The translations under genes were made by a program, and so were the position numbers. Positions 1 through 64,000 of a stretch of 64,000 nt of DNA are shown piece after piece. The notes under the pieces are model-generated. The model ran no database searches and had not been told where the DNA came from. It worked only from the letters and a program-made list of their open reading frames with translations. Source of the stretch: Ktedonobacter sp. SOSP1-85 (GTDB lineage: Bacteria > Chloroflexota > Ktedonobacteria > Ktedonobacterales > Ktedonobacteraceae); NCBI RefSeq assembly GCF_016587415.1, contig NZ_BNJI01000001.1, positions 2,891,501-2,955,500 of the forward strand, read 5' to 3'. Every line of letters begins with the position of its first letter. The stretch's first letter is position 1.

Positions 1-95
1 TTGTCCATTTTATTGCTAATTACTCGCCCGACCTTCTGGACGCGGCGCACTGAAGGCGCCGCGGTCGAGCTAGTAGTGGCTACTCGCTCTGTCAT
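1..95 (-). CDS. rpsQ: 30S ribosomal protein S17, N-terminal part (cut by window edge)
   Basis: Reading the minus strand from 95, an ATG opens a frame whose visible residues end in VGRVISNKMDK, matching the conserved N-terminal S17 segment (G-x-V-x-S-x-K-M-x-K). S17 is a primary 16S rRNA-binding protein of the small subunit. A GGAGAG ribosome-binding site lies inside the 3' end of rpmC, and only 2 nt separate the rpmC stop from this start, so the genes are co-transcribed in the usual L16-L29-S17 order. About the first 31 residues are visible. A Thr/Ser/Ala-rich stretch of roughly 15 residues precedes the conserved core. Confidence 0.9.
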   Translation of the reverse strand, partial: MTERVATTSSTAAPSVRRVQKVGRVISNKMD

Positions 96-97
96 GA

Positions 98-304
98 TTA
101 TTCACTCTCCAACATCGTCAGGCGATGCAACAAGCGTGCAATATCTTTCTTGGTGTTCGCGAAGACGCGGTTGTCTTTGACTTCACCGCGCTGCTGCTGC
201 AAGCGGAGGTTAAAGAGCTTCATACGAAGTTCCTGAATCTCTTTGCGCGCCTCGCCCTCGCCCATCTCGCTAATTTGCTTGCGACGTTCGTTAAGCTTCG
301 ACAC
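98..304 (-). CDS. rpmC: 50S ribosomal protein L29
   Basis: This 68-residue protein begins [10 protein letters not shown] with a GTG start and contains the L29 helical signature around [20 protein letters not shown], followed by a basic C-terminal helix. L29 binds 23S rRNA next to L23 at the peptide exit tunnel. A longer in-frame ORF exists upstream, but the GTG at 302-304 gives the normal L29 length. That start overlaps the rplP stop by 14 nt, typical of translational coupling in the S10 operon. Confidence 0.92.
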
Positions 305-722
305 TCTCCGCCTCCCCTTTAGTAATAAAGCGGCACTTGACAGGCAGCTTGTGGATAGCAAGGCGGATGGCTTCCTTCGCGATCTCTTCGCTGACGCCAC
401 CGATCTCGAAGATGATGCGTCCAGGCTTCACCACGGCAACCCAGTGATCGACCGCACCTTTACCGCTACCCATACGGGTTTCGGCGGGCTTGGCGGTAAT
501 AGGTTTGTCGGGGAAGACGCGGATCCAGACTTTACCACCACGCTTCATATAACGCGTCATCGCGATACGAGCGGACTCGATCTGACGCGCCTCCATCCAA
601 CATGGCTCCAGAGCCTGGAGGCCAAAATCGCCGAAGGCAAGCGTTGCGCCGCGAGTGGCTTCGCCTCTCATACGCCCACGATGTTGGCGACGGTACTTTG
701 TTCTTGATGGTGCCAATAACAT
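291..722 (-). CDS. rplP: 50S ribosomal protein L16
   Basis: The 143-residue product carries the L16 hallmarks: [12 protein letters not shown] near residue 10, then [31 protein letters not shown] and a conserved [15 protein letters not shown] stretch. L16 organises the A-site and tRNA-acceptor region of the large subunit. Its length fits the family (about 137-145). It lies 15 nt after rpsC and overlaps rpmC, in S10-operon order. Confidence 0.97.
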
Positions 723-737
723 GGCTTCGCTCTCCTC

Positions 738-1757
738 TTATTCGCCCTGAGTGGACTCGGTAGGCCCAGCCGGTGGCTGCTGCGGCTGCTGCTGCTCGGC
801 CGCTGGCTGCTGACGCTCGCTCTGTGGACGTGGCGCGCGCTCGCCCTGTGGGCGTGGGGCGCGCTCGCCCTGCGGACGAGGCCCGCGTGGCGGTCGATCT
901 CCCTGCGGACGAGGTCCACGCTCTCCCTGCGGACGAGGTCCGCGCTGGGGGCGCTCACCACCACGTGGTCGGTCTCCCTGAGGACGCTGACCGCGTGGGC
1001 CGCCCTCGCCTCTGCGGCGATCAGGACGGCGTTCGCCAGACTCACGCGGGGCGGTAGGTGCAAACAGATCCACGGCCTCCGCGCTTTCGCGACGGCGGCT
1101 TGGCAGAATGTCCCCGCGATAGATCCACACTTTTACGCCAATCACACCAAAGGTGGTGTGTGCCTCGGCCAGGCCATAATCGATGTCGGCACGCAGGGTA
1201 TGCAGAGGAACCTTGCCCTCAACCTCTTTCTCGGTGCGAGCAATTTCCGCGCCACCCAGGCGACCACCAGCGATTACCTTGATGCCCTTCGCGCCAGCAC
1301 GCATCGACTTCTGAACCGCCTGCTTCATCGCACGACGGAAAGAGACGCGCTTCTCAAGCTGATCGCAGATGCTGCGACCAACCAGGTACGCGTCCAGCTC
1401 AGGCTGGCGGATCTCGACGATCTCAACGCGCACACGCTTCTGCGTTTTGGCCTCAAGGTGAGCCTTCAGTCTCTCTACCTTTTCACCACTCTTACCGATA
1501 ACAATACCGGGTTTGGCGGTGTTGATCTTTACCAGCACCTGTTTGGGGGCTGCGCGCTCGATCTCAATTTTTGAGACGCCCGCGTCAACCTTGGCCCCAT
1601 GAGCACTGGAAAGCTCTTTGTTGATCATACGGCGGATCTGGAAATCCTCCGCCAGGATATCTTTGTAGTTGTTCTCAGCGTACCAGCGTGACTGCCATGA
1701 TTCCCAGCCTTTGATGACGCCAAGCCGGAACCCTATTGGGTGTACCTTGTGTCCCAA
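738..1757 (-). CDS. rpsC: 30S ribosomal protein S3 with long disordered C-terminal tail
   Basis: Residues 1-220 are a complete bacterial S3: N-terminal [13 protein letters not shown], the KH-domain loop VIGKSG near residues 86-91, and C-terminal [14 protein letters not shown]3 lines the mRNA entry channel. From about residue 223 to 339 the protein continues as a Pro/Arg/Gly/Gln-rich tail built on PRPQGER-like repeats, ending in a Gln-rich acidic segment. Bacterial S3 is usually 210-260 residues, so about 80-120 residues are extra. The tail is encoded by imperfect GC-rich tandem repeats (about 840-1020). The gene sits between rplV and rplP with 15-nt spacings. Confidence 0.97.
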
Positions 1758-1772
1758 CTGTGTCCTCCTTAA

Positions 1773-2123
1773 TTAACGGCCCGCGTCAGCAGGATCGTCA
1801 GAAACAATCACTGTCACATGGCAGAAGCGGCGCAAAATACGAGCCGCGCGGCCATGAGAGCGTGGCTTTACACGCTTAATGCGGAATGAATCGTCCGCGA
1901 CAATGTTCAAAATGTATAGATCATCGGGATTGAGACTGTAGTTATTCTCCGCGTTCGCCGCAGCCGAGGCGACAACCTTGCGTACAGGTGTCGCGCCAGC
2001 ATTGGGCAAATACTGGAGAATAGCCAGAGCCTCATTTACGCGAAGCCCCTTCACCGCATTCGTCACCAGACGCATTTTGCGCGGCGAAATTCCGATGTCT
2101 TTTGCAATAGCTCTGACTTGCAT
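1773..2123 (-). CDS. rplV: 50S ribosomal protein L22
   Basis: This 116-residue protein has the L22 core: ISPRKMRLVTNAVKG, the NAENNY motif of the tunnel-lining hairpin region, and KRVKPRSHGRAARILRR near the end. L22 contacts all 23S rRNA domains, and its beta hairpin lines the nascent-chain tunnel. It starts 2 nt after rpsS and is followed by rpsC, as in the standard S10 operon. Confidence 0.97.
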   Translation of the reverse strand: MQVRAIAKDIGISPRKMRLVTNAVKGLRVNEALAILQYLPNAGATPVRKVVASAAANAENNYSLNPDDLYILNIVADDSFRIKRVKPRSHGRAARILRRFCHVTVIVSDDPADAGR

Positions 2124-2125
2124 CT

Positions 2126-2413
2126 CTACCTCACCGAAGTGGTCTTCTCACTTTTGCCGCCCGCATGACCACGATAATGCCTTGTCGGGGCAAATTCACC
2201 AAGTTTATGACCAACCATGTTCTCAGTAATATAAATCGGCACATGGGTCTTCCCGTTATGCACACCGATGGTCATACCAACCATCTCGGGGAAGATCGTC
2301 GAAGCGCGTGACCAGGTCTTGATCAAGCGGCGGTCGCCGCTTTTGCGCATGACAAGCACCTTTTTTCTGAGAGACTCGTGTATATATGGTCCCTTTTTTC
2401 TTGAGCGCGACAT
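2126..2413 (-). CDS. rpsS: 30S ribosomal protein S19
   Basis: A 95-residue protein beginning [15 protein letters not shown], with the conserved segments [31 protein letters not shown] and [14 protein letters not shown]19 forms the small-subunit head with S13 and contacts the A-site finger. Length and motif order are canonical. It is 3 nt downstream of rplB. Confidence 0.97.
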
Positions 2414-2416
2414 TCC

Positions 2417-3253
2417 TTACTTCCTCCTGCCCGCATTGCGACGGCGAACAATGAAGCGATTGGTTCTCTTGTTCCGACGAGTCTTGAAGCCCATTGCAGG
2501 CTTGCCCCAGGGCGTCTGTGGCTTACCACCAATGGGTGCACGGCCCTCACCACCACCATGAGGATGGTCTCGTGGGTTCATTACCGAACCGCGGACGGTC
2601 GGGCGGCGCCCCAGGTGGCGCGAACGACCGGCCTTACCGATGCTAATGTTCTCGTGATCAAGGTTACCGACCTGGCCAATGGTCGCCATGCACAGAATAT
2701 GCACATTGCGCAGCTCTCCAGAGGGGAGGCGCAACAAGGCGTAATCGCCCTCTTTCGCCATCAACTGGATACCAACACCAGCGCCGCGTGCAAGCTGACC
2801 ACCGCGGCCACGCTCCATCTCCACGTTGTGAACCGTGGTACCGGTCGGGATGTTCTTGAGGGGCAGGGCGTTACCAACACGGATATCCGCGTCAGGGCCA
2901 GCCTCTACACGATCCCCAACCTTAAGGCCCAGAGGAGCAATGATGTAGCGCTTCTCACCATCTAGATAATGCAACAGAGCAATATTGGCAGAGCGGTTTG
3001 GATCATATTCGATCGCCGCGACCCGGGCTGGGACACCAAACTTGTTGCGCTTGAAATCGATGATACGATACGCACGCTTTGCGCCACCGCCACGATGGCG
3101 GGTCGTAATTTTACCCTGATTGTTGCGACCAGAATGCTTCTTCAGCGAAACAGTCAGCGACTTCTCAGGCTTTGTCTTTGTAATCTCCTCGAATGTCGAG
3201 ACGGACATGCCACGACGCCCAGGAGACGTTGGTCGATACTGTCTGATTGGCAT
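2417..3253 (-). CDS. rplB: 50S ribosomal protein L2
   Basis: This 278-residue protein shows the full L2 pattern: [20 protein letters not shown] at the N terminus, [14 protein letters not shown], and the C-terminal motif [23 protein letters not shown] containing the conserved histidine needed for peptidyl-transferase assembly. L2 helps join the subunits. It lies between rplW and rpsS with short spacers in the S10 operon. Confidence 0.97.
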
Positions 3254-3265
3254 CTCTTATATCCC

Positions 3266-3562
3266 TTACGCCTTCATTGCGTCGATTGTCTGTCCTTCTT
3301 TGAGGGTGACAATCGCCTTTTTCCATTCACGAGCCTCGACTGGACGCGGGGCCGCTCCACGCCGACGGATCGAGCGCGGCTTACCAGGCATACGCATCGT
3401 GTTGACATGCGTCACGTTGACTTTGAAAAGCGTCTCGACCGCGCGGCGTATATCAACTTTGGTTGCAGTTTTCGCCACTTCAAAGGTATACTGATTCTGC
3501 TCTTGCAGCTTCACCGTTTTCTCGGTGATGATACCTCGGCGTAGTATCTCTGTGATTTCCAC
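3266..3562 (-). CDS. rplW: 50S ribosomal protein L23
   Basis: A 98-residue protein with the L23 layout: ILRRGIITEKT at the N terminus, YTFEVAKTATKVDIRRAVE in the first helix/strand pair, and VNVTHVNTMRMPGK. L23 sits at the tunnel exit and docks trigger factor and SRP. Canonical length, positioned between rplD and rplB. Confidence 0.96.
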   Translation of the reverse strand: MEITEILRRGIITEKTVKLQEQNQYTFEVAKTATKVDIRRAVETLFKVNVTHVNTMRMPGKPRSIRRRGAAPRPVEAREWKKAIVTLKEGQTIDAMKA

Positions 3563-3579
3563 AGTATGTTCCTCCTCGC

Positions 3580-4284
3580 CTACGCTTCGCTACTGGTCTC
3601 CGCTGCTGTAGCTTCGTCGGCAATCTTAAGGGTGGCTTCTTCAGCGCTCAACCCCTCACCAAAGACCAGCTCAATCCAGCGCACAGTCTTGGGTGTCATG
3701 ACGATATAATCATGCTTCAGCAGTTCAACAACGTTGATCGAGGAGACATGTTGGACTTTCGCCGAAGGAATGTTACGCGTAGATAATACGACGTTCTCAT
3801 CGCGCTTCGGCAACATCATTAGGACCTTTTTCCCCTCGCTTGATGGAAGCTTATTCAGCAGTTCAAGCATGTCCTTTGTGCGGGGAGTCTCCATTTCAAG
3901 CTTGTTCACAATGATCAAGCTCTGGTTCGCCACTTTGTCCGAGAGCACCGAGCGGATTGCCAGGCGGCGCATCTTCTTGGGCACATCGTGGTGATATGGA
4001 TGAGGCTTCGGACCAAAGACGGTACCGCCGCCACGAAACTGAGGTGCGCGGGTGCTACCCTGACGAGCACGACCCGTACCCTTCTGTCTGTAAGGCTTTT
4101 TATTGCCGCCCGAGACTTCGGCGCGAGTCTTGGTTGAAGCATTGCCTTGACGGCGATTGACCAGTTGCGCGGTAACGACCTGGTGCAAAACCGCCATGTT
4201 GGGAGTGACCCCGAACACCTGCTCGCTCAGCTCGAGCTGTTCTACGGCCTCTCCGGCCATGTTATACACTGTAGTCGAGGGCAT
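3580..4284 (-). CDS. rplD: 50S ribosomal protein L4
   Basis: The 234-residue protein has the tunnel-loop signature TKTRAEVSGGNKKPYRQKGTGRARQGS (about residues 51-78) followed by FGPKPHPYHHDVPKKMRRLAIRSVLSDK. L4 is a primary 23S rRNA binder, and in many bacteria it also autoregulates the S10 operon. The C-terminal 20 residues are Ala/Glu-rich. It begins 5 nt after rplC. Confidence 0.97.
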   Translation of the reverse strand: MPSTTVYNMAGEAVEQLELSEQVFGVTPNMAVLHQVVTAQLVNRRQGNASTKTRAEVSGGNKKPYRQKGTGRARQGSTRAPQFRGGGTVFGPKPHPYHHDVPKKMRRLAIRSVLSDKVANQSLIIVNKLEMETPRTKDMLELLNKLPSSEGKKVLMMLPKRDENVVLSTRNIPSAKVQHVSSINVVELLKHDYIVMTPKTVRWIELVFGEGLSAEEATLKIADEATAAETSSEA

Positions 4285-4289
4285 TTCGG

Positions 4290-5078
4290 TTACCTCATCA
4301 CATGCTTCTTAATCGTGAGCAAGCCGCCATTGGCGCCAGGTACCGAACCCTTTACCACCAGCAGATTGCGCTCAGGATCAGATTGAACTATTTGCAGTTT
4401 CTTTACTGTTACGCGCGCATTTCCCATGCGACCAGCCATGCGTGTGCCCTTCAAGACACGGCCTGGAGTCGTACCAGAACCGATGGAACCCGGGGCTCTC
4501 AAGCGGTCTGACTGACCATGCGTGCGAGGACCACCGCGGAAGCCATGACGCTTGACACCACCCTGGAAGCCCTTACCTTTGGTAATGCCCACGATGTCAA
4601 CGATCTCGCCGTCGGTGAACAGGCTAGCATTAAAGCTATGTCCCAGCTCAATACTCCCCAGGTCCACACCTTCCTGCAATCCTACTTCGCGCAACACTTT
4701 GAAAGGGCCAAGTTCTGGTCCTGGGCGGCGCTGGCGGTTCTCTCTGATCTTGAGCAACTTGCGTACTTGCTTGCTCTGCTTCTCTTCTTCTTTGTTCTCT
4801 TCGCTCTTTGCCTGCTGGTCATGCGTCTGCAATGCCTTGCGCTGTCCCTTCAGCAATGGCAGGCTATGACCAAGATGTCCCAGTTCAGGACGGGTTGAGT
4901 GCTTAAGGGTGGTCTCTTCAAAACCAATCTGCACTGCCTCATACCCATCACGGGACACCGTTTTGACCTGTGTTACGATGCAGGGGCCGACTTCAATTAC
5001 AGTGACCGGAATGACGGTGCCGTTTTGGCCAAACACCTGGGTCATGCCGACCTTCCTGCCCAACAATGCATCTAGCAT
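4290..5078 (-). CDS. rplC: 50S ribosomal protein L3 with internal charged insertion
   Basis: L3 is recognised by MLDALLGRKVGMTQVF at the N terminus and by the C-terminal core VGITKGKGFQGGVKRHGFRGG (about residues 163-183) and THGQSDRLRAPGSIG. L3 reaches toward the peptidyl-transferase centre. At 262 residues it is longer than usual (about 205-220). The excess lies between about residues 73 and 118, a Lys/Glu/Gln-rich stretch between the RPELGH segment and FKVLREV. The reading frame is intact on both sides, so this is an insertion rather than a frameshift. It opens the rplC-rplD-rplW block after an unusually long spacer from rpsJ. Confidence 0.96.
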   Translation of the reverse strand: MLDALLGRKVGMTQVFGQNGTVIPVTVIEVGPCIVTQVKTVSRDGYEAVQIGFEETTLKHSTRPELGHLGHSLPLLKGQRKALQTHDQQAKSEENKEEEKQSKQVRKLLKIRENRQRRPGPELGPFKVLREVGLQEGVDLGSIELGHSFNASLFTDGEIVDIVGITKGKGFQGGVKRHGFRGGPRTHGQSDRLRAPGSIGSGTTPGRVLKGTRMAGRMGNARVTVKKLQIVQSDPERNLLVVKGSVPGANGGLLTIKKHVMR

Positions 5079-5385
5079 ATTCTTTTACCTCTTCATACTG
5101 TAGGCATCTGAATACTCAGTCCACCAGCGTCTCTCGTGTTAAGAGATCGAGCATTAACGCTCTTTTTCCACCCTCCATGTCTCACAAAAAGACACACAAA
5201 ATGGTTCCCATCCCTGCAACGATGGCTTTCTCGCGCTTCTTCAGATGACCTCGCTGCTCACACAGCCTCCGGCAAGCCTTAAAGATCTTACACGGAAACC
5301 AACGCCACTTTCGTGGCTAGCGCTTCGCGCTCAGGTTTCCGAAAGGTAGTAAGATGAGTGCTTCGCTTGCCAGAATGCTCATAAG
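5079..5385. other. Long rpsJ-rplC spacer (307 bp) containing cloverleaf repeat copy a
   Basis: S10 and L3 genes are usually separated by a few tens of bases; here the gap is 307 bp. The rpsJ-proximal part (5285-5355) is a copy of the dispersed cloverleaf repeat. The remainder (5079-5280) has no convincing ORF. I see no clear promoter, so a transcript running from rpsJ into rplC would include the folded element. Confidence 0.6.
5285..5355. repeat. Cloverleaf palindromic repeat, copy a
   Basis: An outer stem ATCTTAC/GTAAGAT encloses GGAAACC/GGTTTCC, which encloses two hairpins: GCCAC-TTTC-GTGGC and AGCGC-TTC-GCGCT. Copies b-f lie at 10150, 19517, 19585, 20983 and 23805. It is in the same orientation as e and f. 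Confidence 0.75.
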
Positions 5386-5703
5386 CTAGAGCTTGATCTC
5401 AATGTCTACACCTGCGGGCAGATTCAAATGAGTCAGGGCCTCGACAGTCTTGTTAGTATGATCGACGATGTCAATCAAACGCTTATGCGTGCGAATCTCG
5501 AACTGGTCGCGTGCATCCTTATCAATGAAGGGTGAGCGCATAACCGTGTACTTGTCGATTTTCGTAGGCAGTGGCACTGGCCCCGAAACGCGTGCGCCAG
5601 TGCGCTGGGCAGCATCCACAATCTGCATCGCAGACTGGTCGAGAATGCGGTGGTCAAACGCCTTCAGGCGAATGCGGATGCGCTGTTTTGATCCCGTAGC
5701 CAT
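5386..5703 (-). CDS. rpsJ: 30S ribosomal protein S10
   Basis: This 105-residue protein has the S10 motifs [32 protein letters not shown] and the tip-loop region [24 protein letters not shown]10 is a head protein of the 30S subunit and, as NusE, a partner of NusB/NusG in antitermination. It follows tuf after an 81-bp spacer containing a short hairpin. Confidence 0.97.
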
Positions 5704-5736
5704 GAATACTTTTCTCCTGACAGGTTCCCGACAGCC

Positions 5737-5760
5737 AGAGAGGCTGTTACCAGCCTCTCT
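5737..5760. other. Short hairpin between tuf and rpsJ
   Basis: A perfect 10-bp stem (AGAGAGGCTG / CAGCCTCTCT) with a four-base loop, in the 81-bp tuf-rpsJ spacer. A T-tract follows on the plus strand only, so for the minus-strand transcript it is not a standard terminator. It may act as a processing or attenuation site. Confidence 0.5.
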
Positions 5761-5784
5761 TTTGCTATAGGGTTTCCCCTGATC

Positions 5785-6990
5785 TTATGCAAGAACCTTG
5801 GTGCAGATACCAGCGCCAACGGTACGACCGCCTTCGCGGATGGCGAACTTCACGCCCTCTTCCATCGCGACCGGCTGGATCAACTCGACCGTCATCTCAA
5901 TGTTGTCGCCAGGCATAACCATCTCCACGCCTTCAGGCAGCTTGATCGATCCCGTCACGTCCGTGGTACGGACGTAGAACTGAGGGCGATAGCCGTTGAA
6001 GAATGGCGTATGGCGGCCACCCTCTTCTTTCGAGAGGACGTAGACCTGCGCCAGGAAGTTCTTATGGGGCTTGATCGAACCCGGCTTGGCCAGCACCTGG
6101 CCGCGCTCGATGTCCGCACGCTCAATACCGCGCAGCAGACAACCAACGTTGTCGCCCGCCTGGCCCTCATCCAGCGTCTTCTGGAACATCTCCACACCTG
6201 TGACAACCACGGTGCGGGTCTCTTCCTTCATACCAATGATCTCGATGTTCTCGCCAACTTTGACGATACCACGCTCGATACGGCCCGTGGCCACGGTACC
6301 GCGACCCTTAATGCCGAAGACGTCTTCCACTGGCATCAGGAACGGCTTGTCGGTCGCGCGAGGAGGCGTGGGGATGTAGGAGTCCACCGCATCCATCAGC
6401 TCCCAGATGCACTTGGCTGCCTCGTCGTTGCGCGAGAGGTCGCCTTTGCTCTCCAGGGCTTTGAGCGCTGAACCGCGGATGATAGGAACATCGTCGCCAG
6501 GGAACTGGTACTTCGAGAGCAACTCCCGAACTTCCAACTCGACCAGCTCGAGCAACTCCTCGTCTTCCATCATGTCGACTTTGTTGAGGAAGACCACCAT
6601 CGCGGGAACCTCAACCTGCTGCGCCAGCAGAACGTGCTCGCGCGTCTGAGGCATAGGACCATCAGGAGCACTCACGACCAGGATCGCGCCGTCCATCTGC
6701 GCGGCACCAGTGATCATGTTCTTGATGTAGTCAGCGTGACCGGGGCAGTCCACGTGAGCGTAGTGGCGCTTCTCGGTCTGGTACTCCAGGTGCGCGATTG
6801 AGATGGTGATACCACGCTCGCGCTCCTCGGGGGCCTTGTCGATCTGGTCGAAGGCGGTATATTTCGCAAGCTGAGCGGAGGCCAGGGTATGGGTGATGGC
6901 CGCGGTCAGGGTCGTCTTGCCGTGGTCGATGTGACCAATTGTACCCACGTTAACGTGGGGCTTTGTGCGCTCGAACTTCTGTTTTGCCAT
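5785..6990 (-). CDS. tuf: Elongation factor Tu
   Basis: A complete 401-residue EF-Tu. The P-loop GHIDHGKT is at residues 19-26, followed by the switch-II motif [17 protein letters not shown] for guanine recognition and the C-terminal barrel [16 protein letters not shown]-Tu-GTP delivers aminoacyl-tRNA to the A site. The family usually has V or I at the third position of the GHxDHGKT motif, so Ile is normal. It lies between fusA and rpsJ in str-operon order; the ATG has GAGGATAAAAC upstream. Confidence 0.98.
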
Positions 6991-7398
6991 GTTTTATCCT
7001 CTTAATTTTTCCATCCCCTACTTTACCGTAGGAGTTTATCTTCTCAGTGCAGACTCATGCCCTGGCCCGGTAGGCCTGTCCCTGAGTTCGGCACCGGGCA
7101 GGTCCTTCTACATCCTACCCTTTAATTGGGTAGTAAGCCAAAACACGCAAAGAAGATTGTACTCTTTTCGAGTCCTTGCTGACAAGTAGATAGGGAGGTT
7201 TGGGGGATCATCCCTGACTTTTCCACCACTTATACACCATAAGCCGCGTATGTTCAGTATACGCTGGCAGCTATATGGTCACAACCACGAAGCTACCAAC
7301 CCCACCCAAAACCTTTTTTCTCAGCCACCCGCCGTTTGAGGCGCATTGCCACCACAAACGGCGGGCACTTAAACAAATTTGACTACGATCTGCTCAGA
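6991..7398. other. fusA-tuf spacer (408 bp) with hairpins
   Basis: This long spacer contains no credible ORF. Just after the fusA stop is a perfect 11-bp hairpin, CCCGCCGTTTG (7328-7338) with CAAACGGCGGG (7355-7365). No T-tract follows in the direction of fusA transcription. A looser G-rich/C-rich complementarity links 7196-7207 and 7297-7312. It may carry an attenuator or an internal tuf promoter, but I cannot pick one out. Confidence 0.5.
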
Positions 7399-9474
7399 TT
7401 AGCGGCTCGATTTGGCGATAATCTCGTCGGCAATGTTCTTTGGAACGGGATCGTAGTGGGAGAATTCCATCGAGTAGCTGGCACGACCGCTGGACATCGA
7501 ACGCAGCTCGTTCACGTAGCCGAACATCTCGGACAGGGGAACATTAGCTTTGACGACGTTCGAGTCAGCACGGGTCTCCATACCAAGAATGGTGCCACGG
7601 CGGCGGTTGAGGTCGCCGATGACATCGCCATAGAAGTCCTCAGGTGTGGTGACTTCTACGATCATGATCGGCTCCAACAGCACGGGACCAGCTTTACGGA
7701 CACCCTCTTTGACACCCATCGAACCGGCGATTTTAAAGGCCGCCTCACTGGAGTCAACATCGTGGTAAGATCCATCATACAGGGCAACTTTGACGTCGAC
7801 GACGGGGAAGCCGGCGATAATACCGTTCTCCAGCGCCTCGCGCACACCCTGCTCGGTCGGCTTGATGTATTCCCTGGGGACCGTACCACCAACGACCTCG
7901 CTGACGAACTCGATACCCTTACCGCGCTCATTTGGCTCAACACGCAGCCAGACGTCACCGTACTGACCGCTACCACCTGTCTGACGGACGTGGCGACCCT
8001 GGGCCTGCGCGGTACGCGTAATCGTCTCGCGATAGGCCACCTGTGGGCGACCAACATTCGCCTCGACTTTGAACTCGCGGAAGAGGCGGTCCTGAATGAT
8101 TTCCAGGTGCAGCTCACCCATACCCTTAATAATGGTCTGGCCAGACTCCTGGTCAGTATTAACGCGGAAGGTGGGATCCTCTTCAGCCAGTTTGCCCAGA
8201 GCAACGCCCATCTTTTCCTGATCGGCACGCGTTTTAGGCTCGATAGCGATCTCGATAACCGGCGTGGGGAAGGAGATCGACTCCAGGATGATCGGCTTGG
8301 ACGAGTCGGAGAGCGTATCACCTGTGAAGGTGTTGCGCAGACCAACGGCGGCACAGATGTCGCCCGCGCGAATCTCATCGATATCTTCGCGGTGGTTGGC
8401 ATGCATGCGCAACAGGCGACCAACACGCTCGGTCTTGTCCTTCGTCGTATTCTCGACCGAGGCGCCCTTCTTCAAGGTACCAGAGTAGACACGAATGTAG
8501 GAGAGGCGACCAACAAAGGGGTCCGACACGATCTTGAAGACCAGGGCGCTCAGGGGAGCGTTGTCATCAACCTCGCGCGTCTCTTCCTGCTCGGTGTCTG
8601 GGTTGATACCCACGGGTGACGCGATATCGATTGGCGACGGCAGATAATGCACGACGGCGTCGAGCATGGCCTGCACGCCTTTGTTCTTGTAGGAGCTACC
8701 ACAGAGAACAGGCACCAGGGAGTTGGAGATGGTCGCCTTACGCAACGCGACATTCAGCTCCTCTTCGGAGATCTCTTCGCCCTCAAGGAACTTCAGCGTC
8801 AGCTCCTCGTCGGTCTCGGCAACGCGCTCAACCATGGTATCGCGATGCTGCTGCGCCTCATCCCTCAACGTCTCGGGAATCTCGCTAATGATTGGCGAAG
8901 CGCCCTTCTCGTCGGTGAAGGTTACGGATTTCATCGTGATCAGGTCGATAAAGCCCTTGAAGTTGCTCTCGCTGCCGAGAGGAACCTGGATGGGCACAGG
9001 AACGGCACTCAGACGCGTTCTGATCATATCAACCGTGCGCCAGAAATCGGCACCCGTGCGGTCCATCTTGTTGACGTAGCAGATACGAGGCACGTTATAC
9101 TTGTTCGCCTGGCGCCACACGGTCTCAGACTGAGGCTCAACACCCGCGACGGCGTCGAAGACCACCACGCCACCGTCGAGTACGCGCAAGTTGCGCTCGA
9201 CCTCAGCCGTGAAGTCTACGTGTCCAGGGGTATCGATGATGTTGAACTGATAATCATTCCAGAAGCACATAGTGGCCGCTGAAGTGATGGTGATACCACG
9301 CTCCTGCTCCTGCGGCATCCAGTCCATGGTCGCGCCGCCCTCGTGCACCTCACCAATGCGATGGATACGCCCGGTGTAGTAGAGGATACGCTCTGTGGTG
9401 GTCGTCTTACCCGCGTCAATGTGAGCGATGATACCAATATTGCGAATTTTATCGAGTGGGAATTCTCTAGCCAT
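7399..9474 (-). CDS. fusA: Elongation factor G
   Basis: The 691-residue protein has the EF-G domain order: G domain with [15 protein letters not shown] near residue 17, the RGITITSAA switch region, DTPGHVDFT and [10 protein letters not shown]. Domain II follows, then a domain IV segment [16 protein letters not shown], and a C-terminal domain V with [22 protein letters not shown] drives translocation and, with RRF, ribosome recycling. Length is canonical. It starts 9 nt after the rpsG stop. Confidence 0.98.
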
Positions 9475-9483
9475 GATGTCTTT

Positions 9484-9954
9484 TTACCAGCGATAATGAG
9501 CGAAAGCCTTGTTAGACTCCGCCATCTTGTGAGTTTCCTCACGCTTTTTAATAGTGGAACCTTGTCCCGCCGCCGCATCCATCAACTCGCTAGCCAGCTT
9601 ATCCGACATCGACCTGCCGTTTCTTGTGCGAGCAGCACGAATCAACCAGCGCATTGCCAACGCGTTACCACGATCCTTGCGGACTTCCACAGGGACCTGG
9701 TAGGTGGAACCACCAACACGACGGGGCTTAACCTCAATACTGGGTGTCGCATTCTTCAATGCCTGATCAAACACCTCAATAGATGGGCGCTTCTGCTTTA
9801 TTTCAATGGCTTCCAGCGCATCGTAGAGAATACGCTCAGCCAGGCTGCGCTTTCCATCAACCATCATTTTGTTAATGAAGCGAGCCACGTTACGGCTTCT
9901 GTATTTTGCATCCGGCACATCGGGCCGTCGCACCACTCTCTTACGTCTTGGCAA
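9484..9954 (-). CDS. rpsG: 30S ribosomal protein S7 (TTG start)
   Basis: The true N terminus is LPRRKRVVRR, equivalent to the usual MPRRKxV start. A TTG codon at 9952-9954 sits six bases after a strong GGGAGG, giving 156 residues, the standard S7 length. A longer ORF to 10017 has no such support. Recognisable segments are ARFINKMMVDGKRSLAE, VKPRRVGGSTYQVPVEV and the C-terminal HYRW. S7 nucleates 30S head assembly and contacts E-site tRNA. Confidence 0.95.
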   Translation of the reverse strand: MPRRKRVVRRPDVPDAKYRSRNVARFINKMMVDGKRSLAERILYDALEAIEIKQKRPSIEVFDQALKNATPSIEVKPRRVGGSTYQVPVEVRKDRGNALAMRWLIRAARTRNGRSMSDKLASELMDAAAGQGSTIKKREETHKMAESNKAFAHYRW

Positions 9955-10608
9955 TTTCTGCCTCCCTTTCAGCCATTCAGATACGAAGCAACCACATTCT
10001 AGAATTACTTCGGCCACGGTGGATAGTTTTCACATCCCACTAACCCAAATTCCCTACTGTTGTTGCATCTCTTCGCTCTGAATGCGATGTTGTCCTCTCG
10101 TCAAGCCATAGAACCGACGCTCACGCGTCTAGCGCAAGATATACTCCCTATTAGGAAACCTGAGCGCGAAGCGCTAGTTACGCCAGTGACGTTGGTTTCC
10201 GCATAAGATGATACTTGTGTCTCACAAGAACTCCCCCGCTCCGCATTAGCCAGAAGGAGTTTACAGACACCAGAAAAGGCGTCGAGCCTAATGATTAAGG
10301 CTATTTCTTGCGTTTCGCCTTAATCTCTCTCTGACGCCTACACGCGGGCGCCTTTCCCTTTTTCCCTCACGTCCTTGAGAGGAGACGTTCTGAGAATCAT
10401 AGCCACGACGAGATAACTCATGCGTCGCACTGGCTATGTACCAGGAGGACACCCGACTATCACCGTAAGTCGCCCCACGGTGACCGTGATAACCACCCCG
10501 CTTACGCTATAGCAGGGAATTGGCGCGAAACTTGATGGCCACTCCAGTTTACCCTGGCCTTCCCATCAAGCCGCGGCTTGCGGGCAATACTGACGCAGCC
10601 AGACCAGC
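9955..10608. other. rpsL-rpsG spacer (654 bp), multi-hairpin, holds cloverleaf repeat b
   Basis: rpsL and rpsG are normally nearly adjacent; here 654 bp separate them. Besides repeat copy b, there are a hairpin CATAGCCA (10398-10405) / TGGCTATG (10431-10438) with inner CGACG/CGTCG pairs, and a hairpin CTTGATGG (10531-10538) / CCATCAAG (10563-10570) with an inner CCAG/CTGG. No convincing ORF was seen. The density of local stems suggests a structured untranslated RNA segment between the two cistrons. Confidence 0.5.
10150..10209. repeat. Cloverleaf palindromic repeat, copy b
   Basis: GGAAACC and GGTTTCC form the outer stem. The inner hairpins are AGCGC-GAA-GCGCT and GTTAC-GCCA-GTGAC (one G-T pair). 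It lies in reverse orientation relative to copy a, in the rpsL-rpsG spacer. Confidence 0.75.
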
Positions 10609-11058
10609 TTAGCGTTTCCCCTTCGCTGGCGCTGCTGCCTGTCCGGGCTTCGGACGCTTCGCCCCATACTTTGAGCGACCCTGACGGCGCTTGGAGACGC
10701 CATCGCTGTCAAGTGTACCACGAACGATATGGTAACGCACACTCGGCAGGTCCTTCACGCGACCACCGCGGATCAGGACAACAGAGTGCTCCTGTAGGTT
10801 GTGACCTTCACCAGGAATGTATGCGGTGACTTCCATCTGGTTCGAGAGACGAACGCGAGCAATCTTACGCATCGCCGAGTTCGGCTTCTTCGGGGTCATG
10901 GTACGCACCTGGGTGCATACTCCACGCTTCTGTGGAGATCCGCGCAGACGCGAGGTTTTATTCTTTAGCGCGTTGTAGGAATACAGCAGCGCTGGGGCCT
11001 TCACTTTTTTCTGCTTTTGTTTGCGGCCCTTTCGGATCAACTGATTGATTGTCGGCAA
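10609..11058 (-). CDS. rpsL: 30S ribosomal protein S12 (TTG start)
   Basis: The protein starts [13 protein letters not shown] from a TTG at 11056-11058, with GGGAGG eight bases upstream, giving 149 residues. Decoding-centre motifs are present: [35 protein letters not shown] and [18 protein letters not shown]12 monitors codon-anticodon geometry. The lysine of PKKPNS, classic site of streptomycin resistance, is unchanged. A basic Ala/Pro/Lys-rich tail of about 20 residues makes it longer than E. coli S12 (124). Confidence 0.95.
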
Positions 11059-11158
11059 GGAAAGGTCCTCCCTGTCCCTATAAAAGAATGACTGCAAGCG
11101 CGGATAGCAAAGTTGCTACCCGCGACTTTTTATCACATATACGCGGTTGCATATAATA
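11059..11158. other. rpoC-rpsL spacer with near-perfect hairpin
   Basis: A 12-bp stem with one mismatch and a 2-nt loop lies at 11099-11124 (arms GCGGATAGCAA / TTGCTACCCGC). The T-run flanks it on the plus strand, not downstream on the transcribed minus strand, so it is not a canonical terminator for rpoC. Confidence 0.45.
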
Positions 11159-15511
<4,353 letters not shown>

Positions 15512-15596
15512 GCTACCTCCTGGGGTAAGGGCAGTGTATGCGCGTGAGCATCCTCTGGGCGCGGCTACAGACACGCATACACGGTCGCACTCCCTA

Positions 15597-18500
15597 CTAC
15601 TGGTCTCCTTCGAAACCGGACAGATTAATACCCAGTTCCGGCATCACATCATTCGAGGTGTCTTCCACAAATTGTATCTTCTGCTCGTCCTCGTTCAGCA
15701 CCTCAACGTTGATACCGAGGCTTTGCAATTCTTTGACCAACACCTTAAAGGATTCAGGCACGCCAGGCTCCATAATGTTTTCGCCCTTGACGATGGCCTC
15801 ATACGTTTTCACACGACCTACAACGTCGTCCGACTTGACGGTCAGGATTTCTTGCAGGATATTAGCCGCGCCGTAGGCCTCAAGCGCCCATACCTCCATC
15901 TCACCGAAGCGCTGTCCACCGAACTGCGCCTTACCACCCAGCGGCTGCTGCGTGATCAAGCTGTATGGTCCAGTTGAACGGGCGTGTACCTTGTCTTCGA
16001 CGAGGTGGGCCAGTTTGAGCATATAGGTATAGCCAACAGTGATCGGGTGATCGAATGGCTCACCAGTACGCCCATCATAGAGCTGAACCTTACCTGACTC
16101 AGGCAAGCCCGCACGCCGCAACATCTCTTCGATATCTTCCTCGGTCGCGCCGTCAAAGACCGGGGTGGCGATCTTGAAGCCAAGAACGCTGGCAGCCCAG
16201 CCCAGGTGCGTCTCCATGATCTGGCCGATATTCATACGGTGAGGCACACCCAGCGGGTTCAGGATGATATCCACTGGTGAACCATCGGGAAGGAAAGGCA
16301 TATCCTCAATTGGCAGCACGCGCGAGATAACGCCCTTATTTCCGTGACGTCCAGCCATCTTGTCGCCAGCACCGATCTTACGCTTCTGCGCGATGCTCAC
16401 GCGAACCAGTTGGTTGACGCCTGGCGAGAGCTCATCGCCCGCCTCGCGGGAGAAGACCTTGACCTCGACAACCTTCCCGCGCTCGCCATGAGGCACACGC
16501 AGTGAGGTATCTTTGACTTCACGAGCCTTTTCACCGAAGATGGCGCGTAGCAGTTTCTCTTCAGCGGTCAGCTCCGTCTCGCCCTTCGGCGTGATCTTAC
16601 CGACCAGGATATCCTGTGGACCAACCTCGGCGCCGACATAGATGATGCCACGCTCATCCAGGTTGCGCAGACCTTCTTCACCCACGTTTGGAATGTCGCG
16701 TGTGATCTCTTCGGGACCAAGCTTGGTATCGCGGGCATCCACCTCGTACTTCTCGATGTGGATCGAGGTGAAGAGGTCTTCACGCACGATACGCTCACTA
16801 ATCAGGATGGCGTCCTCGAAGTTGCCACCCTCCCAGCTCATAAAGGCCACCAGAATGTTCTGACCTAGAGCCAGTTCCCCCAGCTCGGTTGAGGAGCTAT
16901 CGGCAACGACCTGGCCCTTGGTAACATAGTCACCCTTCTTCACAATGGGACGCTGGTTAATGCAGGTACCATTGTTGGAGCGCACAAACTTACGTAAGGC
17001 GTGCGAGTAGAGCTGACCATGCTGGTCCATGATCTCGATCTTGCGCGAGGTAGAGGAGACAACCTCACCGGTCGCCTGAGCCACAATAACCTGGCCCGAG
17101 TCGACGGCCACCTGGCGCTCAATGCCCGTACCACAAATGGGCGACTGCGGTCGCAGCAGAGGCACGGCCTGGCGCTGCATGTTCGCGCCCATCAGTGCGC
17201 GGTTCACATCGTCATGCTCCAGGAAGGGAATCAGCGCGGTCGCGACACTCACCGTCTGGCGCGGCGAGACATCCATGTAGTCAATGCTCTCCGAGGGAAC
17301 CTCGGTAAACTCACCCTGATAGCGGGCCAGCACGCGTGCATCAGCAAACTCGTTGGTATCAGTCAGCACAGCGTTCGCCTGGGCGATATAGAAGTTTTCT
17401 TCGTCATCGGCGGTCTGATAATCGACCTCATCGGTGACAAATGGCTTGATGCTCAAAGGCGTATCGCCCAGGAAGGCCAGCTTCTCAAAGAGCTCCTCAT
17501 CTACGCGCACCGGATTGTTGCGCTTGAGTAGCACCTCGCCATCCTCTGTCACGATATCTTCGCGACGACCGTAATAGCCACGCAACTCACGACCAAGCAG
17601 GCGCCCGTCAGTTGCCGCCAGGCGCTTAATCACATGACGATAGGGCGTCTCAATGAAGCCATAGGGGTTAATCTGGCCATAGGTCGCCAGGTTACCAATC
17701 AGACCAATGTTTGGACCTTCAGGGGTCTCAATCGGGCAAATGCGGCCATAGTGCGACTCGTGGACGTCACGTACATCAAAGCCTGCGCGGTCGCGCGAGA
17801 GACCACCGGGACCCAGGGCCGAGAGACGGCGCTTGTGACCGATCTCCGCCAGGGCATTGACCTGGTCCATAAACTGCGACAGCTGGCTGCCACCGAAGAA
17901 CTCTTTCATCGCGGCCACGACAGGGCGGATGTTGATAAGCGCGTTCGGGGTGGCCTGCCCAGGCTCCTGAATGCTCATGCGCTCTTTGACCACGCGCTCC
18001 ATACGTAGCAGGCCAACGCGGAACTGGCTCTGAATCAGCTCGCCCACGCAGCGCACGCGGCGGTTGCCCAGGTGGTCGATGTCGTCCTTGCGTCCACGCC
18101 CATTGTTGAGCGAGACCAGGCGCCGGATGATCGCCACCAGGTCGTCCTGCGTCAGGATACGCTGGCTCTGCGGAATCGAGAGGTCCAGCTTGCGGTTCAA
18201 CTTATAGCGACCAACGTTGCCCAGATCGTAACGGCGTGGATTGAAGAAGAGGTTCTTGACCAGGGAGCGCGCGTTGTCCAGGGTGGCGGGATCGCCAGGA
18301 CGCAGCTTCTTGTACAGCTCCAGGAGGGCCTCCTCCTCCTTCTTCACGGGATCGCGGTCCAGGGTCGCCTGAATATAGCGGATGACTGGGTCGTTATCTA
18401 CCCCGGCGAAGGCATCCAGAATGCCCTGGTCGGTCGAGAGGTCCAGGTCCTCCACATGCCAGTGCTCTTTGGCCAGGCGCGAAATGGCACGCAACAGGGT

Positions 18501-19088
18501 CGTTACAGGTAGCTTACGTTTGCGGTCGATCTTGACTGTGAGCAGGTTTTTATTGCTGGTCTCAAACTCCAGCCAGGCACCACGTCCAGGAATCAACTTT
18601 GCGGCAAAGAGTTTTTTCCCAGTCGTCGCATCCTCGTCCACCGTGAAGTAGACGCCGGGGGAACGCACCAACTGACTCACCACCACGCGCTCGGCACCAT
18701 TGATAATGAAGGTACCAGCCTTTGTCATCAACGGGAAGTCACCCATAAAGATGTCTTTCTCGATGATTTCACCTGTCTCTTTATTAATCAGGCGAGCCTT
18801 CACATTGAGGGGTGCGGCATAGGTCGCGTCACGGTCGCGGCACTCATCCTCGTCATACTTTGGCTTGCCAAAGGGTTCAGGAGGGACAATAAATTCCAGG
18901 CTGAGGTTTTTGCCGGTAAAGTCTTCAATAGGAGAAATTTCTTCGAAAAGTTCGCGGAGACCTTCCTTCTTGAACCATTCAAAGGAGTCGAGCTGAATCT
19001 GAATTAGGCCAGGCATAGGCCGTATGTCCGGGATACGCCCAAAAGAGACGCGCTCTGGGAGTGCAACGGCCTTCGTGCTTACTGCCAT
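15597..19088 (-). CDS. rpoB: RNA polymerase beta subunit
   Basis: 1163 residues from the ATG at 19088 ([19 protein letters not shown]), preceded by AGAGGAG. A further start 33 nt upstream would put that ribosome-binding site inside the frame. RpoB motifs include [24 protein letters not shown] near the N terminus, the rifampicin region [25 protein letters not shown] with normal Q, D and H residues, GEGGNFED-like [15 protein letters not shown], and the C-terminal [23 protein letters not shown]. It opens the supercluster; its upstream region is about 1 kb. Confidence 0.98.
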
Positions 19089-19516
19089 ATGTGGTATTCT
19101 CCTCTCACCTAGTTCGCCCATAGAGGATTATGAGGGACACGCGGGGGCATGCCACTCACAGAATGCACCAGAGGCCCACACCACTCGCCGCATACACAGC
19201 CGTTTGTCAACGTTGTATAATACATAAGCGTATTACATGTATGCATAGCGTAGAGGCACGGGATGGAGACATTCTCAAAGAGTAACGGGAAACAGAAAAA
19301 ATTTCTTGATAATTGCGAAATGTTATCTATTAGTACCTAGAGTGACCTGTGTTGTGAAACGGTCAACGACAAGAAAAGTAACCGCTCACCAATTCAATAA
19401 GCGGTTACTCCTACTCGCATTGAAACTTAACAATCTCTCCTGCCTTGCGCCCACACATCATCACCCCCAACAGGATATACTCTTGGCATGCTTTACAAAC
19501 TCTGTTTACTACTTCT

Positions 19517-19567
19517 CCGAAAACCTGAGCGCGGAGCGCTAGTCGCGTAAGCGACGTTGGGTTTCGG
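19517..19567. repeat. Cloverleaf palindromic repeat, copy c
   Basis: Outer CCGAAAACC with GGGTTTCGG. Inner hairpins are AGCGC-GGA-GCGCT and GTCGC-GTAA-GCGAC. The second hairpin differs from the GTCAC/GTGAC form of copies d and f at paired positions, so the pairing is kept by compensatory change. Confidence 0.75.
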
Positions 19568-19584
19568 AACAAGAGTTTACTGCC

Positions 19585-19662
19585 TATAAGGAAATCTGAG
19601 CGCTTGTCCCCGAATGGGGGCGAAGCGCTAGTCACACCAGTGACGTTGGTTTCCGCATAAGA
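19585..19662. repeat. Cloverleaf palindromic repeat, copy d (elongated hairpin)
   Basis: GGAAATC and GGTTTCC outer arms with inner GTCAC-ACCA-GTGAC. The other hairpin is lengthened to AGCGCTTGTCCCC-GAAT-GGGGGCGAAGCGCT: the extra sequence is itself self-complementary, so the fold survives the insertion. It lies 17 bp from copy c in the same orientation. Confidence 0.75.
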
Positions 19663-20132
19663 TCTTACAACTAAGAGCCTGGAACAGCAGAAAACTCACA
19701 CCACCCCCCGCTCAACACAATCCAACACAAATCCATGCTGCATACTGACATCGGTGTCGGTCTTCTGCTGTGGATAAAAGTATTGTTTGTGGTATCTACG
19801 CTCACTCTGCGCACTTGGGGAGATGATGTGTTTGTCCGTTCTTTGCTCGCTTGTTAGTCAATCTTGTTAGCCAACCTTGTTAGCCTATTATGTATCTTCT
19901 CATCAGCAGCTATCGGAAATATCGCTGCTTTTAGTATACTACACTGGCAAGAGGTAAGTATACTACTTCCACCTACATATGTCAATACTCTGGTCTGTAT
20001 TTTCTTCGCTTGCCAGTAAAGCGACTAACCAGCACGTTTTCCCATCATTATATCTACCATAGGAAACATCGGCCAGTCATCATTTATTCCACAGGTCAGG
20101 AAAGTCCCCCCCAGACATTGTCCCACGCCACT

Positions 20133-20966
20133 CTACACTAAAACGGCGCGGCGCTCTTCAGACTCGCGTAAGGCCTGCTCAATCTCCTCGCCCAGCGTGG
20201 GATTCCACACCTGTTGCGCGTTATTCCAGCGCTCACGTAGCAAGTCCAGCAAGAAGCAGCGATCTTCCTTGTCCAATAAACGCAGATCCACGAGCGATTC
20301 CTGAGCGCCTGGATAGATGATGGTCAACTGACAATCATCTATGCGTACCATAGTTCGATTGCTCAACTCATAGGTCTGGGGCGCGCCGAGGCTTTTAGTG
20401 AACGAGATGGCACCGACACAGCCAATCAGGATAAATGAGAATGCGACGATACTGACTACCAGGCCCGCCAGACTCAACAAGAGCGCAGACCCAGTCGCCA
20501 GTACCAGTAAGAGCGGCTGTGTAATATGCAGGGTCCAGCCCACAAGAATGGCTGGCACCAGGCCCACCAGCACGGCCACAAAGCACCAGAACTCGCTGTT
20601 CATCATCCAGAAAATGCTGGAAAGGTTCAGTGGAGAGAGATCACGCGCCTCAAGCGAATGCTCGCTGACGAGAAACGTTCCCTTGCGATAGCCCTGGTGA
20701 AGCGCGAAGAGGAAGCGCGCAATCAAAATATCCCCTTTGAGCATCGCGAAGGTCAGGAAACCCAGCAGGCCGACCAGCGCATCCTGCCACTTCAGATAAA
20801 AAGTAAAATCATGACGATAAGTGCCCCACATCCAGCCACACGCCCAGGCCGACCCAAGTGCGCCCAGAAACAGCGCGACCGCCATCAACACACCCAGCAG
20901 GCGCGTCCTCTGATAGGCTGTACGCCCCAGGTGAAAGATATAGGTATCACTAGCAGGTTGTTTCAT
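20133..20966 (-). CDS. Hypothetical multi-pass membrane protein
   Basis: A 277-residue protein of unknown function. Hydrophobic segments lie near residues 22-45, 63-88, 123-145 and 150-187, consistent with four or five membrane spans. A basic N-terminal head precedes the first span. A cytosolic-looking C-terminal domain from about 195 ends in charged helices (EEIEQALRESEERR). The loop after the second span and the C-terminal domain resemble proteins that have an intramembrane pair plus a PH-like beta domain (ELSNRTMVRIDDCQLTI), but this is only a suggestion. Monocistronic; cloverleaf repeat e lies immediately upstream. Confidence 0.8.
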   Translation of the reverse strand: MKQPASDTYIFHLGRTAYQRTRLLGVLMAVALFLGALGSAWACGWMWGTYRHDFTFYLKWQDALVGLLGFLTFAMLKGDILIARFLFALHQGYRKGTFLVSEHSLEARDLSPLNLSSIFWMMNSEFWCFVAVLVGLVPAILVGWTLHITQPLLLVLATGSALLLSLAGLVVSIVAFSFILIGCVGAISFTKSLGAPQTYELSNRTMVRIDDCQLTIIYPGAQESLVDLRLLDKEDRCFLLDLLRERWNNAQQVWNPTLGEEIEQALRESEERRAVLV

Positions 20967-20982
20967 ATTATCCCCTTATGGA

Positions 20983-21052
20983 TCTTATTCCGAAACCCAA
21001 CGTCATTGGCGTGTCTAGCGCTTCGCGCTCAGGTTTTCGGAGAAGAAGATTC
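20983..21052. repeat. Cloverleaf palindromic repeat, copy e
   Basis: Shares GATCTTATTCCGAAACCCAA with copy f. The hairpin AGCGC-TTC-GCGCT is intact, while GTCAT-TGGC-GTGTC pairs imperfectly. Outer CCGAAACC pairs with GGTTTTCGG, and ATCTT with AAGAT. It lies 17 bp upstream of the membrane protein start. Confidence 0.7.
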
Positions 21053-21214
21053 AGGATCTACAGATTGCGTTTGCTTCTCAGCGCTTAACGTATGCCTAGC
21101 CATTATCTCCTATGTCTTTAAACGATTCCCCTGGCGCTGAGGTTACATTATTTGGCCGCCAATTATAACACGTTGTATCTTCGTTTTTCGTATTGATTCC
21201 CTACGAGGGGATAA

Positions 21215-21266
21215 AGAATGAAGACAGGGAGGCGGACCTGGCGGTCCGCCTCCCTGTCTTCATTCT
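21215..21266. terminator. Perfect 24-bp hairpin downstream of cysteine synthase
   Basis: Arms 21215-21238 and 21243-21266 are perfectly complementary over 24 bp with a 4-nt loop (TGGC). No T-tract follows. Between it and the cysteine synthase gene is a direct repeat of GGGGTCCAGGGGCAGCGCC (near 21296 and 21348). Termination is inferred from position only. Confidence 0.6.
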
Positions 21267-21440
21267 TGACTCGGAATTGGCTTGATTACGCAAACGGGGT
21301 CCAGGGGCAGCGCCTTCGGAGCGGACTTGATACGCTCTCTCGCAAAACGGGGTCCAGGGGCAGCGCCCCTGGCGGGGTTTGGGGTGTCCCCAAATTCCCT
21401 TTCTCCCCTCACCACCGCAGGCGGCAGAAAAAAGTGTAGA

Positions 21441-21475
21441 GCGGCAAAACACGCTAAGTTAGCGTGTTTTGCCGC
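21441..21475. repeat. 17-bp perfect hairpin spanning the cysK stop codon
   Basis: Arms 21441-21457 and 21459-21475 (GCGGCAAAACACGCTAA and its complement) are separated by one base. One arm is the last codons of cysteine synthase plus its TAA stop; the other is an inverted copy placed directly after it. Confidence 0.7.
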
Positions 21476-22412
21476 GGAGATCATCGAAGAGGACGGTGTG
21501 TAGATAGCGTTCGGCTGCGCTGGGGAAGAGCGTCACTATGATTTTGCCCCGATTCTCTTCTTTGCGCGCCTCCTGCAAGGCGGCCCAGGCCACGGCTCCA
21601 CTACTAATACCAATCGAGAGCCCTTCGTCCTGCATCAGCTGGATGGCGGTCGCGACCGCGTCTTGATCGCTGACAGGAATGACCCGGTCAATCAGGTCCA
21701 CGCGCAACGTATCGGGGATAAAACCCGGACCTAGGCCCTCCAGGCGATGTGGGCCCGGACGTCCACCTGAAAGGACGGCACAGGAGGCGGGCTCGACGGC
21801 AACGACTTCGACCTCGGGCTTGCGCTCACGCAGCCCCTCGGCGATGCCCGTTAGCGTGCCACCCGTCCCTACACCTAAGATCACCATATCCACAGCACCA
21901 CCCGTCTCCTCCCAGATCTCGACCGCGGTCTCCTCGCGATGTGCGCGTGGATTGGCCTGGTTATAAAATTGCTGGGGATACCAGGCGTACGGAAGGGTTG
22001 TGCGCAACTCAATCACTTTATTGATAGCACCCCGCATCCCCTGGCGCGCGGGCGTGAGCATGACTTCAGCCCCCAGACGCTGCAACAGGAGACGCCGCTC
22101 CAGGCCTACGGTATCTGGCATAGTCAGTATGCAGCGATATCCCCGTGCAGCCGCGATCATCGCCAGCGAGACGCCCATATTACCGCTTGTAGGCTCGATA
22201 ACTGTGCTTCCCGTGCGGAGCAGGCCCTGGCTCTCCGCCTCACAGATCATGCGCTTCGCCACGCGATCTTTGACGCTCCCACCTGGGCTAAACATCTCTA
22301 ATTTGGCCAGTATCGTCGCTGCCGCGCCTCCAGCCCTGGCGGGAAAACGCGTCAACTCGACCAGGGGAGTGCGACCAACGAGTTCAGAAGCGTCGTGCGC
22401 CCAACCGGTCAT
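21459..22412 (-). CDS. cysK: Cysteine synthase (O-acetylserine sulfhydrylase)
   Basis: The 317-residue protein is a fold-type II PLP enzyme. The PLP lysine is K48 in GGSVKDR, TSGNMG near residues 75-80 binds substrate, and GVGTGGTLTG binds the PLP phosphate. The C-terminal SIGISSGA and a PSAAERYL variant of the DGERYLS segment complete the pattern. It makes L-cysteine from O-acetylserine and sulfide. CysK and CysM types cannot be separated confidently by eye. An Rrf2 regulator lies 780 bp upstream, which hints at cysteine or Fe-S control. The start has AGGAAG upstream. Confidence 0.92.
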   Translation of the reverse strand: MTGWAHDASELVGRTPLVELTRFPARAGGAAATILAKLEMFSPGGSVKDRVAKRMICEAESQGLLRTGSTVIEPTSGNMGVSLAMIAAARGYRCILTMPDTVGLERRLLLQRLGAEVMLTPARQGMRGAINKVIELRTTLPYAWYPQQFYNQANPRAHREETAVEIWEETGGAVDMVILGVGTGGTLTGIAEGLRERKPEVEVVAVEPASCAVLSGGRPGPHRLEGLGPGFIPDTLRVDLIDRVIPVSDQDAVATAIQLMQDEGLSIGISSGAVAWAALQEARKEENRGKIIVTLFPSAAERYLHTVLFDDLRGKTR

Positions 22413-22453
22413 AATATCCTGTTCTTCCTTTTGCTATACTTCTCTGCCTGCCC

Positions 22454-22852
22454 TTAACTCTGGGGTTCAGCGGGCAGCAAAGCTGTAATAATATTGATGA
22501 GCTCCTCAATCTTAAAGGGCTTGCGTAACAACAAGCCAGATTGTAAGCCCATGCGATGTAGCTCCCACTCATGACTCCCTGTAATCATAATAATAGGGAT
22601 GTTTTTCGTCTTGTTGTGCCCCTTGAGAATCTTGTAGAGCGAGGCACCATCCAGATTGGGGAGGCCGACATCCAGGAGAATCAGGTGCGCGTCCAGTTCA
22701 GGCAAACGATCCTTGGCCTCTTGCCCATCTATAAAAAAGCTTAATTGCCAATCCCCAAAACAGTCCAGGGTATCACTAAAAAGCGTTCTCAGGAGTGGAT
22801 CATCCTCAATGATAGCGATACGCTTGCTCGCTCCTGGCCGTGTTGCATCCAT
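22454..22852 (-). CDS. Single-domain response regulator (CheY-like)
   Basis: A receiver domain alone: KRIAIIEDDPLLRTLF supplies the acidic pocket, LILLDVGLPNLDG carries the phospho-acceptor Asp, MITGSH the conserved Thr/Ser, and LLRKPFK the conserved Lys. With no output domain it probably passes phosphate or binds a partner protein. The ATG at 22852 gives 132 residues; the frame is open to 22954, but its upstream part is Gly/Arg-rich and a GTG start nearby cannot be excluded. It is 41 nt upstream of cysteine synthase, perhaps co-transcribed. No kinase is adjacent. Confidence 0.82.
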   Translation of the reverse strand: MDATRPGASKRIAIIEDDPLLRTLFSDTLDCFGDWQLSFFIDGQEAKDRLPELDAHLILLDVGLPNLDGASLYKILKGHNKTKNIPIIMITGSHEWELHRMGLQSGLLLRKPFKIEELINIITALLPAEPQS

Positions 22853-22994
22853 TGCTTCAGCCACGTGCTTCCAAACCCCCTTATCGGCTAACGTCCCCGT
22901 TCCTGGCTCAATACCCTCCACGCCCCTGGCGCCTCTCCGCCCACCCCTCCTCAATTGGATTATTATTTATGGATATAAAAACGCGCTTTTTTTC

Positions 22995-23162
22995 GGTAGG
23001 GACCAGCTTTAGCGCGTCCGAAGGCGATTGATCGTCTGTGGGCGCAGCCCAAAATGTTCCATTTCATGATATTGCGCAACAACACTTATTGCCCACCAAA
23101 GGCTTCGGCTTGCGCTGGCATGCCATTAATGGCATTTGGACGCGGTAAACCGGGTCCCTACC
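22995..23162. mobile_element. MITE-like palindromic element, copy A (hybrid ends)
   Basis: A 168-bp member of a family with four other copies. Its left end contains GCTTTAGCGCGTCC and its right end GGACGCGGTAAACCGGG, so it combines the two end subtypes that occur separately in copies B/C and D/E. The internal hairpin GCCATTAATGGC is present. It encodes no protein. Confidence 0.75.
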
Positions 23163-23195
23163 AGATGGAAAGCCGTCTCGCGTTTCGTGTGTGAG

Positions 23196-23633
23196 CTAGA
23201 TATAGTACATGGTCTCGGTGGTGCCTGTACGATGCCGCTGCGCCAGTTCCTCAATTGTGGTCGAGTTAAGTATCTCCTGGGTCGCAGCGTCGATCTTCTG
23301 CCAGACCTCGCGTAGCGCACATCCTGGGGAGAGTTTGCAAAAGTCGGGATTTGGGAGACACTCCATCGGTGGTACATAGCCTTCCAGGGCTTGCATCACC
23401 TGAGCCATTGTAATCTGACCCGGCGCTTTCGCTAGCATATGACCACCCTTGGGGCCACGCACACTCTTTACCAGACCCTCTTTCCTCAAGACCATCAAGA
23501 TCTGATCTAAGTATTGTTCAGGGATATACTGGCGACTGGCAATATCTGAGCTCTCAATTGGCCCCTGTCCATAATAAGCGGCCATATCAAGCATTGCTCT
23601 CAGGCCGTAGTCTCCCTTCATTGTAAGCTTCAT
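23196..23633 (-). CDS. Rrf2-family transcriptional regulator with three conserved cysteines
   Basis: This 145-residue protein starts MKLTMKGDYGLRAMLDMA at the ATG at 23633, with AAGAAAGG upstream, rather than at the longer ORF start. A winged-helix DNA-binding domain includes IPEQYLDQILMVLRKEGLVKSVRGPKGG. C92, C99 and C105 (ECLPNPDFCKLSPGCAL) occupy the place of the IscR/NsrR cluster ligands, so an Fe-S cofactor is likely. Rrf2 proteins control cysteine, Fe-S or nitric-oxide genes. The cysteine synthase two genes downstream makes sulfur metabolism a plausible target. Confidence 0.9.
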   Translation of the reverse strand: MKLTMKGDYGLRAMLDMAAYYGQGPIESSDIASRQYIPEQYLDQILMVLRKEGLVKSVRGPKGGHMLAKAPGQITMAQVMQALEGYVPPMECLPNPDFCKLSPGCALREVWQKIDAATQEILNSTTIEELAQRHRTGTTETMYYI

Positions 23634-24164
23634 ATATGGGACCTTTCTTTCGGGCGATGTGACTGATCTAGCTTCCACTCATCTATTATTAATACATGCC
23701 AAATTACGGTAATCTTATGTGGACGTTGAAGTGCGCGTGACGCCTCCCTTTGCCAGTCACTGCCAACCCGTTTTTCCAGGTGAGGAAAGAGTGATAGATA
23801 CTTAAGATCTTATTCCGAAACCCAACGTCACTGGCGTGACTAGTGCTTCGCACTCAGGATTTTCGGATCAGAAGTAAGTAAAGTTGATATTAGAATATAT
23901 CAGTAAAGCATGCATGTCAATGGGTAGCATCGCTCCTCAACCCCGCTATTACCGCTTTCCCGTTTTGTTACACACCTCAGCTTTGCCACCGCTTCTGCCA
24001 CCTCCATTGATTAATTTCTGCTGAGAATATGGCGCATATGCTCGTACAAGCTTGCAGCCCTGCATAAGGACATCTATAATGAGACTGTCATTCTAAACAT
24101 TTTAAGGCACTCTATTCATGCATGCCATGGCCACGTTTTCTGGGTTCAAGGGGGTCCTGTACTT
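23634..24164. other. Divergent intergenic region with cloverleaf repeat f
   Basis: This 531-bp region separates the Rrf2 gene (minus) from the response regulator (plus). Copy f of the cloverleaf repeat sits at 23805-23870. The rest is AT-richer than its surroundings and must hold both promoters. I see no ORF worth calling. Confidence 0.5.
23805..23870. repeat. Cloverleaf palindromic repeat, copy f
   Basis: Inner hairpins are GTCAC-TGGC-GTGAC and AGTGC-TTC-GCACT. The second carries a T/A pair where copies a-e have C/G, a paired compensatory change. Outer CCGAAACC pairs with TTTTCGG. It is the last copy in the window. Confidence 0.75.
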
Positions 24165-24923
24165 ATGCAGCAAGGCAATTCATGGCAATCAGGACAGGAG
24201 AAACAGCCGCTCTTAAGAGTCCTGGTCGTCGACGATGAAGAGAACATTATTGAATTTATTCGCCTCGGCCTCCGCTATGAAGGGTTTCAGGTTGAGTCGG
24301 CTAACGATGGCGAGACTGGTATCGCTACGGCATTGCGCATCAATCCAGACATCATTATTCTGGATGTCATGATGCCCCCCGGCATAGATGGCCTGGAAGT
24401 CTGTCGCCGCTTACGCGAGAATCCAACAACACGCGAGATTCCTATTCTGATGCTTACAGCGCGAGACGAGGTACGCGACCGTATCGCGGGCCTGCGTACG
24501 GGTGCGGATGACTATTTGACCAAACCCTTTGATTTCGATGAATTACTTGAGCGTATTCGCGCCATCTTACGACGTCAAGGACGCACGAAGAGTCCCCAGG
24601 GCGCGGCAGGAGCCGAGAATGGCAACATGCTCGAGTTTGAAGATCTGCGTATGAATACCGCTACCCGCGAGGTCACCCGTGCTGGTCGCCTGATTGAGCT
24701 GACCGCGACCGAATATAACCTGCTTCACCTCTTTATGAGCCATCCGCGCCAGGTGCTCGACCGACAGACGATTCTTCAACGCGTCTGGGGCTATGAGTTT
24801 CTCGGCGAAACGAACATCATTGAAGTCTACGTACGATACTTGCGCGAGAAGATCGAGGATTCACCCAGTACTCCTAGGCTCATCCAAACCGTTCGTAGCG
24901 TTGGATACGTGTTGAAAGGGTAA
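24165..24923 (+). CDS. OmpR/PhoB-family response regulator
   Basis: A 252-residue regulator. The receiver domain (about 17-135) has D23/D24, phospho-acceptor D67 in IILDVMMPP, a Thr in MLTARD and the Lys in LTKPFD. After a Gly/Ala linker, the winged-helix domain (about 155-250) has LTATEYNLLHLFMSHPRQVLDRQTILQRVWGYEF and the terminal VRSVGYVL. It is predicted to bind DNA when phosphorylated by the kinase encoded 42 nt downstream. The two-residue MPPG stretch after the phosphorylation site is a modest variation of the usual MPxMDG. Confidence 0.95.
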   Translation: MQQGNSWQSGQEKQPLLRVLVVDDEENIIEFIRLGLRYEGFQVESANDGETGIATALRINPDIIILDVMMPPGIDGLEVCRRLRENPTTREIPILMLTARDEVRDRIAGLRTGADDYLTKPFDFDELLERIRAILRRQGRTKSPQGAAGAENGNMLEFEDLRMNTATREVTRAGRLIELTATEYNLLHLFMSHPRQVLDRQTILQRVWGYEFLGETNIIEVYVRYLREKIEDSPSTPRLIQTVRSVGYVLKG

Positions 24924-24965
24924 AGCGCAACACATTGTTCCTGTCTATAGCGGAGTCCAAAGGTA

Positions 24966-26213
24966 ATGCCTGATCCATATTCGAAGCAATCACAAGAGAC
25001 CTCACGGCGGAAGATAACGGCCGCAAGCGAGCACGCTAACACTGAAAGCCCCTCGGCTCCAGTGTCATCTCAGCCTGTCTCGCCTCAGACCTCTTCCACT
25101 ACTACATCGCCTCTGACGGGCATGATCATGCCTGCACGCACATTCACGGCTCAGACTCCACGCTGGCTCCGCCCCTTTCTTAGCCTGCCCGTACAGCTCT
25201 CGACTATCTTCAGCCTGATCCTGCTCATGGTACTGATGGTCGCGGCGATACTCTTGCGTGATGCGTCGGGCAGCAATGCCCTGCTCTATCCAACGGTGGC
25301 CCTGCTGGCTCTGGGTGGTATTGTCCTCAGCGCGACCTTTACGACGCTCCTCCTGCGCCCACTGGTACGTTTGACCGATGCAGCACAAGCCATTGCTCTG
25401 GGCGATCTAAAGCAGCGCAGTCGCCTCCCGCCTCTTCACCTGCCACCACAGGACGAGATCGACCGCCTGTGTGGCAGCATCGATGAGATGGTGACGCGCC
25501 TGGAGCGCGCCGAAGAGTTACAGCATGCAGCCGAAGAGCGTTTCCGTCGCTTCTTCTCCGACGCCTCCCATCAGTTACGCACACCTTTGACCTCAATTCG
25601 GGGCTTTACTGAGGTTCTCTTGCGCGGCGCCAAAGACGATCCCGAGACCGCGCAGCGCGTTCTGACATTGATGCGCAACGAGGGCGAGCGTATGACAGCT
25701 TTGATCAACAACCTGCTCACGCTCTCGCGTCTCAGTGAACATCAACCACTAAAAATGCAGTATATAGATCTACTCGACCTCGTCAAAGAGAGCATCGAAC
25801 AGGCACGCACCCAGGCAACTGATGATCGCAGAATGCAGATCTCACTGCGTGGGGATGCTCCCTTCGGCCTGCAAGCCAATAAAGAGCGCATCAAACAACT
25901 GCTCTATATCCTGCTGGACAACGCGGTAAAACATGGCCTGCCCGCGCCTGAAGGCTCGATTACCGTTCAGTTGACCAAGCGCGAGCAACAGATCGAGGTA
26001 CATGTAATCGATAATGGACCTGGCATTGCAGAAGATGAACTGAAACATATCTTCGAGGCTTTCTATCATGGGCAGCACCAGCGAACCCCTGGAGCCGGCC
26101 TGGGCCTGGCCATTGCCGCGGCTATTGTCGACGCCCACCAGGGCCATATTACTGTTCAGCGCACCCCGGACGCGGGCAGCGATTTTACATTTATGCTACC
26201 CTACACCAAGTAA
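24966..26213 (+). CDS. Membrane sensor histidine kinase (HAMP-HisKA-HATPase)
   Basis: A 415-residue kinase. A Ser/Thr/Pro-rich cytosolic N terminus (1-70) leads into two membrane spans (about 76-97 and 106-129) separated by only a few residues, so there is no real extracellular sensor domain. A HAMP domain follows (130-185). The phospho-acceptor is H202 in SDASHQLRTPLTS. ATP-binding boxes are LLDNAVKHG (N), VIDNGPGIAEDE (G1) and GAGLGLAIAAAIV (G2). Signals are therefore likely sensed in the membrane or through a partner. It pairs with the upstream response regulator. Confidence 0.94.
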   Translation: MPDPYSKQSQETSRRKITAASEHANTESPSAPVSSQPVSPQTSSTTTSPLTGMIMPARTFTAQTPRWLRPFLSLPVQLSTIFSLILLMVLMVAAILLRDASGSNALLYPTVALLALGGIVLSATFTTLLLRPLVRLTDAAQAIALGDLKQRSRLPPLHLPPQDEIDRLCGSIDEMVTRLERAEELQHAAEERFRRFFSDASHQLRTPLTSIRGFTEVLLRGAKDDPETAQRVLTLMRNEGERMTALINNLLTLSRLSEHQPLKMQYIDLLDLVKESIEQARTQATDDRRMQISLRGDAPFGLQANKERIKQLLYILLDNAVKHGLPAPEGSITVQLTKREQQIEVHVIDNGPGIAEDELKHIFEAFYHGQHQRTPGAGLGLAIAAAIVDAHQGHITVQRTPDAGSDFTFMLPYTK

Positions 26214-26216
26214 TAT

Positions 26217-26283
26217 ATTATGATAAGGTGGGTGCGGTGGCGGCTGGCTGCGCCAGCCGCCACCGCACCCACCTTATCATAAT
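26217..26283. terminator. Perfect 32-bp hairpin after the sensor kinase
   Basis: Arms 26217-26248 and 26252-26283 are complementary at all 32 positions around a 3-nt loop. AT-rich stem ends give weak A and T tracts at either side. It lies 3 nt after the kinase stop and is likely a bidirectional terminator or transcript-end stabiliser. Confidence 0.7.
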
Positions 26284-26309
26284 AAAACCTGCAATCCTTC
26301 CTATGCTTA

Positions 26310-26338
26310 TTGACCGTCCTGCTGGCAGCATGTTACAC
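26310..26338 (+). promoter_or_regulatory. Candidate sigma-70-type promoter for the dehydrogenase gene
   Basis: TTGACC (26310-26315), a 17-nt spacer and TTACAC (26333-26338; TACACT with an 18-nt spacer is the alternative). It lies about 90 nt upstream of the ATG at 26425, and after the kinase terminator hairpin. Confidence 0.45.
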
Positions 26339-26424
26339 TGCCATCATTAAAAATAAGTACTACTATTATTGTTAACTACAAAATTTTGTCCAAAGCGGTA
26401 GTTTCGCCAAAGAGAGACAGAAAT

Positions 26425-28398
26425 ATGTGGACCTCAACGCTTGATCTCGACCCGAAACGCGTTCTTCTCACACGAGTGCTGGGCCGCTTCTCGCGCGGCG
26501 CGTACTTCTCTTCTTATGCTCCTCTCCGTGTTGAAAACTTGCCTCGCCCTACCCTCCCCGCTGCCTCCTGGGTACGCGTCCGCAACCGACTCGCTGGCAT
26601 CTGTGGTAGCGATCTGCATCTCGTGAGTGCCGACGGTGATTTGCGCGTCTCTCTGGCGGCCCTGCCCGGTCATCAACAGCACTATCCCGGGCACGAGGTC
26701 GTGGGCGAAGTCGTCGAAATTGGCGACGAGGTAACGCACCTGCGCGTAGGGGACCGCGTTGTGCTCCAGCACGAGGCGAACTGCCTCTCGCAGGGAGTCC
26801 AGCCCATCTGCCGCTTCTGCGCCGAGGGCTTCTACAATTTATGCGAACATGGCGCGCTGCCCGGCCCGCACACCATCGGCGGCGGTTGGAGCGAGGAGAT
26901 GCTCCTGCCGGAGCAAAGGCTCTACCGCGTTCCCTCCTGGATGAGCGATGAGCAGGCAGTCCTGCTAGAACCCACGGCTGTGGCCCTGCACGCGGTCCTG
27001 CGCGCCCTACCCCGCCCCGATAGCCAGGTGCTTATCATTGGCGCGGGCGTCATTGGCCTGCTGACGCTCCAGGTCTTGCGCGCACTGGCTCCTGAGGCTG
27101 AGATCAGCGTCCTGGCACGCCACCCTTTCCAGATAGAGCAGGCCACACGCCTGGGTGCCAGCCACATTATTTATACCCATGATAGCTACCTCGGCGTCCA
27201 GACTGTCACAAATGCCAGGAGCTATCGAGGCTGGCTGGGCAATCATATGCTGGTCGGCGGCTATGAGACAATTTTTGATACCATTGGCAGCAACCGCACG
27301 CTCCCCCACGCCCTGCGCTGGGCCAGTGCGCGTGCAAACGTGGTTCTCGTGGGCGTCCACCTCCACCCGATGCATATCGACCTGACGCCCGTCTGGAACC
27401 AGGAAATTAAGCTCATTGGTACTATGAGCCATGGACAGGAGCACTGGCCGCAGCGCAGCGGGCGCATGCACTCTACCTTCGAGGTCGTCGCCGATATGAT
27501 GCGCGAACAACGTATTGCGCCCGAGCAGTTCCTGACCCATCGCTTCGCGCTGACCGACTATCGCCAGGCGCTCGAAACCGCCATGGGCAAGGACAAGAGC
27601 CGGGCTATCAAGGTTGTATTTGACTACTCGCTTGTCCCTCAATCCGTCGTGCCTAACGTGCGCGCCTCCGCGCGTCCAAGGCGCTCGGCTTCGCTGCTCC
27701 CGCTACGCGAGAAGGCGCTCAAGACCAGCTCTGCCACGACACCGAACATAGAGCCTGTCACGTCAGCGACCCCGGCGCCCGAGGAGGAGTCAACTGCTAA
27801 GTTTGTAGCTCCCGCCCCTCCTGCTACCTCCGGCGTCGAGAAGACGGATGCGATGCCCAACCCCAGGCATAAAGCCAGAGTAGAGGCCAAGGCTCAAGCC
27901 AGCGAGACGCATGTCAAGGAGCAGAAAAGCGAGCCTCTCCTGGATATTCCCTCGACGTCAGACTTGCCATCACTCCCCGCGAATGCTGAGGGCGAACTAG
28001 TGCCAGCAATATCCGCTAGCGACGCCGAGGTTCAACCCGGCGAGTCACCAGTGCTAGAAACGCCTGGCGAGCCAGAGGTCCTCTCAGTTGAGCCTCTACC
28101 AGCCACACCGGAACAGCAGGCCGAAGAGTTGCCAATCGACTTCTCCGCCGAGGCCGAGGAGCCATCCGAGACAGAAGTGACCCCCATCGTCACACCCGAA
28201 CAGCCTGAGGAACCATTCGAGCCAATGCTTGACGCGCCTATTGAGCAGTCCAATGAGTCCGCGCTCCAACACGAAGAGGAGATGCCAGTAACTGAAGACA
28301 GCGCCCAGGAGTCAGACAGCCAGGAGCAGCCAGTTATACCCCCTCCAGCCATTGAACATGAGCGACCTTCGCGGACACGTAATCGCCGCAAGAAGTAG
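26425..28398 (+). CDS. Zinc-dependent alcohol dehydrogenase-like protein with long acidic C-terminal tail
   Basis: Residues 1 to about 415 form a medium-chain dehydrogenase/reductase: catalytic zinc region GICGSDLH and GHEVVGEVVEIG, a cysteine-rich lobe CRFCAEGFYNLCEHG for structural zinc, and the Rossmann segment VLIIGAGVIGLLTLQVL. The remaining ~240 residues are low-complexity and rich in Pro, Glu, Ala and Ser, without predicted fold, ending RNRRKK. The usual family length is 340-400. The ATG at 26425 is preceded by AGAGAGA; an upstream TTG is less likely. Substrate unknown. The tail resembles the Pro/Glu-rich N-terminal part of the next gene. Confidence 0.85.
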   Translation: MWTSTLDLDPKRVLLTRVLGRFSRGAYFSSYAPLRVENLPRPTLPAASWVRVRNRLAGICGSDLHLVSADGDLRVSLAALPGHQQHYPGHEVVGEVVEIGDEVTHLRVGDRVVLQHEANCLSQGVQPICRFCAEGFYNLCEHGALPGPHTIGGGWSEEMLLPEQRLYRVPSWMSDEQAVLLEPTAVALHAVLRALPRPDSQVLIIGAGVIGLLTLQVLRALAPEAEISVLARHPFQIEQATRLGASHIIYTHDSYLGVQTVTNARSYRGWLGNHMLVGGYETIFDTIGSNRTLPHALRWASARANVVLVGVHLHPMHIDLTPVWNQEIKLIGTMSHGQEHWPQRSGRMHSTFEVVADMMREQRIAPEQFLTHRFALTDYRQALETAMGKDKSRAIKVVFDYSLVPQSVVPNVRASARPRRSASLLPLREKALKTSSATTPNIEPVTSATPAPEEESTAKFVAPAPPATSGVEKTDAMPNPRHKARVEAKAQASETHVKEQKSEPLLDIPSTSDLPSLPANAEGELVPAISASDAEVQPGESPVLETPGEPEVLSVEPLPATPEQQAEELPIDFSAEAEEPSETEVTPIVTPEQPEEPFEPMLDAPIEQSNESALQHEEEMPVTEDSAQESDSQEQPVIPPPAIEHERPSRTRNRRKK

Positions 28399-28402
28399 AC
28401 TG

Positions 28403-28507
28403 TTTGTAGGGTCCATGCTGGCATGGACTCATCCGGCCCGCAGGCCGACACCCTGACGCTAGGGAGGTCGCTTCGCTCGCAGTCCATGCCAGCATGGACC
28501 CTACAAA
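28403..28507. repeat. 27-bp perfect inverted repeat with internal hairpins
   Basis: Arms 28403-28429 and 28481-28507 match perfectly over 27 bp. Each arm contains its own palindrome GTCCATGC-TG-GCATGGAC, and the centre holds CGGCC-CGCA-GGCCG, so the region can form a cruciform. It lies between the dehydrogenase stop and the GH3 start. Confidence 0.7.
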
Positions 28508-28545
28508 ATAGAGAAGAGAAATCATTAATTTCCGGGGAAAACTGC

Positions 28546-30369
28546 ATGCCAACCGATAAACAGGAGCCTCGCCTGGATACGACCGAGGGACATTCCCCGG
28601 CAGCGCCCGGCACACAATCATATAGCACACCTACCACCCTCCCTGACGGGTCTAATCCTGCTCCTAAGCAGGAAAACCCCCTCCAGGAAGAGGACAACAC
28701 GCCTACCCAGCCGCGTCTGCGCACCCAGCGGAAGCAGACCACAGGTAAGCGAAGCAAGATAGAACCACCAGCCGTCTCACCAGGTTCACAGGTCTGGATC
28801 GATAACCAGCTCCCCACAGGCCTGCTGGACGAGGATGAGGCCCCGCCCTCGCGCTGGTTTAAGCTCTCTCGCCCTATGCCCGCACTTAAATATAAGCAGG
28901 AGCAGGGCAGCGAAAAATTGCCCGCGACGCCAGAGAAGAATATCGCGCCAACCTCCCCACAGCCCGAGGAAACGCTGGCTCCCGCACCTATGCCGATATT
29001 AGGCGGGCTGGAGCTACCACCACCCGACCGTACATCCGTGGCTACCCCGAAAAAACTGGAGGTCACGCCTCAAGTCTTTGCTAAACGCCCTCAGGGACAC
29101 AGTCGGCCACAACACTTGCGCCTGCTGATCTCGGTCATACTGCTGGCCCTCATCGTGTTGACTGGCGGCTCCTTTACGCTTATGCATTTACTGGCTGGTA
29201 GCACGGCGAATCCACTGGACACCACCAACGATCCCAATACCTTTGCGCAGACCTCGCTCAATGCTCAGCAAATAGATGAGCTACATCATCTCTCGACACG
29301 TATGAGCGCTAAGCAACTGGCTGGTCTCTATGTCGCCCGCATGTCGCTGGACGAGGAGATCGGGCAGATTATCATGGTCGAGTACGATGACACCTACTAC
29401 TCCGACGATCTGAACCGCATGCTCACCGAGCTGCACGCCGGGGGCGTCATCATGTACGAGTTTCAGATGCTGACCGCGACTCAGACCAAAGGTGATATTA
29501 GCAGCATGCAGCAACACGCGAAGCTCCCGCTGCTCATCTCCACCGATGAGGAGGGTGGCATCGTTCACCGACTCACCAACATCTATCCACCACGCCCCTC
29601 GGCGCTGGATATCTACAATACTGGCGATCCACAGGTCGCAGCGCAGCAGGGGCATAAAGTTGCGCAAGACCTTCTCGCACTGGGCATCAATACCAATCTT
29701 GCTCCCAGCGTGGATGTGGCCCTGGTCCAGGGTCCCGGCCAGGCCACACGCACCTTTGGCTATACCGCGGACTCAGTGATCAATTTCGCTGGCCCCTATA
29801 TCAAGTCTATGCAGCAAGATGGTGTTATCGCCTGCATCAAGCATTTTCCCGGTATGGGCGCCGCCGAGATTGATCCTCATAAAGGCCTGCCTGTGGTAAA
29901 TCGCACCAAAGAGCAGCTCTACCAGACGGAGCTTGCTCCCTTTAAGCACTTCATCCAGACTAAGGATAAGCTAGAGAATCCTGGCATGGTTATGCCAACA
30001 GATATCCTGATGCCCGCTATCGACCCGGTCTATCCCGCCGAACTTTCGCACACCTTTATGACTGATATCCTGCGCAAAGAGCTTGGCTATGATGGTATGA
30101 CGCTAACGGACGCGCTCTATATGCAGGGTGTTACCATCAACGGCCAGCCCATCAGCATGGCCCAGGCGGGCGTGATGGCCCTCCAGGCAGGCAACGACAT
30201 GCTGCTTGGCCCCACCGGCTACGTCCAAACCCTGAACATGGTCAATGCCATCAAAGCCGCCCTCCAGGATGGCACGCTCTCCAGGGCACGCCTGGACGAG
30301 GCCGCCACACGCGTAATCGCGCTCAAGATGCAGCGTCACCTGATGCCCGCCGTCCCACCCCAAAATTAA
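28546..30369 (+). CDS. Membrane-anchored glycoside hydrolase family 3 (beta-N-acetylhexosaminidase-like)
   Basis: 607 residues from the ATG at 28546 (MPTDKQEPRL), preceded by GGGGAAAA; the longer frame would start inside the inverted repeat. The first ~185 residues are a disordered Pro/Glu/Thr-rich cytosolic region. A single span follows (about 190-217, LLISVILLALIVLTGG). The GH3 barrel has STDEEGG, KHFPGMG, the DPHKGLP acid/base loop and the LTDALYM nucleophile Asp. NagZ-type enzymes remove N-acetylglucosamine from muropeptides, so a cell-wall role outside the membrane is likely. The N-terminal cytosolic extension is not usual in this family. Confidence 0.88.
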   Translation: MPTDKQEPRLDTTEGHSPAAPGTQSYSTPTTLPDGSNPAPKQENPLQEEDNTPTQPRLRTQRKQTTGKRSKIEPPAVSPGSQVWIDNQLPTGLLDEDEAPPSRWFKLSRPMPALKYKQEQGSEKLPATPEKNIAPTSPQPEETLAPAPMPILGGLELPPPDRTSVATPKKLEVTPQVFAKRPQGHSRPQHLRLLISVILLALIVLTGGSFTLMHLLAGSTANPLDTTNDPNTFAQTSLNAQQIDELHHLSTRMSAKQLAGLYVARMSLDEEIGQIIMVEYDDTYYSDDLNRMLTELHAGGVIMYEFQMLTATQTKGDISSMQQHAKLPLLISTDEEGGIVHRLTNIYPPRPSALDIYNTGDPQVAAQQGHKVAQDLLALGINTNLAPSVDVALVQGPGQATRTFGYTADSVINFAGPYIKSMQQDGVIACIKHFPGMGAAEIDPHKGLPVVNRTKEQLYQTELAPFKHFIQTKDKLENPGMVMPTDILMPAIDPVYPAELSHTFMTDILRKELGYDGMTLTDALYMQGVTINGQPISMAQAGVMALQAGNDMLLGPTGYVQTLNMVNAIKAALQDGTLSRARLDEAATRVIALKMQRHLMPAVPPQN

Positions 30370-30371
30370 AA

Positions 30372-30424
30372 AGAGAGAAAGGGAGGTGGAAATCCCCGCG
30401 GGATTTCCACCTCCCTTTCTCTCT
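30372..30424. terminator. Perfect 25-bp hairpin between convergent genes
   Basis: Arms 30372-30396 and 30400-30424 pair fully with a 3-nt loop. It is placed 2 nt after the GH3 stop and 8 nt from the hspR stop, fitting a shared bidirectional terminator. Stem ends are purine/pyrimidine-rich without a clear U-tract. Confidence 0.7.
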
Positions 30425-30431
30425 GGCTACT

Positions 30432-30824
30432 CTACTCGCCTTCCTCGGGAGAGAAGACATCGGGCGCGCCTTGTAGCCGCTCGATGATCTCTTTGAGGCG
30501 CCGGGTCTCATTGGCGTGCTGGATACGCATCTCCTCCAGCTGATGCTTCATCTCTTCCTGCATCTGCTCCATATGATCTTTCATACGCAGGATGGCCTCG
30601 ACGCCTGCCAGGTTCACCCCCAGGTCACGCATCAAGCGCCGGATATGTAGCACGCGCTCGATGTCTTTATCCGAGTAGAGCCGGGGGCTATGCGGACTCT
30701 CGCCCTTGCGCGCGGGCGCTATCAAGCCCAGGCGCTCATAGTGCCGCAGCGTCTGCTCGTGTACCTCAGCCTTTTGCGCGGCAATACTGATGATATACCA
30801 GGCGCCATCACGCATCTCTGGCAT
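30432..30824 (-). CDS. hspR: MerR-family heat-shock repressor
   Basis: A 130-residue MerR-type protein: helix-turn-helix and wing region VHEQTLRHYERLGLIAPAR, then RLYSDKDIERVLHIRRLMRDLGVNLAGVEAIL, and a long Met/Gln/Glu coiled coil. This matches HspR, which represses chaperone genes by binding inverted CTTGAGT (HAIR) sites. It is last in the grpE-dnaJ-hspR run, and a HAIR-like site overlaps the grpE promoter (32817-32837), so feedback control is predicted. dnaK, often the first gene in such operons, is absent here. Confidence 0.88.
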   Translation of the reverse strand: MPEMRDGAWYIISIAAQKAEVHEQTLRHYERLGLIAPARKGESPHSPRLYSDKDIERVLHIRRLMRDLGVNLAGVEAILRMKDHMEQMQEEMKHQLEEMRIQHANETRRLKEIIERLQGAPDVFSPEEGE

Positions 30825-30848
30825 GCGTACATCCCTCCTTTCAGCGAG

Positions 30849-31862
30849 CTATGGATGCGCTTCAACCCCACGGGCGCGCGCTAGCTGCTCAAATAAGCCA
30901 CGCTCTTCTGGCGAGAGACGCATTGGCAGCACAACCTTAGCGCGGGCGTAGAAGCTCCCCCGCCCCTCGCTCTTGAGATGTGGCATGCCCTTCCCAGCCA
31001 GGCGAAACAGACTGCCATTCTGCGTCTCGGCGGGAATCGTCAGACTCAGGCGCTTCCCATCGGGGAGCGTCACTGGCACTGATCCCCCCAGCATAGCTGT
31101 GAAGAGGTCAACATCCACATCCATATACAGATCATCGCCCTTGCGCTCATAAGCAGAATCCGTCTTGATACTTATGACCAGAAAGAGGTCGCCACGCGGC
31201 CCTCCACCGGCGCCGGGGTGACCCTCACCCGCCACACGGATCTTTGAGCCGTTATCTACACCAGGCGGAATTTTAACTTGCAGGCGCTTGCCCTGTCCAT
31301 TCAGGCTGCCCCGGCCACCACATTTCGCGCATAGGCGTCCACCAATCTGCCCCATGCCCCTACAGGCGGAACAGGTCTCAGGGGCCTGAATGGTAAACGT
31401 ACGCTGGCTACCAAGATAGGCCTCCTCAATCGTCACCTCGACGGTCTGCTCCAGGTTTTCGCCCACGCGGCTACGCATGCCCGCGGTAGAGGTTCGCCCG
31501 TTCGCGCCAGGGGGAAATCCCTGCCCGCCGCTACGACCAAAGAGTACTTCGAAGAAATCAGAGAAGCCTGAGCCGCTAGGATCATAGTTAGGATAGCTAC
31601 CCGCACTCCGCCTGGCTCCCGCAAAGCCGTTAAATTGATCGCGCCAGTTTGGTCCAAGCGTATCATAGCGCTTGCGCTTATCGGGGTCAGATAAGACCTC
31701 GTAGGCTTCGTTAATCTCTTTGAACTTCGCTTCCGCCTTCTTATCGCCTGGATTGACATCGGGATGATGAGTGCGCGCCAGTTTGCGAAAGGCTTTCTTG
31801 ATGTCATCGGCGCTGGCAGTGCGCGATACCCCTAAAATTTTATAGTAGTCCTTATAATCCAT
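30849..31862 (-). CDS. dnaJ: DnaJ-type co-chaperone with half zinc finger
   Basis: 337 residues from [14 protein letters not shown] at 31862. The J domain has the HPD motif ([11 protein letters not shown]) that stimulates DnaK ATPase. A Gly/Phe-rich region (about 75-130) follows. The cysteine-rich region contains only two CxxCxGxG-like motifs (CSACRGMG and CAKCGGRG) instead of four, so a single zinc site is expected. C-terminal substrate domains include [20 protein letters not shown] and [18 protein letters not shown]. It lies between hspR and grpE, but a MITE copy separates it from grpE. The longer ORF start is not supported. Confidence 0.92.
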
Positions 31863-31928
31863 CGGCCCGGCCTCACTCTTTACCTTGCATATACTCTGTT
31901 TGTTAGCCAACACATCTGTTCACTACTC

Positions 31929-32098
31929 GGTAGGGACCCGGTTTACCGCGTCCAAAGGCGATTAATCGTCCGTGGGCGCAGCCCACACCGCTCCCATGGG
32001 CACAATATCGGGAGATGGGTCGTTTGTTGCCCCCAAGGCTTTGGCTTGCGCCGCACTGCCATGAATGGCATTCGGACGCGGTAAACCGGGTCCCTACC
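31929..32098. mobile_element. MITE-like palindromic element, copy B, between grpE and dnaJ
   Basis: A 170-bp element with ends GGTAGGGACCCGGTTTACCG and the exact inverted form on the right. Internal hairpins include GGGCGCAGCCC and GCCATGAATGGC. It splits what would otherwise be a contiguous grpE-dnaJ operon. Confidence 0.8.
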
Positions 32099-32143
32099 GA
32101 GGTTGGCACATTTCCCCGTAGAATCTATAGTGAAACAAATCAG

Positions 32144-32707
32144 TTAGTTGGCTCCGTTGTTGCCATTCTTTCCCAGGGGAACACTAACTTTGACGTGGGC
32201 AGGGCGTAGCGTCTCCTCACCAAGGGTGTAGCCTTTGCGCGTCTCCTCCAGAATCGTGCCCTCTGGCTTATCGGCGCTTTCGACCGCCTCAATGGCCTCG
32301 TGCATATAGGGGTTAAAGGGCTCGCCCACCGTGGGGACAGGGTTCAGACCCTCACCACGGAGAATTTCATTCATCTGCCAGTGGAACATACGTAGTGTCT
32401 GCTGCAAGTTCTGCTTATCCATGCTCTCCTGGTACATCAGGGCGCGCTCCACATTATCCATGACATCAAGCAGTTTGTGAAAGAGAGATTTCTTGTGAGC
32501 AAGTACACGCGTCTCCAACTGGCGCTCCTGGCGCTTGCGAAAATTATCCCACTCCGCGCGCTCGCGCAGATACTTATTCCAATTCTCTGTGGCCTCCTTG
32601 CGTGCCTGCTCTAGCTGAGCCTCCAGTTCGGCGACGCGCGCCTCGGCACCAGAGGTTTGCTGCTCATTCTGCTGCTGGTTGGTCTGCTCCTGAAACTCTT
32701 CCTTCAC
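32144..32707 (-). CDS. grpE: Nucleotide exchange factor GrpE
   Basis: The 187-residue protein has a Gln/Glu-rich N terminus, a long coiled coil (about 20-65), the GrpE core ERAEWDNFRKRQERQ and KLLDVMDNVERALM, and the C-terminal beta domain NPYMHEAIEAVES, VLEETRKGYTLGEETLRPAHVKVS-like. GrpE releases ADP from DnaK. Length is typical. Transcription from the HAIR-overlapped promoter at 32808-32836 would produce grpE first. Confidence 0.95.
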   Translation of the reverse strand: MKEEFQEQTNQQQNEQQTSGAEARVAELEAQLEQARKEATENWNKYLRERAEWDNFRKRQERQLETRVLAHKKSLFHKLLDVMDNVERALMYQESMDKQNLQQTLRMFHWQMNEILRGEGLNPVPTVGEPFNPYMHEAIEAVESADKPEGTILEETRKGYTLGEETLRPAHVKVSVPLGKNGNNGAN

Positions 32708-32807
32708 GGTGTTTCAATCTCCTCATATCTATTTATCTTTACGACGACGGACGCTACATATCGCTATGCCAAAGGCGATAAAACTCCTGCAAGCTATTAT
32801 GCATTCG

Positions 32808-32836
32808 AGTATAGAACTTGAGTCGACTACTGTCAA
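32808..32836 (-). promoter_or_regulatory. Predicted grpE promoter
   Basis: On the minus strand TTGACA (32831-32836), a 17-nt spacer and TATACT (32808-32813) make a near-consensus housekeeping promoter about 100 nt upstream of grpE. The -35 and most of the spacer coincide with the HAIR-like operator. Confidence 0.75.
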
Positions 32837-32837
32837 G
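32817..32837. promoter_or_regulatory. HAIR-like operator (HspR-binding site)
   Basis: CTTGAGT, 7 nt, TGTCAAG. The published HspR consensus is CTTGAGT-N7-ACTCAAG: the left half is exact and the right half matches five of seven. Binding would cover the grpE promoter -35 element. Confidence 0.65.
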
Positions 32838-32908
32838 TTTCCTGCTAGAAGTCACATAGAACTTTTATTTAGTTGTGAGAAAAGCGAGGGCGTGGGGACG
32901 CGAAGTGA

Positions 32909-32977
32909 CCCGACGCTACTAAAGTACGCGTCTACATATGCGCGTAATATGTAGACGCGTACTTTAGTAGCGTCGGG
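32909..32977. terminator. Perfect 31-bp hairpin between scpA and grpE
   Basis: Arms 32909-32939 and 32947-32977 are fully complementary with a 7-nt loop. The arm contains GACGCTACTAAAGTACGCG, which recurs at 43504 and in variant form at 43778, 46776 and 61930. It lies 15 nt after the scpA stop. Confidence 0.7.
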
Positions 32978-32991
32978 CCGCAGCAGAATAT

Positions 32992-33909
32992 CTATTCTTC
33001 TACTTCGTCGTGCTCAGTTGAGGACCAGCGCTCGCCGCGCTCCAGGATGATGGCGCCGAAAAGCTCTTCCTGTGCCACATTCACGCGGCGCCACTTCCAG
33101 AGTTCAAGGACGGCGATAAAGGTGACCACAATCACGAAGCGTGAGGGCTCATTTTCTAGAACCTCTTCGAGTAAGATTGTCTCGCGCTCCTGCAAGCGTT
33201 CGACAATCTCGGCGATCTGGTCGCTCACGCGTACGCGGGCGACGGGCATCAGGTGCTCGCCCTGGGCCTCCTCCTTGACCTTCATCTCCAGTAGGCGCTG
33301 AAAGGCCCGGCTGAGCGATTGGGCCTCCATGCCTGTGAGCGTGGGCGGCGTCCAGGCAAGCTGGGCCTCGATACCTGCTAGCAGGCTCGAACGCCCATGC
33401 GTCTGCAAACCCTCTTCCTCACGCTGCTTTAACGTCGAGGCGATTTCTTTAGCCAGCCGATACTCTAAGAGGTGATGCTGTAGCTCCTCAGCCAGGCTGC
33501 TGGCGCTCTCGGCCTCGCTATTGCCCTCCTCGCGCGGGGTCTGAGGAAGCAGGCTCTGCGATTTGATATACAACAAACGCGCGGCAATGGAGACAAAGGC
33601 CGCCATATTCGCCAAGGGCAAAGCCTCCGACTCACACTGCGCTAAATATTCCAGATACTGATCCGTTACCGCGACCAGCGAAACGGTGGTAATCTCCATT
33701 TGCCGCTTCTCAATTAAATGCAGCAGCAGATCCAGGGGACCTTCAAAAATGGGAAGATGCACGACATAGCGTGCCTGCTCGCGCGCACTCTGCTCTGCCG
33801 CCTCCTGCGGCGAGAGTTCCGAGGCAAGTTGCACGGTGGCACGTGGGTCAACCTGCTCAGCTTTTTCAGCTTTTTCAGCTTTTTCAGCTTTTTCAGCTTT
33901 TTCTAACAT
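32992..33909 (-). CDS. scpA: Segregation and condensation protein A
   Basis: A 305-residue kleisin. The N-terminal SMC-contact region is VVHLPIFEGPLDLLLHLIEKRQMEI (about 49-73), followed by VTDQYLEYL and a central AARLLYIKSQSLLP segment. The C-terminal winged helix includes VIVVTFIAVLELWKWRRVNVAQEELFG. ScpA closes the SMC ring with ScpB during chromosome segregation; scpB is not in the window. Residues 3-18 are a KAE repeat encoded by five copies of a 9-bp unit (33858-33902), a possible in-frame length-variable tract. It starts 6 nt after the HD protein stop. Confidence 0.93.
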   Translation of the reverse strand: MLEKAEKAEKAEKAEKAEQVDPRATVQLASELSPQEAAEQSAREQARYVVHLPIFEGPLDLLLHLIEKRQMEITTVSLVAVTDQYLEYLAQCESEALPLANMAAFVSIAARLLYIKSQSLLPQTPREEGNSEAESASSLAEELQHHLLEYRLAKEIASTLKQREEEGLQTHGRSSLLAGIEAQLAWTPPTLTGMEAQSLSRAFQRLLEMKVKEEAQGEHLMPVARVRVSDQIAEIVERLQERETILLEEVLENEPSRFVIVVTFIAVLELWKWRRVNVAQEELFGAIILERGERWSSTEHDEVEE

Positions 33910-33915
33910 GGGGGG

Positions 33916-34443
33916 CTATGATACCTCGTCAATGCGGTGTAAGATGGAGGCGGGTCCATTTGCCTGGTGATGAGTTTTGATATAGAGGACCGCGCGCTCC
34001 GAGAGGCCTGCGGCCTGGGCCAGTTCTGCTCCTACCTCCGCGTGCCACCAGGCATAGCCAAGCGTCAGCCGCCAGCGTGTTACGCGACTCTTCTCTGCAT
34101 CCAGGGGAGAGACGGCGATTTTCGAGAGCAGGGCTGGGGCCAGTAATTTCCCTAGCACGATCACGGGTCGAGTCCAGAAAGGTACACGTCCTTCAGCCTT
34201 CCCCACATCATGCAAGAGTGCCGCCGCGAGCATATCCTCTTCCTGGCAACCGCTCTCCTGCAACCCCTGACACACACGTACGCTATGTCGCTGGTCCGCT
34301 GGCGTCATTGTATAGAACAACGAGAGCGCCGACTGTGGAAGCCAGCGCGTGACCTCTCGATGCTCATCCAGCGTGAGCGGCTGCACAAAACCCATCTGCT
34401 GCCGCACCTGTCCCAGTCGATAGTGAACCTTCTGTAATATCAT
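33916..34443 (-). CDS. HD-domain phosphohydrolase-like protein
   Basis: This 175-residue protein has the HD-superfamily metal residues: a first His in ADQRHSVRV, the HD pair in AAALLHDVGK, and later His residues in WWHAEVGAELA and KTHHQ. HD proteins are metal-dependent phosphohydrolases acting on nucleotides or other phosphoesters. The substrate here is not evident. It is almost certainly co-transcribed with scpA (6-nt gap). Confidence 0.82.
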   Translation of the reverse strand: MILQKVHYRLGQVRQQMGFVQPLTLDEHREVTRWLPQSALSLFYTMTPADQRHSVRVCQGLQESGCQEEDMLAAALLHDVGKAEGRVPFWTRPVIVLGKLLAPALLSKIAVSPLDAEKSRVTRWRLTLGYAWWHAEVGAELAQAAGLSERAVLYIKTHHQANGPASILHRIDEVS

Positions 34444-34518
34444 GTCGTCTTACCACTACCCTTACAACTATCGATGATCCTTTTCAGAACCACCTTCACA
34501 CATCCACATAATCACCCT

Positions 34519-34575
34519 CGGTAGGAGCTCTCGATTGATCGTGGGGCTAGCACGTCCAAAGGTCATTTTCCCCTC
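34519..34575. repeat. Decayed fragment of the MITE-like family
   Basis: CGGTAGGAGCTC followed by GCACGTCCAAAGG resembles the left ~50 bp of the element, in the same orientation as copy C and directly abutting it. It looks like an older, degraded end. Confidence 0.45.
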
Positions 34576-34740
34576 GGTAGGAACCCGGTTTACCGCGTCC
34601 AAAGGCTATTCATCGCCTGTAGGCGTAGCCTAAAAATGCCACTGCCTGCACCATCATGCGACAAACGCACCTCCTCAAAAAATAGGCTTGCGCCGCACTG
34701 CCATGAATGGCATTCGGACGCGGTAAACCGGGTCCCTACC
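34576..34740. mobile_element. MITE-like palindromic element, copy C
   Basis: A 165-bp copy with GGTTTACC-type ends (left end GGTAGGAACCC, one substitution). It lies in the spacer between the site-2 protease gene and the HD-domain gene. No coding capacity. Confidence 0.8.
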
Positions 34741-34785
34741 GGATGGGAGACGTTTCGCCCCCCTACCAGTCCGAGTTCCTCAAGA

Positions 34786-35526
34786 TTAAAAGGTATACAT
34801 GCCTAGCAGAATTTGGACGGGAATACCAGTCAGCATTGCGATCACTGCTGCGGCTCCCCACCAGACATAAAAGGCCAGGTTAAAGAGGAAGAAGTCGCCA
34901 ATACCCAGCAGTCTCCCTATAAATGGTAAAACAAGAAAGATAACTAAGATAATCACTGGCCCATATGGGGCAGCCCAGCGCGCAAACTTCACGGCCTGTT
35001 TACTCGGAAGCAGCGTGTACAGCACCTGGTAGCCATCCAGGGGATAGAGTGGCAGGATATTGAGAAGCACCAGGGAGAAGTTGACAATAGCAAAGACGAC
35101 GAAGAGCTGTAACACGCGAATGGTTACTGGATTATACATATACAACGAGACAGGCGAAGACGTTAGAACTCGCACTATCAGAGCGCTAAGAATACCCAAT
35201 GCCAGGTTTATCAGCGGGCCAGCCACAGCGACCATCAAAACGCCACGGTTGGGACCATTACGCAGCTTCCATGGGTCAGGCTTCACGGCCGCACCCCATC
35301 CCAGGCCCATAGGTAGAGCCACGATGGGCTGAAACGCCAGGAAGAGGCACATGATCAATCCAAGCGGCTCAATATGCGCGCGCAGACGGAGAGATTGGCG
35401 TCCCTCGCGACGCGGAGTCGAATCACCCAGCCAGTTCGCCACGGCGGCATGTGCCCACTCGTGCAACACAATGGCCACGAGAAATGACAGGATGATCATC
35501 AGCGCTAGAAGTACGTTTATTTTCAT
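34786..35526 (-). CDS. Site-2 protease family (M50) membrane metalloprotease
   Basis: A 246-residue, highly hydrophobic protein with about six membrane spans. The zinc motif HEWAH is at residues 22-26 in the first span, and the third ligand lies in ILPLYPLDGYQVL, the NPxPLDG-type motif. Such proteases cut membrane-bound substrates such as anti-sigma factors. No substrate or PDZ domain is evident; this is the minimal PDZ-less type common in bacteria. Its ATG overlaps the MBL hydrolase stop (ATGA), so translation is coupled. Confidence 0.9.
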   Translation of the reverse strand: MKINVLLALMIILSFLVAIVLHEWAHAAVANWLGDSTPRREGRQSLRLRAHIEPLGLIMCLFLAFQPIVALPMGLGWGAAVKPDPWKLRNGPNRGVLMVAVAGPLINLALGILSALIVRVLTSSPVSLYMYNPVTIRVLQLFVVFAIVNFSLVLLNILPLYPLDGYQVLYTLLPSKQAVKFARWAAPYGPVIILVIFLVLPFIGRLLGIGDFFLFNLAFYVWWGAAAVIAMLTGIPVQILLGMYTF

Positions 35527-36476
35527 AACGTTTTCTCTCTTCTCTGTTCTTTCTGCGTCTCTGCCAAAAGATCGATCTCCATCCCCTCGCAGGCGGAGCG
35601 TGTATGCACAAATTGCGCGCGTGCCTCAGCCTCCATCAGGTCAAGCTGGTTATCGTCGTAGGTTGGCTCATGATGGAAGAGCACCAGTTCACGAACCTGC
35701 GCCAGGCGGGCCGCCTCAGTCGCCATGGCAATGGTGCTATGCCCAAAGCCATGCTTCTCCTGCTGGTAATCGGTCACGGTATACTGCGCATCGTGAATCA
35801 AGAGGTCCGCGCCCTCTATAAATTGCACAAACTCGGCATCACTCCCCTCCTTCCACTCAACATCCGTCGCATACACAATACGCTTCCCCGCATACTCGAT
35901 CCGATAAATACAGGCTCCATTCTGTGGGTGACACTGCGTCAATTTCGCGACGACCCTCAATTCGCCCTCGGCTCCCGCGTTGCCCTCAGTGCTCTCCTCC
36001 AAAGCAGGGTCACCAGCACGCCAGGTGACACATTGCGTATCATAGAGCGTGTGGAAGGTGCGTTGGGAGGGCAATTGGCGCATATCTACCGGGAAATATG
36101 GGGGCGACATAAGTGGTGTTACAAGTTGTTCTATATTCTGGCCCGCCAGGTCCGGACCGAAGAGGTGTAACTTCGTACGAGCCTCGAAGAGAGGAGCAAA
36201 GAATGGAAAACCCACGAGGTGGTCTCCATGCCCATGAGTGATAAACAACGCCAGGTCCAGGCTCTCCTGCTTCGTCGTATCCTGAGCCAGGCGCCGCATC
36301 AACGCGTCGCCCAGGCGAATAATGCCGCTGCCAGCGTCGAAAATCAGGGTATGCTCACCCGCCTGCACCTCAATACAGGAGGTATTGCCACCATGACGGA
36401 GCGTATGTGCTCCCGGCGTTGGATAGCTGCCACGTACACCCCAAAAGCGTACTAGCAAACGCTGCTTACCAGCCAT
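35523..36476 (-). CDS. MBL-fold metallo-hydrolase
   Basis: 317 residues with the metallo-beta-lactamase zinc motif THGHGDH (H81-H86) and further ligands in THCHPQNGAC-like TQCHPQNGACIYRIEYAGKRIVYATDVEW, LLIHDAQYT and LVLFHHEP. The N-terminal FWGVRGSYPTPG and GGNTSCIEV segments resemble the subgroup of phosphodiesterase/ribonuclease-Z-like hydrolases that often partner with signal-transduction proteins. Substrate unknown. First gene of a two-gene operon with the site-2 protease. Confidence 0.88.
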   Translation of the reverse strand: MAGKQRLLVRFWGVRGSYPTPGAHTLRHGGNTSCIEVQAGEHTLIFDAGSGIIRLGDALMRRLAQDTTKQESLDLALFITHGHGDHLVGFPFFAPLFEARTKLHLFGPDLAGQNIEQLVTPLMSPPYFPVDMRQLPSQRTFHTLYDTQCVTWRAGDPALEESTEGNAGAEGELRVVAKLTQCHPQNGACIYRIEYAGKRIVYATDVEWKEGSDAEFVQFIEGADLLIHDAQYTVTDYQQEKHGFGHSTIAMATEAARLAQVRELVLFHHEPTYDDNQLDLMEAEARAQFVHTRSACEGMEIDLLAETQKEQRREKTL

Positions 36477-36561
36477 CTTAAAATTGCTCCTACTCGCAGC
36501 TTAACGTATGAGATAATCTTCCCTATTATAACGTGCAGTCAGGGGATTGAAAAGGTTTTGT

Positions 36562-36596
36562 GATGTGGCTGGTGGGCTCTGCCCACCAGCCACATC
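36562..36596. repeat. 16-bp perfect hairpin in a divergent promoter region
   Basis: GATGTGGCTGGTGGGC (36562-36577), 3-nt loop, perfect complement (36581-36596). It lies between two diverging genes, where neither transcript would end. Confidence 0.65.
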
Positions 36597-36707
36597 CATC
36601 ATCCACATCCTTATGACAAGAAAAAGGGATATAAAACTGCTGCAAATTCGGCCTGCGTAACGTATGATAGGTGTAACATATATACGACAGGGAAAGCGAG
36701 AGAGAGT

Positions 36708-38066
36708 ATGGACCAGGGAACCCCACGCGGCAATCAGGGACGGTATCCCGATGGGCACAACAGGCGCAGAGCACAGGGCCAGGGGCGCTACTACACCAAC
36801 CGCCAGCGGCCCTATATACAGCGCACACGGCCCATTAATGACGAGGATTACCTTGAAGAAGAGCAGCCAGTTGAAGAGTATGACGCATATGACGCGTGGG
36901 AAGACTCAGTAAACGCTGGCGAGGCCGACGAGGAGACCTATCCCGAATACATCCCCCGGCGCAGGCGCTCCAGCGCGTATTCCTCTACACCTCCACGCCG
37001 CTCACCTGGCCCTAGAGAACCAGTTCGTTCGCGCCCGGTGGCGCGCAAGCGTCCCCGCCGCCGCAAGAGTTCTCTCCCCTCAATGCTCCTTGGCTGTGGG
37101 CTGGGGATGCTTGTAGCCGTGGGTCTCGCCATCGCGGTGGTGCTCTACTTCGTCGTCCCCTCGCTCAAAAACGGTGGCACGCCCGTCAATCCCTTTAATC
37201 CACTGCACCAGTACACCAAAGAAGAGAGCGTGACCACGCCTATCACCTCGCTGGGCACAATTGAGGTCTGCACTAAAATTGGCAATGTCTCGCTGCTCGT
37301 CGATCCTAGCAGCGCCACCACGACTATCACCAGCAAGAAGATGGTCCAGGCCACTTCACAGGGCGATGCGCAACAGAAGTTCGCCCAGATGAAGGTTGAG
37401 GTCCAGCCGCCTGCCACTATTACCCAGCCTCTGACCTGTACCCGCCTTCCCAATCCCACCAATCAGCAAGGCACCACCACCAGCGGTGAGGCACTGATTG
37501 TCAACGTGGTTTTTCCCACTACTGGTGGACTGGCACAGGACACGACGGCCTCGACCGATATTACCATTCATATCCCGCCCGGTATTCTCCCTCAGACGCC
37601 CTCGCTCCTGATAGGGGTCGAGGCCCCCGTGGGCAACATCACCGTTCAGGGCTTAAGCGGTGTATATAGCCTTCACGGCAATACAGGGGCCATCAAGGTG
37701 ACCCAGGCCATCCTCGCCTCAGGCTCGCGCCTCGAAACGGGTCAGAAAGGCGTAACCTTCAATGGCCTGCTCCTGATTCCCCCCACGGCGACTACCACTG
37801 CTCCCGCGCGCTACTACATTCGTAGCGAGCAGGGCGATGTCGATGTGACCCTGCCCGCCAACCTGAACATTCAGGTCAACCTCACCACTAATATTGGCAA
37901 AATCAAAAGCGATTTCCCTATTCAGCCCCAAAAAGATCCCAAAGACGAGAACTCCATGAGCTATAACGGCCCACTTAATCCCCAGGCTGGCACGCCCGCA
38001 CCCGCCTCCCTCAACCTTGATGTGAGTATAGGCAACATCAACCTCCACAAAGCCCCTGGCGTGTGA
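36708..38066 (+). CDS. Hypothetical single-pass membrane protein with beta-rich exterior domain
   Basis: A 452-residue protein of unknown function. The first ~125 residues are charged and disordered (Arg/Gln/Glu-rich, ending in RKRPRRRKSS). One span follows (about 126-150, MLLGCGLGMLVAVGLAIAVVLYFVV). The exterior part (about 180-452) is Thr/Gly/Ile-rich with repeating strand patterns such as GTIEVCTKIGNVSLLVDP, GNITVQGLSG, GAIKVTQA and GDVDVTLP. Those resemble DUF4097-type adhesin-like beta helices. GAGAGAGT precedes the ATG. Confidence 0.8.
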   Translation: MDQGTPRGNQGRYPDGHNRRRAQGQGRYYTNRQRPYIQRTRPINDEDYLEEEQPVEEYDAYDAWEDSVNAGEADEETYPEYIPRRRRSSAYSSTPPRRSPGPREPVRSRPVARKRPRRRKSSLPSMLLGCGLGMLVAVGLAIAVVLYFVVPSLKNGGTPVNPFNPLHQYTKEESVTTPITSLGTIEVCTKIGNVSLLVDPSSATTTITSKKMVQATSQGDAQQKFAQMKVEVQPPATITQPLTCTRLPNPTNQQGTTTSGEALIVNVVFPTTGGLAQDTTASTDITIHIPPGILPQTPSLLIGVEAPVGNITVQGLSGVYSLHGNTGAIKVTQAILASGSRLETGQKGVTFNGLLLIPPTATTTAPARYYIRSEQGDVDVTLPANLNIQVNLTTNIGKIKSDFPIQPQKDPKDENSMSYNGPLNPQAGTPAPASLNLDVSIGNINLHKAPGV

Positions 38067-38079
38067 ATAGCCCTCCCTA

Positions 38080-38138
38080 TTTGTGAAGGTGATGTGCCTG
38101 AACAGCCTACGGTTGCCCAGGCACATCATCTTCACAAA
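38080..38138. terminator. 21-bp hairpin after the beta-rich membrane protein gene
   Basis: Arms 38080-38100 and 38118-38138 pair over 21 bp with one G-T pair and a 17-nt loop. It lies 13 nt after the stop codon and before the promoter of the FHA-ABC gene. Confidence 0.65.
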
Positions 38139-38194
38139 CAAAATCTATCCTCGAGAGAAGGACTGCTTCATCGTTCTCTATAATAAGCGAGTGG

Positions 38195-38223
38195 TTGCAT
38201 AGGCAATGCTTATTCTCTATAAT
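38195..38223 (+). promoter_or_regulatory. Sigma-70-type promoter for the FHA-ABC transporter gene
   Basis: TTGCAT (38195-38200), a 17-nt spacer and a perfect TATAAT (38218-38223). It makes the ATG at 38206 unusable as a start, supporting a start downstream. A second TATAAT at 38179-38184 lies in a duplicated TTCTCTATAAT. Confidence 0.7.
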
Positions 38224-38352
38224 GGGCATATTACATACTCAATATCCGCATTTATCATATTTGTAACGCAATCTTTTACCTTACCTCTCGCGGAAAGGAG
38301 ACGTCGCTGGCGCGTCGTGCATGCTATGCGCGTTCGCTCGCGACAACATTAC

Positions 38353-41300
38353 ATGAACGTGGCTCAACCACCGTCCCCAAATCTCGCTTCGCTTGAGTTT
38401 CTCTCAGGTCCAAGCGCGGGCTCGGTTCTGCCAGTTGGCAAGCCAGTCCTGCAAATTGGACGCGAGCCGGGCAATGATATTGTTATTTCCGATCCTTCAA
38501 TCTCTCGCCGCCATGTCCAGCTCTCGCTGGTCAACGGCACCTGGAAGATCGAGAAACTGGCTCCCCAGAACACACTAACCGTCAATCAGCAGGAGGCCCA
38601 ACAGGCCTTCCTCAAAGCAGGCGATATTGTCTGCATAGGAGGTCGGGTGACCTTCCGCCTGGGCGTCCCTACGGCGGTCCCTGCAGCGGTAGGCAAGGCA
38701 CCATACGCAGCTGCACCCCAATTGCCACCTATGCCGCCACAGACACCGCCTCAGGCCAGCTATCAACAGGCGGGGTACCAGGCCATGCCGCCACAGACAC
38801 CATCTCAGGCTGGATACCAGCCCACTATTCAGGCTAATGGACCCATGGGCCCGGATAGCTTCAAGGCTGGCGCGCCCGAGATCAAGGGCATTCCCACCCT
38901 TGAAGTGACCAACTATACCGGGCAGGATCGCCACGTCTTCCAGCTCGCGCCGGAGAAGCAGGGCTTTAGCATTGGGCGCGCGCCCGACAACGATATCGTG
39001 ATTGACCGGCCTACCGTCTCGGCCTATCACGCCATTATTCAGCGCCAGGGACAGAGCCTGGTCTTGGTCCATCCGCATCCTAAAACCGGGCGTTCCAGCA
39101 ATGGCGTGGAGTTCCAGGGACATGTGGTACGCGGCAGCGAGTCCTTCCAGCATGCCCTGGCCAATGGTGATACCTTCCGTATCAGTGATGAGCATGGCAC
39201 CTTTACGACCCTGCTCTTTAAAGATGGCAGTGGCAACTCAAGTGACGCCATTCCCGAGATTCGCCCGATTCAGCTTGGGATGCCTGTCATCACGCTGGGT
39301 CGCGTCGCTGAGAATACTGTGGTGCTGGACCACCTGCAAATCTCCAAGTTTCATGCCCGCCTGGAGCAGGTTCAGGGTGGCTACCGCATTGTTGACCTGA
39401 ACAGCAAGAATGGACTGTATGTCAATGGCGCACGCATCTCGCGTGGTGCACGCAACCTGGCACCCAATGACGAGATTCGCATCGGTCCATTCCGCTTCAT
39501 CTATACCGGGCAGATGCTCATCCAGCAGGACGAGAGCAATACAATTCGTATTGATGCCATCAACCTCGTCAAAGAGGGCCAGGCCCATCGTATCCTGCTT
39601 AATGACATCTCAATCGCCATCCCACCGCGCAAGTTCGTAGCCCTGGTCGGTGGCTCGGGCGCCGGTAAATCAACGCTGATGGATTCACTCAACGGTCTGC
39701 GCCCGGCGACGAAGGGGACCGTGCTCTACAACGGACAGGACTACTATCATAACCTGGCGGCCTTCAGCACTCAGCTTGGTTATGTGCCCCAGGACGATAT
39801 TATTCACCGCGAACTGACCGTTGAGCATGCCCTCTACTACGCCGCTCGCCTGCGCCTCCCTGATGACGTGACCAAAGAACAGATTCACCAGCGCATCGAA
39901 GAGGTCCTGGCCGATGTCGATCTGACGGCACGTCGCCATCTGCTCATCAGCAAGCTCTCGGGTGGTCAGCGCAAACGCGTCTCTATCGCGCTTGAGCTCC
40001 TGGCGAACCCCAGCGCCTTCTTCCTGGATGAGCCTACTTCGGGCCTCGATCCAGGTCTGGACCGCAGGATGATGACCCTCATGCGCCGCCTGGCCGACCG
40101 CGGACGCACGATTGTGCTCGTCACTCACGCGACCAACAATATCAATGCCTGTGACTATGTCTGTTTCCTCGCCGCGGGTGGACACCTGACCTACTTCGGA
40201 CCGCCCGATGAAGCCAAGGCCTACTTTGGCAAGGCAGATTTCGCTGAGATCTATAGCGCACTTGAACCGACCGACGAGAATCCAAATATTCCCGCCGAGG
40301 CTGGGGCACGCTTCCGCCAGTCGCCTGACTACCAGCGCTATGTCGCGCAGCCCCTGGCGCAAAACGCCGCCAAGAGCGCTCAACTTATGGCGCAGCCAGC
40401 GACTATCAAGCCACCCAAACGCGGCAATCCCTGGAAGCAGTTCCAGATTCTCTCGCGCCGCTATCTTGAACTCTTGCGTAACGACGTGGGGAACCTGGCC
40501 ATCCTGCTCTTACAGGCTCCCATTATTGGCCTGATCCTCTTCTTTATGACGCAGGCCAACGTCTTCAACAATACTAGCATCGTCACCTGCCCGCACCAGC
40601 AGAATCTGCTGACGGGCACGGGAAGAATGAGCTATAACTGTCAGGATGCCTACGAACAGATTGATGGTCCGCAAGGCACGCCGATTATCATTGGTATCCA
40701 GCGCCAGAACCCCCAGCGCTACAAGGACCTGCAAGGCGATGCACTCAAGAACAAGATCAAAGACGACCTGGTCGAGCAGGGCTCAGGCGGGGACGCGCAG
40801 AAGATTCTCTTTATCATGGCCTTCGCCGCCGTTATGTTTGGCTGTATCAATGGCGCACGCGAGATCGTCAAAGAGGCACCCATCTACCGGCGTGAGCGAA
40901 CGGTGAACCTGGGTATCGCACCCTATATGTTCTCCAAGATCATCGTCCTGGGCCTGCTCTGCCTGGTCCAGAGCCTGGTCCTGGTCGCCTTTGTGGCCCT
41001 GAAGACGCCCTTTAAAACGAGCGTCATCCTGCCACCGTTCCTGGAGATCTATGTCACGATGTGTCTGACCTCCCTGGCGGGCCTCATGCTGGGTCTGATG
41101 ATCTCGGCCCTGGTGCCCACCAATGACCGCGCCATGAGTATGGTTCCTATCGCGCTCATTCCGCAGGTCATCTTCGCGGGCGTCATCTTCTCGCTGGACA
41201 GTCCCAAGGCGCTCCAGATCCCCGCGGCCTTCTTCCCGGCTCGCTGGGCCATGGCCGCGATGGGCACCACGATTGGCCTGCGTGGCGATAAACTTGGCGC

Positions 41301-41457
41301 GGACGATTTCTCGTATGTCAGCACGCTCTTTGGGCACGCAACGAAGGGAGAGGCAACCTCGCATCTGCTCCTCACCTGGTTTGCCTTGCTGGCGATGACT
41401 CTCATCTTTGGTCTGATCATCGCCTTCTGCCTCAAGCGCAAAGACATCCGTCGCTAG
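38353..41457 (+). CDS. ABC transporter with three FHA domains (ABCG-like half plus permease)
   Basis: About 1034 residues. Three forkhead-associated phosphothreonine-binding domains come first: IGREPGNDIVISDPSISRRH, IGRAPDNDIVIDRPTVSAYH and LGRVAENTVVLDHLQISKFH. The ATPase follows with Walker A GGSGAGKST (about 433), signature LSGGQRKRV (about 535) and Walker B FFLDEPTSGLDP (about 556). An ABC-2 membrane domain ends the protein (six spans, about 700-1030). FHA domains suggest control by Ser/Thr kinases; substrate unknown. The start is uncertain: ATG 38353 and ATG 38326 both lack a strong ribosome-binding site, and the promoter excludes 38206. Confidence 0.92.
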   Translation: MNVAQPPSPNLASLEFLSGPSAGSVLPVGKPVLQIGREPGNDIVISDPSISRRHVQLSLVNGTWKIEKLAPQNTLTVNQQEAQQAFLKAGDIVCIGGRVTFRLGVPTAVPAAVGKAPYAAAPQLPPMPPQTPPQASYQQAGYQAMPPQTPSQAGYQPTIQANGPMGPDSFKAGAPEIKGIPTLEVTNYTGQDRHVFQLAPEKQGFSIGRAPDNDIVIDRPTVSAYHAIIQRQGQSLVLVHPHPKTGRSSNGVEFQGHVVRGSESFQHALANGDTFRISDEHGTFTTLLFKDGSGNSSDAIPEIRPIQLGMPVITLGRVAENTVVLDHLQISKFHARLEQVQGGYRIVDLNSKNGLYVNGARISRGARNLAPNDEIRIGPFRFIYTGQMLIQQDESNTIRIDAINLVKEGQAHRILLNDISIAIPPRKFVALVGGSGAGKSTLMDSLNGLRPATKGTVLYNGQDYYHNLAAFSTQLGYVPQDDIIHRELTVEHALYYAARLRLPDDVTKEQIHQRIEEVLADVDLTARRHLLISKLSGGQRKRVSIALELLANPSAFFLDEPTSGLDPGLDRRMMTLMRRLADRGRTIVLVTHATNNINACDYVCFLAAGGHLTYFGPPDEAKAYFGKADFAEIYSALEPTDENPNIPAEAGARFRQSPDYQRYVAQPLAQNAAKSAQLMAQPATIKPPKRGNPWKQFQILSRRYLELLRNDVGNLAILLLQAPIIGLILFFMTQANVFNNTSIVTCPHQQNLLTGTGRMSYNCQDAYEQIDGPQGTPIIIGIQRQNPQRYKDLQGDALKNKIKDDLVEQGSGGDAQKILFIMAFAAVMFGCINGAREIVKEAPIYRRERTVNLGIAPYMFSKIIVLGLLCLVQSLVLVAFVALKTPFKTSVILPPFLEIYVTMCLTSLAGLMLGLMISALVPTNDRAMSMVPIALIPQVIFAGVIFSLDSPKALQIPAAFFPARWAMAAMGTTIGLRGDKLGADDFSYVSTLFGHATKGEATSHLLLTWFALLAMTLIFGLIIAFCLKRKDIRR

Positions 41458-41471
41458 AATTAGTAGGATGT

Positions 41472-41520
41472 ATGTTGTTGCGTGTATGGCGGGCGGAGCG
41501 CACCATACACGCAACAACAT
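41472..41520. terminator. Perfect 18-bp hairpin after the FHA-ABC gene
   Basis: ATGTTGTTGCGTGTATGG (41472-41489) pairs fully with 41503-41520 across a 13-nt GC-rich loop. It lies 14 nt after the stop codon. No U-tract. Confidence 0.65.
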
Positions 41521-41719
41521 TATCAAGTATGTGCGTCCTCCCCTTTTATATGGTCTTAAATATGGCAATACCTGATTTCTATACGTTCCTTTAAATGTAG
41601 TACGTGATTCATGATATATGGTACTTATTGGCAAGGCCCTTGCCCCTTACAATCGGCGTATGCTATTGTAATGGTGTTCTCATTAGGGCTGTCCAACACA
41701 AGGGAACGAGATCACCTAC

Positions 41720-43027
41720 ATGTTACTCAATAGGCATATTGTCCTCGGCGTCTGTGGGGGGATCGCCTGCTATAAAGCGGTCGATCTGGCCAGTAAGCTA
41801 CAGCAAGCTGGCGCGAAGGTAGACGTCATTATGACGGAGCACGCCGAAGAATTCGTTCGCCCACTAACCTTTTCAACGATGAGCCACCGCCCGGTCTATA
41901 GCGATCTGTGGGAGCCCTCAGGGGAGGCCGCGGAGACACATATTAAGCTGGCGGAGGAGGCTGATATCCTGGCGATTGTACCAGCGACCGCACAGACAAT
42001 CGCGAAACTGGCTCATGGTTTCACCGATAATATGCTCACCACAGTAGCATTGGCGACGCAAGCACCCTTACTCCTGGCTCCTGCCATGTATAAAGATATG
42101 TATGCTCATCCTGCGACACAGGCCAATCTGGAGGTGTTGCGACAACGAGGAGCATATGTTGTTGAGCCAGCGGTGGGACGCCTGGCATCAGGGGCGGTTG
42201 GACCTGGCCGCCTACCAGATACAGACCTCCTTATGGGGGCCATACGCCTGACCCTGGGTCGCCGCAGTGGAGACCTGGCGGGGAGGCGCGTCATCGTGAC
42301 GGCTGGCGGGACACAGGAGCCAATTGATCCTGTTCGCTATGTGGGGAATCATTCTTCGGGAAAGATGGGCTACGCCATTGCGACAGAGGCGCGTGATCGT
42401 GGGGCTGATGTCGTCCTGGTGACAGGGCCGGTCTCGCTTCCCGCTCCTTATGGGGTAGACCTGATTCGGGTAGAAACGGCCTCACAGATGCGTGATGCCG
42501 TCATGGCCACTGTACACGATGCTGATGCCCTGGTTATGAGCGCTGCCGTCGCCGATTTTCGGCCCGCTCATCCCTCTCCTCAGAAAATCAAGAAACACGC
42601 GGGAGAGCACCTAGCCATAACCCCTCCTGGGCAGCAGGGGCAGGCGACACCAGACGCTGACACTTCTGGTGGCGGGTTTTCAATACACCTGGTCCGCAAT
42701 CCAGATATCCTGGCTGAATTGGCCTCTCTTCAGGCAGCGCAGCCACGAAGCAACGCTGGAGAGCAGCCGCGACCGCGGCGACTCGTTCGCGTTGGCTTCG
42801 CAGCGGAAACTGAGAACGTCATCTTGAATGCACGCGATAAGCTCGTGCGTAAACAGCTCGATCTTCTCGTGGCAAACGATGTGATGCGCTCAGATAGCGG
42901 TTTTGGGGCGGATACTAACAAGGTCTACTTCTTCCATGCCGATGGGTCAATGGAAGACTTGCCCGTTATGCCCAAAGCAGGCGTTGCGGCGGCGATTTGG
43001 GATAGAGTTATATCCCTTTTGGCGTAG
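41720..43027 (+). CDS. coaBC: Bifunctional phosphopantothenoylcysteine decarboxylase/phosphopantothenate-cysteine ligase
   Basis: A 435-residue CoA-biosynthesis enzyme. The N-terminal CoaC flavin domain has GVCGGIACYK, the catalytic His H74 in AETHIKLAEEAD, and PATAQT (88-93). The C-terminal CoaB ligase has VTAGGTQEPIDPVRYVGNHSSGKMG, AAVADFRP and KIKK (289-292), and FAAETEN. Two usual CoaC residues differ: the Asn of PxMNxxMW is Tyr124 (PAMYKDMY), and the Cys of the ACG flap is Ser157 (RLASG). Two extra low-complexity loops lie near 293-318 and 339-353. Whether decarboxylation is intact needs testing. Confidence 0.93.
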   Translation: MLLNRHIVLGVCGGIACYKAVDLASKLQQAGAKVDVIMTEHAEEFVRPLTFSTMSHRPVYSDLWEPSGEAAETHIKLAEEADILAIVPATAQTIAKLAHGFTDNMLTTVALATQAPLLLAPAMYKDMYAHPATQANLEVLRQRGAYVVEPAVGRLASGAVGPGRLPDTDLLMGAIRLTLGRRSGDLAGRRVIVTAGGTQEPIDPVRYVGNHSSGKMGYAIATEARDRGADVVLVTGPVSLPAPYGVDLIRVETASQMRDAVMATVHDADALVMSAAVADFRPAHPSPQKIKKHAGEHLAITPPGQQGQATPDADTSGGGFSIHLVRNPDILAELASLQAAQPRSNAGEQPRPRRLVRVGFAAETENVILNARDKLVRKQLDLLVANDVMRSDSGFGADTNKVYFFHADGSMEDLPVMPKAGVAAAIWDRVISLLA

Positions 43028-43113
43028 GGTAGCTGGGGGGGACGTGGCGCTGTGATGGGAGCTTTTGTTCTAGATATATTGGGTACGAAAAGTACGCAGG
43101 AGGAGAATCCCCG

Positions 43114-43497
43114 ATGGATCGCACTGCTAGCGCTGGTTTTGAAGGCATCGCTCAGATGCTGCTCGAGCAGAAAAAATTAATGGATGCGTTGGAAGCGGAG
43201 AACCGCGAACTTCGTCGTCAACTGGCTGATCTACGCCGTGGCGTCGGCATCGCCGTCGTCATCGAAGGCAAGACAATTCAGCTGGCAACCGATGGCGGTA
43301 GCGCCACCAACCCACAGTCGCAGGCCGCACTGCAGAGCCTGCAATCACTTCAGGGCACCCCTCAACCAACAGGGCAGAACACCTACAATCAGCCGGCACG
43401 CTCCAACAATGGGCAGAGCACCGTCAACCTGAATGGCGACAAACGGGAGAACAATAACAACGCTCGCAGCCCACTCGCCGATAGCTTCGTGCTCTAA
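43114..43497 (+). CDS. Hypothetical coiled-coil protein
   Basis: A 127-residue protein without a recognised family. Residues 10-42 form an amphipathic Leu/Glu/Arg coiled coil (LLEQKKLMDALEAENRELRRQLADL). Two short strands follow (VGIAVVIEGKTIQLATDG), then a Gln/Asn/Ser-rich disordered tail to about 125. The ATG has AGGAGGAGAATCCCCG upstream. It is 86 nt after coaBC and is followed by a strong intrinsic terminator at 43654. Confidence 0.75.
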   Translation: MDRTASAGFEGIAQMLLEQKKLMDALEAENRELRRQLADLRRGVGIAVVIEGKTIQLATDGGSATNPQSQAALQSLQSLQGTPQPTGQNTYNQPARSNNGQSTVNLNGDKRENNNNARSPLADSFVL

Positions 43498-43503
43498 GTG
43501 GGA

Positions 43504-43565
43504 CGACGCTACTAAAGTACGCGTCTACATATCATGGTATCAGTACGCGTCTACATATCATGGTA
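43504..43565. repeat. Tandem repeat sharing an arm with the 32909 hairpin
   Basis: GACGCTACTAAAGTACGCG and the following CTACATAT match the hairpin arm at 32911-32939. The segment GTACGCGTCTACATATCATG then recurs with a 25-bp period (43518 and 43543). CATATGTAGAT just beyond can pair back to it. Confidence 0.6.
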
Positions 43566-43653
43566 CCGTCATATGTAGATCGGCCTATAGGCAGCACTCA
43601 CCCCACTCACTACCAAATCTATCACGAATCGTATACTCTGTCGCATCCAAATT

Positions 43654-43681
43654 GGGAACCCCTTTCGGGTTCCCTCTTTTT
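43654..43681 (+). terminator. Intrinsic terminator
   Basis: An 8-bp stem GGGAACCC / GGGTTCCC with a 5-nt loop, followed by TCTTTTT. This is a classical rho-independent terminator for the coiled-coil gene, and unlike the long perfect hairpins elsewhere in the window. Confidence 0.85.
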
Positions 43682-43775
43682 GATATAAGGGTCCCGTTTA
43701 CGTCTTTCCTGATAGAACCATCCGCCCGCGAAAATAATTACCGGCGAACGTTGAAATTGATAAAGAGCTATCCGA

Positions 43776-43862
43776 CCGCGCTGTTAAAGCACGCGCTTAT
43801 ATATGATGAGACGAGAAATGCCGTACCATTATATGTAAGCGCGTGCTTTAACAGCGCGGCCC
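43776..43862. repeat. Long inverted repeat upstream of the AIM24 gene
   Basis: CCGCGCTGTTAAAGCACGCG starting at 43778, with further pairing, has an inverted copy ending near 43861. The loop is about 25 nt. It ends about 14 nt before the GGAGGA ribosome-binding site of the AIM24 gene, so it would sit in that mRNA leader. The arm is a variant of the motif seen at 32911 and 61930. Confidence 0.65.
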
Positions 43863-43886
43863 CGCCACGTTGAAGGAGGATTCTTC

Positions 43887-44876
43887 ATGATTTGCCCCCG
43901 TTGCCATAATCAGGTTGCCGACCATGTCAAGTTTTGCGGCACCTGCGGGCAGGATATGCGCGCGGCACAAGCGGCGCCTCAGCACCCCTCCGGGGCCTAT
44001 AGCGATCCGCAGCCAGCACCAGCTCAAGCCTATGTTCCCCCCAACCAGTTTGAGGAGTATAGCAACAGCGTCTTTGGCAATGTAGTTCCTCGCTCCGAAC
44101 TGCATAACCCCAAGGGTCCCCTACATATCGCGGACATGACCATCACTATCGATGGTGAACTGGTCCCGGTCGTCGATATCATGCTGGGCAACCAGATGCC
44201 TATCTATTTCGAGCATCACATCCTGCTCTGGAAGCACCCTGGGGTACAACTGGGCTTTAAGTCAATGCGCGGCGCGGCGCGGCGCTTCTTCGCGGGCCTA
44301 CAGATCTTCATTGGCGAGGCCCAGGGTCCTGGCAACATCGCCTTCTCACGCGATTCAGTGGGGCAGATCGTGGCGCTACGCCTGCAACCCGGCCAGATGG
44401 TCGAGGTCCGTGAACACCAGTTCCTGGTTGCCACGGGCAATGTAGATTACAACTTCACCTTTGTCCAGGGCGTCTCCAACATCCTCTTCAGCCGCACCGG
44501 CCTCTTTGTCGACCAGTTTACCGCGATGGGCAGCGAGGGCATGCTACTGCTCCATGGCTATGGCAACGTCTTCGAGAAGATGCTTGCCCCCGGCGAGGTC
44601 CTCGATATAGAGCCTGGAGCCTGGCTCTGGAAGGATCCCTCGGTCCGCATGGAGATGACCACAGTGGCCGGCTCCCAGCGCGGCGGTGGTGGTATCCTGG
44701 GCGCGATCAGCAACTTTATGGCTGGCTCCTCTATCACGCTGAACCGCTTTATCGGCCCTGGTCGCGTGGGTATCCAGTCCATGACCTATCATCCACCCAC
44801 GGCCGAAGGCGCCTCCCAGGCGGGCGGCCAGAACAACATGAATATGAACATCGGCGGCCTGGGCGACCTCTTCTAG
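43887..44876 (+). CDS. Zinc-ribbon AIM24-family protein
   Basis: The 329-residue protein has a zinc ribbon at its N terminus (CPRC and CGTC, residues 3-20) and a Pro/Ala/Gln linker to about 60. An AIM24/TIGR00266-type beta domain follows, with LLWKHPGVQLGF, LQIFIGEAQGPGNIAFSRDSVGQIV, VREHQFLVATGNVDY and MLLLHGYGNVFEKMLAPGEVLDIEPG. AIM24 proteins form trimeric double-stranded beta-helix barrels whose biochemical role is unsettled; yeast Aim24 supports mitochondrial inner-membrane organisation. Start supported by GAAGGAGGATTCTTC. Confidence 0.9.
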   Translation: MICPRCHNQVADHVKFCGTCGQDMRAAQAAPQHPSGAYSDPQPAPAQAYVPPNQFEEYSNSVFGNVVPRSELHNPKGPLHIADMTITIDGELVPVVDIMLGNQMPIYFEHHILLWKHPGVQLGFKSMRGAARRFFAGLQIFIGEAQGPGNIAFSRDSVGQIVALRLQPGQMVEVREHQFLVATGNVDYNFTFVQGVSNILFSRTGLFVDQFTAMGSEGMLLLHGYGNVFEKMLAPGEVLDIEPGAWLWKDPSVRMEMTTVAGSQRGGGGILGAISNFMAGSSITLNRFIGPGRVGIQSMTYHPPTAEGASQAGGQNNMNMNIGGLGDLF

Positions 44877-44883
44877 CATTTAT

Positions 44884-44956
44884 ACCTCGTCAGCAATGGA
44901 AGGGGTGTGATGGCAGGCAAAGCCTGCCATCACACCCCTTCCATTGCTGACGAGGT
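44884..44956. terminator. Perfect 35-bp hairpin between convergent genes
   Basis: Arms 44884-44918 and 44922-44956 are complementary at all 35 positions around an AAA loop. It lies 7 nt after the AIM24 stop and 9 nt from the MEDS stop, so a bidirectional terminator is likely. It is the longest perfect stem in the window. Confidence 0.75.
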
Positions 44957-44965
44957 AACACTACC

Positions 44966-45628
44966 TTATGCGCTGGCGGATGAGCCACCGTTCCCGTTCT
45001 TATCTTTGTTGATACGCAAGATCTTGAGCATATATTGCTCAGAGTTGAGGTAATAGGGGTTGCGCTTGATATATTTGCCAACCACCGAAATAGGATGCAG
45101 TTTGAGCATCTCTACCACCAGGCTGGGCAAGAGCTTGCTGTGATCATAATGGATAAGCGCGATGATTGGTGCATTTTGGAAGGTGAAGACCGCGTCCGAG
45201 GCCGCTTCATACTTCAAGACCTGCTCAGGGGTGGCAATATCTTTTGAGAGCCAGGTCATATCAATAGAGATGCGTACCGCCTTCCAGCCCTCGCGCAGGG
45301 CCTGGGCAATGAATGTCTGGTGCGATGAGAGCAGGTAATAGGGGTCAAAACGCTTCCCCGCCGCCAGGAAAGCCTCGCGCTCTTCAAACAAAACAAGCTG
45401 ACCCGAGGCCTCAAGTTGCTCTACATCAATCTGCAATTTTTGTAGCTCGTCGCGAAACTCCTTCACCTGGGCGGGTGCGGCCGCGAACATGCACTTCTCT
45501 TGTGAGAGCAGGCCGACTTTCATCAAACGCGCCGTGACACCTGGTATCTCTGTCACCTTACTATAAAGTTGGCAGATATGTGAGCCAGGGGGAATGCGCT
45601 CAGATTTGCCTTCAACACTAAGATCCAT
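44966..45628 (-). CDS. MEDS-domain (DcmR-like sensory) protein
   Basis: A 220-residue protein starting MDLSVEGKSERI with GGAGGTAGGT just upstream. The pattern PPGSHICQLYS near the N terminus, then FAAAPAQVKEFRDEL, GQLVLFEEREAFL, WKAVRISIDMTWLSK and APIIALIHYDHSKL fits the MEDS domain (methanogen/methylotroph DcmR sensory domain), a RecA-like fold used in signalling. No DNA-binding or kinase domain is attached. It is third in a tight operon with a small membrane protein and a Nudix hydrolase. Confidence 0.75.
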   Translation of the reverse strand: MDLSVEGKSERIPPGSHICQLYSKVTEIPGVTARLMKVGLLSQEKCMFAAAPAQVKEFRDELQKLQIDVEQLEASGQLVLFEEREAFLAAGKRFDPYYLLSSHQTFIAQALREGWKAVRISIDMTWLSKDIATPEQVLKYEAASDAVFTFQNAPIIALIHYDHSKLLPSLVVEMLKLHPISVVGKYIKRNPYYLNSEQYMLKILRINKDKNGNGGSSASA

Positions 45629-45645
45629 ACCTACCTCCACTGGTG

Positions 45646-45957
45646 CTATTTATTGGCCTGTTCCTTGCGTTGCTCTCGCAGACGCACAGAGCGGTTAATA
45701 CTGCTCACGGCGAAGGCCGCGGTCGCTCCAAATATAATGATACCTGCCAGAAACACAATCGTCAGCAACGTGATTAACTTCCCGGTGCTTGATTTGGCCG
45801 CGAGCCCCACAAGCAGAGTACATAGTACCATGGGAAGCGTAAACACCAGCCCCCACACAAGCATGACTCTCCACCTCTGCCCGGGCGTGATGGTCTCATT
45901 CCCACTAAAGGGCAAGAGTATGCGACGAATGAGCGAATAATCCTGCGGCTGGCTCAT
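45646..45957 (-). CDS. Small two-span membrane protein
   Basis: 103 residues from MSQPQDYSLIRRILLPFS at 45957 (AGAGG about 14 nt upstream). Two hydrophobic spans lie at about 30-53 and 60-86 (VMLVWGLVFTLPMVLCTLLVGLAA and LITLLTIVFLAGIIIFGATAAFAV), then a short basic tail RLREQRKEQ. No family recognised. It starts 4 nt after the Nudix stop and ends 17 nt before the MEDS start. Confidence 0.72.
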   Translation of the reverse strand: MSQPQDYSLIRRILLPFSGNETITPGQRWRVMLVWGLVFTLPMVLCTLLVGLAAKSSTGKLITLLTIVFLAGIIIFGATAAFAVSSINRSVRLREQRKEQANK

Positions 45958-45961
45958 AAAG

Positions 45962-46495
45962 CTATGGTTGCCTCTCTTTACGTTGATACTGTAACCAGCG
46001 CGAGAGCATTTCCTCCGCCTGGTACAGAATATGTACTTCATTTTGATAGGTCAGACGACGACAAGCTTCATGCAAGGGGAACCACTCCACCATATCATAT
46101 TCACAATCATGGAAAGAGGTATCCCCACCAACTGCTTCCAGCAGAAAATGACGCACTTGTTTATGGTATCGTACCTGGTCTCGCACAAAAGAGTATGAGA
46201 TACTGCCCACATAAGTGATCAATCGTACCTCAAGCCCTGTCTCCTCGCGCACCTCACGAACCGCAACTTGCTCAGCTGTCTCGCCAGGTTGAGGTGTTCC
46301 CTTGGGTAAAGCCCATATTCCCGCGTGGCTACGCCCAACCAGCACTACCTCCATGCTGCCCGCTCTCTCCGCTTGCTCATGCTCTCCAGCATATGCCTCG
46401 TGCTGCAATAACAATTGCTCCGAGGCCCGCATCGGAACCAGGCGAAACACGACGCCCCCTGCCGAGTACGCTCGCATTGTGCGGTATCGCTCCAT
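45962..46495 (-). CDS. Nudix hydrolase
   Basis: 177 residues with a full Nudix box [23 protein letters not shown] (G-x5-E-x7-REVxEExGL). An N-terminal SAGGVVFRL strand and IWALPKG precede the box. Nudix enzymes hydrolyse nucleoside diphosphates linked to other groups; the IWALPKG lead-in resembles Ap4A and ADP-ribose-type family members, but substrate cannot be set. First gene of a three-gene minus-strand operon. Confidence 0.92.
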
Positions 46496-47060
46496 TTCTC
46501 GCGCTTCAACCCCCCTCTAATTGTACTGAATAGGTCTATAGATGAATGAATTACTACCATGTTACCAGATTGGCAGACTGGTAGCACACTCTATTTTCCC
46601 ATTCAGTTCGTCATCATTGACTATTTCGCGCTATACACGCCCATATCTCATGACAACCCAGGCGTATCTCGCTAGCTTCTCTATCGTAGACGAATATCGA
46701 ATACACTATACAACATTTTTTCCATCCTGCCCCGTCCTTAGCCATCCTTGGCGATTAGAGCAGATCACGCAAGAGCGCTACTCACGTACGCGCCTACAAA
46801 GGCGGCTCTCCCATCAGTAGGGGTCCGCTTTAGCGCGTCCAAAGGCGATTCATCGCCTGTAGGCGCAGCCCAAAAACGCCTCTGTCTGCACCATCGTGAG
46901 GCAAACACGCCTCCTCAAAAAGCAGGCTTACGCCGCACTGCCGTGAATGGCATTTGGACGCGCTAAAGCGGGTCCCTACCGAAATGGAGTGCATCCATTT
47001 TGCGGTTTAAAATTATGTGTGAGTATAGCGAATGCGCTTCAGAGTGTCAAGCAAGATAAC
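46496..47060. other. Intergenic region with MITE copy D and short hairpin motif
   Basis: A 565-bp region between the Nudix and UroD-like genes, both minus strand. It contains MITE-like copy D (46816-46980) and the short motif GCGCTACTCACGTACGCGC at 46776. No ORF or clear promoter was found otherwise. Confidence 0.5.
46816..46980. mobile_element. MITE-like palindromic element, copy D
   Basis: A 165-bp copy with GCTTTAGC-type ends on both sides and internal hairpins GGCGATTCATCGCC and GCCGTGAATGGC. The first bases of the left end (AGTAGGGGTCC) have diverged. No coding capacity. Confidence 0.78.
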
Positions 47061-48047
47061 TCAAGATAACACGCGGCGTAATGCATTGAGGCTCTTCGTC
47101 GGCACGTCGGGGGTGAGACAACCTCCAGGCGCGAGCAGTAGATGCTTTCCACCCGTGGCTTCAAGCGCACTACCAACCTCGTCCTGCACCTGGCTGGGGC
47201 TGGCGCCCTTCTGGAAGGCCCCCTGGCTCAAGCCGCCCATGACAACTTTCCCTGAGCGGCGCTGCCCATCGCGCAAGTCGGGATTCCCACTCGCCTCGCT
47301 CGCCCAGTTGATGGCATGAATGGGATAGCTCGCCAGCAGGTCAAAATGGATGTTCGCGCCACTATTATGGAGCGCCGTACACTTGCTGCGACTCTTCAGT
47401 GCGTCGAGAATCTCCTGGTCATACTGCTCGCCAAATTCACGATACTTGTCGGCGGTCAACTGCTCGGTGCTGGCCCAGCCATTGGTTTCATAATAAATAC
47501 CATGCGCGCCCTGCTCCAGGCAGGCAATCGCAAACGAGGTAATCGTTTCAGAGATAACACGGAGCGCGGCATGCATGGCATTTCGATCCTCGCGCATCGT
47601 CAGGAGCACCTGTTCGCTCCCACCTACCAGGATCTGCGCCACCGCCAGGGGCGAGAAGACGGTCTCCATAAAATAGGCTTCAAAGCCCAGCGCGTGGTTG
47701 ATCAGTTGTAGTACTAAAAGCTGCTCACCCAGCGCTCCCTGGTCAGGCTCGATATGCCGCAGGCGCTTCCAATCGGAGGAGCCACGAATGGGCGTGGCCT
47801 CCAACACAGGCGGCATATACTTCTCCGTGGACGGCTTATAGCGCGCTTTCCAGCCTTCCACAATATAGCTCGATCGCGGCGTGACCTTGACATAATCCCA
47901 GTCATAGCGGCTATAGCTCTCCAGAGTGGCCTCGGCCAACATCTGGGCGCTGCCTTCACGCTGGTAATCATGCCACCAGGCGCTCACCGGAACCCGGTCA
48001 ACCGCCTCACCGCGTAGCACGGCTTCAACACGTTCCTTCTTATTCAT
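47061..48047 (-). CDS. Uroporphyrinogen decarboxylase (URO-D) superfamily protein
   Basis: The 328-residue protein begins MNKKERVEAVLRGEAVDRVPVSAWWH, a form common to URO-D-like proteins (RxxxAxxxxxxDRxPV). Later segments include SPLAVAQIL, GAHGIYYETNGW, ALHNSGANIHFDLLASYPIHAINW and VMGGLSQGAF. The true HemE N-terminal RQAGR motif is missing, so it is more like the methyltransferase or unassigned branch (MtaA/CmuA-like). It lies 33 nt after the response regulator and may share its transcript. Confidence 0.82.
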   Translation of the reverse strand: MNKKERVEAVLRGEAVDRVPVSAWWHDYQREGSAQMLAEATLESYSRYDWDYVKVTPRSSYIVEGWKARYKPSTEKYMPPVLEATPIRGSSDWKRLRHIEPDQGALGEQLLVLQLINHALGFEAYFMETVFSPLAVAQILVGGSEQVLLTMREDRNAMHAALRVISETITSFAIACLEQGAHGIYYETNGWASTEQLTADKYREFGEQYDQEILDALKSRSKCTALHNSGANIHFDLLASYPIHAINWASEASGNPDLRDGQRRSGKVVMGGLSQGAFQKGASPSQVQDEVGSALEATGGKHLLLAPGGCLTPDVPTKSLNALRRVLS

Positions 48048-48080
48048 GCTAGCTTCTTGATCCTTTCTCTGATGCGAGAT

Positions 48081-48803
48081 CTACTGATTGTCTAGCTCTT
48101 TGAAGCGGTATCCAATACCACGTTCCGTGAGTATATATTTAGGATGGGCTGGATCTTCCTCTAGTTTCTGGCGCAAATAGGTGATGTAGAGACGTAAATA
48201 GTGGGCCTCGTCGCGATACTCTCGCCCCCAGACCTTTGAGAGCAGGGTCTCGTGCGTCATCAGCCGCCCCGCATTGCTCACCAGGTGATAGAGAAGACGG
48301 TACTCCGTTGGCCGCAAGACGACCTTCTTGCCGCGCACCATGACCTCGCGACGCGCGAAGTCTATTTGCAGGTCTTCGTCGACCACGATCTCGGTCTTGC
48401 GCGCCGGGGGGGACATGAGCGAGCGGCGCAGCAGGGCGCGAATACGCGAGAGTAGTTCGGGTGGGCTGAAGGGCTTGGCGATATAGTCATCGGCTCCCAG
48501 GTCCAGCCCGCGAATCTTATCTTGCTCGCTCTGGCGCACCGTCAGCATCACCACAGGCACGGTCGAGACCTCGCGAATGGCTTTTAAGGTCTCGAAGCCG
48601 TCCATCTCTGGCATCATGACATCCAGGACTACCAGGTCAGGCAGGTGCTCGCGTAGCTGATCAAGCGCCTCCAAGCCATTACTGGCCTCGATAACGCGGT
48701 AGTGCTCCATTTCCAGGTTCATACGCACAAAGTCGCGGATGCGTGGCTCGTCATCCACAATTAAAATGGTCATATCACGCTGGTCGAAAACTTCATTCTC
48801 CAT
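48081..48803 (-). CDS. OmpR/KdpE-family response regulator
   Basis: 240 residues from the ATG at 48803. The receiver domain has [13 protein letters not shown], phospho-acceptor Asp in [18 protein letters not shown] and [10 protein letters not shown]. The winged helix has [31 protein letters not shown] and [28 protein letters not shown]. Its ATG overlaps the kinase TGA by one base (TGATG), so it is translationally coupled and is clearly the kinase partner. Confidence 0.95.
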
Positions 48804-50518
48804 CAAAACACCACCATCGGTAACTGTGCCTGCTTCTCGCGCGGCAGGCTAAACGAAAACGTTGACCCCTGACGCAGGGTACTCTCTACCCAGATCCGGC
48901 CCCCGTGAGCCTCCACGATGGCACGGCAGATGTAGAGGCCTAGACCCGTGCCTGGAGTGGACTGCGCCAGGGGATTGCCAATGCGGCGAAAACGCTTAAA
49001 AATCTGCTCCTGGTCGCGTAGTGAGATCCCCATGCCCATATCGCGTACGCTCACAATGACCTCGTTGCTGGTAGCACGCGCGGAAATGGCAATCTTAAGC
49101 TGGCCCGATGAATATTTGATCGCGTTATCCAGCAAATTTTGTAACACTTCTTCAATACGCTCGCGATCCGCCATGACACTCGGCAGGTCAGGCGATATCT
49201 CAAGCGTGGCCTGCAAGTCGGCGTAGCGAATCTGCAAGCGCCTGACGACTGTCTCGATCAGTGGCTCCAGATCCAGGGGCGCAATCTCCATCTGGAGGCC
49301 ATTGGCCTGGATACGCGAGGCATACAGCAGGTTCCCCACCAGCTTATTTAAGCGGTCGGCCTCCTCTTCAATCGCAACCAACCGCGTCTGCAAGGCCTGG
49401 GGCGCGAGGCGACTCCCAATACGCGCCAGGGTCGAGGCATAGCCCTTGATGATGGCAATGGGCGTCTGTAGCTCATGCGAGACCACAGAGATAAAGGTCG
49501 AGCGCTGCTCCTCCTGCTCGCGCTCCAGCGTGATATCATGCACCGTGAGAAAGCCATTGAGCAGTTCCCCACGCGCTGAACGAACACAGGAGGCAGTTAC
49601 ACGCACATCGACGGGCAGGCCATCACGCGTGGTAAAAATCATCTCGCGGTTGACGACACGCTGGCCCGCGAAGGCCTGCAAGATTGGCGATTCCTGCAAG
49701 CTTAGTTCATTGCCCTGCCGGTCGCGAGGACGCAGTACCGAGAAATATAATTCCCCCAATACCTCGCTTTCGCGCCACCCGGTCAACTTCTCCATGGCGG
49801 GATTAAAATCAATGATCCTTAGCGCGCTATCGACGGTCAGGAGGCCCTCGGTGCTATAGCGAAAGATGGAAGCCAGGCGCTCCTGCTCGCTCACCAGGGC
49901 CTGCGCCTTAAAGGCACAACGCAGGGACGCGGCCAGTTGCACAATAAACATGAGCAGAGTGGCGTTCTCCTCGCCTCCCTCTTCCGCGTCGGAGTCATAC
50001 GTACGCTTCCCCTGGCACACCCCCATCTTCTCTTCATGCACTTCAAAGCATGAGCGAGTACCGGTGGGGCGAAGAAAGTGCAGTGTCCCCAGCGGGCCTG
50101 CCGCATCAAAGACGGCGAGTGAGCAAACCTCTAGCTCGTGCCAGGACGCGTCCCTCTCCGGACCTGATGAAGGTGCTGCCTCAGACTCATGTGGCTCACC
50201 GCTGGCGTCATGCGTGCCGTTACTCTCCACCTGCTCCTCACCATACACCCTCCTGGCCCAGGCAGGCTCCAGAATCTCTATCACCATGGGGTGGCGCGAG
50301 GTAGGCTGCAAACCCTCCTGAACGCGCTGTAATAGATCAGGAGGCACCTCCGGGCGCAGGTGATAGGCGATATACTCAACGTTTCGCTGTGGATCAAAGG
50401 CCTCATTGGAGATGACAAAGACACCAGCATCGCTTCCTAGCAGTTGTATAGCGCTTCCAACCAGAAGAGTTACTTGGTCGTGCAGATCTTCGGACTGATG
50501 CAATTGAGACCAGGACAT
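48803..50518 (-). CDS. Sensor histidine kinase with GAF-like and PAS domains
   Basis: About 571 residues, no membrane spans, so a cytosolic sensor. Residues 1 to about 215 look like a degenerate GAF-type region split by a Glu/Ser-rich loop. A PAS domain follows ([29 protein letters not shown], then [14 protein letters not shown]). The phospho-acceptor His is in [18 protein letters not shown]-binding boxes are [17 protein letters not shown] and [18 protein letters not shown]. An upstream in-frame GTG (50536) is an alternative start; ATG 50518 has GGAG at 12 nt. Confidence 0.92.
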
Positions 50519-50737
50519 AGGAATAATAGACTCCACTCGACGTTTGATCTGGCAGATGTACGGGCTGGCCGGTTGAAAACCAGGAGTTCGTTAGAAGGTT
50601 AAAATTGCTTCTGTCAGTGTAGCACACCTCCTGGCAGAAAGAAAGATACTCTTTATGCGCACCTCCTGCTTTCTTGTCTTTTTTCCCCTCACTTGATATA
50701 CTTTTCTCTCAAAACAGATCACCACTGCGTGGCTCAC

Positions 50738-50800
50738 TGGGGTATTAGGATGTGTTGGTGGGCTGGCGGAGCCAGCCCACCAACACATCCTAATACCCCA
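50738..50800. repeat. Perfect 30-bp hairpin in a divergent promoter region
   Basis: Arms 50738-50767 and 50771-50800 pair perfectly with loop GGA. It lies between a minus-strand kinase start and the plus-strand trmD start, ending 38 nt before the trmD ATG. Neither neighbour terminates here, so it is not simply a terminator. Confidence 0.75.
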
Positions 50801-50838
50801 TGGAGACATACTGCTTCATTAACGACCGGAATATTATC

Positions 50839-51591
50839 ATGCATTTTGATATTTTTACCCTCTTCCCTGGCATGTTTCAGGGGCCATTAACTGAGAGCAT
50901 TCTCAAGCGCGCCCAGGACCGTGAGCTGCTGAGCGTGGCGCTCCACAACATTCGTAATGCCACAACGGATAAGCATCATGTCGTGGATGATTATCCCTAT
51001 GGTGGTGGCGCTGGCATGGTCATGAAGCCAGATCCCATCTTTAACGCCATTGAGGCGGTTCACCAGGGCGGTCCCATCATCTACCTGACGCCCCAGGGAC
51101 GCCTCTTTAACCAGCAGATCGCGCAGGACCTGGCACAGGAGTCGCGCATCACATTGCTGTGTGGGCACTACGAGGGCATCGATGAGCGCGTGATCCAGCA
51201 CCTTGTCACCGATGAAATCTCGATTGGCGATTATGTGCTCACAGGGGGCGAACTTGCAGCCATGATCGTTGTTGACGCGGTGAGTCGCCTCCTGCCCGGC
51301 GTTCTTGCCGAAGGCTCGACCACTGAGGAGTCGCACTCCAGCCATATGCTGGAATATCCTCACTACACACGCCCGCCCGAGTTCCGTGGCTGGCACGTGC
51401 CCGATGTCCTGCTCTCGGGACACCACGAACAGATCGCGCGCTGGCGCCGCAAGGAGGCCCTGAAGAAGACGCGCCTGCGCCGCCCCGACCTTTACGCCCA
51501 ACTCGACCTTACTAGCAAGCAAGATAAAAAACTGCTCAGGGAAATGGACGAAGAGGAGCGCGACAACCAATCCGGTAGGGACCCGCTTTAG
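50839..51591 (+). CDS. trmD: tRNA (guanine37-N1)-methyltransferase, ending inside a MITE
   Basis: 250 residues from [13 protein letters not shown]. The SPOUT trefoil-knot signatures are present: [26 protein letters not shown] and [17 protein letters not shown], with the catalytic Asp region [15 protein letters not shown]. TrmD adds the m1G37 methyl group that prevents +1 frameshifts. The final residues (GRDPL) and the TAG stop are encoded by the left end of MITE-like copy E. An upstream in-frame ATG at 50800 lies against the hairpin and is less likely. Confidence 0.95.
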
Positions 51592-51742
51592 CGCGTCCGA
51601 ACGCCATTTATGGCAGTTCCGTGTAAGCCAAATTTTTGCTGTGGAACGAAGCGACTCATCAAGCGAGATATCGAAGGGAACAATTTGGGCTGCGCCCACA
51701 GGCGATGAATCGCCTTCGGACGCGCTAAAGCGGGTCCCTACC
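51574..51742. mobile_element. MITE-like palindromic element, copy E, at the trmD 3' end
   Basis: 169 bp with perfect 28-bp terminal inverted repeats (GGTAGGGACCCGCTTTAGCG and on). Its interior is in reverse orientation relative to copies A-D. The trmD reading frame runs 18 nt into it to the TAG at 51589-51591. Confidence 0.82.
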
Positions 51743-51791
51743 GAGTATTTGACGCCTTTTCGCACAATAGACAGTCTCATTCCACCACGCA

Positions 51792-54700
51792 TTACTCTTC
51801 TTGGCGCCCTGCTGCTATATTACGTTTTGCGGCCTGCTGGCGGAGGAAGTCGTTACGGGCACGCTCTTCGGCGGCGATATCCTCCGCGACATCGGCCAGT
51901 GAGTCGCCAGACTCATCGGCGCGATGATGCGATCCACCACCATTGCTGCTATCCAGAATCTCTCGTGCACGCCCTCCTGGCTCGAACTGGCCGATAATGC
52001 CTCTATCCTCCAGCAGGTCGATCAGGCGGGCCGCGCGTGAATAGCCGATGCGCAGGCGGCGCTGGAGCAGCGAGATGGAGGCACGCCCATACTCACGCAC
52101 GATCTCCTCGGCGCGGTCGAGCAGTTCATCATCCAGCTCCACGTCATCGGAATTTGGCTCATCCTTGATCTCCCAGCCCGGCTCAACCACCTGGGGCGCG
52201 GGCGTGGCAACTGGATCCTCAGCCCCCTCATTAGCGATGGCCTGGGCCTGCTTGCTCCAGTATTCCACCAGGCGCTCCACTTCCTCATCAGCCAGGAAGG
52301 CTCCCTGAATGCGCTCAGGGCGTCCTGCATCCGCCGGAAGATAGAGCATATCGCCGCGTCCCAGCAGGCGCTCAGCACCGCCCATATCGATAATCGTGCG
52401 CGAGTCCACGGCGGAGCTGACCATGAAGGAGATACGCGTGGGAATATTCGCCTTGATCAGGCCGGTGATGACATCCACCGAGGGGCGCTGCGTCGCGATA
52501 ACCAGGTGAATACCAGTCGCGCGTGCTAGCTGCGCCAGGCGACAGATCATGGACTCCACCTCTTCGGGGGCGGCCATCATCAGGTCGGCCAGCTCATCAA
52601 TAATGATCACGATTGCCGGGAGATTATTCAGCGAGGTGTCGCCATTGGCGATGCGCTCGCGGCGCATCTTGCGGTAACCGTCCAGGTTACGCACGCCCAG
52701 TTGAGAGAAGAGGCGATAGCGCCGCTCCATCTCATTGATGGCGTTCTTTAAGAGCGGCACCACCTTATCGACATCAATAACCACGGGCGAGAGCAGGTGC
52801 GGAATCCCATTGTACAGGCTCAGCTCAACCATTTTGGGGTCAACCATCAGCATGCGTACATCATCGGGCGTGGCCTGCGTCAGGATGCTGGCGATAATCG
52901 TATTGATACAGACGCTCTTGCCAGCTCCAGTCGCGCCCGCGATCAGCAGGTGCGGCATACGCGCCAGGTCACCCAGGCGCACCTGACCGGCTACGTCCTT
53001 GCCCAGGCCAATAGAGAGCTTGGACTTCCCCTTCGCGGCGAGATACTCTTTGCTCTCCAGCACCTCGCGCAGGGTCACCATGCGACTGTTCTTGTTAGGG
53101 ACCTCCACACCGACGTAGGGGCGGCCAGGGACGGGTGCCTCCATACGAATCGTTTTGGCTTCGAGCACCAGGGCCAGGTCGTTTTGCAGGGCCATGATGC
53201 GGCTCACACGCGTGCGCGTCTCATAAACGATATTCCCGGCGGCATCGAGTGCGGGAATCATCCTGCCGGTTTTGTCGTCCTTGATCATCGAGGCCTTGCC
53301 CGTGGGCCGAATACCGAAACGAATCACGGTAGGCCCAATGCTGATATCCTCCGGGCGCACCTCGGCATTGACATGGAAGCTGTGCAGGGTCTCCTGAATC
53401 AGGCGCGCCAGTTCAGCCGTGTCGTCACCATAGGCCTGGAGCTTGGTCTCTTCGGCATTATTGAGCAGTGTGTTCTCTGGCAGTTTCCAGCGCGAGACCA
53501 CGTTCGGCATGACCTGGGATGGAACATTCTTCGCGCCCTTAGGAATTTTGGGGACGGCCTCTGCCCCTGGCAGATTTATCGCCTGCTGCTCCTGGCGCTT
53601 GCCCAAGCGGGGATTGGGCGCGAGCGGCTCCATACGGCTGTTCGCGATCTCTTCGCCACGTTTTGCGCCTGCGCGCCGCGCCTGGCTTTCATTAAAGGGC
53701 AGTTCCTGCTGGTTAGCGCCGCGCACCGAGTTGGCATAGCCCCTGGCGTCGAGCGCCGGGGGAACCTTGAGGTCCCGGCGTGGCACGGAGCCAACGTGGT
53801 GCTTATGAATATTGATATCGTTGCGCGGGTCATCGTCTTCGTCATCAAAGCCGAAGTCCTGCTCAAACTCAACATTCTCATCATCCTCTTCGTCCTCATA
53901 TTGCTGAGGAGGAGCGGAGCGCCTCTTGGCGGCCATCACGATCTGCTGTACTGCCTCGCGGTCATTGGGGATCGTTGGTGTCTCGTCGATCTCCTCCTCT
54001 TCCTCCTCATCATCCTGGGGCCCAATCTTAATACCAGCGCTGCGGCCAAAGCGACTGAAGCGCGGGCGCTGTCCCAGGAAGGCGGAGATCCGCCGCCTCT
54101 CGCTCAACTCCATCTCATCAGACTCACCTGCACGCGGTAGGGGATCAGCGACCAGGTGCTGGAAGAAACCCACGACAAGCAGAACATGGCCAAAGGTGAT
54201 ACGGAAGGTAAGGATAATAGCTAAGATAATCAGGCCAATCAGGCCCACGTGTGCGACCGCGGTCGGCCAGCCCAGGAGTGGCAGCGCCAGCAGGTCGGCC
54301 AGCACGCCCGCCTTGCCATAGCCCAGCAGCAGGCGACTCTCCACGAGAAGCAAGAGCCAGATAACGACCAGTCCCCAGACCATAGAGAGGCGCACCAGGC
54401 GTTCATTGCGCAAGCCTTCCATTAAGTGAGCGGCGGCGAAGAGCACCAGCCCGATGGAGAGCGGATAGGCCGACCAGCCAAAGAAGACGAGAAAGAACTG
54501 GTTAATATTGCGCAGAACGGGAACCTTACTAAAGAAGGTCAGCGAGCCAAAGAGGAGCAGAGAAAGCACCAGCAGCACACTACTAAATACCCGCTGGCGC
54601 TGGTGTGCCTCCAACGAGGCCCATTTCTGCTGCGCCCACTGAAGAAAGCGTGTATCGCTGGTGGCAGGAGGGGGAGCGGCAGAGCGAGGAGACGCGCCCG

Positions 54701-54950
54701 GACGACTAGAAGCCACGCCCTTCTTGCGCCCGCCCGACACAGATGCTCCACGACCCGAACGTGAAGGCGAAGACGAAGCGCTGGCACGCGTACGCGGAGT
54801 CTGCCCCTGGCGCGAAGAGGGAAGGTTCGTGCGCTGCTCCATTTGAGCCTTCTGTACGCTTTGCGAACCGACCGCGCCCGCGGCGCTACTCACGCGCGAA
54901 GTGCCGCTTACCTGACTCTTCGCCTCTTTTTTCGAGCTACTACCAGCCAT
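51792..54950 (-). CDS. ftsK: DNA translocase FtsK/SpoIIIE
   Basis: 1052 residues from the ATG at 54950, which has AGGAGGGAAC upstream; the longer frame begins inside a palindrome. A Ser/Arg-rich N terminus (1-120) is followed by four membrane spans (about 125-300). A Glu/Asp-rich linker (about 300-520) leads to the motor: Walker A GATGAGKSV (about 671) and Walker B IVIIIDELADLM. The C-terminal winged-helix gamma domain is ASISLLQRRLRIGYSRAARLIDLLEDRGIIG. It pumps DNA at septation or sporulation; the gene is convergent with trmD. Confidence 0.96.
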   Translation of the reverse strand: MAGSSSKKEAKSQVSGTSRVSSAAGAVGSQSVQKAQMEQRTNLPSSRQGQTPRTRASASSSPSRSGRGASVSGGRKKGVASSRPGASPRSAAPPPATSDTRFLQWAQQKWASLEAHQRQRVFSSVLLVLSLLLFGSLTFFSKVPVLRNINQFFLVFFGWSAYPLSIGLVLFAAAHLMEGLRNERLVRLSMVWGLVVIWLLLLVESRLLLGYGKAGVLADLLALPLLGWPTAVAHVGLIGLIILAIILTFRITFGHVLLVVGFFQHLVADPLPRAGESDEMELSERRRISAFLGQRPRFSRFGRSAGIKIGPQDDEEEEEEIDETPTIPNDREAVQQIVMAAKRRSAPPQQYEDEEDDENVEFEQDFGFDDEDDDPRNDINIHKHHVGSVPRRDLKVPPALDARGYANSVRGANQQELPFNESQARRAGAKRGEEIANSRMEPLAPNPRLGKRQEQQAINLPGAEAVPKIPKGAKNVPSQVMPNVVSRWKLPENTLLNNAEETKLQAYGDDTAELARLIQETLHSFHVNAEVRPEDISIGPTVIRFGIRPTGKASMIKDDKTGRMIPALDAAGNIVYETRTRVSRIMALQNDLALVLEAKTIRMEAPVPGRPYVGVEVPNKNSRMVTLREVLESKEYLAAKGKSKLSIGLGKDVAGQVRLGDLARMPHLLIAGATGAGKSVCINTIIASILTQATPDDVRMLMVDPKMVELSLYNGIPHLLSPVVIDVDKVVPLLKNAINEMERRYRLFSQLGVRNLDGYRKMRRERIANGDTSLNNLPAIVIIIDELADLMMAAPEEVESMICRLAQLARATGIHLVIATQRPSVDVITGLIKANIPTRISFMVSSAVDSRTIIDMGGAERLLGRGDMLYLPADAGRPERIQGAFLADEEVERLVEYWSKQAQAIANEGAEDPVATPAPQVVEPGWEIKDEPNSDDVELDDELLDRAEEIVREYGRASISLLQRRLRIGYSRAARLIDLLEDRGIIGQFEPGGRAREILDSSNGGGSHHRADESGDSLADVAEDIAAEERARNDFLRQQAAKRNIAAGRQEE

Positions 54951-55040
54951 AATGAGGTTCCCTCCTGAGTGCATAACGTCGGAGACACCCGTTATGATAG
55001 CGCAGATGTTCAAAAGAAGCAAGTAGCAGAACAGGAGTTT

Positions 55041-55098
55041 TTCCCGCCTGATGAGGTTGTGGTGCTGCATGCAGCACCACAACCTCATCAGGCGGGAA
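55041..55098. repeat. Perfect 58-bp palindrome (29-bp arms, no loop)
   Basis: Every base from 55041 to 55069 is mirrored by 55070-55098. The last codons and TGA stop of the upstream membrane protein (55088-55090) fall inside one arm, and the other arm is about 90 nt upstream of ftsK. Confidence 0.8.
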
Positions 55099-56515
55099 GG
55101 ACACTTCCCTGCCAGAGCTGCATGGAACCGGTGCGCAGGGCCAGGAAGAGTGTCTTGCCATCAGGGGTCCATTGCAGCACGCTGGAGGCGATCAGGTCCG
55201 CCGCCTCATCGTTATGATCACTCACGGAGACACCATACACACGCCAGAGCGCGCCCGTATTGGCGTTATAGAGCAAGAGGCGCTCTCCTTGATGATCATA
55301 CACCGCCAGCACCTGGCCATCGGGCCTCCAGGCAAACGTCTTCGTCTCCAGACCTTTAGATTGGGAGCGCAGAAGCATCTCAAGAGCTTTATCATGCACT
55401 GGCAAGACCGGCAATTGATCCAGTGAGGCTCCCTTCAACACATCCGGCGCTAAGGGCGCTTGCCCGGGTAGGCTTATACGCGCTTGCCAGTAGAGGATAG
55501 CCATGTAGCGCCCATCACTCGACCAGCTCACACAGGAGGCATTCCAGACATACTGCCTCTCCGGCGTCGTATCCAAGACCTGGACCTTTCCAGGCTGCCA
55601 GAAAGTAAAGGGCTCTCCACTATGTACGCTTCCCACATTCGTGCCGGAGAGCGTACCTGCTGGCGGATGTACCAGGTGCCCTTGCCCATCCCATTGTAAG
55701 CCAGTATTGGCGCTGGTCTCCAGCACGCGCTCAGCTTGCGGAACCTGGATGCCCTTCAGCACATCCCAGACCAGGCCCAACTCCATAAAGCTCGAAGGAG
55801 ATGCGGCACTGGACTCGTCAGTGGCGAGGTAGATATGCGTTTGTTTCGGCAGATCGAGCACATACAGGCCCGCCAGCGTCCTGAGCGTCCCTACAAACAT
55901 CGAGTTCCTGGGTGTCAGAGCCAGTTGGAAGGCGCAAATCACCTTCTTGCTATCAGGTGACCAGCTCACAGTAAGATAGTAGATATCGCTCACATCCTCC
56001 GTCCTCAACTGCTGCTTATGAACGATATCGAGAATCGCGTTAGCGAGGGCAAACTGGCCCAGGAGACGCTTCGAGTGTGCGTCAAAGAGTTTGAGCCTGG
56101 CATTACCAGTGCGCCCCTCGATACGAGAGAGCGAGGGCAGATAACAATAATCGCGCTCCATGACCGCGATCACCTCTTTATTGGGGGCCAGTTCGGCATC
56201 ATTGATGCATGACTCACCCATATCCAGGGTATTCGCGGAAGTGATGGGTGGCTGAGGCACGAATTTACTAGCGAACCAGGACCAGCTTCCACTGGTCAGG
56301 AGCAACGCCACCAGCCCCACACAGAAGGCCGCCGTTACAAAAGGCACTTGCACGCTCCGCCTCCGCCACAGTGGAAGAGGCTCGCGCGACTCCGGCAAGG
56401 CGGTCTTCTCCCGCGATGGCAGTGAACTCTTCCAGACATCTTCCGGATCATTCTCGAAATCGCCCAGGTCGACGACCTCCAACTCCATATCATCATCGTC
56501 TTCGTACGGCTTCAT
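55088..56515 (-). CDS. Single-span protein with beta-propeller-like exterior domain
   Basis: 475 residues, no named family. A very acidic cytosolic N terminus (1-30, YEDDDDMELE) leads to a span near 57-76 (VPFVTAAFCVGLVALLLTSG). The exterior region has recurring WD40/TolB-like blades: YLTVSWSPDSKKVICAFQ, CVSWSSDGRYMAILYW, FAWRPDGQVLAVYDHQGERLLLYNANTG and LQWTPDGKTLFLAL. A propeller used for protein contacts or ligand sensing is plausible. It lies between RNase J and ftsK on the same strand; a terminator separates it from RNase J. Confidence 0.82.
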   Translation of the reverse strand: MKPYEDDDDMELEVVDLGDFENDPEDVWKSSLPSREKTALPESREPLPLWRRRSVQVPFVTAAFCVGLVALLLTSGSWSWFASKFVPQPPITSANTLDMGESCINDAELAPNKEVIAVMERDYCYLPSLSRIEGRTGNARLKLFDAHSKRLLGQFALANAILDIVHKQQLRTEDVSDIYYLTVSWSPDSKKVICAFQLALTPRNSMFVGTLRTLAGLYVLDLPKQTHIYLATDESSAASPSSFMELGLVWDVLKGIQVPQAERVLETSANTGLQWDGQGHLVHPPAGTLSGTNVGSVHSGEPFTFWQPGKVQVLDTTPERQYVWNASCVSWSSDGRYMAILYWQARISLPGQAPLAPDVLKGASLDQLPVLPVHDKALEMLLRSQSKGLETKTFAWRPDGQVLAVYDHQGERLLLYNANTGALWRVYGVSVSDHNDEAADLIASSVLQWTPDGKTLFLALRTGSMQLWQGSVLPA

Positions 56516-56605
56516 GCCCCATTGCCTTTCACTGCGCGCCGCGCTATTTTCCTACTTACTACTATAACACGCAAAACAGCGCCAAACCGTACAAAGCCTG
56601 TGCAC

Positions 56606-56665
56606 AAAAACGCACATAAAAATGGGTCTGGGCGAATGCCCAGACCCATTTTTATGTGCGTTTTT
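56606..56665 (-). terminator. Intrinsic terminator of the RNase J gene
   Basis: A perfect 28-bp stem (56606-56633 with 56638-56665) and a 4-nt loop. On the minus strand the RNA ends in a U-tract after the GC-rich stem, so it qualifies as a rho-independent terminator. The RNase J stop codon overlaps the stem edge. Confidence 0.82.
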
Positions 56666-58326
56666 TAAACTTCCATGACGACCGGCAAGATCATAGGACG
56701 GCGGCGCGTCTTCTCATAGAGATACTCGCTCAACGTGCTCTTGATCTTGTCCTTCACAAAGGACCAGTCGGAGCTATGGCCGTTCAGGCCACTGAGAGAG
56801 TCAATCACACGCTCGCGAGCGCTCGTCAGTAACTCCTCGGCATCGCGCATGTAGACAAAGCCACGCGTCACGATGTCGGGGCCCGCGATAGGTAGACCAG
56901 TCTCCTTATCGACGGTGAGCACCGCCATCAGGATACCATCCTGCGACAGTACCTTGCGGTCACGCAAGACAATCTGACCCACGTCACCCACGCTCAAGCC
57001 ATCAACATAGACATTCCCTGAGGTGGTATGTCCAACCATCTCGATGCGCTCCTGCGTCAGCTCAATGATATCGCCATCCTCAGCAACCACGATGTGCTCC
57101 TCAGGAGTACCCAGCGAATAGGCCAGCTTCGCGTGCAGGATCAACTGGCGATACTCGCCGTGAACGGGGAGGAAGAACTTCGGACGCAGCAGACTCAGCA
57201 TCAGCTTCAACTCTTCCTGCGCGGCGTGTCCGGAGACATGCACATTGGAGAGGCCCTGGTAGAAGACCTCAGCCCCCTGGCGGAAGAGGCTATTAATTGT
57301 GCGATGCACCATCTTCTCATTGCCCGGCACCGGAGTCGCGGAGAGAATGACCGTGTCCGCTTCCTGAATGCGCACCAGGCGATGATCCTCGTTCGCGATA
57401 CGTGTCAGAGCCGATGTTGGCTCACCCTGGCTTCCTGTACAGATGATCACCACCTGCCCGGGATTGAACTTATTGATGTCCTCGGCGCGAATCAACATAC
57501 CCTTCGGCACACGCAGGTAGCCAAGCTCAATGGCCATCTGCACATTGTTGATCATGCTGCGCCCAACCAGGGCCACAAAGCGCTCATAGCGCTCCGCCGT
57601 ATCCACCACCTGCTGCACACGCGAGATCAGCGAGGCAAAGGTTGCCACGATCACGCGCCCGGGCGCATTGGCGAAAATCTTGTCCAGCGAGTCATTGATG
57701 ACGCGCTCGGAGGGCGTATAGCCGGGAGACTCAACACGTGTGCTATCGCCCATCATGAGCAGCACACCCTGGTTGCCCAGCTCTCCCAATTTACCAAGAT
57801 CGGCGGGCTTGCCATCAACGGGGGTATAGTCGAACTTATAGTCGCCCGTATGCACAACAGTACCGATGGGCGTGCGAATGACAATGCCAATCGCATCGGG
57901 AATGCTATGGTTGACGCGGAAGAACTCAATCCCACAACTTCCCAGTTCCAGCTTATCCTCGGGGGAGATCACGTTAATGATCGTCTTCTCAAGCAGCCTA
58001 TGCTCTTTCAGCTTCACCTGAATCAACCCCTGCGTCAGGCGGGTCGCGTAAATGGGGGGGAAGTCAAGCATTGGCAAGACGTAGGGGAGGCTACCAACAT
58101 GGTCTTCATGTCCGTGCGTAATGAGTATTCCACGTATACGGTGCTTCTTATCAGCCAGATAGCTCGTATCAGGGATCACCAGGTCCACGCCAAACATCTC
58201 GTCATCTGGAAACATCACCCCCACATCCACGATCAGGATGTCATCACCATACTCGATGACCATCATGTTCTTACCAATCTCGCCCAAGCCACCCAGGGGC
58301 ACCACTCGAATTTTATCCTTCGTCAA
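56665..58326 (-). CDS. rnj: Ribonuclease J (TTG start)
   Basis: The 553-residue MBL/beta-CASP nuclease has THGHEDHVG (H71, H73, D75, H76), GDYKFDYTPVDG, MMGDSTRVESPGYTPSE, the beta-CASP segments TGSQGEPTSALTRIA and LSATPVPGNEKMVHRTIN, and HVSGHAAQEELKLML. RNase J is the main 5'-3' exonuclease and endonuclease in bacteria lacking RNase E. The start is a TTG at 58326 with AGGAGG 11 nt upstream; no nearby ATG fits the conserved N terminus. In this genome it may degrade transcripts carrying the long hairpins noted elsewhere. Confidence 0.95.
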   Translation of the reverse strand: MTKDKIRVVPLGGLGEIGKNMMVIEYGDDILIVDVGVMFPDDEMFGVDLVIPDTSYLADKKHRIRGILITHGHEDHVGSLPYVLPMLDFPPIYATRLTQGLIQVKLKEHRLLEKTIINVISPEDKLELGSCGIEFFRVNHSIPDAIGIVIRTPIGTVVHTGDYKFDYTPVDGKPADLGKLGELGNQGVLLMMGDSTRVESPGYTPSERVINDSLDKIFANAPGRVIVATFASLISRVQQVVDTAERYERFVALVGRSMINNVQMAIELGYLRVPKGMLIRAEDINKFNPGQVVIICTGSQGEPTSALTRIANEDHRLVRIQEADTVILSATPVPGNEKMVHRTINSLFRQGAEVFYQGLSNVHVSGHAAQEELKLMLSLLRPKFFLPVHGEYRQLILHAKLAYSLGTPEEHIVVAEDGDIIELTQERIEMVGHTTSGNVYVDGLSVGDVGQIVLRDRKVLSQDGILMAVLTVDKETGLPIAGPDIVTRGFVYMRDAEELLTSARERVIDSLSGLNGHSSDWSFVKDKIKSTLSEYLYEKTRRRPMILPVVMEV

Positions 58327-58770
58327 TGTATAAAGGACCTCCTAATGAACTATATGTGTATCACGATGTGACAAACGTATCTCTTTTGTGTTGTATATAT
58401 CTTCACTCCTGCATCCGCCACAGGAGGTAAAGGCAAAATAAGTTATATTATTCCATTTGACAGTGTAGCATAGCAGGTCATAAAACACAAGCAAGGGGTA
58501 AGGGCCTAGAACCGTGCCGCCCCACATCGCCCCCCAACCATAAAGTGATGTTATGTTTCACTATCGGCAAATCTATAGCTTTTCTCTACTTACTATAACA
58601 AACGAAAGAGGTAAAAGCATCCCCAGGCAACCCAAAAAGGCAGATATACATGCCATCATTCGCAAAGGGAGGCGCGCTCCACCGCAGGCGAACCAATTTT
58701 TGCGCGCCGCCAAAAAAAGTCGCCAAAGGGGCTTGACGGTTCGCAAGAGACATGCTATATTATGTCCTGC
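58327..58770. other. RNase J-tRNA intergenic region (444 bp)
   Basis: Divergent region carrying the RNase J leader and the tRNA-Phe promoter. Near 58670 there is an inverted repeat GGCGCGC (58670) / GCGCGCC (about 58703). No ORF seems real. Confidence 0.5.
58733..58761 (+). promoter_or_regulatory. tRNA-Phe promoter
   Basis: TTGACG (58733-58738), a 17-nt spacer and TATATT (58756-58761), placing transcription start a few bases before the tRNA 5' end at 58771. Confidence 0.75.
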
Positions 58771-58843
<73 letters not shown>

Positions 58844-58848
58844 CTCTT

Positions 58849-58894
58849 AAAGAAGAGGCCCGCGTGCAAGAGCTTGCACGCGGGCCTCTTCTTT
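58849..58894 (+). terminator. 22-bp hairpin terminator of tRNA-Phe
   Basis: Arms 58849-58870 and 58873-58894 pair perfectly with a 2-nt loop, GC-rich in the middle and ending in CTTCTTT, directly after the tRNA. Confidence 0.75.
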
Positions 58895-58952
58895 GTTCTC
58901 ATATGCTCGTGACAGCAAAACTGACAGCAACCAGCCTCCCCAACCACTGCCT

Positions 58953-59255
58953 ATGCCGGTTTATGCGCCTATTTATGCCGCTCCGCCCCTTTATTTCGTC
59001 GTTGCTCCACCACCAGATAGACATAAAGGGATTGCCATTGCCGGGTTCGTCCTGAGACTGATAAGTCTGATAGGCTTCATTCTACCATGTGGGATGGGAG
59101 TCATCCTTCCCTGCGTAGGCATTACATTCTCGGCCCTTGGCCTGAACTCAAGACAATGCCGAGGTCAAGCCATCACCGGTCTGATACTCTCCATCCTGGG
59201 CTTGCTCTTAGTCATCGCATTCTATATCATAATCTTCCTACTTGCATTCATCTGA
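58953..59255 (+). CDS. Small membrane protein, DUF4190-like
   Basis: From the ATG at 58953 (MPVYAPIYAAPPLYF) the protein is 100 residues. A Pro-rich N terminus is followed by two spans, GIAIAGFVLRLISLIGFIL and GQAITGLILSILGLLLVIAF, the layout of DUF4190-type proteins (two spans separated by a GxxxxxLGLxxxxxRGxAIxGLxLG loop). Function unknown. The frame is open upstream to a TTG at 58893 that overlaps the tRNA terminator, so the native start is uncertain and a truncated 5' end is possible. No clear ribosome-binding site or own promoter seen. Confidence 0.6.
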   Translation: MPVYAPIYAAPPLYFVVAPPPDRHKGIAIAGFVLRLISLIGFILPCGMGVILPCVGITFSALGLNSRQCRGQAITGLILSILGLLLVIAFYIIIFLLAFI

Positions 59256-59327
59256 TAGTTTTCTTCAAAAAATCACAATCCCCTCTGAAAGGGAGGCTAT
59301 CAACACACAGGCTTCACTTTTCTCTAC

Positions 59328-59356
59328 TTGACACGTTTAGCTAGAGAGAGTTATTA
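59328..59356 (+). promoter_or_regulatory. Promoter of the zinc-ribbon gene (duplicated module, copy 1)
   Basis: TTGACA (59328-59333), a 17-nt spacer CGTTTAGCTAGAGAGAG, and TTATTA (59351-59356). The same CTTGACACGTTTAGCTA module occurs at 61487. Confidence 0.65.
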
Positions 59357-59378
59357 AGATAAAGGAGTCAAGCCACTT

Positions 59379-59857
59379 ATGCAGCAATTCATGATACGCC
59401 CCTGTCCTGAGTGCTGACACTTATACACAAATATGAAAGTGTGCAGAAGATCCTCAGCATGGTGCGAGGGAAAGGTGTTGAAAAAAACGCCCCTTGATGC
59501 ACAATGATGTGCTTTCAGCTTGACGAGACAAGCGACTTTTTCACCAAAAGTGTGTCACCTCTCGTATGGGGGAAAACGAGGCACCTGCAGCGCATCGCTT
59601 CCGTGTTCTTTCTCAAGATCACATATTTGTGTATAAGTGTCAGTCCTGAGTGTGGGGGCCAACGTATTCCAACGGCCATCGAGTATGGTTTTCACTCATA
59701 TCCTTTTCGTGTGTTCCCAATGGTACAAAATCCTAAAAACGGCAAATGGTCCACAGATCAAGCCACAAACACGCCACTGTCCGCTCTTACCTGTATCAAC
59801 TGCGGCTACACAGCCTGGTATGCCTCCGAACCAAAGGATCTCATACCACAAAAGTAA
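59379..59857 (+). pseudogene. Zinc-ribbon protein gene split by a 229-bp MITE
   Basis: Without 59414-59642 plus one copy of the target repeat, the frame reads from ATG 59379: MQQFMIRPCPECGGQRIP, continuing to CINCGYTAWYASEPKDLIPQK, about 80 residues with paired CPEC and CINC zinc knuckles. With the insertion, translation stops after CPEC at a TGA. Upstream are an AAGGAG ribosome-binding site and a promoter. The function of the intact protein is unknown; four cysteines suggest a zinc-binding small protein. The downstream fragment is open by itself but lacks the first knuckle. Confidence 0.85.
59404..59652. mobile_element. 229-bp MITE with 21-bp terminal inverted repeats and target duplication
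   Basis: The ends are TGACACTTATACACAAATAT and its inverted copy (59415-59435 and 59622-59642, 21 bp). GTCCTGAGTG is repeated at 59404-59413 and 59643-59652, a 9-10 bp target-site duplication. The interior has no transposase, so it is a non-autonomous element moved in trans. It is unrelated in sequence to copies A-E. Confidence 0.88.
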
Positions 59858-59911
59858 GTTTACAAATAAATTAGGGGCGCAGTCATTCATCCTGCGCCCC
59901 AGGAGCATGCA

Positions 59912-60274
59912 TTGACAGAATTACTTAGAGAACAGGAGCGCATCAAGCAAAGAAATAAAGAAATACAAGAGTTATGCTTTTCCGAGAAATTAGCATTAGG
60001 CCGTATTTTGGTATGTTCTCACGAGGTAGAAGGATTGCGCTATAGATGCCCATGTTGCTGCTACAAAACATTAGCAAGCAGGGGAAGTTATGATATTTGT
60101 TCTGTCTGCTTTTGGGAAGATGATGGACAAGACGACCACGATGCTGACACTATCCTTGGTGGACCCAACCATAGGTTAAGTCTAACGAAAGCACGAGAAA
60201 ACTTCCGGAAGATTGGCGCTTGCGAAGAAAGATTCCTTAAATTTACGCGTCCTCCACTCCCAGAAGAAGAGTAG
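59912..60274 (+). CDS. CPCC-family cysteine-rich protein (TTG start)
   Basis: 120 residues from a TTG at 59912, with AGGAG six bases upstream. The C-terminal two thirds match the Cys-rich CPCC domain: YRCPCCCYKTLASRGSYDICSVCFWEDDGQDDHDADTILGGPNHRLSLTKARENFRKIGA. The four or more cysteines probably bind zinc. Function unknown in the family. The 30-residue N-terminal helix is Lys/Glu-rich. It is 54 nt after the split zinc-ribbon gene and may share its transcript. Confidence 0.8.
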   Translation: MTELLREQERIKQRNKEIQELCFSEKLALGRILVCSHEVEGLRYRCPCCCYKTLASRGSYDICSVCFWEDDGQDDHDADTILGGPNHRLSLTKARENFRKIGACEERFLKFTRPPLPEEE

Positions 60275-60304
60275 CCCTCATAGCCTAATGCAAGAAGAAT
60301 ACCT

Positions 60305-60835
60305 ATGAAGAAGAGACGTGTTCCACATAGCCCTCAGCCTAACCAATGGCTCTTTACCTGTCCAATCAATACATTAACAAGCACCATTGCTGCCACATTG
60401 GGCATGGTCAGTAGTGGTATCACAGAAGTCGACGCGCACACGTGGCAGGGTGAATGGGATATGGCCAACGCCTTTGTGCGCGAATATGGTTATGATGAGC
60501 CCATCCTCTCTGAATTTCGTGAGGGGCACAGAGTAAACTGGGATGCCCTGGAAGACTGGATGTTTATCCGTGCATACATCAATAACGCAACCCCACCAGC
60601 GCCTAATAGCAACTTTGTGGGCGAGCTTCTGGTTATTCGTCGGGTTCGACCAGGGCAAGAAAAAATACTGGCATTTGTAGCCAGTATGGTTGCGGCTCAC
60701 GTGAAGTGGGAGAGCAAACGCCACCATCCTGACCCAGTGCTGGCAGTACGCCCCCTGGCCCTAGTTCTGGAGGGCTGGGAGAAGCCAGCCCTGATCAGGA
60801 GCGATGCTGAATCCTGGATAGTTAATGGGTGGTAA
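60305..60835 (+). CDS. Hypothetical protein
   Basis: A 176-residue soluble protein with no recognised domain. It contains the acidic/aromatic segment EVDAHTWQGEWDMANAFVREYGYDEPILSEF and WESKRHHPDPVLAVRPLALVLEGW, giving an alpha/beta look. The ATG follows GCAAGAAGAATACCT. It begins 30 nt after the CPCC gene and its end overlaps the convergent membrane protein gene by 14 nt. Confidence 0.65.
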   Translation: MKKRRVPHSPQPNQWLFTCPINTLTSTIAATLGMVSSGITEVDAHTWQGEWDMANAFVREYGYDEPILSEFREGHRVNWDALEDWMFIRAYINNATPPAPNSNFVGELLVIRRVRPGQEKILAFVASMVAAHVKWESKRHHPDPVLAVRPLALVLEGWEKPALIRSDAESWIVNGW

Positions 60836-61343
60836 GAGGTAAAGCTGGTTCAAGTTTGTGCCTGGGGATAAGGCAGCCGATCCCCCAGCCAAGCAGTGCT
60901 GAGAACAGCAGATTGGCCCAGACGGCGAAAAACACCAGGGCAGGGGTAATCATGATACCATTGTCGTTAAGGCTCGGGGCCAGCAGACTCACAGGGATAG
61001 AGACCAGTACGCTCACACACGCCATCACCAACGCCCACAATAAAGTTCGGCTCTTCTTCCACGTGCGACGTAACCCCCAGGTGCTGCCAACCGCGACGAG
61101 CATTGCCAGCACATAGGAAAGGAATATCAGTTGGATCAACCACGTCGGGACATGCGTGGTGTAATCAATATACTGTCCATTAAAGACTGATAGAGAGTAT
61201 GGCAGAAACAGCCAACCCCCAAGCAATGGAATCGCGGTATTCAAACTATTCTGCGGGATCGCGATCCCAAGCACAATTCCTACGATCAGAGCCACTAGCA
61301 GTGGTATAATCAGCCACGCATACTTTCGCATATCTTGCAGCAT
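60822..61343 (-). CDS. Hypothetical four-span membrane protein
   Basis: 173 residues with hydrophobic segments at about 9-29, 38-50, 67-90, 101-122 and 133-160. GGAGGG lies just 3 nt before the first ATG, and a second ATG (MRKYAW) with better spacing starts 12 nt later. No family recognised. It is convergent with the 60305 gene. Confidence 0.65.
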   Translation of the reverse strand: MLQDMRKYAWLIIPLLVALIVGIVLGIAIPQNSLNTAIPLLGGWLFLPYSLSVFNGQYIDYTTHVPTWLIQLIFLSYVLAMLVAVGSTWGLRRTWKKSRTLLWALVMACVSVLVSIPVSLLAPSLNDNGIMITPALVFFAVWANLLFSALLGWGIGCLIPRHKLEPALPLTTH

Positions 61344-61486
61344 AATCCCTCCAGATATCTTTTATTATTGCAAGCGGGTAAGAACCTGTAACAAGAATAT
61401 AAGCTCTAAAAAGGAAGAATGTATGGGGCAGATGTCCCATTTGCATACAAGGGTGAGAAACACGAAGAGGCTGAACTTTTCCACGC

Positions 61487-61515
61487 TTGACACGTTTAGC
61501 TATAGAGAATATTTA
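61487..61515 (+). promoter_or_regulatory. Duplicated promoter module, copy 2
   Basis: TTGACA (61487-61492), a 17-nt spacer CGTTTAGCTATAGAGAA, and TATTTA (61510-61515), nearly identical to the module at 59328, with similar upstream bases (CACTTTTCTC versus GAACTTTTCC). Confidence 0.65.
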
Positions 61516-61533
61516 GAAGAATCAAGAGTGACC

Positions 61534-61798
61534 ATGCATTTTGGCCCGCCGCCCCTGCAGGAGGAGCCTGGTAGATGTCCCGTTTACAAGCACTATCTTT
61601 TTCTCCGGCATGGGCGTGGTGTACGTTTATACATCACTAATAGCTTGCAAGATGCCGACACCGATAGCAGGTGTATTTATGAGCAACTCGGGAACTGGTT
61701 CAGGGGCCAGGGTAGTGTCTTCTGTTTTGGCGCTCTTGGTGCTTAATATGCAGGTCATAATTTCTACAAACACAATGCGAAGGAAGAACAATAGATGA
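61534..61798 (+). pseudogene. Possible frameshifted small membrane-protein gene
   Basis: From the ATG at 61534 the frame reads MHFGPPPLQEEPGR, a Pro-rich head, then loses similarity to a membrane protein. The neighbouring frame (about 61585-61795) continues with two hydrophobic stretches, FTSTIFFSGMGVVYVYTSLIA and VVSSVLALLVLNMQVII. A one-base shift near 61585 would join them. The upstream promoter copy supports a once-active gene. Low confidence; it could be chance. Confidence 0.35.
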
Positions 61799-61924
61799 TA
61801 GCTTTAAAATGATTGTATGCCTACTATACATGGATAAAAGCGCTTTTGACAAGTTAAAATGCGCATATAGAAGAAATTGGAAGTGGGTACGTGTTTCTGC
61901 TATGCTATGTCAGGTAGAGTTATC

Positions 61925-61955
61925 GGCACGACGCTGTTGAAGCACGCGTCGTGCC
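61925..61955. repeat. Short hairpin with GCGTC/GACGC motif
   Basis: GGCACGACGC (61925-61934) and GCGTCGTGCC (61946-61955) form a perfect 10-bp stem. Its loop TGTTGAAGCAC resembles the inside of the arms at 43778 and 32911. Confidence 0.6.
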
Positions 61956-62007
61956 ACCCGAATCTACCGTATATCACTGTGGTATTTTTCTGAGCAAGGA
62001 CTTTAGC

Positions 62008-63897
62008 GTGAAAACGACCAGAACAGAACGCCTCGCCCTTCTTCAACATCAGATTGAGCGCCTCGAGGCCCGTCGCGCCAGGCGTGAACTAAAATCAAAC
62101 TACTTCGCCTGGCAGCAGGTCATGGCGCTGTTGCTTGGCTTTGTGATTAGCTTTGTGTTGCTCGCGATCTTTCGCCCGCTGGGTGTGCTAGCCATCCTGG
62201 GCGCCATAGCGTACTTCTACTATTCTCGCAAGCAACAGGTGGCCTACAGCGATAGCGCGCTCAAACTAAAAAACCTGGTACAGTTCTATGAGACGCAGGT
62301 CGCCCGCGCTACGCTGGACTGGGAGCATATTCCCGCTGTGCCAGCCAGGAGCGAGCAATCAGATCATCCCTTTGAGAACGACCTGGATATCTCGGGCGAG
62401 TATTCGCTGCACCAATTGCTTAATACGGCTTTCTCTCATGAGGGTTCGCTGCATCTGCGCAAGTGGCTTTTGCAGCGCGAGCCAGACCTGGAGACCATTC
62501 AGCAGCGCCAGGCCCTGGTGCGTGAACTGACCACACAGACGCGCTTTCGCCACAAGCTGGCCTTTCACTCGCTCTACACAACGCGCTACATGAGCGAACT
62601 CTTTGATGCCAAACGCATCCTGCTCTGGCTGGCCCAGGATGACGCGCCGCGTCCGCCACGCTATAAGTTACTCGTCCCCTGCGTCTTGACGGTGATCCTA
62701 CTCGCATCTCTCCTGCTCTACGCGCTGGGAATATTTCCCGTGATGGTCCCTCTGGTCTCGCTGCTGGTAAGTGTGTCCTGGTCGCTCTTTACGATGCGCG
62801 ACCGCCTGGCTCTCTTCGCGGACTCCTCTTTTATCAGCCAGAGCTTCGCGCAATTGGGGGATATCTTTGGCTACCTGGAGCACTATCCCTATCAGGAGGG
62901 TTCGCGCCTGCAAGAGCTATGCGCGCCCTTCGCGCAGGAGAAAGCCCAGGGTCCTACACACCTCCTGGCACGCCTACGTCGCCTGGCACGCATGGCCACA
63001 TTCTCGCAGGACCAGGTGGGGGCACTCTTCCTGAATGCCATCCTACCGTGGGACGCTTATATCGCAGACCAGCTGGCCCTCTCCAAACAAGTCGCCATTA
63101 CTAACCTGCCTCAGTGGCTCTCGGCCTGGTTTGAGCTGGAGGCGCTCTGCTCATTGGCGAATTTCGCTTATCTCAACCCTGAATACACCCTGCCAGAGGT
63201 AGTCGCCCAGGAGAAGCTGGGAGACGCGCCATTGCTCCAGGGTACGGCACTTGGGCATCCGCTGCTGGAGCCAGAGGGCAAGGTGACTAATGATATCAGC
63301 TTCGCACGTCAGGGCGATGTGATGCTGATTACAGGCTCTAATATGGCGGGGAAAAGCACCTTCCTGCGTACTGTAGGACTCAATCTCTGTCTGGCCTACG
63401 CGGGTGGACCAGTCAATGCGGCCTCGCTGCGTACCACGCTCTTTGAGCTCTGCTGCTGTATCCGCGTCGTGGATTCGGTGACAGATGGCTACTCATACTT
63501 CTACGCCGAGGTGCGACGCCTACGCCAGATTCTCTCGCGCTTGCAGGGCCAGCCACGCTACCCGCTCTTCTTCTTGATTGACGAGATTTTCAAAGGCACC
63601 AATAACCGCGAGCGCCTGATCGGCAGCCACGCCTATATCTATGCCCTGGCGGGCCAGCACTGCCTGGGAGCAATCTCGACGCATGACCTGGAACTGGTCG
63701 CACTCTCTGATGAACTTCCGCAAATCTACAACTATCATTTCCGCGAGCACGTCATCAAAGGCAAAATGAGCTTTGATTACTGCCTGCGTACGGGTCCCTG
63801 CCCCACTTCTAACGCGCTCAAGATCATGCGCCTTGAGGGCCTGCCCATTAGCTGGCCCGGCGCGCCAGCCGTCCCCGCCCAGCTAGAAGAGGTGTAA
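62008..63897 (+). CDS. Membrane-anchored MutS-family ATPase
   Basis: 629 residues from a GTG at 62008, with AAGGA seven bases upstream; this removes an unsupported N-terminal extension. Two membrane spans lie near 40-72 and two more near 220-260. A MutS-like core and ATPase follow: Walker A TGSNMAGKSTFLRTVGL (about 442), Walker B FFLIDEIFKGTNNRERL (about 521) and the H motif ISTHDLELV. The mismatch-binding N-terminal domain of MutS is absent. It belongs to the membrane-associated MutS-related group of unknown function, not to canonical mismatch repair. Confidence 0.88.
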   Translation: MKTTRTERLALLQHQIERLEARRARRELKSNYFAWQQVMALLLGFVISFVLLAIFRPLGVLAILGAIAYFYYSRKQQVAYSDSALKLKNLVQFYETQVARATLDWEHIPAVPARSEQSDHPFENDLDISGEYSLHQLLNTAFSHEGSLHLRKWLLQREPDLETIQQRQALVRELTTQTRFRHKLAFHSLYTTRYMSELFDAKRILLWLAQDDAPRPPRYKLLVPCVLTVILLASLLLYALGIFPVMVPLVSLLVSVSWSLFTMRDRLALFADSSFISQSFAQLGDIFGYLEHYPYQEGSRLQELCAPFAQEKAQGPTHLLARLRRLARMATFSQDQVGALFLNAILPWDAYIADQLALSKQVAITNLPQWLSAWFELEALCSLANFAYLNPEYTLPEVVAQEKLGDAPLLQGTALGHPLLEPEGKVTNDISFARQGDVMLITGSNMAGKSTFLRTVGLNLCLAYAGGPVNAASLRTTLFELCCCIRVVDSVTDGYSYFYAEVRRLRQILSRLQGQPRYPLFFLIDEIFKGTNNRERLIGSHAYIYALAGQHCLGAISTHDLELVALSDELPQIYNYHFREHVIKGKMSFDYCLRTGPCPTSNALKIMRLEGLPISWPGAPAVPAQLEEV

Positions 63898-63960
63898 GTG
63901 TGAAAGGAAATGCAGTGGCGAGTTGGCTTTGCTAGCTCGCCACTGCACTTCCTTTCACAC
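63898..63960. terminator. 25-bp hairpin after the MutS-like gene
   Basis: Arms 63898-63922 and 63936-63960 pair over 25 bp with one mismatch and a 13-nt loop, starting directly after the stop codon. No U-tract. Confidence 0.65.
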
Positions 63961-64000
63961 CTGGTCCTATGGTAGTTGCGTTTGCTATTCTTTGTCCGTT

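Follow-up and report, generated by a model that had tools for sequence, protein, structure and literature searches.

The region upstream of trmD in Ktedonobacter sp. SOSP1-85, from a genus of soil bacteria, raises the question of why a long perfect hairpin should lie between two genes that are transcribed away from each other. The window analysed here is a 64,000-nucleotide stretch of this genome (NZ_BNJI01000001.1, positions 2,891,501 to 2,955,500), and a first-pass annotation of it had described a perfect 30-bp stem with divergent genes on either side. This description proved accurate: the arms are fully complementary around a 3-nt loop, the kinase gene is on the minus strand and trmD is on the plus strand (Table 1). 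The trmD start was set at the ATG at 50839 because relatives align from that residue onward. A scan of the window returned 25 inverted-repeat pairs, among them several perfect ones whose arms measure 22–36 bp. The smaller hairpin at 36562 also stands in a divergent spacer, as had been pointed out, with flanking genes that start at 36477 (minus strand) and 36708 (plus strand); its K. robiniae orthologue measures 28 bp, and K. racemifer has a different, 23-bp hairpin.

Table 1. Features of the trmD locus and other hairpins, in positions of the window
Feature	Position	Strand	Basis or remark
33-bp untagged hairpin, 2 bp past stop	26216..26284	.	different, tagged hairpin there in K. racemifer
16-bp hairpin, divergent spacer, no intact tag seen	36562..36596	.	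inverted-repeat scan
36-bp untagged hairpin between convergent genes, terminator-like	44883..44957	.	loop AAA; TTC in both sister species
PAS histidine kinase gene, divergent from trmD	48803..50536	-	PF02518, PF00512
Predicted trmD promoter TTGTCT-17-TATACT, TG before -10	50674..50702	+	same hexamers and spacing in G001, G002, G003
Putative trmD mRNA leader holding both hairpins, start near 50709	50703..50838	+	position of predicted promoter
Diverged tag: stem CCAC, loop GCA, GATCTGT replacing consensus GAGAAGT	50714..50733	-	
Left arm of 30-bp perfect palindrome	50738..50767	+	inverted-repeat scan, orthologue alignment
Loop GGA	50768..50770	+	K. racemifer TCC (reverse complement); K. robiniae GGA
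Right arm of 30-bp perfect palindrome	50771..50800	+	inverted-repeat scan, orthologue alignment
trmD, tRNA guanine-N1 methyltransferase	50839..51591	+	PF01746

The trmD hairpin is part of a swarm. In the 864 kb that we scanned of the source genome (G000; 11.0 Mb in three contigs) there were 169 perfect hairpins of at least 14 bp and 132 of at least 20 bp, and three first-order Markov resamplings of the same stretch gave one hairpin of at least 14 bp in total, so that neither the trmD hairpin nor the swarm is due to chance. Extrapolated to 11 Mb, the density of 15.3 per 100 kb corresponds to an estimated 1,600–1,700 long perfect palindromes per genome. Spacers were classified from 687 genes called with a small purpose-written script, not a standard caller. 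On this basis hairpins of at least 20 bp are densest in convergent spacers (41 in 13.7 kb, 3.0 per kb), followed by tandem spacers (70 in 107.3 kb, 0.65 per kb) and divergent spacers (17 in 47.1 kb, 0.36 per kb), with 4 of the 132 inside called genes. Since divergent spacers are the poorest of the three, the divergent setting is not the key to these structures.

Two classes can be distinguished within this population by the presence of a small conserved hairpin, the tag, beside the long stem. Untagged hairpins lie mostly within 35 bp of a stop codon (79/103, 40 of these 79 between convergent genes) and look like terminators, although a TTTT run stands at only 18 of the 107 hairpin sides that are this close to a stop. 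Tagged hairpins are placed differently, 23 of the 29 being away from stop codons and one being convergent. In tandem spacers the tag is turned towards the downstream gene in 14 of 18 cases and the opposite way in four by our own count, a weak orientation bias. Copies of a second palindrome family, whose stem is conserved around ACGCGTCTACATAT and whose loop measures 7–8 nt, stand in the window at 43776–43859 and 32909–32977 and, elsewhere in this genome, at C1:2705961 and C1:2719930. An inverted pair around TAGGGTCCATGCTGGCATGGACT at 28403–28507 recurs in K. racemifer and K. robiniae beside the orthologue of C1:2966184, where an inner CTTG/CAAG is swapped between species in a manner resembling an inversion.

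The tag mostly reads GCGCC-GCA-GGCGC or GCCAC-GCA-GTGGC, and behind it comes GAGAAGT or a related sequence. With up to three mismatches allowed, a 20-base tag pattern has 157 copies in the source genome, against one for the reversed pattern, and 213 in K. racemifer (G001), 159 in K. robiniae (G003) and one in the fourth Ktedonobacter species (G002). Tags and long stems go together: 24 of the 30 best tag loci have a perfect stem of at least 23 bp within 15 nt upstream, and 67 of 88 tags have one of at least 16 bp within 20 nt. These 67 left flanks contain no conserved left end of the element. At C1:2983824, 3045712 and 2769316 the flanks hold an extra small hairpin of the GGCTCGC..GCGAGCC type beyond the far side of the long stem, and there may thus be a three-hairpin form. 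A stricter 16-base core of the tag occurs in 10 of 29 genomes and 3 of 13 genera of the family. Thirty core loci were fetched, of which 21 were inspected, the remaining nine being from Ktedonobacter. A perfect stem of at least 20 bp within 20 nt upstream of the tag is present at 12 of the 20 core loci from other genera, and at none of the three in G022 or the single one in G002. The same pair of hairpins was seen in G010 (genus g8) and in G011, G019, G024 and G026 (genus g9).

The trmD hairpin counts as a copy of this tagged repeat by virtue of the diverged tag next to it. The minus strand beside the stem reads GCCACGCAGTGGTGATCTGT, the corresponding K. racemifer tag being GCCACGCAGTGGCGATCTGT; with four mismatches to the consensus and an orientation towards the kinase gene, the trmD tag has diverged enough for the filter to have missed it, which is why this hairpin is not among the 29 tagged ones. 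The trmD hairpin stretch itself has 24 matches in its own genome, counting itself. K. racemifer and K. robiniae both retain the palindrome and the tag at this position. Relative to K. racemifer, two inner stem positions have changed, each matched by a change on the opposite arm. The outermost pair also differs, and in place of the loop stands its exact reverse complement. Relative to K. robiniae, there is one changed inner pair, with both arms altered, and that species has a mismatch at the outermost pair. In G002, whose trmD region is 77.7% identical, the minus-strand tag with GAGAAGTC is kept and the long stem is broken. The element is therefore probably older than the split of the four Ktedonobacter species.

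The same kind of change was found across the hairpin population when orthologous hairpins were aligned, with 330 kb covered in K. racemifer and 340 kb in K. robiniae, the compared DNA being about 95% identical. A stem was treated as kept if no more than two of its pairs were gapped, 55% or more were unchanged and at most 20% held an uncompensated site; these filters favour an arm-copying reading, and the stems had been selected for being perfect in one species. Kept stems contain 41 compensated pairs and 34 uncompensated sites over 754 pairs in the comparison with K. racemifer, and 32 and 30 over 915 pairs in that with K. robiniae. Had the arms evolved independently, with substitutions as frequent as in the flanks, less than one compensated pair would be expected. 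The filter dropped 8 of 35 sites for K. racemifer, 6 of 38 for K. robiniae and 12 of 35 when these two were compared with each other, and most of the dropped sites (6, 6 and 8, respectively) have their own perfect hairpin. Unfiltered, the counts are 69 compensated and 165 uncompensated over 992 pairs for K. racemifer (2.8 compensated expected) and 64 and 76 over 1090 pairs for K. robiniae (1.3 expected). Counted by site, 24 of 36 have a compensated change, and 11 an exactly inverted loop, in one or more species; a single one of these 11 loops is 1 nt long and thus little informative. Among changed 3-nt loops, 7 of 15 are exact reverse complements, which at 1 in 63 would have a tail probability of about 1e-9, although the sites are not all independent.

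Persistence in both sister species was followed for 53 hairpins in the best shared stretch (about 305 kb). In K. racemifer 27 are kept, six are replaced by a different perfect hairpin, two sites are short or empty, two have decayed and 16 have no orthologous flanks; the corresponding figures for K. robiniae are 32, 6, 4, 0 and 11. The hairpins therefore stay in place while their letters turn over. Untagged stems in terminator positions show the same arm copying, which is thus not special to the tagged element. At C1:2973643 of the source genome, two species have a 24-bp hairpin that K. racemifer lacks between intact flanks, possibly a precise gain or loss of the hairpin.

Selection on RNA pairing could keep complementarity but would not invert loops, and the loop inversions accordingly argue against it. 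Copying from arm to arm, as described for template switching, accounts for both the kept complementarity and the inverted loops, and judging from the sequences, the compensated changes and inverted loops would be the footprint of template-switch copying between arms. Building on the observed element with its copies and orthologues, and on the compensated changes and inverted loops seen in them, we consider it probable that the trmD hairpin is a copy of a two-hairpin repeat of the Ktedonobacteraceae, itself probably non-autonomous, whose arms copy each other. The element would consist of a long palindrome, with stems of 20–39 bp and a sequence that varies from copy to copy, and the short conserved tag hairpin. 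The copy at trmD would have entered the 5' leader, tag facing the kinase gene, when the four Ktedonobacter species had not yet separated. During DNA replication the nascent strand may fold back or switch strands, so that an arm is copied from its partner and the loop is occasionally inverted. In three of the species such copying would have allowed the long stem to stay perfect, or nearly so, while its bases changed; in the fourth, G002, the stem has decayed. A bolder version, which we regard as speculative and rather unlikely, is that this is a new class of bacterial interspersed element in which the tag alone is passed on as sequence: the tag and one of the arms would move or arise, and fold-back copying would rebuild the second arm each time. 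If so, the long palindrome would be hypervariable yet always near perfect, and a replication or repair state of the lineage would make arm copying frequent enough to re-perfect terminators and repeats alike all the time.

The first-pass annotation had also placed the stem in the trmD leader or in both promoters. The former is favoured by a predicted promoter that lies upstream of the hairpin and has the same hexamers and 17-bp spacing in four species; since it ends at 50702, transcription should start near 50709, and the trmD hairpin would then be located in the trmD mRNA leader. Nothing supports a position in both promoters. A cis-acting leader RNA, such as an attenuator, an RNase III site or a 5' stabiliser, whose pairing is under selection as RNA, would agree with this placement, with a folding of the leader that exceeds that of shuffled sequences (z = -9.6) and with a stem that is kept with compensated changes in three species. 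We nevertheless hold such a role to be unlikely as an explanation, for the loop inversion seen in K. racemifer, and the recurrence of this pattern at many loci that are unrelated, point to a process at the level of DNA, tagged copies occur in tandem spacers in both orientations, and G002 has an intact trmD despite its broken stem, which suggests that the long stem is not essential. Searches with Rfam 15 gave only a tRNA over the gathering threshold in the window and no match over it in nine loci (the trmD locus and eight tag loci); miRNA models that matched at E values up to 10 were set aside as chance fits to the long stem. The trmD hairpin is most likely a tolerated passenger of the leader, any effect on the mRNA through RNase III cleavage or 5' protection being putative and secondary.

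An intrinsic terminator that stops leftward antisense transcription running from ftsK through trmD into the kinase gene, or that ends a small RNA, would place the trmD hairpin beside the untagged long hairpins that hug stop codons, and on the minus strand the tag hairpin followed by GATCTGTTTT does score as terminator-like. We find this reading quite improbable for the trmD copy, at which termination had been discounted from the outset, and rightly: no called gene ends at the hairpin, the spacer is divergent and not downstream of a gene, there is no T-run past either end of the long stem (TGGAGACATACT past the plus end and GTGAGCCACGCA past the minus end), and the tag puts the hairpin with the class that mostly stands away from stops; as for the terminator-like score, chance alone is expected to give 0.3 such sites in this region. 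A palindromic operator common to both divergent promoters would suit the position of the stem, but its sequence should be conserved, whereas the arms vary among hairpins and between sister species with symmetry alone being kept, so that it is very improbable. An assembly or sequencing artefact is scarcely conceivable, for although library preparation can reportedly create perfect inverted repeats (PMC3946424), three genome records, among them that of K. racemifer made from Sanger and 454 reads, have orthologous hairpins at this position.

The abundance of perfect hairpins is shared by the two sister species, with densities per 100 kb of 15.3 in the source genome, 13.0 in K. racemifer and 15.0 in K. 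robiniae; it is 3.3 in G002, 30 in G024 and 0–5 in nine other relatives (40 kb sampled each). The densest swarm met was in G024 (C1:2090001–2130000; loci L189 and L190), with 12 perfect hairpins of at least 20 bp in 40 kb, and its genus mate G022 has none in 40 kb. A lack of SbcCD was considered as the cause of this abundance and rejected. None of the 31 genomes searched in the order matches SbcD (TIGR00619) over the NCBIfam cut-off, compared with 8 of 14 control genomes, but the hairpin-poor relatives are also without a match, and the absence therefore does not discriminate.

The copy number of the tagged repeat, its patchy distribution and its species-specific sites suggest that it may be mobile, and we infer that it has spread by dispersal. 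A candidate insertion, where K. racemifer is about 190 bp longer than both sisters, has a clear edge at the tag side only, and the orthologue comparison contained no clean insertion with both ends defined. An origin from RAYT or IS200 elements was rejected: the tag was searched for with a near-exact pattern at the first 20 Y1 transposase loci and with up to four mismatches at the other 16, and it was found at none of these 36 loci, which cover all 42 Y1_Tnp matches. A link to TnpB was likewise dropped, the tag being present at one of the 30 loci looked at, those with the best scores among 150 matches, about the chance level. At the IS200-like loci L066–L078 a 22-bp hairpin with a 1-nt loop adjoins the Y1 gene, and the loop base is swapped in L074.

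Homogenisation of arms, several compensated changes at once and inversion of the loop or spacer are the changes reported for hairpins that evolve by template switching (Monttinen and Loytynoja 2022; Abraham and Hazkani-Covo 2021), in the parts of the accounts seen (PMC8794818, PMC8604942), and we found the same in Ktedonobacter, with multi-base compensated changes between relatives and loops replaced by their reverse complement. The cases in those parts concern RNA genes or coding repeats of yeast, whereas in Ktedonobacter the changes affect perfect long palindromes of intergenic DNA, which reach a density of about 15 per 100 kb and in part form a repeat family. The PATEs of Haloquadratum are short, heterogeneous elements without a transposase that have a palindrome near one end and a conserved terminal oligonucleotide (PMC3119063, in excerpt), and the tagged repeat resembles them in its shortness, in the heterogeneity of its copies, in lacking a transposase, in its near-terminal palindrome and in its conserved terminal oligonucleotide. 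PATEs insert without target duplication, a point on which the tagged repeat offers the one candidate insertion with a single clear edge. It differs in that the ends of PATEs are similar to those of IS605-type elements in the same host, according to the same excerpt, while the tag stands at none of the 36 Y1 loci and at 1 of the best 30 of 150 TnpB matches, and in having a long stem that is a palindrome differing from copy to copy. With REP sequences, for which the excerpted paper on REP/BIME and RAYT notes palindromes preserved by complementary changes (PMC2817692), the tagged repeat shares a high copy number of extragenic palindromes. It is set apart by two unequal hairpins, by a long palindrome that is mostly perfect where that of REP is imperfect, and by the fact that no Y1 gene is flanked by two inverted copies; in 30 tag loci inspected by eye, no GT(A/G)G head recurred at a constant position, the end being of the GAGAAGT type instead. 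The tagged repeat is therefore a full member of neither REP nor PATE.

Double-hairpin elements of Allomyces mitochondria consist of two hairpins whose stems vary while pairing is kept; they differ from the Ktedonobacter repeat in belonging to fungal mitochondria. Mitochondrial genes of Nematomorpha contain numerous long perfect inverted repeats with preserved pairing, which lie inside coding genes of an animal organelle, with neither a tag nor a scattered family in the abstract (PMC6649704). Mechanism and element type are thus each known in kind, and their combination was found in no paper of the literature searched. No earlier report of these hairpins was found there, to the extent that the sources could be seen: the text of the K. 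racemifer paper contains neither 'palindrom' nor 'hairpin', a 2026 paper on Ktedonobacteria replicons mentions, in the passages found, terminal inverted repeats alone, and Ktedonobacter goes unnamed in the accessible parts of two inverted-repeat surveys.

What is new is the membership of the trmD hairpin in an extensive and partly repetitive population of palindromes in which one arm appears to be copied from the other. The tagged repeat would add a new family, for which no mobiliser is known, to the PATE- and REP-like elements. It is customary to take compensated changes as proving that an RNA is functional, but in Ktedonobacter they and the inverted loops are so common that they resemble a mutation process, which calls for caution in inferring RNA function there. 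As there are cultured strains of Ktedonobacter, template switching in bacteria could be measured both in nature and in mutation-accumulation lines.
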